Source of the DNA: Bacteroidales bacterium
GTDB taxonomy: Bacteria; Bacteroidota; Bacteroidia; Bacteroidales; Marinilabiliaceae
Length of the DNA stretch: 32,222 nt
Assembly: GCA_017539645.1 (NCBI GenBank)
Contig: JAFYCM010000063.1
Location: forward strand, 1-32,222
Direction of reading: 5' to 3'
Shown: one piece after another, positions 1 through 32,222 of the stretch
Numbering within the stretch: position 1 is the stretch's first letter
Layout: the number at the start of each line of letters is the position of its first letter
Made by a program: the position numbers and the translations under genes
Notes under the pieces: model-generated
Databases searched by the model: none
The model's input: the letters and a program-made list of their open reading frames with translations, nothing else
Told to the model about the DNA's origin: nothing

Positions 1-126
1 GAGCGATTTTGGGAAGAGACGCAAACCGGGCTGTAATTATTAATATATTATGATACAATACATTGCAACTGGCGATTAAATGTCGATTGCGGGCGGTTGC
101 AAGCAAAAATAACACTATATTAGTTT

Positions 127-178
127 AGGCGGATTTGAAATACGCCGTTCATGAATCGGGGATTTGAAATCCCCCTCA
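127..178. repeat. Double palindromic intergenic repeat, copy 1
   Basis: Two adjacent palindromes share the core GATTTGAAAT: an imperfect one at 128-146 (GGCG...CGCC) and a perfect one at 158-174 (GGGGATTT-G-AAATCCCC). The same arrangement, with the same linker containing TTCAT-A-TCGGG, recurs at 27951-28001, and the second half recurs again at 28063-28095. This looks like a short dispersed, REP-like element of the genome. Confidence 0.6.
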
Positions 179-227
179 CACAGATAAAAATCTGAGTGAA
201 TCTGTTCAATCTGCGTAATCTGCGTTC
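177..227 (-). repeat. Dispersed ACGCAGATTA-type repeat, copy 1
   Basis: Read on the minus strand this begins AACGCAGATTACGCAGATT and continues with spaced AGATT units. A closely similar run starts AACGCAGATTACACAGAT at 29404, and a shorter relative lies at 8908-8935. All three are intergenic, which suggests a dispersed repeat family. Confidence 0.55.
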
Positions 228-246
228 AGAAATATCTTGATAGTGT

Positions 247-254
247 TACCTTTG
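247..254 (+). promoter_or_regulatory. Candidate -7 box TACCTTTG
   Basis: This is an exact match to the Bacteroidota -7 consensus TAnnTTTG. The matching -33 element is not clear. A transcript from here would start near 261 and run into the hairpin at 374-432 without an ATG-led reading frame of useful length, or read through into the lipoprotein gene at 462. Confidence 0.4.
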
Positions 255-373
255 CGGCGGTGAAGAGAGACAGACCATCTTCCCCCAGTCATAAAAAAGG
301 CGAAAAAAAACTTGGAACACTTTTGTAAAATATTAGCAAGCAAGCAAGATAATACTATACATATTAGCATATC

Positions 374-432
374 CGAAGGGTATGCCTTGCCAAACAACGA
401 CGCGGCAAGGTGTGCCCTTCGCTCATTTTTTG
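374..432 (+). terminator. Strong terminator-like hairpin before the lipoprotein gene
   Basis: The arms 374-391 and 404-421 can form 18 continuous RNA pairs including a few G-U pairs, around a 12-base loop. They are followed by CTCATTTTTTG. This has the form of an intrinsic terminator. It lies only about 30 bases upstream of the ATG at 462, so it ends a short upstream transcript or acts as an attenuator. Confidence 0.65.
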
Positions 433-461
433 TAGACAGATAATCACTATAATTAATAGAT

Positions 462-1913
462 ATGAAAAGAAACCTATTTACGCTTTTAGCTCTGTGCGCT
501 GTACTGAGTTTTAGCGGTTGCAAGGAAGACGAACCAAGTAAGATTCCAACAGTGCCAACAACATTCAATATTAAAGATGGCGCAGAAGTAAATGAGTTAT
601 CTGTGACGCTTAGTGCCAATGGAAGCACAGTAGAAGATGAGAACTATGGTGTTGATTATGTGTACTACATTGGAAAGTCTGTAGATGCTTTGGAAGAGAC
701 TTCTGCAGATGTAAAACTAGAGCCGTACACGCAGTACTTCTGGTGTGCGCAAGCAAAGACTGAGGCTGGCGAGAGTAATATGACCGACGTGCGCACGTTC
801 TATTGTGTACCACGAGCAAGAATTGAATTGGCTCGAAGTTTTGGAGAAGATGAAAATGCAACCACTATAAAATGGGCATTCTACAAAAGAGGCAAACTCT
901 TAGATAAGAGTTATATTACTAAAGATGAGTATGAAAAAGATCCTTTACGATATTGGATTGAATCACTCCAATTGATAAATGAAAATGATGGAGGATATCA
1001 GTATTACGAAGGTTCTTTTTATGAAAAAGAAAAACTAAACATTCCCGAATCTAAACGTAAGCAAATGAGCATTACGGTTGATATATCTTCTGATGATATA
1101 CATGACAATATAAAGTCATTAGAATTGGCAGGAGTAGCAGATTCAGTGTATATAACCTCCAAAGATGTAAACAATAATGTGCTCTATAATGTGACAAGCG
1201 AGCAAAACGAGTTGCTTTATGTAGCTGCGTATAAGTATAATTTCAAAGTGAATGTAGATATTCCTGTTGGCGATAAAGTTGTACGAAAGACAACATCTAT
1301 TGAGTCTGTACTTGTGAATAATAATGCATACGCTGTTGATAAAGAGTTCAATATTTACCGAGCAATACCAATAGGAGATGACACATGGACTATTGACAAT
1401 CTAAGACTATCAAAAAGTCCTCACCAATCTATTTTTATACACAACATTGAAGGGAAAGGTGTTTGGTTTAGTTATTTCACAAGTGATAGATATATTAATT
1501 ATCTGAATGAATGCATTCTTAATGGCTATCATGTTTCAACTGGTAGCGATTGGAAACAACTTGAAAAGCATTTCGGTATCGAATATGGCGAAGATGTATT
1601 TGAATATACTTATGATGCCCAACTAGAATTTGAAAAAGAGGATGAAACAACATATTCGCTTTCAAAATACTTCGCTACTAATGTACCATGGGAGGTGTTT
1701 TCCGATGAAAAAATTTCTGAAGGAAATTATTTGAACTCATTCAATGTTCACTGCTATGGAATAATAGATAAATCTCTTAGTGATGCTGTCATTTTTTATG
1801 TACATGATGGTCGCGAGCGTATTATCTCTAAAAAATATAAAAGCTTGGCTTTAGCAGCTGATTTAGCTGTCACGAATTCTGCTGCAATCCGCTTGGTAAA
1901 AGACAAAGAGTGA
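462..1913 (+). CDS. Lipoprotein with FN3-like and FISUMP-like domains
   Basis: This is a predicted exported lipoprotein of 483 residues. A short basic start (MKRN) and hydrophobic stretch end in a lipobox with Cys20 (LSFSGC), so the mature protein should be lipidated and membrane-anchored. Residues about 30-116 look like a fibronectin type III-like sandwich, with the typical LEPYTQYFWCAQA turn. Residues 302-482 resemble the FISUMP domain (Fibrobacter succinogenes major paralogous domain, common in Bacteroidota): IGDDTWTIDNLR at 304-315, NGYHVSTGSDWKQLE at 354-368, and a C-terminal AIRLVKD replacing the usual VRCVKD. The middle part is not recognised. Function is unknown; a cell-surface role is inferred. 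A hairpin terminator follows at 1943-1982, so the gene is probably transcribed alone. Confidence 0.8.
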   Translation: MKRNLFTLLALCAVLSFSGCKEDEPSKIPTVPTTFNIKDGAEVNELSVTLSANGSTVEDENYGVDYVYYIGKSVDALEETSADVKLEPYTQYFWCAQAKTEAGESNMTDVRTFYCVPRARIELARSFGEDENATTIKWAFYKRGKLLDKSYITKDEYEKDPLRYWIESLQLINENDGGYQYYEGSFYEKEKLNIPESKRKQMSITVDISSDDIHDNIKSLELAGVADSVYITSKDVNNNVLYNVTSEQNELLYVAAYKYNFKVNVDIPVGDKVVRKTTSIESVLVNNNAYAVDKEFNIYRAIPIGDDTWTIDNLRLSKSPHQSIFIHNIEGKGVWFSYFTSDRYINYLNECILNGYHVSTGSDWKQLEKHFGIEYGEDVFEYTYDAQLEFEKEDETTYSLSKYFATNVPWEVFSDEKISEGNYLNSFNVHCYGIIDKSLSDAVIFYVHDGRERIISKKYKSLALAADLAVTNSAAIRLVKDKE

Positions 1914-1942
1914 TAGCTTCAGCCTTGCAATCACGTAAACAC

Positions 1943-1982
1943 AAAGCAGAAAGCGCCACCATACGTTTTCTGCTTTTTTTTG
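1943..1982 (+). terminator. Terminator after the lipoprotein gene
   Basis: A 10-bp perfect stem (AAAGCAGAAA at 1943-1952 with its complement at 1967-1976) encloses a 14-base loop and runs into a long T tract ending at 1980. Confidence 0.75.
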
Positions 1983-1997
1983 TTTTACTACTCTTCA

Positions 1998-2026
1998 TTG
2001 CTATTTATGCACTAAGCCTATCTTTG
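1998..2026 (+). promoter_or_regulatory. Bacteroidota-type promoter of bcp
   Basis: TATCTTTG at 2019-2026 matches TAnnTTTG exactly. A TTG at 1998-2000 sits 18 bases upstream at the expected -33 position. Transcription would start near 2033, about 20 bases before the bcp ATG. Confidence 0.55.
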
Positions 2027-2053
2027 GCGCTATAACTTTTATACATCAACATC

Positions 2054-2506
2054 ATGTTAGCAATAGGTACACCAGCACCCGAGTTTACTTTGCCCGACCA
2101 GAATGGCACGCCGCATTCGCTTGCCGCATATAGAGGTCAAAAGGTCGTTCTATATTTCTATCCGCGCGACAATACGTCGGGCTGCACCAAGCAGGCATGC
2201 TCTTTTGCCGAGCGTCTGCCGCAATTCCGCGAGAAAGGGGCGGTGGTTATTGGTGTTAGTAAAGATTCGGTGGCGTCGCACAAGAAGTTTGAGCAGAAAT
2301 ATGGTTTACCCTTCCCGCTGCTTTCCGATACCGAGCTCTCGGTCATCAAAGCCTACGACGTGTGGAAAGAGAAGACGCTCTATGGCAAAAAGTCGATGGG
2401 CGTTGTGCGCTCTACATATCTGATAGATGAAAATGGGATAATTGTGCGAGCCGAAGGCAATGTGAAAGCCGCCGAAAATCCGCAGCAGATGTTAGAAATG
2501 CTATAA
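2054..2506 (+). CDS. bcp: Thiol peroxidase, Bcp/PrxQ family
   Basis: This is a peroxiredoxin of the Bcp/PrxQ subfamily, which reduces hydrogen peroxide and organic hydroperoxides in the cytoplasm using thioredoxin. At 150 residues it is of normal full length. The thioredoxin-fold start PAPEFTLPDQNG (8-19) is followed by VVLYFYPRDNTSGCTKQAC. Peroxidatic Cys44 and resolving Cys49, five residues apart, are the pattern of E. coli-type Bcp with an intramolecular disulfide. The usual TPGCT is TSGCT here, a mild variation. The C-terminal part with RSTYLIDENG (about 119-128) is also typical. The gene has its own promoter (1998-2026) and terminator (2531-2557) and converges with the phosphatase gene. 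The likely reductant partner, thioredoxin reductase, is encoded at 28473. Confidence 0.95.
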   Translation: MLAIGTPAPEFTLPDQNGTPHSLAAYRGQKVVLYFYPRDNTSGCTKQACSFAERLPQFREKGAVVIGVSKDSVASHKKFEQKYGLPFPLLSDTELSVIKAYDVWKEKTLYGKKSMGVVRSTYLIDENGIIVRAEGNVKAAENPQQMLEML

Positions 2507-2530
2507 TATCAGAATACAAACGCAACGCGT

Positions 2531-2557
2531 AAGAGGTCGTCATTGAGGCGACCTTTT
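2531..2557 (+). terminator. Terminator between convergent bcp and phosphatase genes
   Basis: A stem of AGGTCG (2534-2539) with CGACCT (2549-2554), extended by A-T and G-T pairs, is followed by a T run. The T run favours termination of the plus-strand bcp transcript; the opposite side lacks a clear T run. Confidence 0.65.
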
Positions 2558-4828
2558 TTATAACTTGATACCAATGAATAGCACGTCGTCCACTTGCGGA
2601 TAGTCGGCTTTCCATTGCGTGAAGAGCTCTTGAATGGTGAGGCCTTGCTCGTCCATATCGTCATCGTGGATGGCACGAATGAAGTGCTTGATTTTGGCGT
2701 GGTTTAGTTTCACACCATCTTTACCGCCAATCTGGTCGTTGTAACCATCGGAGTACATATAGATACAATCGTCCGCGTGCATCTTGAACTCTTCGGTGAC
2801 GAATTTGCGTTCGCAAAGTAGCTCGTCTACATCACCAATACTGCGGCGAGTGCCCGAGAAGGTGACAATGTTTTGGTCGCGAATAATTATTATCGGACGA
2901 CGAGCTGCCGATACTCGCACGCGTTTCGTCTCTACGTTGATGGCTACGAGAGCTATGTCGAGGCCTTCGCGTGGCGCAGTGCTACCTTCGTCTACGTTGC
3001 GATATAGGTGCTCTTTTATCTTGGCATCGAGCATCTCGAGAACCTCGCTTGGGTCGAGGAATTTTTTGCTGAAGTTGAGGATATTGTCGAGCGAAATAGC
3101 GGCAATCATCGACATGAATGCGGCTGGCACACCATGACCAGTACAATCGGCGCACGCCACATAGAGCCAATCGCCTTTCTGCGTGAACCAATAGAAGTCG
3201 CCACTAACCACATCGAGCGGATTGTAGAAAATGAACGAGCCTGCAATTGGGTATTCGTTCAGCTTATTGGGCGGCGGAAGTATCGAATGCTGAATATGCT
3301 CGGCATACATAATACTCTCCGTAATGCGCTTATTGGTATCGAGTTGCAATGCTCGGCTGCGTTCTATTTCGGCAATGTTTATCTTATTCTCGTTGCGCAA
3401 GCGTTCCAACTCCTCCTTTATTTTCTTGTTGTTGGTTGCGCTATTTATGCGTTTTTGCGATAGAAACAGCGCTACACATATCACCAAAATAGCTATGAAT
3501 ATTACGCGCTCAACCACAATCTGCTTATTGACAGCCTCATACTCATCGCGTAGCGAATGGAGTGAAGTGCTTAAGGCATAATATCTATACTTATCGTTTT
3601 CTACTCTGACGGAAGCTTTAGGAAAGATTACCGACGACTTGATGGAGTCGGAGTATTGTTTTTGGCTCTGCTGCAGATTATAAACCGATTTGTAGTCGTT
3701 CTGAACTATGTAGTATGTTTTGCGGCTCTCGAGCATATTGAAGTAGTCGAAGCGGAAACTGCGATTTTCAAGCGAGTCGAATAGCAGTTTGTAAGCCTCT
3801 TTCATGCGGTGTTGTAGTGCTGCAATTTCGCCATCGAGAGCAATACCTTCGTTCGATATATATATATTGTTTCTATGAGCAGCAATAAGTTTCTTGTTCA
3901 TGGAATATATCTCTTCGGCCTTAGTGTACTGATGTAAGCGCAAATGAGCAACGCCTTCGAGTGCATAGGCAAAGTGGAGCATATCGTAGTTGATAGTCTC
4001 CGAAGCCAAACGCTCCATACGTTCGCTATAGTATAGCGAGTTGTTATATTCGCCGTTATAGAGACACATGCGAGCGCGTGCCGAAAGATATATGAGTTGA
4101 GAGAATTCGTTCGATTGGTCGAAATAGTTGGCTGCTAAACCGAGGTTGTTGCCGCTCGTCTGATAGTCAGTGACGTCGGTAGCCATGTCGGCAACAGATG
4201 AGAGCGTTTGCAATGCCCATGAATAATCATTTGTAGAGAAAACGGCCGTGTCGGTTATAGCCTGAATATGGTATAGAATCTCCAAACACTCTTTGAAATC
4301 GTATTTACGGCGCAGAATATCAGCCTTATATAGCCACGACGTAATTAGTCGACGCGTATCGCCATAAGTCGCAAAATCGTGTACGCACTCGTTGAGGAGT
4401 ACATATGCCGAATCGCGCAAGTCGCTATGTCTTGTATACATCCAATAGGCTTTGAGCAACTTAAGCTCTGCCATTTGATGTCCAACTTTTGCGTCGGTCT
4501 TGTCATACGTTTTATAGTCTTCTATAGCCAGTGTGCTATATTTCAATGCAGAATCGAGCGGAGCTTGCCTGCTGTTGTAGTACCAAGCCAGTCGCCAATC
4601 GACATCGAAAGCATACGCTGGACTATCGCACTTCAACTGAAGTAGCTTCGGTATGTACTGATGCAAACTATCTATATTGGAAGCCTTATAATTATCGTAG
4701 CTAAGCAAAACTTCCGGCAATTCTCTTACCTCTGATTTCCCCTCCCTGCTACTACAACTACAGCAAATATGGAATAGTAAGACTATATATATTATGAATA
4801 TTCCCCTGCCCATAGGAACAGTGTGCAT
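2558..4828 (-). CDS. TPR sensor with SpoIIE-type PP2C phosphatase domain
   Basis: This is a membrane-bound serine/threonine phosphatase sensor of 756 residues. A hydrophobic N-terminus (about 9-24) with cysteines at 22, 23 and 25 is a signal peptide or possible lipoprotein anchor; Met6 is an alternative start. Residues about 40-400 are helical and repeat-like (TPR-type), probably periplasmic. A membrane segment lies at about 438-457, then a coiled coil (about 463-510) ending in the linker MYAEHIQHSILPP typical of SpoIIE-linked sensors. The phosphatase domain (about 525-756) keeps the metal-binding acidic positions: VSGDFYW (Asp544), ADCTGHG (Asp561), YSDGYND (Asp694) and QVDDV (Asp747/748). 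Family members dephosphorylate anti-anti-sigma or other STAS-like proteins; no such partner is encoded in the window. The gene is divergent from the chemoreceptor at 4973, which suggests a related signalling role. Confidence 0.88.
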   Translation of the reverse strand: MHTVPMGRGIFIIYIVLLFHICCSCSSREGKSEVRELPEVLLSYDNYKASNIDSLHQYIPKLLQLKCDSPAYAFDVDWRLAWYYNSRQAPLDSALKYSTLAIEDYKTYDKTDAKVGHQMAELKLLKAYWMYTRHSDLRDSAYVLLNECVHDFATYGDTRRLITSWLYKADILRRKYDFKECLEILYHIQAITDTAVFSTNDYSWALQTLSSVADMATDVTDYQTSGNNLGLAANYFDQSNEFSQLIYLSARARMCLYNGEYNNSLYYSERMERLASETINYDMLHFAYALEGVAHLRLHQYTKAEEIYSMNKKLIAAHRNNIYISNEGIALDGEIAALQHRMKEAYKLLFDSLENRSFRFDYFNMLESRKTYYIVQNDYKSVYNLQQSQKQYSDSIKSSVIFPKASVRVENDKYRYYALSTSLHSLRDEYEAVNKQIVVERVIFIAILVICVALFLSQKRINSATNNKKIKEELERLRNENKINIAEIERSRALQLDTNKRITESIMYAEHIQHSILPPPNKLNEYPIAGSFIFYNPLDVVSGDFYWFTQKGDWLYVACADCTGHGVPAAFMSMIAAISLDNILNFSKKFLDPSEVLEMLDAKIKEHLYRNVDEGSTAPREGLDIALVAINVETKRVRVSAARRPIIIIRDQNIVTFSGTRRSIGDVDELLCERKFVTEEFKMHADDCIYMYSDGYNDQIGGKDGVKLNHAKIKHFIRAIHDDDMDEQGLTIQELFTQWKADYPQVDDVLFIGIKL

Positions 4829-4858
4829 TGCTCTTTGGTTTGATAAGTGTAATTATGA

Positions 4859-4866
4859 CAAAATTA
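4859..4866 (-). promoter_or_regulatory. Candidate -7 box of the phosphatase gene
   Basis: On the minus strand this reads TAATTTTG, an exact TAnnTTTG match about 30 bases upstream of the start codon. A TTTG on the same strand (4880-4883) lies only 13 bases further upstream, which is shorter than usual, so the -33 assignment is doubtful. Confidence 0.4.
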
Positions 4867-4972
4867 AGTATTCGCAGTTCAAAAAAGAAATAATTGTTCA
4901 GCGAATTTTACGATTGTAATTTCTTATAACTAAATTAGCACATCAAAATACATGTGAAAAATAACTACACTA

Positions 4973-6814
4973 TTGAATATGAACATATACACAAAACTAT
5001 CAAAACTTAGAAACAAGATTCGGCAGAGCGTTTTATTGAAAATTTCGGTCGCAATGGCTGTTTTCTCATTGGGTATAACGTTGTCGAACGTTGCTGGACT
5101 CTCATTGATGAGCAAGGAAATTTTAGGAGAACACTTCGGTGGTCAACTCTCAGATAAGGTGAAGTCGCAGCATACTATTGGCGAACAGAATCTTTTGTTG
5201 CTTAGTAATTACATAGAAACTGTGCCCACGGTTTTCCCTACCGTCAAGGAAGGGTTGAGCAATGATGACTTCAGCGCTCTAATTCAGTCGATAGAAACTA
5301 CTGCACAATTGATGAAGATTGAAGGCTACGTCGTAGTTGATGCCGATGGTGAACTTCTGCACTCTACCTACGAAGGATATAGCGAGTCGCAATGGGAGGC
5401 GTTTTCTGCTTTCATAAATTATCTAAAAGAAGATGAGGCGCATATTTATGATGGCTATATGGATTTCCTCAATAAGGGAATTTGTGTAGTAACTGCCCAT
5501 GCCGTCCGTGATGCCGAAGACGAAATAAAAGCCTACGTAGTTATTTGTCAGCATTACCTTGCTACAAATAGTTACTTGAAGAGAATAGGCAAAATGCTAC
5601 AAATAGAAAATGGCGTTTATCAAGGCAAAAAATGTGTGGCATCATCGCACTTCGAGCCTGGCGAAGAGGCAAAAATCGATATCCAGTTGACTCAAGATTG
5701 GATTGCCGACACGGTCTATGTAAATCATCATTATGCTATAAATATTGATACCTACGATGGTGCTAAAATGTTGTCTGTATATGCTGGCATACCTAACTAC
5801 AACGGGGAAATTTTAGGTATTTATCGTGCTGGTATAGACGTAACTATAATCGTAAGCATCATACGCTACATAATCATTACAGCGATAGCAATAGGGGTGA
5901 TTGTCGGTGGATTGTTGTTGTGGCTGATAATAGCATATTTCAAAAAACGCCTTACCCAACCGCTCGAAAATTTGACCGAATCGGTAGAGCGCATTGCTAG
6001 TGGCGATATGACGGAGAAACTTGCTACATACAAGACAAACGATGAGGTGGAACGTCTGTCGAAAGGCTTGAAGTTTATGCACAAGTCGCTCACTACCACC
6101 ATAGGTACTATGATACAAACCGCTAAGGTGCTGCATTCTAGCAGTGTAGAACTTAGCCGTGCCTCCATTCAACTCTCCGATGGCGCTACCAAACAAGCTG
6201 CTTCGCTCGAAGAGGTATCGTCGTCGCTTGAGGAGATGACAAGTAATATTCACCAAAACACCGAAAATGCTGTAAATACTGATAAAATGATGGGCGTTGC
6301 CGACCAATCTGTACAGTCTATTGGCGATTCGGCAACTGAAAATATGCACGATGCCCAGAAGATTTCCGAATCTATTCGAGCTATACACGGATTGGTGAAT
6401 CAGACGAATATCCTCAGTTTGAACGCATCGGTGGAGGCTGCACGCGCAGGCAGTATGGGTAAAGGCTTTGCTGTGGTTGCCAAGGAGGTCGGTCGATTGG
6501 CAGAGCAAACGCGTGTTACGGCGCAAGATGTTTCAAATTCGGCTACGAAGGCCATTTCGGGCGTGGAGAATATCAACCAACTCCTCGACGACGTAATGCC
6601 GCAACTTCATAAGGTTTCGGAGATGCTGAAGGAGATTGCTGCAAGTAGTCAGGAGCAAGGTATCGGCGCCGACCAAATAAATATTGCAGTGAGCTCGCTC
6701 AACAAGGTGACGCAAGAGACCGCTGCCAATGCCGAAGAGATTGCCGCAAAAGCGCAAGAACTTTCGCAAACCGCCGACAAGATGAATAGCGCTGTAGATA
6801 TTTTCAAACTATAG
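4973..6814 (+). CDS. Methyl-accepting chemotaxis protein
   Basis: This is a full-length transmembrane chemoreceptor of 613 residues. TM1 lies at about 20-42. A periplasmic ligand-binding region of about 245 residues follows (43-290); its VVDADGELLHS and LGIYRAGIDV segments are consistent with a Cache-type fold, but the ligand is unknown. TM2 is at about 292-321 and a HAMP linker at 322-374, with QPLENLTESVERIASGDM. The cytoplasmic coiled-coil signalling domain has the conserved hairpin tip at about 476-501: QTNILSLNASVEAARAG followed by KGFAVVAKEVGRLAEQ. No CheA, CheW, CheR or CheB gene is present in the window and the protein lacks a C-terminal CheR-docking pentapeptide. The gene is divergent from the PP2C sensor and ends at a strong terminator. 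A non-motility output is possible but is inference. Confidence 0.93.
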   Translation: MNMNIYTKLSKLRNKIRQSVLLKISVAMAVFSLGITLSNVAGLSLMSKEILGEHFGGQLSDKVKSQHTIGEQNLLLLSNYIETVPTVFPTVKEGLSNDDFSALIQSIETTAQLMKIEGYVVVDADGELLHSTYEGYSESQWEAFSAFINYLKEDEAHIYDGYMDFLNKGICVVTAHAVRDAEDEIKAYVVICQHYLATNSYLKRIGKMLQIENGVYQGKKCVASSHFEPGEEAKIDIQLTQDWIADTVYVNHHYAINIDTYDGAKMLSVYAGIPNYNGEILGIYRAGIDVTIIVSIIRYIIITAIAIGVIVGGLLLWLIIAYFKKRLTQPLENLTESVERIASGDMTEKLATYKTNDEVERLSKGLKFMHKSLTTTIGTMIQTAKVLHSSSVELSRASIQLSDGATKQAASLEEVSSSLEEMTSNIHQNTENAVNTDKMMGVADQSVQSIGDSATENMHDAQKISESIRAIHGLVNQTNILSLNASVEAARAGSMGKGFAVVAKEVGRLAEQTRVTAQDVSNSATKAISGVENINQLLDDVMPQLHKVSEMLKEIAASSQEQGIGADQINIAVSSLNKVTQETAANAEEIAAKAQELSQTADKMNSAVDIFKL

Positions 6815-6844
6815 ATACGAAGTACACATTCCCTTCTCTCAACG

Positions 6845-6876
6845 GAGCACAGATGCCATGTCTGTGCTCTTATTTT
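6845..6876 (+). terminator. Terminator after the chemoreceptor gene
   Basis: A perfect 9-bp stem, GAGCACAGA (6845-6853) with TCTGTGCTC (6861-6869), encloses a 7-base loop and is followed by TTATTTTTT. The T run overlaps the last codons of the convergent methyltransferase gene. Confidence 0.8.
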
Positions 6877-7580
6877 TTCTTGGTTATGCGTGCCAAATAG
6901 TCGTAGTGTTCGCCTTCGAGAATGATTTCCACATTGTATCCGTTGGCATTTGCCACTTGCGTTAGCGTGTCGGCATCGATATATATCCACGGAAACGAAT
7001 CGCCTTGCGTCTCTTTATATTGCATTTGGTACGTCAGTTCGCCGTAGTAGCCAACGCTTGGCAACTCTATCACACCATCTTCGTCTTCATATACATAGCA
7101 AATATCCGACGAGTCGCAAAGTAGCTGACCGCCGTCGGCTAAGATGTTGTCGAGTTGCTTGAAAAACGATGCCATGCGTTCGAGTCTGCCCACAATGCCA
7201 ATGCCGTTCATAAGCATATATATGGTGTCGAAGCGTCCATCGAGTGCGAAGAAATCTTGCTCGAAGACGCATTTCACGCCGCGTTCGCGCATCGTAGCCA
7301 CAGAAAGAGGCGAAATGTCGATGGCCGTCACGTCGAGACCTTTCTCTTGCAAAGCCAGTGTGTGGCAACCCGAACCTGCACCAACATCGAGAACTTTGCC
7401 GCGTGCCATATCCAAGGCGCGGCGCTCGAGTTTGGGCATCTCTTTGTACGTACGAAAAAGTGTCTTCACAGGAATCTCGTCTTCGTCAAATTCTGGCGAG
7501 AATACGCGTAGTCGGGCGGCTTTGCCATTTTTATGATATTCTGCAATGGCTCTGCCCATTGGATCTTTGTCGGGAGTCAT
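6870..7580 (-). CDS. Class I SAM-dependent methyltransferase
   Basis: This 236-residue protein is a predicted SAM-dependent methyltransferase with a Rossmann-like fold. Motif I is VLDVGAGSGCHTLALQ (63-78), and the acidic end of the second strand is in VTAIDIS (84-90). The later DTIYMLMNGIGIVG (118-131) fits motif IV of the Methyltransf_11/25-type families. The substrate cannot be told from sequence; small-molecule methylation is the usual guess. The start codon overlaps the stop codon of the upstream DUF1294 gene in an ATGA arrangement, so the two are probably translationally coupled. It converges on the chemoreceptor terminator. Confidence 0.85.
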   Translation of the reverse strand: MTPDKDPMGRAIAEYHKNGKAARLRVFSPEFDEDEIPVKTLFRTYKEMPKLERRALDMARGKVLDVGAGSGCHTLALQEKGLDVTAIDISPLSVATMRERGVKCVFEQDFFALDGRFDTIYMLMNGIGIVGRLERMASFFKQLDNILADGGQLLCDSSDICYVYEDEDGVIELPSVGYYGELTYQMQYKETQGDSFPWIYIDADTLTQVANANGYNVEIILEGEHYDYLARITKKK

Positions 7581-8161
7581 CTTATTTGTAAATCTGGTTT
7601 TACTGGGTCTGTTAGCCGATAAATATAGTCGTATTCCACAGAAACCACACCTTCCACCGCGCGGAAATACTCCATTGCCTCCTCGAGTGTACGTTTTGCG
7701 GGTTTCTTGAGTGCCATGCCAGTAATTATGTTGTAGTCATAAATAATCTCTGCGCCATAAGCCTCTATAGCTTTCGTAAGTGGCTCTTTACCAACCTCTT
7801 TGTCGTATGTAACTATAAATACGGAAGGCGAATGCTCTTGTACTTTTCGGCTTGGCGTTGCTATAGCTACTTGTTGTTCTGCTTTGCACGACGTAAATAA
7901 TAGCGCAACTATCTGAATTATAAGTATTAGAGGTATGCCGAACTTGAATTTTGCGTGCTGCGTTTTGTGCCGCCAAACAACCATTCCAGCCAATGCACCG
8001 ATGCTGCCGCCCAATATAGCTACGAATATCAGTGCTGCTTCGGACGTGCGCCATTTTGCATGTTTGGCTTTCCATTTGTCCACGCCATACATAACAAAAG
8101 CCACCACGTTGATGATGGCTATATATATGATGAAGATTTCTGTGAGGGTTAATTCTTTCAT
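7577..8161 (-). CDS. DUF1294 membrane domain fused to an I9-like domain
   Basis: This is a 194-residue two-part protein. Residues 1-92 match the DUF1294 family, a small membrane protein of unknown function: an N-terminal membrane helix with AFVMYGVDKWKAK, then WRTSEAAL, GGSIGALAG, RHKTQHAKFKFGIPL and a last helix. DUF1294 proteins usually end there, near 90 residues. Here about 100 more residues follow. Residues 114-183 (VFIVTYDKEV...AYGAEIIYDYNIITGMALK...GVVSVEYDYIY) resemble the inhibitor I9/subtilisin propeptide fold, in which the final VxxVExD strand is characteristic. The junction LLFTSC (87-92) resembles a lipobox, as if a lipoprotein had been joined on. No subtilase is encoded nearby. 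It sits in a cluster with the hypothetical gene 16 bases upstream and the methyltransferase. Confidence 0.75.
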   Translation of the reverse strand: MKELTLTEIFIIYIAIINVVAFVMYGVDKWKAKHAKWRTSEAALIFVAILGGSIGALAGMVVWRHKTQHAKFKFGIPLILIIQIVALLFTSCKAEQQVAIATPSRKVQEHSPSVFIVTYDKEVGKEPLTKAIEAYGAEIIYDYNIITGMALKKPAKRTLEEAMEYFRAVEGVVSVEYDYIYRLTDPVKPDLQIR

Positions 8162-8177
8162 CTGTAAATAGTTATGT

Positions 8178-8708
8178 CTATAATGCGCTCATGTGGTAGC
8201 CCATGCGTTTCAGTTGCACGGCGTTGCCCATGAGGTAGAGTTGGTGGAGGCACGCTATGTATGCATCGAAAGCCTCTTTGGTGCCGGGTTCAAACTTGGC
8301 GCGCGTCAATGCGCTGTAGGCTATCGAAGCACAAGTACCCACGATGTGTTCAATACGTTTGTATTCCTCTAAACCTTTGAGCGACAGCACTTCTTCGCGG
8401 ATATATTCGTCCATGCAGTCGTAGCCACGCTTGTCGCGGAGGTAGATGTATAGGTTGTCAACCTTGGAGTAGATTTCCCACTCTTCGTCCCAGTATTGGG
8501 TCATGGCCATACTTATGTACATAGCCCAACCAAGCGAGGCTGTGGGGTAAGCGCTAAATTCGCGAATGCCATCAGGAATGTAAGCATTGGCTATCTCTTC
8601 CCATTTCTCTTCGATGTCGGGGCATTCGGGCCAATGTTCATCAATATTGTTCTCAGAAAGCAGATGCTCGCGCAAAACGTTGTGTAAATATTCCTCAAAA
8701 TTATCCAT
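8178..8708 (-). CDS. Hypothetical acidic protein
   Basis: I do not recognise this family. The 176-residue protein has no signal peptide or membrane segment, so it should be cytosolic. It is acidic, rich in Trp and Tyr, and probably all-helical (DNFEEYLHNVLREHLL, GWAMYISMAMTQYWDEEWEIY). The reading frame has the same codon style as its neighbours and is the first gene of a minus-strand cluster, 16 bases ahead of the DUF1294 fusion gene. It is taken as real because of its length, its composition and its tight spacing. Confidence 0.75.
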   Translation of the reverse strand: MDNFEEYLHNVLREHLLSENNIDEHWPECPDIEEKWEEIANAYIPDGIREFSAYPTASLGWAMYISMAMTQYWDEEWEIYSKVDNLYIYLRDKRGYDCMDEYIREEVLSLKGLEEYKRIEHIVGTCASIAYSALTRAKFEPGTKEAFDAYIACLHQLYLMGNAVQLKRMGYHMSAL

Positions 8709-8840
8709 CGGCCTATTGTTTATGAGTTGTTTGTAAGGATTGCTCTGTTGTCTATCAATGTCTTATTGAATATGCAAGCGCTATCAAAAATCGTTCTTTA
8801 TCGAACGCGATTATTGTAAAAAAACGATAAAACTGTTGCT

Positions 8841-8973
8841 AATTACGAGTTTTTGAATGTGGATAGAATTAGTTCCGAGCTTCAAATTAAGAGTTACGAG
8901 TTTTGGGAACGCTGATAAAACTGATTATCTGCGTTTCTTGTGTCCCTCGTAATTCATAACTCGTAACTCATAA
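8841..8973. repeat. Nested inverted repeat around dispersed repeat copy 2
   Basis: A perfect 12-base inverted repeat, GAGTTACGAGTT (8891-8902) and AACTCGTAACTC (8958-8969), flanks a diverged copy of the ACGCAGATTA-type repeat (8908-8935). A second 9-base pair, AATTACGAG (8841-8849) and CTCGTAATT (8946-8954), overlaps it. The structure ends just after the stop of the carbonic anhydrase gene and could act in its 3' end formation, but there is no T run. Confidence 0.5.
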
Positions 8974-9519
8974 CTACTTCGTGATTTCTTCGAGTTCGCC
9001 AGTTTCGGAATCAATAATAAAACCGCGCACAGTAATGTCTTGAGGCACAAGTGGATGAGTCTTGATGGTCTCCACCGTTCGGCGCACCGATTCGGGCGTA
9101 TCTTTGAAACCTTCGAGCCACTGGTTGAGGTCGATGCCGCATTTGCGAATGGTGTCGAGCGTTTGGTCGGTCACGCCGCGAGCAATCATTGCGTGGTGAA
9201 AATGGTCGTAACTCATGTGGCAAGCTCCGCAGTGCGAATGTGCTACCACCATAATCTCTTCAACGCCAAGTTCATAGATGGCTACAATGAGGCTACGCAT
9301 GGCAGAGTCGAATGCCGAGATGACCAAGCCGCCAGCGTTTTTTATAATCTTAGCATCGCCGTTTTTCAGTCCGAGAGCAGCAGGCAGAAGTTCCGTGAGG
9401 CGGGTGTCCATGCACGAGAGCACAGCCAATTTTTTGTCGGGGTATTTATCGGTGAGATACTTCTCGTAGCCTTTAGCCGCGACGAATGTCTTATTGAATG
9501 CAATAATCTGATCGATCAT
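8974..9519 (-). CDS. Beta-class carbonic anhydrase
   Basis: This enzyme interconverts carbon dioxide and bicarbonate in the cytoplasm. The 181-residue protein has the beta-class zinc ligands: SCMDTR (Cys36, Asp38, Arg40) and HSHCGAC (His94, Cys97). The Asp-Arg pair next to the first cysteine is the catalytic dyad of the family. KIIKNAGGLV (58-66) and RSLIVAIYELGVEEIMVVAH are also typical. The short length fits the compact clade seen in many Firmicutes and Bacteroidota rather than the 220-residue E. coli Can type. It stands alone, divergent from the metal exporter at 9633, with a repeat-rich gap downstream. Confidence 0.93.
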   Translation of the reverse strand: MIDQIIAFNKTFVAAKGYEKYLTDKYPDKKLAVLSCMDTRLTELLPAALGLKNGDAKIIKNAGGLVISAFDSAMRSLIVAIYELGVEEIMVVAHSHCGACHMSYDHFHHAMIARGVTDQTLDTIRKCGIDLNQWLEGFKDTPESVRRTVETIKTHPLVPQDITVRGFIIDSETGELEEITK

Positions 9520-9575
9520 ATTTGTTGTCTATTAGTTAGTTGTGTATACCGTATGTATGAAATATTGCTCTGTTG

Positions 9576-9607
9576 TTGATGTCGTAAATATAAGTAGCAT
9601 AATTTTG
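9576..9607 (+). promoter_or_regulatory. Candidate promoter of the CDF exporter gene
   Basis: TAATTTTG at 9600-9607 matches TAnnTTTG, with TTG at 9576-9578 about 21 bases upstream as a possible -33 element. The start codon follows 25 bases after the box. Confidence 0.45.
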
Positions 9608-9632
9608 TTTATGGTTATATATCTATAAAGAG

Positions 9633-10526
9633 ATGACCCGAGAAGAAGAAATTTATCGAGTGACGTTTGTGGGCAGTGCTGTAAACGTGGCGTTGCTGAC
9701 GCTCAAGTTCATTGCAGGCATAGTGGGGCATAGCTCTGCCATGATTGCCGATGCGGTGCATTCGTTGTCGGATTTTATCACCGACATAATAGTGATAGTT
9801 TTTGTGCGCATTAGTGCCAAACCGCAAGACGAGTCGCACGACTATGGCCATGGTAAATACGAGACAATAGCGTCGTTTCTTGTGGGATTGGCGCTTGTAG
9901 CGGCGGCTACAATAATCATTGTGTCGGGTGCGCTGAAGATAGCGGCATGGGCGAGTGGCGAAGAGCTCGAATCGCCAGGCTGGCTTGCGTTGTGGGCAGC
10001 GTTGCTATCCATAGTGAGCAAGGAGGCTATATATCGATATACGGTTATTCGAGGCAAAAAACTTGCGTCGCAGGCGCTCATAGCCAATGCGTGGCATCAC
10101 CGCAGCGATGCGCTTTCGTCGATAGGCGCAACAATAGGCATTGGCGGTGCAATATTTCTTGGGCATCGCTGGACGGTGCTCGACCCGATAGCTTCGGTTG
10201 CCGTTGGCGCTATGCTTGTGAAGGTTGCCGTAGAGTTGCTACGCACCAGCATGAATGAACTCACCGAATGTTCGTTGCCCGAAGATACCGAGCGCGAGAT
10301 TATTGATATTGTACAGAGTTTCCCTGACGTTAGTGAGCCACACAATCTGCGTACGCGTCGCATTGGCAACCGCATAGCTATAGAATTGCATATACGTATG
10401 AATGGCGACCTAACTCTCCGCGAAGCCCACGACCGTGCCACCGAGATAGAACGTGGCATGAAAGAGCGCTTCGGTGCTTCTACGCACGTCAGCCTACACA
10501 TGGAGCCGGAGAAGAAGAAAAATTGA
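9633..10526 (+). CDS. CDF-family divalent metal cation exporter
   Basis: This 297-residue protein is an inner-membrane cation diffusion facilitator that exports Zn2+, Fe2+ or Mn2+ against protons. About six membrane helices occupy residues 10-210. Metal-site residues are visible in helix 2 (ADAVHSLSD, His43 and Asp47) and helix 5 (AWHHRSDALSS, His155 and Asp159). The HxxxD/HxxxD pattern is common in zinc and mixed-metal members. A cytoplasmic ferredoxin-like dimerisation domain follows (about 212-293), with HNLRTRRIGNRIAIELHIRM and a histidine near the end. The gene is followed after 9 bases by the MFS/acyltransferase gene, so they are probably co-transcribed. Confidence 0.93.
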   Translation: MTREEEIYRVTFVGSAVNVALLTLKFIAGIVGHSSAMIADAVHSLSDFITDIIVIVFVRISAKPQDESHDYGHGKYETIASFLVGLALVAAATIIIVSGALKIAAWASGEELESPGWLALWAALLSIVSKEAIYRYTVIRGKKLASQALIANAWHHRSDALSSIGATIGIGGAIFLGHRWTVLDPIASVAVGAMLVKVAVELLRTSMNELTECSLPEDTEREIIDIVQSFPDVSEPHNLRTRRIGNRIAIELHIRMNGDLTLREAHDRATEIERGMKERFGASTHVSLHMEPEKKKN

Positions 10527-10535
10527 GATTCCATT

Positions 10536-12404
10536 ATGAATACTAAGAAACAATTTGCTACGCTCTACGCCACTAATTTCTGCGGCGTGATGAACGACAA
10601 TTTGCTCAAGATGCTCGTCATCTACATCGCTTCGTTGTGGGTCGATGTCGAATGGCGCGCGCTGATTGTGAATGCCACGGCGGGAATTCTCGTCTTTCCA
10701 TACCTTGTTTTTTCGCCTTTGGCTGGCAAACTTCCGCAGTTTTGCAAGAAGCTGAAGGTTGTGCGCATAGCCAAGATCTGCGAATTGCCCATTATGGCTG
10801 TTGCGGTGGTTGGTTTTGCCACGCAAAACGTAGTTGTGGCGCTCGCTGCGGTGCTACTTATGGGCTTTCAGAGTGCGCTCTATTCGCCCTCTAAGTATGG
10901 CTTGATAAAAGACATCGGTGGCGTAGAAGGTGTGTCGGAAGGTATGGGCGGCATGGAGGCCATATCGTTCTTAGGTATGCTCATCGGCACGGTAGCGGCG
11001 TCGGTATTGGCGGACAAGGCTGGGTTTGCCGTGCATGTGGCAGCGCTCATTTCGCTTGCTGTACTTGGCATTGTATTCTCGTTTGTGCTGCGCGTGAAGG
11101 AGGAGAAAGAGGTAGTGGAGACGTCGGCACGAGTGTTCAAATTTCTAAAACAAACCACCCAGCTCGTCAGTAAATACAAGGGCTTACATGCCGTCATACA
11201 CACGCTCTCGCTCTTCTGGTGGCTTTCGGCATCGCTGCAGACGCTGCTTGTGCTCTACTGCGCCGACGAACTTGGCATGAGCAATATGCAGATTGGTTAT
11301 CTCTTGGCGCTTATGGCTATTGGCATCAGCGTAGGTTGTGTGCTTGGCGGAAAGATTGATCGCCGGCACTTCTTGCTTGGCTGGGTGCCTATGCTCGGCT
11401 GGTTTCTTGGCATACTTATGATAGTGCTCTTTGCCGTACGTATGGGCGCTGTGGCCACAAGCATAACAGTGACACTTGTAGCATTTGTAGGCGGACTCTT
11501 CAAAATTCCTCTCGATGCCGAAATTCAGAAACGTGTAGACACATCGGAGCTGGGGGCTGTGCTGGCATATTTCAACCAGATTTCGTTCGTATATATATTT
11601 CTCGCTTCGGCCACCAACATTCTCGTGCTGCAATTCCTGCCGTCTCGCTATGTGTTCTTGCTTATAGGCATAGTATTTATAATAGCTCCGACTATTTTCG
11701 TCTTCTGCTATCGCACAGTGACGTGCTATTTCGGACGCACAATGATGCATTTGCACTACGACGTACATATTAGCAACAAAGAACTCATCACCAAGTCCGA
11801 TGGTAATATGCTTATATGGCCTCAGCATCAAGCCGTTATCGATCCTATGATGCTCTACGCCGAGTTCTACAACGTGCCGCTCCGTCCGCTTGTAGACGAT
11901 GGCTATTTCCACATTCCCGTGGTGGGGCATGTGCTTTCGCTTTTCAACGCCGTAGCAGTGCCAGATCTTGCCTTGTCGCGCACTCGTACAGACGTAGATA
12001 AAGTTCGCGCACTCGATGGCATCATCGTCGATGCGCTCAACGAAGGCAGCAACATACTCTTCTATCCGTCGGGGCATATCACACTTGATGGCTCGGAGCA
12101 GATTGGCAACAGACATCTTGCATATTCGACCGCGCAATGCCTCCCCGAGCAAACTCACGTAATAGCTATTAGAGCGCGCGGCTTGTGGGGCAGCAGTTGG
12201 AGCCGATATGGCAAACGTGCTACTCCGTCGATAGTTAAGTTGTTGCTATTGAGTCTATTACAGATAATAACAGGCTGGGCGCTTATAACAAAAAAACGCC
12301 GAGTAGAGTTTGAAGTAGTCGACATCACCGAACAGGTGAAGCAGTGGCGAACGCTTACTAAGCAAGAGTTCAATCGCGAATTGGAAAACTGGTATAATGC
12401 ATAA
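10536..12404 (+). CDS. MFS transporter fused to PlsC-type acyltransferase
   Basis: This is a bifunctional inner-membrane protein of 622 residues, likely acting in lysophospholipid uptake and re-acylation. Residues 1 to about 400 form a 12-helix MFS domain resembling LplT, the lysophospholipid flippase (start ATNFCGVMNDNLLKMLV, then SALYSPSKYGLIKDI). Residues about 405-610 form a PlsC/LPLAT acyltransferase domain with the catalytic HX4D motif HQAVID (His431, Asp436) and the substrate block FYPSG (509-513). In the related long proteins (LplT-Aas type) a third AMP-binding acyl-ACP synthetase domain follows. Here the gene stops after the acyltransferase, and the next gene is unrelated. It probably uses acyl-ACP or acyl-CoA supplied by another protein. 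It lies 9 bases after the CDF gene. Confidence 0.88.
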   Translation: MNTKKQFATLYATNFCGVMNDNLLKMLVIYIASLWVDVEWRALIVNATAGILVFPYLVFSPLAGKLPQFCKKLKVVRIAKICELPIMAVAVVGFATQNVVVALAAVLLMGFQSALYSPSKYGLIKDIGGVEGVSEGMGGMEAISFLGMLIGTVAASVLADKAGFAVHVAALISLAVLGIVFSFVLRVKEEKEVVETSARVFKFLKQTTQLVSKYKGLHAVIHTLSLFWWLSASLQTLLVLYCADELGMSNMQIGYLLALMAIGISVGCVLGGKIDRRHFLLGWVPMLGWFLGILMIVLFAVRMGAVATSITVTLVAFVGGLFKIPLDAEIQKRVDTSELGAVLAYFNQISFVYIFLASATNILVLQFLPSRYVFLLIGIVFIIAPTIFVFCYRTVTCYFGRTMMHLHYDVHISNKELITKSDGNMLIWPQHQAVIDPMMLYAEFYNVPLRPLVDDGYFHIPVVGHVLSLFNAVAVPDLALSRTRTDVDKVRALDGIIVDALNEGSNILFYPSGHITLDGSEQIGNRHLAYSTAQCLPEQTHVIAIRARGLWGSSWSRYGKRATPSIVKLLLLSLLQIITGWALITKKRRVEFEVVDITEQVKQWRTLTKQEFNRELENWYNA

Positions 12405-12467
12405 TACGTAATTATTGGCATCAGCAGATTAACAAAAACTTGAAAAGTGGTTTAATACATAATTATT
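12379..12467 (+). repeat. Imperfect duplication of the gene 3' end
   Basis: The sequence around the acyltransferase stop codon (12379-12417, TTGGAAAACTGGTATAATGC and following) is repeated in degenerate form at 12438-12467 (TTGAAAAGTGGTTTAATAC and following). This looks like a local tandem duplication that left a fragment of the gene end in the intergenic gap. Confidence 0.45.
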
Positions 12468-12469
12468 TC

Positions 12470-12477
12470 TACATTTG
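12470..12477 (+). promoter_or_regulatory. -7 box of the repeat-protein gene
   Basis: TACATTTG matches TAnnTTTG exactly. Transcription would start near 12484. The box includes a TTG at 12475 that is in frame with the following gene, which argues against that TTG as start codon and favours ATG at 12508. Confidence 0.5.
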
Positions 12478-12507
12478 AGAGTCATTATATCAATGAGGGG
12501 GTCTATT

Positions 12508-13863
12508 ATGAATCTGCTAAAGTGCTTATCTTCAGTGTCGTTGCTTGCCTATGCCGTAGTGGCTACAGGTCAGGCGAAGCAACTTTGTGATAGCATTGTG
12601 GTTGAAAATGCGAATGGGCAACAGATAAAGAAATCTTTCTTTACGTACGACGATGCTGGTCGCGAGTTGTCGTCCAAAAGTTATATATACAACAAGAAAA
12701 GCCAGACATGGTTTGGCATTAGCTTCGAACAATGGGAATACGACGCAGCCGGCAATTGCACACGCAGCATCACCGCGCTTTGGGATAATGCCAAAGGCGA
12801 TTGGCAGCCTACCGTCGACAAACGCAGCACCTACGATGCTCAAGGTCGCCTGCTCGACCTCGACTCTCGCCGGTGGAATGTTCAACGTTCGGTTTGGTTC
12901 GGCGAACAACGCTCGACTACGGAATACGATGCCGAAGGTCGCGAGGCTTGTGTGTATAAGTATTTATGGGACGAAGAAAAACAAGATTGGAAATACGCCG
13001 AACGTACTCAGTATGAATACGATGCTAACGGCAACCTAATCCAAAAAATAGAAAGCAATTGCGATGGTCACGACTGGGAATACTATCTCAAGGAAGATTA
13101 TACATACGATGCTGATAATAAGCATATTGTAACTATACTAAAGAGCATCGGTCAAGATGATCAGTGGTATCAATATGAAAAATACGAGTATACATACGCA
13201 ACCGAAGCTGGCGTCACCACCGAAGAGAAAACCATGATGCTGATTGATTGCAATAGCAAATGGCAAAATGCCGAGCGCGTAACCACACGTCGCAACAGCC
13301 ATGGAGCCGAAATAGCTACGCGCAATGAGTCGTGGAGAATAAATAAGTGGTTGATTGACAGCCAAGAACGCTCGGATATTACGTATGACGAGTTGGGCAA
13401 CAAAGTCACGGACGTCCGCTACCGTTGGATTGGCTACGATGCTAAGCACAACGATGTTTGGGAAGACGTAAGCAACATCAGCGAAAAATTCGACGCCAAC
13501 GGCAACCGCATCAGCAATGTTCGTCTCGATTGGGACTACAACCGCGGCAAGTGGAAAGGCGTTGTGAACGAAGAGTTTGAATACAACAAAGTTGGCAAGG
13601 TTGCCAAAGAACTTCGTCGCCGCTGGAGTTTCCACGATTCCGACTGGGAGAACATGACGTGCAATACGTATGAGTATGACAAACTGGGCAACAAAATAGG
13701 CGAAAAGACCTCGCAGTGGGACATCTTCTCGCGCGACTGGAAACTCTTTTTCCAAGGTAAATATGTATATATCTACGATGCTCAAGGCAACATAAAGAAA
13801 ATAGAAGAATATATGTGGGAACAAGAGCGTTGGCGCTTAGTGAACACAACATTGTATTATTAA
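12508..13863 (+). CDS. Secreted YD-like repeat protein
   Basis: This is a predicted exported protein of 451 residues from the ATG at 12508. That start gives a clean signal peptide (MNLLKCLSSVSLLAYAVVATGQA); the in-frame TTG at 12475 and ATG at 12493 are less likely. The rest is about 13 imperfect units of some 33 residues, each with a Y/F-D-x-x-G-N/R turn, then W, an acidic or basic stretch, and W again, for example YDAAGN, YDAQGR, YDANGN, YDELGN, FDANGN, YDKLGN and YDAQGN. The turns resemble YD/RHS repeats, but the unit is longer and tryptophan-rich. Such repeats build elongated beta structures for binding at the cell surface. No C-terminal toxin or sorting domain is seen. The DUF493 gene follows 15 bases later. 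Confidence 0.8.
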   Translation: MNLLKCLSSVSLLAYAVVATGQAKQLCDSIVVENANGQQIKKSFFTYDDAGRELSSKSYIYNKKSQTWFGISFEQWEYDAAGNCTRSITALWDNAKGDWQPTVDKRSTYDAQGRLLDLDSRRWNVQRSVWFGEQRSTTEYDAEGREACVYKYLWDEEKQDWKYAERTQYEYDANGNLIQKIESNCDGHDWEYYLKEDYTYDADNKHIVTILKSIGQDDQWYQYEKYEYTYATEAGVTTEEKTMMLIDCNSKWQNAERVTTRRNSHGAEIATRNESWRINKWLIDSQERSDITYDELGNKVTDVRYRWIGYDAKHNDVWEDVSNISEKFDANGNRISNVRLDWDYNRGKWKGVVNEEFEYNKVGKVAKELRRRWSFHDSDWENMTCNTYEYDKLGNKIGEKTSQWDIFSRDWKLFFQGKYVYIYDAQGNIKKIEEYMWEQERWRLVNTTLYY

Positions 13864-13878
13864 TACGCCCCAAGAAAA

Positions 13879-14157
13879 ATGACAATAGAACAAGAACAAG
13901 CTCTCGTGAAACTGCGCAACCAACTTGAACGCGAAAAATGGCCGCAGAAATACGCTTTCAAATTCATTATGCCTAACGATGGCTTCACCATAAAGCAAGT
14001 AGAGATGGTGCTCCCGACCGATGGACAGCGCAGCGCTCGACTTAGCAAAAATGGTAAATACTTGGCACTTACGCACATCTGCATGGCTCCTGCCGCCGAA
14101 ATGGTTACGCGCGTCACGGGCATGGCTATGGAAGTGCCGGGCGTGATGACTCTATAA
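13879..14157 (+). CDS. DUF493 family protein (YbeD-like)
   Basis: This is a 92-residue cytosolic protein of the DUF493 family. Recognisable family marks are the helical start (EQEQALVKLRNQLE), WPQKYAFKFIMP (21-32), SKNGKYLALT (56-65) and the C-terminal PGVMTL. The family has a small ferredoxin-like fold; E. coli YbeD is linked by context to lipoylation, but no lipoyl gene is near here. The precise role is unknown. It lies between the repeat-protein gene (15 bases upstream) and the small HTH-like gene (13 bases downstream), which suggests one transcript. Confidence 0.88.
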   Translation: MTIEQEQALVKLRNQLEREKWPQKYAFKFIMPNDGFTIKQVEMVLPTDGQRSARLSKNGKYLALTHICMAPAAEMVTRVTGMAMEVPGVMTL

Positions 14158-14170
14158 AATACTTACGAAT

Positions 14171-14452
14171 ATGCAATTGCAGTCATTATCAGAGCGATAC
14201 GGCGTAGACAAACGAACGCTGCTGGAATATATTGGCGAGAACCACATAGCCATAGTGAAGATTGTGAAACGCCGTCTGCTCGTGGACGATGCCAAAAATT
14301 TTGTGGAGATAGCCAAGAAAATACAAGCCGTCGATCCACAAACGAAGGTGAGCCTAATATGTACGGACAACATCTGCTCGAAATCCGTTGCGCTGCTCGA
14401 ACAAAACAAGATTGACGTGCTGCTGCAAACTGACGAGATTGAAGAACGTTAG
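14171..14452 (+). CDS. Small protein with HTH-like N-terminus
   Basis: The 93-residue product is not recognised as a named family. Its first half (LSERYGVDKRTLLEYIGENHIAIVKIVKRRLLVDDAKNFVEIAKKI) reads like an excisionase/MerR-type helix-turn-helix followed by a small wing, suggesting DNA binding. The second half (KVSLICTDNICSKSVALLEQNKIDVLL) has an alternating strand-helix-strand look. It follows the DUF493 gene after 13 bases and is the last gene before the structured RNA region. The coding call rests on operon spacing and ordinary codon use. Confidence 0.65.
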   Translation: MQLQSLSERYGVDKRTLLEYIGENHIAIVKIVKRRLLVDDAKNFVEIAKKIQAVDPQTKVSLICTDNICSKSVALLEQNKIDVLLQTDEIEER

Positions 14453-14555
14453 AAATAACAAAATAGTAACATAACCACTAAATATTGACGAAATATAGAG
14501 AAATACGGTTAGTATAACATATTATAAACCAAGCGTTTACTTATTATTCGGTATC

Positions 14556-14701
14556 ATCCTAAAACCTGAGAAATTTTAGATAGTTCAAACTCGAATAAGT
14601 CAGTGAATGCCTGCGCGTATGCGTGGGCTTGACTTATCTGTTTGAACGGGCAGTCTCAGGGCCTTAGGATTGTGGATATTGTTCAAGTCCACTTTCTTTT
14701 T
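14556..14701 (+). ncRNA. Long-hairpin structured RNA, 6S-like candidate
   Basis: One long hairpin is formed by successive pairings: ATCCTAA (14556-14562) with TTAGGAT (14664-14670); CCTGAG (14565-14570) with CTCAGG (14655-14660); GTTCAAAC (14583-14590) with GTTTGAAC (14640-14647); ATAAGTC (14595-14601) with GACTTAT (14631-14637); and GCCTGCGC (14609-14616) with GCGTGGGC (14621-14628), closed by a GTAT loop. Between the second and third helices is a large asymmetric bubble (12 bases on the 5' side, 7 on the 3' side). A closing stem, central bubble and long terminal stem are the layout of 6S RNA, although this one is short. A terminator hairpin and T run follow. The strand is set by that T run. 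A 6S identity is inference; no clear promoter was found. Confidence 0.6.
14672..14701 (+). terminator. Terminator after the structured RNA
   Basis: A short stem, GTGGA (14672-14676) with TCCAC (14688-14692), is followed by TTTCTTTTT. It lies directly after the long hairpin and about 60 bases before the restriction gene ATG. Confidence 0.55.
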
Positions 14702-14760
14702 GCCCTAATCGATTGTCCGTCAGCCGAAAGCAGATAAACGAGCGCCTATACGTAGCGCAG

Positions 14761-17613
14761 ATGACACCACAGCAACAACAAACTGCTGCCGCTGAGTTTG
14801 CCGCATTTTGGGCAGACAAAGGCGACGAAAAGCAGGAGACGCAACGCTTTTGGATTCAGTTGCTTAGCGAAGTTTTAGGCATTGAGAATCCTACAAAATA
14901 CATCGAGTTCGAGAAACGCGTAAAACTCTCGCACACATCCTTTATCGATGCATATTTACCCGACACCAAAACGCTGATTGAACAAAAAGGCGCAAAAATC
15001 GACCTTCATCGTGCCTACGAACAGAGCGACGGCTCGACGCTGACGCCATATCAGCAGGCAAAACGCTACGCCGACGAGATGCCAAACTCGCTGCGCCCGC
15101 GTTGGATTGTGGTCTGCAACTTTCAGGAGTTTCTCGTCTACGACCTCGAAAAACCAGGCGCTGAACCCGAACAAATCTTTCTGAAGAATCTTGAAAAAGA
15201 GTACTACCGCCTGCAATTTCTTGCCGACGCTAAGCACGACTATCTGCGCCGCGAGGAGGAACTTTCGTTGCAAGCCGGCGTGCTTGTCGGCAAACTCTAC
15301 GACGCGCTCATCAAGCAATATATAAATCCCGACGAGAGTAGTCTGCGCTCGCTTAACATCTTGTGTGTCAGATTGGTATTCTGCCTGTATGCCGAAGATG
15401 CTGGGTTGTTTTCCACGCGAACGGCCTTTGAAGATTACCTGCGCACGTTTGCCGTGGAGAATCTGCGCGATGGAATAATAAAGCTCTTCAAAGCCCTCGA
15501 TACGCCTGAGACTCAGCGCGATAAGTACGACGAGAAGTTGAAGCCGTTTCCATACGTCAATGGCGGACTATTTCGCGACGAACAGATTGAAATTCCGCAC
15601 TTTACGCCCGAGATACTCGACGTCATTTGCAACCACTGCGCACCGTTCAACTGGTCGGATATCTCGCCAACCATCTTCGGCGCAGTGTTCGAGAGCACGC
15701 TCAACCAAAAGACGCGCCGCGAAGGTGGTATGCACTACACTTCGGTAGCCAATATTCACAAGGTCATCGACCCGCTATTTATGGACGAATTGAATGCTGA
15801 ATATCAGACGATTGTAGAGACGCGGCGAGCCTCGACTCTGCGGCAGCAATTGATTGATTTTCAGCAAAAACTCGGCAGCCTAAAAATCCTCGACCCAGCG
15901 TGCGGCAGCGGCAACTTCCTGACGGAGACATACTTATCGCTGCGCCGACTTGAAAACAAGGTGATTTCTACGCTCAACAAAGGCGAAAAGGTGATTGGTT
16001 TCGAGGATTTTATTCACGTGAAAATCAGTCAGTTCTACGGCATAGAGATAAACGACTTTGCCGTGACGGTGGCAAAAACGGCGCTGTGGATTGCCGAAAG
16101 TCAGATGATGGAGGAAACGGAGAAAATTCTCGGCATGAACCTCAATTTTTTGCCGCTCAAAACAAACGCATACATCGTTGAGGGCAACGCCTTGCGCACC
16201 GATTGGGCGACGCTGCAACCCATCGACGCCGATAGCGCACCAACCGAAGGCCTTTTCAGCGGCTTCACCACCCAAACAGACGGCGAACGACACGAGTACG
16301 ATTATATTATTGGCAATCCGCCGTTTGTGGGTGGGAAAATGATGTCTTCTGCACAGAAAGAAGATATGATTTCTGTCTTTGGTAAGAAATGGAAGAACAT
16401 AGGGAATATGGACTATGTGTGTTGTTGGTATAAAAAAGCAATTGAATTGTTGCAAGGGAATAAAACGCAGGCAGCACTCGTTTCAACCAATTCTGTATGT
16501 CAAGGACAAGCTGTTGCAGCATTATGGAAACCTTTGTACGAAAATTATGGTGTACAAATAGATTTTGCGTGGCGCACATTCCGTTGGGACAGCGAATCGA
16601 ATCAAAAGGCGCATGTGCATTGCGTTATTGTGGGATTTTCATGTGCAAATGAAGAGACGTTGCGCGCAACGTCTCTACAATCACGCCGCATTTTCAATGC
16701 CGATGGCACTATCATAAATGCACATAACATAAATCCATATTTGATTGATGCTAAAAATGTATTTATTGATAACAGGACGGAGCCTATTTGCGATGTACCA
16801 GAAATGACCTTCGGCAGTATGCCTAATGATGGTGGCAACTTCATTTTATTAGAAAACGAAAAGAATGAAATTCTATCGAAAGAGCCTAACTTAGAGAAAT
16901 TTATTCGTGTGTTTTTAGGCTCTCAAGAATTTATAAATAAAAAAATAAGATTTTGCCTATGGCTTAAACATGCAACTCCTAATGAAATAAAAAACAGTCC
17001 TGAATTATACCGAAGAGTTACAAATGTTCGCAAGTTGCGTTCCGAAAGCACCGCCGCACCAACTCGAGAAAAAGCCGATATTCCTCACCTTTTCTTTTTT
17101 GATTCGCAGCCTGAAAATGGAGATTATTTACTTGTTCCTGGTGTTTCTTCAGAAAAAAGAGAATACATTCCAATGGGTTTCCTTCATTGTAATGTGGTTG
17201 CAAGTAATCTCGTATATATTGTTCCCAATGCCAATCTATATCATTTTGGTGTATTAACCTCATCTGTTCACATGGCTTGGATGCGAGCAGTATGTGGACG
17301 CTTGGAGATGCGTTATAGATATTCTAACGCGGTTGTCTATAACAATTTCCCTTGGTGCAATCCGACAGACGAGCAAAAAGCACGAATAGAAAAGACCGCC
17401 CAAGCGATTTTAGATGCGCGTTCGTTGTTTCCAGAGTCGAGCCTTGCCGATTTGTATGATGAGGTGGCAATGCCGCCAGAACTCCGCCGTGCCCATCGCG
17501 AAAACGATAAAGCTGTTATGGCGGCATACGGTTTCGAGGCATCATTATCGGAGCAAGAGATTGTGGCGCGGCTGTTCGAGATGTACGAGAAGCTGCGGAT
17601 AGGAACTAAATAA
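14761..17613 (+). CDS. MmeI-like type IIL/IIG restriction-modification enzyme
   Basis: This single-chain protein combines endonuclease, DNA adenine methyltransferase and target recognition. From the ATG at 14761 it has 950 residues (MmeI has about 920); an in-frame TTG at 14713 would add 16 residues but lies within 12 bases of the upstream terminator. The N-terminal PD-(D/E)XK nuclease shows FIDAYLP (Asp63) and LIEQKG (Glu74, Lys76). A helical spacer follows. The methyltransferase has motif I DPACGSGNF (378-386) and motif IV NPPF (519-522), the gamma-class N6-adenine type. The C-terminal recognition region begins near FGSMPNDGGNF and ends with RYRYSNAVVYNNFPW. In MmeI-like enzymes one domain sets the specificity of both cutting and methylation, so no separate methylase is needed. 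A palindrome lies in the gene at 16653-16676, and the recognition region is AT-rich compared with the rest. Confidence 0.9.
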   Translation: MTPQQQQTAAAEFAAFWADKGDEKQETQRFWIQLLSEVLGIENPTKYIEFEKRVKLSHTSFIDAYLPDTKTLIEQKGAKIDLHRAYEQSDGSTLTPYQQAKRYADEMPNSLRPRWIVVCNFQEFLVYDLEKPGAEPEQIFLKNLEKEYYRLQFLADAKHDYLRREEELSLQAGVLVGKLYDALIKQYINPDESSLRSLNILCVRLVFCLYAEDAGLFSTRTAFEDYLRTFAVENLRDGIIKLFKALDTPETQRDKYDEKLKPFPYVNGGLFRDEQIEIPHFTPEILDVICNHCAPFNWSDISPTIFGAVFESTLNQKTRREGGMHYTSVANIHKVIDPLFMDELNAEYQTIVETRRASTLRQQLIDFQQKLGSLKILDPACGSGNFLTETYLSLRRLENKVISTLNKGEKVIGFEDFIHVKISQFYGIEINDFAVTVAKTALWIAESQMMEETEKILGMNLNFLPLKTNAYIVEGNALRTDWATLQPIDADSAPTEGLFSGFTTQTDGERHEYDYIIGNPPFVGGKMMSSAQKEDMISVFGKKWKNIGNMDYVCCWYKKAIELLQGNKTQAALVSTNSVCQGQAVAALWKPLYENYGVQIDFAWRTFRWDSESNQKAHVHCVIVGFSCANEETLRATSLQSRRIFNADGTIINAHNINPYLIDAKNVFIDNRTEPICDVPEMTFGSMPNDGGNFILLENEKNEILSKEPNLEKFIRVFLGSQEFINKKIRFCLWLKHATPNEIKNSPELYRRVTNVRKLRSESTAAPTREKADIPHLFFFDSQPENGDYLLVPGVSSEKREYIPMGFLHCNVVASNLVYIVPNANLYHFGVLTSSVHMAWMRAVCGRLEMRYRYSNAVVYNNFPWCNPTDEQKARIEKTAQAILDARSLFPESSLADLYDEVAMPPELRRAHRENDKAVMAAYGFEASLSEQEIVARLFEMYEKLRIGTK
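16653..16676. repeat. Perfect palindrome inside the restriction gene
   Basis: Arms AGAGACGTTGCG and CGCAACGTCTCT form a perfect 24-base palindrome followed by ACAAT. The outer bases and the trailing CTCTACAAT match the intergenic element at 28015-28045. It is read in frame as roughly EETLRATSLQ between the methyltransferase and recognition regions. Confidence 0.75.
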
Positions 17614-17673
17614 AATTGCCATTTCTCAATTTTCAAGTAGTAATTTCGCACCCGAAAATTCACTATTGATACA

Positions 17674-19167
17674 ATGGCAAGTCTAAAATCTTTAGCCAAG
17701 GATACCGCAATCTACGGTTTGAGTAGCATTGTCGGTCGTTTTCTGAACTATTTACTCGTTCCTCTCTACACAGCCAAACTGTCGGCCGAAAGTGGCGGCT
17801 ACGGCATCGTTACCAATATATATAGCTACGTGGCATTGGTCATGGTGCTGCTCACGTTCGGCATGGAGACCACCTTTTTCCGCTTCAGCAACAAGGAGGA
17901 CGAAAAACCGTCCGATGTGCTATCTACTACGCTCATTGCGGTGGGCGGCGTTGCGTTGCTGTTCGTAATATTGGTATTGTCGTTGCTCCAGCCCATTTCA
18001 GCAGCGTTGGACTATGCCGAGCATCCGTGGTACGTCGGTCAGATGGCTATATGTGTGGCAGTAGACGCGTTTCAAGCTATTCTATTTGCATACCTACGCT
18101 ACCAAAAACGCCCGATAAAATTCGCAGCGCTCAAACTGCTATTTATTACACTCAACATCGGGCTCAACCTTCTGTATTTCGTTACGTTGCCATATCTATA
18201 CACTAAGTATCCCGACTTGGTTGGCACCATCTACGACCCGAATGTTGGCGTTGGATATGTGTTCACGCTAAACGTAGTTTGCACGGTATTTATGACAGTG
18301 TTCTTCGTGCCAGAGTTGCGCAGCGTTAAGTGGCATTTCGATGTGCAGCTGATGCGTCGAATGTTGCAGTATAGCTGGCCTATACTTGTGCTTGGCGTTG
18401 CTGGCATACTCAACCAAACGGCCGATAAGATTCTCTTTCCCAAAATCAGCACCGATGCCAATCCGCTCGGTCAGTTGGCTGTTTATAGCGCATGCACCAA
18501 GGTGGCTATGATTATGGCTATGATTACGCAAGCCTTCCGCTACGCCTACGAGCCCTTCGTCTTCGGCAAAAGCAAAGATTCCGACAGCCGCGATACATAT
18601 GCCAAGGCAATGCGCTACTTCGTTATATTTACGCTGCTGGCATTCCTCGCCGTGATGGCCGGCATCGACATACTGAAATTCATCATCGGAGAAGACTATT
18701 GGAGCGGTTTGCACGTCATACCTATAGTTATGGCAGCCGAGATAATGATGGGTATCTACTTCAACCTATCGTTTTGGTACAAATTGACCGACCGAACCAT
18801 TTGGGGCGCATATTTCTCTGGCATTGGTTGCGTTGTACTTATAGCTATAAACGTAATTTTCGTGCCTATCTACGGTTTTGTAGCGTGCGCATGGGCGGGT
18901 TTCTGTGGCTATGGCATAGCTATGCTGCTGTCGTATTTCATTGGTCAGAAATATTATCCTATAAAATATCCTCTGAAAGCAATTGGCGGCTATGTACTAT
19001 TAACTGCGGCTATTTATGCTGTATATGAACGAGTTACATTTGAAATCATGTGGGTAAATGTGGCGTTCCGTGCAGCGTTCGTACTTATGTACATAGGTAT
19101 AATAGTGATGGTAGAGAAGAAAAATTTCATACATAGAAACGTAACTAAAAACGTAATTGCCAATTGA
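17674..19167 (+). CDS. Oligosaccharide flippase, MOP superfamily (Wzx-like)
   Basis: This is a 497-residue integral membrane protein with about 14 predicted helices, matching the polysaccharide export/flippase branch of the MOP superfamily. Such proteins move lipid-linked oligosaccharides across the inner membrane for capsule, O-antigen or peptidoglycan-related assembly. Family marks are the N-terminal SLAKDTAIYGLSSIVGRFLNYLLVPLYT and GYGIVTNIYSYVALVMVLLTFGMETTFFRF. No glycosyltransferase genes lie nearby, so it does not sit in a polysaccharide cluster here, and its substrate is unknown. It starts 60 bases after the restriction gene and ends just before the pheT promoter. Confidence 0.88.
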   Translation: MASLKSLAKDTAIYGLSSIVGRFLNYLLVPLYTAKLSAESGGYGIVTNIYSYVALVMVLLTFGMETTFFRFSNKEDEKPSDVLSTTLIAVGGVALLFVILVLSLLQPISAALDYAEHPWYVGQMAICVAVDAFQAILFAYLRYQKRPIKFAALKLLFITLNIGLNLLYFVTLPYLYTKYPDLVGTIYDPNVGVGYVFTLNVVCTVFMTVFFVPELRSVKWHFDVQLMRRMLQYSWPILVLGVAGILNQTADKILFPKISTDANPLGQLAVYSACTKVAMIMAMITQAFRYAYEPFVFGKSKDSDSRDTYAKAMRYFVIFTLLAFLAVMAGIDILKFIIGEDYWSGLHVIPIVMAAEIMMGIYFNLSFWYKLTDRTIWGAYFSGIGCVVLIAINVIFVPIYGFVACAWAGFCGYGIAMLLSYFIGQKYYPIKYPLKAIGGYVLLTAAIYAVYERVTFEIMWVNVAFRAAFVLMYIGIIVMVEKKNFIHRNVTKNVIAN

Positions 19168-19187
19168 CAATGTAAAAGTTAACTTTG
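19157..19187 (+). promoter_or_regulatory. Promoter of the pheT-pyrG-yidC operon
   Basis: TAACTTTG at 19180-19187 matches TAnnTTTG, with TTG at 19157-19159 about 20 bases upstream. Transcription would begin close to the T run at 19192-19198, about 25-30 bases before the pheT ATG. The box starts 12 bases after the flippase stop codon. Confidence 0.6.
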
Positions 19188-19221
19188 CGCGTTTTTTTGA
19201 ATAAGATATATCTAATTAGAA

Positions 19222-21675
19222 ATGAACATATCATACAACTGGTTGAAGCAGTATATCAACCTGACTATCAGTGCAGATGCAGTTGCTGAGCTACTCACAA
19301 AGATTGGTTTGGAGGTAGACAGCGTATCGGAGGTACAAAGTATAAAAGGTGGACTGAAAGGCCTTGTAGTAGGCGAAGTGCTTACTTGCGTGCCACACCC
19401 AAATTCAGACCACATGCATGTAACTACGGTTGATGTAGGAGCAGGCGAACCTCTCGACATAGTTTGTGGTGCGCCCAATGTGGCTGCAGGGCAAAAAGTT
19501 ATAATAGCTACTATAGGTACGGTGCTTTACGATGGCGACCAAGAGTTCAAGATTAAACCAGCTAAACTGCGCGGAGTGCCTTCTAATGGTATGATATGCG
19601 CCGAAGACGAAATAGGTATCGGCACAAGCCACGATGGCATTATAGTTTTGCCAGCCGACGTGAAAGTTGGAACTCCAGCGGCCGAATATTACAACATAGA
19701 AAACGACACGCTCATCGAAGTCGACATCACGCCAAACCGCGTTGATGCTGCTTCGCACTACGGTGTAGCTCGCGACTTAGCCGCTGCCCTTGGCATAACC
19801 GACAAACCCGCGACTCTTTCGCGTCCTTCGGTTGACGATTTCAAAACCGACAATAAATCATACGAGGTAAAAGTTTCGGTAGAAAATCAAAACGCTTGTA
19901 TGCGCTATTGCGGCGTAACTATTAGCGGTGTCAAGATTGCGCCTTCTCCCGAATGGCTTCAGAAACGCTTGAAAGCTATAGGTTTGAACCCTATCAACAA
20001 CGTTGTTGACGTTACTAACTACATACTTATGGCAGTTGGTCAGCCACTTCACGCATTCGATGGTGACAAGATAAAAGGCAACGAAATACATGTTCGCACT
20101 GGTCTCGGTGGCAAGAAATTCACCACTCTCGACGGTAAAGAACGCGAGCTCCACAACGACGATCTACTCATCTGCAACGCGGAAGAGCCAATGTGCCTTG
20201 CAGGCGTATTTGGCGGCTTGGATAGCGGCGTGAGCGACTCGACCACAAAGATTTTCCTCGAAAGCGCATGGTTCAACCCAGTAAATATACGTAAGACAGC
20301 ACGTCGTCAGCAGTTGTCTACCGATGCTTCGTTCCGCTACGAGCGCGGCACCGACCCTAACATAACTATTTACGCACTCAAGCGCGCGGCAATGCTCATC
20401 AAAGAGGTTGCTGGTGGCGAAATTTCGTCGGACATCGTAGATATTTATCCTAATCCAGTTGCACCGTTCGAGGTTGAAGTTAGTCGCAAGAGAATGTTTA
20501 GCCTCATAGGTAGAGAGATTGAAGAGACCGTACTCAAGCAAATCTTGAAAGGTCTCGAGATGGAAATCAAGAGTGACGACGGCGACAAGATGACACTCCT
20601 CGTACCTCGTTACCGCGTCGATGTAACACGCGAAGCCGATGTCGTAGAAGATGTTCTCCGCATCTTCGGTTACGACAATGTTGAAGTGCCTTCCGACGTT
20701 CATTCTACTATAGTATATGCACCGAAACCCGACCCAACGCACGTGCTCAACGTGATTGGCGCTCAACTTAGCAGCGAAGGTTTCAACGAGATTATGTGCA
20801 ACACCCTAACGCGTGGCGCATACTACAATGGTCTCACGACATATCCGAGCGAGGCAAACATTGAACTTGTGAATCCGCTCAGTTCCGACCTCAACACGCT
20901 TCGTCAGACATTACTTTTTGGTGCGCTCGAATCGGTTCGCCTCAATCGTAACCACAGAAATGCTAACCTACGCCTATTTGAAATAGGCAATTGCCACTCG
21001 TTCAAAGGCGGCGACAAAACAGTGCTCGATAATTATAAAAGCGAGCAACGCTTAATGCTGCTTATGACGGGCCTTTCTGAAGAGCCAAACTGGAACACTC
21101 CGGCGCGTCAGTCAAGTTTCTACGACCTCAAGACGTCGGTTCTGAATATCATTCGTCGTCTTGGAATCCGTTTCGATTCTATTGAGGAGTTGCCATTGCA
21201 AAGCGACATCTTCTCCGATGGCATCACGCTCACCATCGACAAGAGCAAATCGCTCGGTGAGTTTGGCGTAGTTAATAGCAACATACTCAAGCAGTTCGAT
21301 ATTGATACTCCTGTATATTATGCCGAATTGCACATGCCAGTAATTATGGATAAGTGCGCTAAGCATAACAAGATACTATTCAGCGAGTTGCCTAAATATC
21401 CGGAAGTTCGCCGCGACCTCTCTATGCTTATAGATAAGACGGTGACTTTCGCACAAATACGCAGCCTTGCGCAGCGCACCGAGAAGAAACTGCTCAAAGG
21501 CGTTTCGCTCTTCGACGTCTACGAAGGCAAGAATCTACCTGCTGGCAAGAAGTCCTACGCCGTAAGTTTCATACTTCGCGATGCTGAAAAGACTCTCAAC
21601 GACAAGCAGATAGAGAAAGTGATGGAACAGTTGATAAACGTAATGAAAAAAGAGCTCGGAGCTGAGCTACGATAA
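19222..21675 (+). CDS. pheT: Phenylalanine-tRNA ligase beta subunit
   Basis: This is the beta subunit of the heterotetrameric phenylalanyl-tRNA synthetase, which charges tRNA-Phe in the cytoplasm. At 817 residues it is full length (E. coli 795). Domain order is standard: the N-terminal segment MNISYNWLKQYINL; the EMAP-II-like tRNA-binding domain around 40-150 (GEVLTCVPHPNSDHMHVTTVD); the B3/B4 editing region (PNRVDAASHYGVARDLAAALG before it, then NPINNVVDVTNYILMAVGQPLHAFD); the B5 domain; the synthetase-like core; and the C-terminal FDX-ACB domain with KYPEVRRDLSMLID. The alpha subunit gene pheS is not in the window, so the two subunits are encoded apart. pyrG begins 7 bases after the stop, so the two are surely co-transcribed. 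Confidence 0.97.
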   Translation: MNISYNWLKQYINLTISADAVAELLTKIGLEVDSVSEVQSIKGGLKGLVVGEVLTCVPHPNSDHMHVTTVDVGAGEPLDIVCGAPNVAAGQKVIIATIGTVLYDGDQEFKIKPAKLRGVPSNGMICAEDEIGIGTSHDGIIVLPADVKVGTPAAEYYNIENDTLIEVDITPNRVDAASHYGVARDLAAALGITDKPATLSRPSVDDFKTDNKSYEVKVSVENQNACMRYCGVTISGVKIAPSPEWLQKRLKAIGLNPINNVVDVTNYILMAVGQPLHAFDGDKIKGNEIHVRTGLGGKKFTTLDGKERELHNDDLLICNAEEPMCLAGVFGGLDSGVSDSTTKIFLESAWFNPVNIRKTARRQQLSTDASFRYERGTDPNITIYALKRAAMLIKEVAGGEISSDIVDIYPNPVAPFEVEVSRKRMFSLIGREIEETVLKQILKGLEMEIKSDDGDKMTLLVPRYRVDVTREADVVEDVLRIFGYDNVEVPSDVHSTIVYAPKPDPTHVLNVIGAQLSSEGFNEIMCNTLTRGAYYNGLTTYPSEANIELVNPLSSDLNTLRQTLLFGALESVRLNRNHRNANLRLFEIGNCHSFKGGDKTVLDNYKSEQRLMLLMTGLSEEPNWNTPARQSSFYDLKTSVLNIIRRLGIRFDSIEELPLQSDIFSDGITLTIDKSKSLGEFGVVNSNILKQFDIDTPVYYAELHMPVIMDKCAKHNKILFSELPKYPEVRRDLSMLIDKTVTFAQIRSLAQRTEKKLLKGVSLFDVYEGKNLPAGKKSYAVSFILRDAEKTLNDKQIEKVMEQLINVMKKELGAELR

Positions 21676-23304
<1,629 letters not shown>

Positions 23305-23352
23305 CGAACTGAAGTGTAAATATTTATATATACAATACCCACCCATAAACAG

Positions 23353-25197
23353 ATGGATAAAAGAACATTTATTGGTTTGCTGCTGATAGTAGCCGTACTT
23401 ATTGGTTTCCAATATCTTAACCGTCCAAGCGAGGCAGATCGCGCACGTTGGCAAGCATACCACGACTCGATAGCTCAAGTGCAGAAGCTAAAAGCCGATA
23501 GTCTTCGCGCATTGCAAACGGCACAAAGCGAAACTGCCGTTGTTGATGCTGCCGATAGTGCTGCTGTAGCTGCTGCCAAAGTTGCTAAATATGGCCAACT
23601 TGCCGACTTCGTAGAGGGCTCGGAGCAGTTCTACACCTTACAAAACGACCTTATCAGCATAGTAGTTAGCAACAAAGGCGCGCGTATCTACTCGGCCGAG
23701 TTGAAAGACTACACTGCATACGGCGACAAGGCTCTGAAACTCTTCGATGGTAGCACCAACGAATTTGGTTTTCAGTTTACGCATAAAAATCGCTCGTTCT
23801 ACACCAACGACCTCTACTTCACCACTGAAGGCATCAAGAGCGTTGGCGACACTGCAACCGCTATCGACCTCAGCGTAGCTATTGGCGATGGTGCTCTTAC
23901 GTATCACTATGTGTTGAATCCTAATACCAACGCCGTAGATTTCTCTATCGAGAGCAAAAATCTTGGTAATGAGCTCTATATAAGCAGCGCTGCCATCGAC
24001 CTCACGTGGAAGATTGATATGCCAGCTTTGGAGCGCAGCCACAAGTCGGAAGGCATGTGGTCGGGCATCTATTACCGCTATAGCGATGGCGATGTAGAAG
24101 AACTCGGCACCACTGGCAATCAAGATGACAACGTAAATATGAATATCGACTGGGTGGCTTACAAAGACCAGTATTTCAGCTCGGTATTTATTGCTGAAGA
24201 CAAGTTCGCGGGCGCTCAACTCTCGTCTGTAGCATGCGAGCCAACCGATACTATAATAAAGAAAGTTAGCTCGAACCTCGGCGTGAAGTTCAACTTCGAC
24301 AATGACAAGGCAGCCTTCAAGTTTCTCTTCTTGCCAAACTACTTCTATACGCTCGAGAGCTACGAAGACCTCGACCTTACGGAGCTTCTGCCACTTGGAT
24401 GGGGCATCTTCGGTTGGATAAACGAATACTTCATCATTCCGGTATTCAAATTCCTCGAATCGGCATTTGTGAATTATGGTCTTATCATATTGATACTCAC
24501 CATAATAATAAAGGTGATAATCTTCCCATTCACATTCTCATCTTACAAGTCGCAAGCCAAGATGCGAGTGCTGAAGCCTCAAGTTGACGCCATCAACGAG
24601 CGCATTCCTGCCGAAAAAGCTATGGAGCGCCAGCAAGAGACGATGAAACTCTACAAACGCGCCGGCGTCAACCCGATGGGCGGCTGCTTGCCAATGTTGC
24701 TTCAGATGCCTATACTTATAGCAGCATTCCGTTTCTTCCCTGCCGCTGTTGAGCTACGCGGACAATCGTTCCTTTGGGCCGACGACCTCGCTTCGTATGA
24801 CTCAATACTCGATTTGCCATTCTCTATTCCATTCTATGGCGACCACGTGAGCCTCTTCTGCTTGCTCATGTGCATCACCAACGTAGTTTATACGCGCTTC
24901 AATATGCAGTCGCAAGCCTCGTCGGCACAGATGCCTGGCATGAAGATGATGATGTATATGATGCCTGTGATGTTGCTATTCTTCTTCAACGACTACCCCG
25001 CCGGTCTTTGCTACTACTACTTCGTTTCGACACTTATCACCGTAATACAAACTATAGTGATTAAGGCCACTATCGACGAGAAAGCTATCTTGGCTAAGAT
25101 GGAAGCTAACAAGAAGAAGCCTCAAAAGAAATCGCGCTTCATGGCTCGCTACGAAGAGATGATGAAAGAGCAGCAAAAGAAACTCAACAGAAGATAA
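23353..25197 (+). CDS. yidC: Membrane protein insertase YidC
   Basis: YidC inserts and folds inner-membrane proteins, alone or with SecYEG. The 614-residue protein has the Gram-negative layout: an N-terminal membrane anchor (about 6-21), a large periplasmic P1 domain (about 65-330), then the conserved five-helix insertase core from about 360. The core includes the segment ending in KVIIFPFTFSSYKSQAKMR, the cytoplasmic loop with NPMGGCLPMLLQMPI, and the methionine-rich MPGMKMMMYMMPVMLLFFFNDYPAGLCYYY. The C-terminal tail is rich in lysine and arginine, as in Bacteroidota homologues that may contact the ribosome. It is the last gene of the operon and is followed by a strong terminator. Confidence 0.97.
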   Translation: MDKRTFIGLLLIVAVLIGFQYLNRPSEADRARWQAYHDSIAQVQKLKADSLRALQTAQSETAVVDAADSAAVAAAKVAKYGQLADFVEGSEQFYTLQNDLISIVVSNKGARIYSAELKDYTAYGDKALKLFDGSTNEFGFQFTHKNRSFYTNDLYFTTEGIKSVGDTATAIDLSVAIGDGALTYHYVLNPNTNAVDFSIESKNLGNELYISSAAIDLTWKIDMPALERSHKSEGMWSGIYYRYSDGDVEELGTTGNQDDNVNMNIDWVAYKDQYFSSVFIAEDKFAGAQLSSVACEPTDTIIKKVSSNLGVKFNFDNDKAAFKFLFLPNYFYTLESYEDLDLTELLPLGWGIFGWINEYFIIPVFKFLESAFVNYGLIILILTIIIKVIIFPFTFSSYKSQAKMRVLKPQVDAINERIPAEKAMERQQETMKLYKRAGVNPMGGCLPMLLQMPILIAAFRFFPAAVELRGQSFLWADDLASYDSILDLPFSIPFYGDHVSLFCLLMCITNVVYTRFNMQSQASSAQMPGMKMMMYMMPVMLLFFFNDYPAGLCYYYFVSTLITVIQTIVIKATIDEKAILAKMEANKKKPQKKSRFMARYEEMMKEQQKKLNRR

Positions 25198-25218
25198 TCT
25201 TCTATAAATTATCACCAT

Positions 25219-25259
25219 AAGTACGACTAAGATACATTCTTAGTCGTACTTTCGTTTTT
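25219..25259 (+). terminator. Terminator of the pheT-pyrG-yidC operon
   Basis: A perfect 13-bp stem, AAGTACGACTAAG (25219-25231) with its complement (25239-25251), encloses a 7-base loop and is followed by TCGTTTTTG. Confidence 0.9.
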
Positions 25260-25274
25260 GTTACAGACAAACAG

Positions 25275-26627
25275 ATGAAGCGAAACAAAGAAGGGCTACT
25301 ACGTCGCCGATTGCGCAAACTGACATGGCCAATATTCGTTGAGACGTCGTTGATGATTCTGCTCGGCATAGGCGACACATTCATGCTCGGTGGCTACTCC
25401 GACTACGCTGTGGGCGCAGTGGGTGCAGTGAACCAGATACTCAACACTGTTTTCTTGCTCTTTGGTGTGGTTACAACGGGTACATCGGTTCTCGTTTCGC
25501 GCTACATGGGCGAACGCAACGACCTCTCGGTTCGCGCCATAATAGTGGTATCCATAGCCTTCAACTTGCTCTTTGGGGCTGCCGTGAGCCTTATCCTCTG
25601 GCTCAATGCCGAATCCATAATTACGAGCATGGAAATTCGCCCCGAACTCTTCGACGATGCCGTAATATATATGAAGATTATCGGCGCATTTGCATTCCTA
25701 CAATCGCTTGCGCTGACCATTTCGGCAATATTGCGCAGCTTGCAACGCCCTAAATTCCCGATGTTCTCCATAGCCGTAGTCAACGTGGTGAACATCATTG
25801 GCGACTACGTATTTATTTACGGACATTGGGGCGCACCCGAGATGGGCGTAGCAGGTGCTGCTACTACGACTATCATTGCACGTTCGATATATCTTGGCAT
25901 ACTTATTTTCTCGCTCTTCGGCATAGTTATGAAGCGCCAATTTCACCACTCCGACGTGCTGCCGTTCAAATGGAAGAAGCTTAGCGAGGTGCTCAAAATA
26001 GGTCTCCCTTCGGCTGGCGAACAACTCTCCTATGCCACTGCGCAGATTGTTATCTTGTTCTTTATCAATCAGATAAGCAACGAAGCTCTCATTGCGCGTA
26101 CCTACGTAGCTAATATAGTGATGATTACTTATCTCTATACGTTTGCTGTGTCGCAAAGCTGCAGTATATCAGTTAGTTACTTAATAGGGGAACGCAGATT
26201 GAAGGCCGCCAACGTCATAACACTTATATGTACGAAAGAGACCATCATAGTATCTATTATAGTTGGTGCACTCATTGCCGCCTTTGCCCGCCCGATAATT
26301 TCGCTATTTACTGATAATCAGGAGATACTTATGCTCACTGCCATCGTTGTGTGGATCGACGTGGTGCTCGAAGTGGGCCGTGCGCTGAATATGGTTGTCA
26401 TACAAGCCCTTCGCGCAGCAGGCGATTATATTTTCCCTGTTGCTTTTGGCGCATTATCAGTATGGGGTATCTCGGTGGGCGTATCGTACGTATTGGGAAT
26501 AACCTTCGGTCTTGGTCTCTGCGGCATCTGGCTCGGCATGGCTCTCGACGAGAATTTCCGCGGAATATGTATGCTTCATCGCTGGAACAAACAAGGATGG
26601 GCTAAGAAATTCAGAATTGAAAAATAA
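25275..26627 (+). CDS. MATE family efflux transporter
   Basis: This 450-residue protein is predicted to have about 12 membrane helices and belongs to the multidrug and toxin extrusion family, which exports cationic drugs or metabolites using a Na+ or H+ gradient. Family marks are the N-terminal LTWPIFVETSLMILLGIGDTFMLGGYSDYAVGAVG region, the VSRYMGERND turn, and GLPSAGEQLSYATAQIVILFF at the start of the second half. The substrate is not predictable. The gene starts 15 bases beyond the yidC terminator, so its transcription is separate or depends on read-through. Its stop codon lies in an AATTGAAAA-type repetitive tract. Confidence 0.92.
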   Translation: MKRNKEGLLRRRLRKLTWPIFVETSLMILLGIGDTFMLGGYSDYAVGAVGAVNQILNTVFLLFGVVTTGTSVLVSRYMGERNDLSVRAIIVVSIAFNLLFGAAVSLILWLNAESIITSMEIRPELFDDAVIYMKIIGAFAFLQSLALTISAILRSLQRPKFPMFSIAVVNVVNIIGDYVFIYGHWGAPEMGVAGAATTTIIARSIYLGILIFSLFGIVMKRQFHHSDVLPFKWKKLSEVLKIGLPSAGEQLSYATAQIVILFFINQISNEALIARTYVANIVMITYLYTFAVSQSCSISVSYLIGERRLKAANVITLICTKETIIVSIIVGALIAAFARPIISLFTDNQEILMLTAIVVWIDVVLEVGRALNMVVIQALRAAGDYIFPVAFGALSVWGISVGVSYVLGITFGLGLCGIWLGMALDENFRGICMLHRWNKQGWAKKFRIEK

Positions 26628-26661
26628 AAATTGAAAATTCACAATTAACAATTCAAAATTG
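26621..26661. repeat. AATTGAAAATT-type intergenic repeat
   Basis: The segment consists of alternating AATTGAAAA, AATTCACAATT and AACAATTCAAAATTG units, forming weak direct and inverted repeats. It overlaps the last codons of the MATE gene and ends 15 bases before the next gene. Confidence 0.4.
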
Positions 26662-26675
26662 ACTAAGCATATATA

Positions 26676-27869
26676 ATGACTATAAAGACTTCTAACGCAA
26701 CCCTTTCTATCCTTGTGGCTCTTGGTCTTTCGCATTTGCTAAACGATCTGCTACAATCGGTGCTTACGGCCTCGTACCCAATAATTAAATCGGATCTCGA
26801 CATATCGTTTGCCCAAATCGGACTTGTAACGCTTGTATATCAGTTGGCAGCATCGGTTTTTCAACCTATAGTAGGACTATTTTTCGACAAGCACCCCATA
26901 TCGTGGTGTCCGATGTTGGCTATGAGTCTCACTTCTGTTGGCATAACAATGCTCGCTTGGTCGAATAGTTTAACTGTTCTATTTATAGCCGTATTTATAA
27001 TAGGTTTAGGTTCGTCTATTATCCACCCAGAGGCGTCACGAATAGCCTCGCTGGCTTCTGGTGGGAAACGTGGTTTGGCTCAATCTATTTTCCAAGTTGG
27101 CGGCAACATCGGCGGTTCGGTTGGTCCGTTACTCGTGGCGCTCATCGTAGCTCCATTTGGCCGACAAAACATACTTTGGTTTCTTGTTTTTGCACTTATA
27201 GCATTTGTAGTGGCAATGCCCATACAGCGATGGTTTTCACATTATCTGAATACTATGAAAGTGGAGCATCGACCTATGAAGGTGCAAACATCTATGCCAC
27301 TTAGCCGCCGCACTACCATATTGACTATTGGCATTTTGCTCGTGCTGATATTCTCGAAATACATCTACATGGCCAGTATTTCAAGTTATTACACGTTCTA
27401 CTTAATAGAAAAATTTGGAATAAGCATACGCAATTCGCAAGTGTGTCTCTTCATCTTCTTAGCCGCCACAGCCATTGGCACGCTCATCGGTGGCCCCGTA
27501 GGCGACCGCATTGGGCGTAAATATGTAATATGGATTTCGATTCTTGGCACAGCTCCTTTCAGCCTTGCCATGCCCTATGCTGACCTCTACACCACAATTG
27601 CTCTCAGTTTTGGTGCTGGACTAATGCTTTCGTCGGCTTTCCCTGCCATTCTGCTCTATGCACAAGAGCTCCTGCCATACAATCTTGGTCTTGTTTCGGG
27701 ACTCTTTTTCGGCCTTGCCTTTGGTATAGCGGGCATTGCCAGCGCCGCTATAGGTAATATGGCTGATACGTTTGGACTTGAGACCGTGTACAACGTATGC
27801 GCATACATGCCTTTATTGGGTATAGTAGCTGGTCTGCTGCCAAATTTGAAAAGCCCTAAAAAACAATAG
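26676..27869 (+). CDS. MFS transporter, fosmidomycin-resistance (Fsr)-like
   Basis: This is a 397-residue, 12-helix major facilitator protein. Its N-terminal helix SHLLNDLLQSVLTASYPIIKSDLDISFAQIGLVTLVYQLAASVFQPIVGLFFDK, and the helix containing GLGSSIIHPEASRIASLASGGKRGLAQSIFQVGGNIGG, resemble the Fsr (fosmidomycin resistance) subfamily. GDRIGRKYVIW is the repeated MFS loop motif in the second half. The real substrate is unknown; drug resistance is only the family name. It follows the MATE gene after 48 bases and may share its transcript. Confidence 0.88.
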   Translation: MTIKTSNATLSILVALGLSHLLNDLLQSVLTASYPIIKSDLDISFAQIGLVTLVYQLAASVFQPIVGLFFDKHPISWCPMLAMSLTSVGITMLAWSNSLTVLFIAVFIIGLGSSIIHPEASRIASLASGGKRGLAQSIFQVGGNIGGSVGPLLVALIVAPFGRQNILWFLVFALIAFVVAMPIQRWFSHYLNTMKVEHRPMKVQTSMPLSRRTTILTIGILLVLIFSKYIYMASISSYYTFYLIEKFGISIRNSQVCLFIFLAATAIGTLIGGPVGDRIGRKYVIWISILGTAPFSLAMPYADLYTTIALSFGAGLMLSSAFPAILLYAQELLPYNLGLVSGLFFGLAFGIAGIASAAIGNMADTFGLETVYNVCAYMPLLGIVAGLLPNLKSPKKQ

Positions 27870-27950
27870 AAATTTATTGATGTCTGCTAAAAGTTAGAAA
27901 TCGATAATTTCACTGTTTAGGCAATAAAACGTTTTAGATGGGGGGAGTTC

Positions 27951-28001
27951 AGGCGGATTTGCAATTCGCAATTCATCAGTCGGGAATTACAAATTTTCAC
28001 G
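27951..28001. repeat. Double palindromic intergenic repeat, copy 2
   Basis: The segment aligns along its full length with 127-178: the same AGGCGGATTTG start, a CGC arm, the TTCAT-A-TCGGG linker, and an AATT-CAAAT second half. Its palindromes are more degraded than in copy 1. Confidence 0.55.
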
Positions 28002-28002
28002 A

Positions 28003-28063
28003 GATTTGGTTGTCTGTAGAGACGTCACAATGTGGCGTCTCTACAATGTGTCTAAAACAAATC
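28003..28063. repeat. GTAGAGACG palindromic element, nested hairpin
   Basis: The centre, TGTAGAGACG (28015-28024) with CGTCTCTACA (28036-28045), extends inward through T-G and CAC/GTG pairs to a 14-pair stem with an AAT loop. It is flanked by GATTTG (28003-28008) and CAAATC (28058-28063). The core belongs to the same family as the palindrome at 16653-16676. Confidence 0.65.
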
Positions 28064-28095
28064 GCGTTCAAGTGTCGGGGATTGTAAATCCCCCA
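28063..28095. repeat. Half copy of the double palindromic repeat
   Basis: GCGTTCA followed by TCGGGGATTGTAAATCCCCC matches the second half of the element at 127-178, including the perfect GGGGATT/AATCCCC arms. It lies directly beside the GTAGAGACG element. Confidence 0.5.
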
Positions 28096-28264
28096 TGAAC
28101 CCATGCACTTTGCATATATGTATGCACGTAGTTGCATCCCAAAATGATTGAAAATCCGCAGTATAGTTGCCGATTTTTGATGTATTAGTGCCTATAAATC
28201 AACTATATATAAAAGATTTCTTCGAAAAACTTTGGAAGGTAGAGATAGTTTAGTGGCAATTGTA

Positions 28265-28324
28265 AAATCCCCAAAGTTGGCTGACTTTCGGGATTTATTT
28301 CCTCAAAGTTCGGGTATTTTGAGG
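28265..28324. other. Two tandem hairpins upstream of trxB
   Basis: The first hairpin pairs AAATCCC (28265-28271) with GGGATTT (28290-28296) and AAAGT (28273-28277) with ACTTT (28284-28288), with one C-C mismatch and a 6-base loop. The second pairs CCTCAAA (28301-28307) with TTTGAGG (28318-28324). Neither has a T run, so they are not simple terminators. Confidence 0.45.
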
Positions 28325-28472
28325 ATTAGCGTGGCGAATTGGCTATAAGGTAGGAGAGGGCAGTGCGACTGACTAAAGAGATCCTTTGGCCGTTTTTTGT
28401 GGCAACATACTGCTTAATTACACACAAAATATATCTTTACGGCCATAAATAATAACTTATAATTTTATAATT

Positions 28473-29366
28473 ATGATAATAATAGGCTCAGGACCAGCAG
28501 GATACACGGCCGCAATATATGCAGCGCGTGCAGGCAAGAAACCAATTATTTACGAAGGAATGCAGCCCGGTGGTCAGCTTACTACCACTGTAACTATAGA
28601 GAATTTTCCAGGATTTCCGGAAGGTATAGATACATACACTCTTATGGATAATATGCGTAAACAAGCCGAATCGTTTGGCGCTGAAATCCGTACCGGACAA
28701 GTGACGTCTATCGATGTTAGCAAACGACCTTTTCGCCTTACTATCGACGATACAGATGTAGTAACCGACGATGTTGTGGTGATAGCTACTGGAGCATCGG
28801 CTCGATACTTGGGCATCGAAAGCGAGAAACGTTTTATTGGGCGTGGTGTGTCGGCTTGTGCAACATGCGATGGCTTTTTCTATCGAGGCAAAATTGTTGC
28901 TGTGGTTGGTGGTGGCGACACTGCTTGTGCCGAGGTACTCTACCTATCTACGCTTGCACAGAAAGTATATATGATAGTTCGTCGTGACGTGCTTCGCGCT
29001 ACTAAGATTTTGCAAGAACGTGTCTATAATAACGAGAAAATTACCGTTATACACAATGCTCAAGTGTCTGAACTTCAGGGTGCTGATGCGCTTGAACATG
29101 CCGACTTGGTTTTCACTGATGGACATCATGAAACTATAGATATAGACGGCATATTTATGGCAATTGGTCATACGCCAAACACTGCGTTCCTCAATGGAGC
29201 CCTCGAAACCGACGAAAAAGGTTACATAGTTACGCGTCCAGGTTCGCAACAAACCTCAGTCGATGGCGTCTATGCATGTGGTGATGTGTGCGATCCGCAT
29301 TTCCGTCAGGCTATCACAGCTGCTGCAGCTGGATGTCGTGCTGCAATGGAAATTATTGGAAGTTAA
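28473..29366 (+). CDS. trxB: Thioredoxin reductase
   Basis: This is an NADPH- and FAD-dependent flavoenzyme that reduces thioredoxin in the cytoplasm. The FAD site MIIIGSGPAG begins at the first residue, so the 297-residue protein lacks the usual 5-15 residue N-terminal extension. A stop codon in frame at 28446-28448 and no other ATG after it make ATG 28473 the only plausible start. The redox pair is in SACATCDG (Cys129, Cys132). The NADPH site is VVGGGDTACAE (144-154), and YACGDVCD near the C-terminus binds FAD. The protein is therefore complete. It could support the Bcp peroxiredoxin at 2054 through thioredoxin. It stands alone, ending at the bidirectional terminator near 29530. Confidence 0.95.
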   Translation: MIIIGSGPAGYTAAIYAARAGKKPIIYEGMQPGGQLTTTVTIENFPGFPEGIDTYTLMDNMRKQAESFGAEIRTGQVTSIDVSKRPFRLTIDDTDVVTDDVVVIATGASARYLGIESEKRFIGRGVSACATCDGFFYRGKIVAVVGGGDTACAEVLYLSTLAQKVYMIVRRDVLRATKILQERVYNNEKITVIHNAQVSELQGADALEHADLVFTDGHHETIDIDGIFMAIGHTPNTAFLNGALETDEKGYIVTRPGSQQTSVDGVYACGDVCDPHFRQAITAAAAGCRAAMEIIGS

Positions 29367-29403
29367 GTGTTCCGAACTCTTGATTTCTAATTACTAGATT
29401 TAG

Positions 29404-29455
29404 AACGCAGATTACACAGATAAAATGGATTCGCGCGGATAAAATAAATCTGTGC
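29404..29455 (+). repeat. Dispersed ACGCAGATTA-type repeat, copy 3
   Basis: The segment begins AACGCAGATTACACAGAT and continues with GGATTCGCGCGGAT and AAATCTGTGC. It matches the minus strand of 177-227 in start, spacing and end. Confidence 0.55.
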
Positions 29456-29511
29456 ATATCTATTGAATCTATGTTTATCTCTGTTTCCCATGTTATTTGT
29501 GCGAGATGTTC

Positions 29512-29556
29512 GCAAAAAAAGAGAGCTGCTCCAATCTGGAACAGCTCTTTTTTTAT
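29512..29556. terminator. Bidirectional terminator between trxB and the surface-protein gene
   Basis: The stem AGAGCTG (29522-29528) with CAGCTCT (29542-29548), plus an inner CCA/TGG, is flanked by a run of A on the left and a run of T on the right. It therefore has a T tail on either strand and serves both convergent genes. Confidence 0.8.
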
Positions 29557-29557
29557 A

Positions 29558-29624
29558 GCGTAAAGAGGAGAGCGTATAGTGCATATACATTAAGCTTTAC
29601 GCACTACTCTCTACTCTCCTTTAC
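29558..29624. repeat. Imperfect inverted repeat at the surface-protein gene end
   Basis: GTAAAGAGGAGAG (29560-29572) pairs with CTCTCCTTTAC (29614-29624), allowing a small bulge, and TAGTGC (29577-29582) pairs with GCACTA (29601-29606). The right arm overlaps the stop codon of the minus-strand gene. Confidence 0.45.
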
Positions 29625-32222
29625 TTCACAATGGCTTTTCTTCCATTGTTGATGTAAAGTCCTGGCGTTGTTGGTTTGCCTTGTAGTCGACGACCGCTGA
29701 GGTCGAACCAAACATCGCTTTCGGACGCATCAGTGTTCACCTTATCTACGTTGGTAACAGTGCCTGACATGTCTTCGTTGAATTTGTCGTATGCAGTCTG
29801 CAAATTGGTCTTCGCTGTTTGCAATTCTGAAAGTGTCGCTTCGCTATTTTCTGCAATGCCTTTGGCAGTGTTTATGGCATCGAGCAATTGTTCTGCAATG
29901 CTTGCATACTTAGGCAGAGTCGCTACGGATTCGTAATCTTCTTGAGCCGATTCAATAAGCGTATTGAGGTCATAAGCGGCAGCTGTTAAGTCGGCAGCAG
30001 CTTTCAGACTTGTGTAAGTATTTTCAGCAGTCGTCAACGTAGCAATATTGGTTACGAGTGCTTTGTCATCGGTGCTCAAGGCGTCGTATGCCGTACGAGC
30101 AGCATCGATCTTCGCCTTGCACTCTGCGGTGAGTTCTACCGTACCGATGGCCTCAATCAGATTCATTACAGTCTCATAAGCCGGAGCAGCGGGTTCGATG
30201 GTGCACATGATAGTGATTCCGTGATCCGAACCCGAAATATCGCCACTGAACGATACGCTGGAAGCATTGCCCGTCCAAGTCTGGCGTTCAAAATTGCCCG
30301 ACCAACCTGTTCCTAATGATACAATATCTCCTGCATTTACTTCAATCTTGGTGAAGTTGCCAAGCGTGGTGCTAAAGGAACCAGGAGCTACTAAGAGGCC
30401 GCTATACATATTGTCAATCCAATCAGCCGAAACGGTTACGCCGTCTTTAGTGAAAGACTTGCCGTCCTCGGGGAAGTCGTTTTGGGTGATGGTCACCACG
30501 GTGGCTGCCGGTTCGTCGCTGCCGATAGCCACGATTTTGTCGGCATAATCAGTCCAAGCACCCTTGTAGGTATCTACAGAACCTGTCGGTACATAGATAT
30601 GCTCTAAATTCGGGCAAGACCCAAAAACCATCGCACCTATAGAAGGAGGAGTCGTTGCCGAGCAGGTCACAGTGGTCAATTCGGCATTTCCATAGAATGC
30701 TCCGTTTACAATGCTTGTGATACCGGTACCTATCGTCACCGTCTCCAAATGTTCAACACTTACGAAAGCACTTTCTCCAATGGTTGTGACGCTATTAGGA
30801 ATCGTCACAGTTGTCAGATTTACGCAATCACGGAAAGCATCTTTTCCAATGGTCTTTATGCCTTCGGGTAACGAAACAGAAGTAATGTCCTCGCGGTTGG
30901 CATACCACGGAGCGGGATTATCATTAGGTATGTCGTAATCATTCATCACACCGGTGCCTTCACCGTCATAAGAGATGACCAGTTCACCGTTGTTCAGTTC
31001 CCATGTCAGACCGCCACCGCATGAGTTGGCGGGAGCAGCGGGCGCAAGCGTGAAGACTATACTATTGAGGTGGTCAAAATTAGTAATTCCGGTTCCGCCC
31101 AAGGTTACAGCGTTTGCAGGCGTACCGTTCCATACCACTTTCTTGTCCTCAGGTTTCGTCCAATCACCATAAGGGGTAAAGAACGTTTCTCCGTTATCTA
31201 TGATTTCAATTTTGGAGAACTTCTTGCCTTCGGGAGCAGTAAACGTAAACGAATCACCTTCGTTTCCATAAATTGTGAATCTGGGTTTAAGATCGTTTTC
31301 TCCCGCATCGAAACACATAAATTTACTTGATGACTCGGTAGTTCCATCAAATGAAATAGTCACCCCTTCAAAGGTTGCCTTAGTCTTAGTTTTCCAACCA
31401 TCTGCTGCGCCGACTATCTCATTCTGATTAGCCTCCGTGAAGACATTGGTGTTGTCCCACGTTACAGTTGTTGCCGGTTCGTCGCCGCCGGCAGCCGGAG
31501 CATCCGGAGCGGAATCACCCACCTCAAACTCTATCAGCGATATGCCACAGATATTTCCTACGAAACCAACGGTGTTGGCAGAACCCGACCACTTTTTGTA
31601 GTTGCTGTCGTACGACCAGTTAGGATCCGAGAATGTGCCGTATTCATTCAAAATAACAATGCGCTTAAATACTTTTCCTTCAGGAGCCACGAACTGTACT
31701 CCGTCTTCATCGGAACTCTCAAAGTGTAAGCCAAAACCGGAATCCGTATTATAAACGCCGTTGTTGACCTTGACCGTAACATCTTTGCAAACCTTCTGGT
31801 TACCGGAAGACATATCTGGGAATTCTTTGAGATCACTTTTCCGCCAGAGCACCCATTCAGAATTGCTTGCCTCTGTCGGAGCTTGGAAAGAAACCGCTGC
31901 TTGTCCGAAAATCTGACTTGCGTTCTCTGCGGTAATCACGAAGGTGGATTCTTCGCAGAGGGTATAATCTTCACCTTCTACAAGCCTATCCCCATATCTG
32001 TCCCAGAACAAGTCTTCGTGGCCATGTGCCACCATATCATCATAGTCTTTTTGATCATATGGGTCCGTAAATGAATAGCCAGCAGGGATATGACCTGTAG
32101 CACCGGTCGGGATAGTGACCGCAAAATTATTTTCAAGGCCGCTAAACCACTTTTTCTCAAACACCGTTGTAGCCGGCATATTGAAGATCATATTCACCGG
32201 ACTTCCATAATTATCTATAATC
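29621..32222 (-). CDS. BspA-like LRR surface protein, 5' end missing
   Basis: This is a large secreted or surface protein whose reading frame stays open to the right edge of the window, so the N-terminus and signal peptide are missing. Residue numbers here count from the GTG at 32197, which is probably internal. Two similar beta modules (about 160-226 and 310-385) share F-APEGK-F-KI-I and W-G motifs; a third, more diverged copy lies at about 606-667. A BspA-type leucine-rich region (about 436-540) has the LRR_5 pattern, as in IKTIGKDAFRDCVNLTTVTIPNSV. Two three-helix, FIVAR-like segments follow (about 675-735 and 738-808). The end, WFDLSGRRLQGKPTTPGLYINNGRKAIVK split over 830-858, resembles the short C-terminal tail common on secreted Bacteroidales proteins. 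A binding or adhesion role is inferred. Confidence 0.82.
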   Translation of the reverse strand, partial: IIDNYGSPVNMIFNMPATTVFEKKWFSGLENNFAVTIPTGATGHIPAGYSFTDPYDQKDYDDMVAHGHEDLFWDRYGDRLVEGEDYTLCEESTFVITAENASQIFGQAAVSFQAPTEASNSEWVLWRKSDLKEFPDMSSGNQKVCKDVTVKVNNGVYNTDSGFGLHFESSDEDGVQFVAPEGKVFKRIVILNEYGTFSDPNWSYDSNYKKWSGSANTVGFVGNICGISLIEFEVGDSAPDAPAAGGDEPATTVTWDNTNVFTEANQNEIVGAADGWKTKTKATFEGVTISFDGTTESSSKFMCFDAGENDLKPRFTIYGNEGDSFTFTAPEGKKFSKIEIIDNGETFFTPYGDWTKPEDKKVVWNGTPANAVTLGGTGITNFDHLNSIVFTLAPAAPANSCGGGLTWELNNGELVISYDGEGTGVMNDYDIPNDNPAPWYANREDITSVSLPEGIKTIGKDAFRDCVNLTTVTIPNSVTTIGESAFVSVEHLETVTIGTGITSIVNGAFYGNAELTTVTCSATTPPSIGAMVFGSCPNLEHIYVPTGSVDTYKGAWTDYADKIVAIGSDEPAATVVTITQNDFPEDGKSFTKDGVTVSADWIDNMYSGLLVAPGSFSTTLGNFTKIEVNAGDIVSLGTGWSGNFERQTWTGNASSVSFSGDISGSDHGITIMCTIEPAAPAYETVMNLIEAIGTVELTAECKAKIDAARTAYDALSTDDKALVTNIATLTTAENTYTSLKAAADLTAAAYDLNTLIESAQEDYESVATLPKYASIAEQLLDAINTAKGIAENSEATLSELQTAKTNLQTAYDKFNEDMSGTVTNVDKVNTDASESDVWFDLSGRRLQGKPTTPGLYINNGRKAIVK

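Follow-up and report, generated by a model that had tools for sequence, protein, structure and literature searches.

A conserved 5′ leader RNA upstream of an MmeI-type restriction gene in a Bacteroidales genome, a likely transcription attenuator of accessory genes

A folded RNA ahead of a restriction gene

Upstream of an MmeI-type restriction gene in a Bacteroidales bacterium lies a segment of DNA whose transcript would fold into a long rod, raising the question of whether it encodes a free RNA or a control element of the gene that follows. We examined this segment within a 32,222-nucleotide stretch of contig JAFYCM010000063.1 (the window) and in related genomes. A preliminary description, made from the sequence alone, had called it a well-paired hairpin with its own terminator, possibly a short 6S-type RNA, and had left open a role in controlling the adjacent gene.

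Folding of positions 14540–14710 on the forward strand gave −56.4 kcal/mol, as compared with a shuffle mean of −37.6 kcal/mol (sd 3.8, z −4.93), and none of the 200 shuffles folded as well as the native sequence. The helices fall at the positions first described, which confirms the hairpin, with 40 rod pairs in the computed fold as against the 36 counted earlier. Since the reverse strand folds almost equally well (z −4.69), the strand of the RNA is not given by the fold alone, and we assigned it to the forward strand on the basis of the downstream genes, promoter-like motifs and U-runs of its relatives.

The terminator proposed in the preliminary description stands in part. A hairpin and a T run are present, but the local 5′ arm is not the main partner of the 3′ arm, as 14685–14692 pairs with the rod strand at 14623–14630 with −19.2 kcal/mol and with the local 5′ arm with only −6.7 kcal/mol. 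A simple sigma-70 promoter and terminator scan returned nothing useful: the terminator after the rod (14672–14701) was missing from its output, and its single terminator match near the locus lies on the other strand (14758–14742).

The elements of the leader are collected in Table 1. The 5′ hairpin has counterparts in other copies of the RNA, since AGCGTT occurs in the 60 nt just 5′ of the core in 111 of 174 aligned rows as compared with 3 of 174 at −220 to −160. The spacer before the start codon could take part in a further alternative fold: by eye and in computed folds 14711–14719 can pair with 14647–14655, and the 3′ part of the spacer with the 5′ leader. The equivalent spacer of restriction-linked copies looks conserved, and complementary to the leader 5′ end and a strand of the bubble.

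Table 1. Elements of the leader RNA and the gene that follows it (window coordinates)
Element	Position	Strand	Remarks
5′ hairpin AAG-CGUUUA-CUU, window version of the AGC-GUUU-GCU hairpin before the core	14531–14542	+	
Strand 1 (a), UUAUUCG	14544–14550	+	Potential early-fold partner 14592–14598
P1	14556–14562/14664–14670	+	Fold and alignments
P2, 5′ strand CCUGAGA	14565–14571/14654–14660	+	Conserved AAA and AAUUU at flanks; possible kissing loop in flank region
P3, 5′ strand GUUCAAAC	14583–14590/14640–14647	+	Variable sequence, almost always paired
P4	about 14594–14601/14631–14638	+	Fold
P5	14609–14616/14621–14628	+	Fold
Strand 2 (e–f), CGAAUAAGUC and P5 5′ strand GCCUGCGC	14592–14616	+	Partner strand 1 or strand 3
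Strand 3 (g), GCGUGGGCUUGACUUAUC	14621–14638	+	Partner upstream (rod) or downstream (terminator)
3′ strands of P3, P2 and P1	14640–14670	+	Conserved GGG and CC around P2′
Strand 4 (T), GUGGAUA...AAGUCCAC	14672–14692	+	14685–14692 complementary to 14623–14630; weaker local hairpin too
U-rich run, proposed intrinsic terminator	14693–14701	+	U-run also in relatives
Spacer between terminator and start codon	14702–14760	+	
MmeI-type (type IIG) restriction-modification enzyme with a length of 950 aa when read from this ATG	14761–17613	+	MmeI domains by Pfam: N, hel, Mtase (E 2.1e-86), TRD and C

A family of leaders and the genes behind them

BLAST found one full copy of the RNA in the window's own genome and, among 61 genomes, clear relatives in three others of the genus (G002, G003 and G011). 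G003 carries three copies that are 73–79% identical to the window over the aligned part and precede unrelated genes. Short BLAST matches in 43 of the 61 relatives were set aside as mostly chance, an example in G058 folding unlike the family. A covariance model built from six copies (R1) gave 26 matches at E≤0.5, spread over 9 of the 15 genus genomes, and at the family level 12 of 71 genomes had matches at E≤0.1; a second model built from 34 copies (R2) gave 44 matches at E≤0.05 in 11 of the 15 genus genomes. With R2, matches were obtained at E≤0.01 in at least 148 of 393 genomes and at least 89 of 206 genera of the order, and at E≤0.001 in at least 53 of 395 genomes of the phylum, these counts being lower bounds because at most seven candidates were scored per genome.

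Several copies per genome are frequent by the covariance model; the window's genome has seven R2 matches, the weakest of which (E 0.03) is near chance. Named carriers that the model confirmed are, among others, Flavobacterium johnsoniae CI04, F. pectinovorum, Chryseobacterium viscerum, Kaistella jeonii, Algoriphagus sp., Prevotella sp. and an assembly of Porphyromonas cangingivalis. When 25 of at least 80 loci found by a pattern scan were tested with the RNA model, 21 matched. No match to the model was obtained for the pattern hits outside the Bacteroidota (L235, L245), or for L234 and L303, the sequence of L303 being incomplete at its end. In many cases no more than a few hundred bases separate a copy from the end of its contig (for example in G052, G242, G148 and G215), which suggests that the sequence around the element is repeated. 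A downstream protein start is common to G003:C51/L232 and JAGCYH010000019.1, from Bacteroidales bacterium RGIG10233 of yak rumen, and the window's genus may live in the rumen.

Compensating base changes in related genomes, which the preliminary description had named as a check of the hairpin, are abundant. In an alignment of 34 copies (A3), 92.5% of cells are paired and 43 of 46 pairs show changes on both sides, and in the 85 rows found after model building (A4, two of them antisense shadows) the values are 91.8% and 45 of 46. Twenty copies from the phylum (A8) gave 93.7% and 42 of 46. These percentages are raised because the alignments were fitted to the covariance model; slid controls of A4 paired in only 35–42% of cells, and native pairing was reached by 0 of 500 shuffles in each case. 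Within A4, P2 is paired in 99.5% and P3 in 97.2% of cells, while the lowest values are those of the local terminator helix (68.7% in A4, 71.0% in A8). G–U pairs are common, UG being the commonest pair at one position of P5 in A4. Given the slid controls, the shuffles and the varied pair types in P1, P2 and P3, a conserved structure is the only reasonable reading. The earlier view of a structured RNA with a terminator is supported.

The flanks of the family carry signs of transcription. In Bacteroidota promoters TANNTTTG is the −7 motif; the 168 upstream regions contain it 133 times (115 regions with one), as compared with 24.3 times in mononucleotide shuffles, and 103 of these 133 occurrences lie 41–120 nt before the core; over all 174 rows the motif is found 135 times versus 24.8 (sd 4.3) in shuffles. 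The window has no exact TANNTTTG at 14320–14545, where TAAATATTG is seen by eye at 14479–14487. A U-run follows the rod in 162 of 173 distinct copies (167 of 179 rows, the 179 rows representing 173 distinct copies), with a clear U-run absent in the remaining 11. ATG-initiated leader ORFs of at least six codons are depleted, being present in 61 of 174 rows as compared with 121 (sd 5.5) when the upstream sequence is shuffled; GTG and TTG starts were excluded from this count. A leader peptide of the trp type was rejected on this depletion.

The position of the RNA relative to genes is strongly biased. The copies from the order were the best-scoring ones, and 106 of 111 have their nearest downstream ORF on the same strand (four opposite, one none) at a median gap of 64 nt (n=106). 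The same holds for 38 of 42 genus and family copies (three opposite, one none), for 17 of 20 copies in the phylum set and for 19 of 21 in the named set, these sets overlapping in part. The ORF caller was crude, and in L058 chose a small opposite ORF inside a C5 methylase gene that itself starts 64 nt after the RNA. From the orientation and median gap of the order copies we conclude that the RNA is a 5′ leader, and a role in controlling the adjacent gene is the best-supported part of the preliminary description. The nearest upstream ORF has no comparable bias in the genus and family copies, being on the same strand in 20, opposite in 19 and missing in 3, and is more often opposite in the phylum (12 versus 7) and named sets (13 versus 6). 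In the order it is more often on the same strand (78 same, 27 opposite, 6 none), so that some copies may lie inside operons. At L186 two copies lie back to back, each facing its own gene.

Within the genus, 14 of 32 copies examined (of the 44 matches) precede restriction-modification or DNA-methylase operons. The downstream gene is of the MmeI type in L048 and L049 (in L049 by likeness to the window's protein) and encodes an N6/N4 methylase in L050, L059, L068 and L072, an N6 methylase in L066 and L067, a D12 methylase in L052, a C5 methylase in L058, an EcoRI-type methylase in L123 and a SNF2/ResIII protein with a PLD domain in L057; in L051 and L063 the first gene has no Pfam match and a methylase is encoded by the second. 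Other genus copies precede lipoprotein-like and BspA-type leucine-rich proteins.

In the order, we scanned the 106 first downstream proteins, each cut to 400 aa, along with 102 upstream proteins. The 25 most frequent Pfam families of the downstream set include LRR_5 (7), N6_Mtase (4), ResIII (3), N6_N4_Mtase (3), PKD_4 (3), Por_Secre_tail (3) and DNA_methylase (2), and its top 25 PADLOC families include type I, II and III methylases with up to four members each. The corresponding top 25 lists for the upstream proteins include DUF1016_N (6), HEPN (3), PIN (3) and DNA_methylase (1) by Pfam, and PDC-S02, of the DUF1016 family, in 6 of 102 by PADLOC. Since upstream neighbors also match defence families, the link to restriction genes may partly reflect defence-rich surroundings. 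Outside the order, the scanned downstream genes of L270 and L207 encode SusC-type TonB receptors, and about nine more receptor-like genes were seen by eye 227–479 nt after the RNA.

A tight coupling of the RNA to MmeI genes was rejected, as only 2 of 30 loci among the matches to MmeI homologues carry the RNA at E≤0.1, the window included and some loci being truncated where their contig ends. A 17-bit match (E 0.08) at G219:C13:195479–195623 (L375 480–624, minus) lies about 53 nt before an MmeI homologue on the same strand and may be a diverged third MmeI-linked case, which was left uncounted. The window's genome has a second MmeI-type gene, 76% identical, at a contig end (G000:C48:7–2727).

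Small genes recur around the RNA. Outside the Bacteroidales a divergent small gene often lies about 100–170 nt upstream (L209, L219, L281, L253 and L230, with L215, L216 and L293 added by eye), and a Cro/C1 HTH domain (HTH_3) was found in five of the seven scanned; the sequences differ widely between copies. In the Bacteroidales an HTH-like protein of 70–100 aa is sometimes the first after the RNA (L084, L086, L118, L065, L200 and L081); a Pfam HTH match is below cut-off in L084 and L118 and lacking in L065, the others being recognized by eye. Small proteins also recur directly after the RNA in different genomes (L209, L215 and L253; L210 and L223).

Competing pairings and a proposed transcription attenuator

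Inspection by eye showed that the segment ahead of the U-run has its parts in the same order as strand 2 (AAUAAG...GCUCACGC and GGAUAAG...AAGUUCCACGC), so that both are able to pair with strand 3. We compared pairing within and between copies in a swap test on 37 divergent copies with pairwise alignment scores below 0.62 of their length. Strand 3 pairs with its own strand 4 (g:T) at −21.3 kcal/mol and with swapped ones at −13.5 kcal/mol, and strand 1 pairs with its own strand 2 (a:e) at −10.3 versus −6.4 kcal/mol when swapped; in both cases 0 of 1000 permutations were as low. The positive controls P2, P3 and P5 behaved in the same manner, and a negative control (the P3 5′ strand with the P2 3′ strand) gave 26 of 1000 permutations, indicating a small background of shared composition. 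Two hairpins flanking P2 gave 8 of 1000 (H1) and 0 of 1000 (H2) permutations with small energy differences, which hints that the stretches around P2 might form two hairpins with kissing loops.

Among the 162 distinct copies with a U-run, the g:T pairing is better than the local hairpin by more than 3 kcal/mol in 157 (162 of 167 when rows are counted). The local terminator taken alone was discarded as an explanation because most copies have only a weak one (median −3.9 kcal/mol). L225 has an entirely different apical stem (GUUGCGUCC with UGGACGCG) together with a correspondingly changed terminator arm (GUUGCGUCC before the U-run), and L224 likewise has its apical stem and terminator arm changed together.

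We folded 167 rows stepwise, with pseudoknots excluded. When the transcript ends at e, strand 1:2 (a:e) is part of the minimum-energy fold in 155 of the 167, and strand 2:3 (e:g) is formed in all 167 once the 3′ strand of P3 has been made. At full length the minimum-energy fold keeps the rod in 160 of 167, and the terminator fold is worse than the rod fold by a median of 13.6 kcal/mol. Switching would thus need an unseen factor or kinetic trapping, and the rod should be the default with the terminator as an assisted or kinetic state.

We think it likely that the RNA, as 5′ leader of the restriction gene, acts by transcription attenuation, and attenuation of accessory genes is the best reading of the family as a whole. 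At the sequence level, the family has a predicted intrinsic terminator between promoter-like motif and start codon, although the window lacks the exact motif, and a predicted antiterminator; the two have one strand in common and are both conserved. As modeled from the folds, the attenuator is of a three-way type, and no leader peptide was detected for it. Strand 1 would pair first with strand 2; P3, P2 and P1 would then zip as the RNA emerges while strand 2 takes strand 3, giving the rod. With strand 3 held in the rod, strand 4 would be denied its partner, the terminator would be weak and transcription would enter the gene; the rod need not abolish the local terminator hairpin of the window (−6.7 kcal/mol). 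If the rod were blocked or delayed, strand 3 would pair with strand 4 beside the U-run and transcription would stop. We infer that termination happens and that the default (ON) state is the rod; the choice would presumably be set by a factor that binds close to the conserved loops on either side of P2.

The rod could instead bind RNA polymerase or a NusG-like factor and confer resistance to termination along the gene, in the manner of put or EAR RNAs. Downstream genes that are very diverse and in many cases long, nucleotides around P2 and in the rod that are alike across the phylum, and the depletion of leader ORFs all speak for such a function. We nevertheless regard it as unlikely, as the terminator arm of each copy covaries with strand 3, as it would for a local attenuator, and some of the downstream genes are short.

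That the place before genes is secondary, and that the RNA is a free small RNA of about 150–180 nt acting in trans, is somewhat less probable again. In its favor are the U-run, seen in 162 of 173 copies, and the promoter-like motifs 41–120 nt upstream. Against it are the downstream ORF, which in 106 of 111 order copies lies on the same strand at a median distance of 64 nt, and the covariation of terminator arm with rod strand within each copy.

An element acting at the level of DNA, such as a folded recombination site of the integron attC type, a palindromic repeat or a MITE, is very unlikely. One orientation to the gene, with the U-run on one side and the promoter-like motifs on the other, common G–U pairs and a second covarying fold that is sensible for a transcript outweigh the several copies per genome beside accessory genes, the strong folding of both strands, three antisense stretches that score weakly with R2 and the many copies near contig ends. 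Integron attC sites occur in arrays, 3′ of the cassette genes and alongside an integrase. The copies lie 5′ of genes and mostly on separate contigs, with one contig (L178) holding two copies 1.1 kb apart.

If the attenuator reading is extended to the whole phylum, the family might be a class of RNA switch through which one common cellular signal sets the transcription of restriction-modification and cell-surface genes together. We offer this only tentatively; if true, copies with alike control strands and copy-specific stems would let defence and surface genes answer the same cue. The restraint of acquired restriction systems from damaging a new host, or their activation, is mostly explained by controller proteins and promoters. 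An RNA attenuator before several restriction types, surface genes and receptors would mean that accessory genes of the Bacteroidota, a phylum in which gene control is little known, are under general control at the level of RNA.

Relation to known RNAs

A search of the window with all families of Rfam 15 at E≤5 gave no match on the RNA, and at gathering score nothing was found on the RNA in 20 genus-to-order loci and 20 phylum loci. The covariance-model check with Bacteroidales-1 (RF01693) suggested in the preliminary description gave no match in the window at E≤5, nor did Flavo-1 (RF01705), and neither model matched the RNA in the 20 and 20 loci at gathering score. Two matches lie elsewhere, a ceN81 snoRNA match below cut-off at 29505–29622 of the window, which was rejected, and a DUF805b RNA match exactly at gathering score in L176 (2077–2111, minus), outside the leader RNA. 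A conserved family this large without a library match suggests that many Bacteroidota 5′ leaders are unannotated.

For 6S RNA, RF00013 was over cut-off in none of 61 relatives, with one weak match (G039), while in a control it was found in 5 of 14 named genomes. RF01685 (6S-Flavo) gave only sub-cut-off matches, in 7 of 31 relatives and not in the window's genome, and none of these seven places is a listed copy of the leader RNA; the reach of this model is limited, as it matched 0 of 14 control genomes. The leader RNA resembles both 6S families in its rod with an internal bubble and in its similar size, but a polymerase mimic of the 6S type is practically untenable, since beyond the outline of stem, bubble and stem the Rfam 6S models find nothing at the locus at E≤5 and stay under cut-off in the relatives searched, and the RNA occurs in several copies per genome in cis, before same-strand genes; the earlier suggestion of a 6S-type RNA was therefore dropped.

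In the literature, a 6S RNA with pRNAs of Bacteroides thetaiotaomicron's own is described (PMC7366714), and Flavo-1 and Bacteroidales-1 appear among the Bacteroidota RNA motifs of Weinberg et al. 2010 (PMC2864571). For Flavobacterium psychrophilum, 64 structured 5′ regions are given, not all of which have an Rfam hit (PMC9723704), and the leader family could be among them; it may also be listed among the 3161 candidates in the supplement of PMC8040213. No description of the leader RNA was found among the articles listed by our literature search. The 77-bp inverted repeat of the Porphyromonas gingivalis capsule locus was judged different on the basis of its description (PMC3969353).

The attenuator layout is of a known kind, in a family without a match in Rfam 15 as searched. 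With terminator-controlling riboswitches the leader RNA shares a conserved folded leader, strand exchange and a terminator near the start codon, but it differs from described riboswitches in having no Rfam riboswitch match in the stretches searched and in downstream genes that suggest no single metabolite. The EAR and put antitermination RNAs are leaders of accessory operons or phages that favor transcription; as compared with them, through Rfam only, the leader RNA has its own terminator arm. In the layout of trp-type attenuators, strands 1:2, 2:3 and 3:4 compete and 3:4 is an intrinsic terminator. This strand competition and the 3:4 terminator are shared by the leader RNA, which is unlike the trp type in that ATG leader ORFs are depleted and the 2:3 fold is extended by three more helices.
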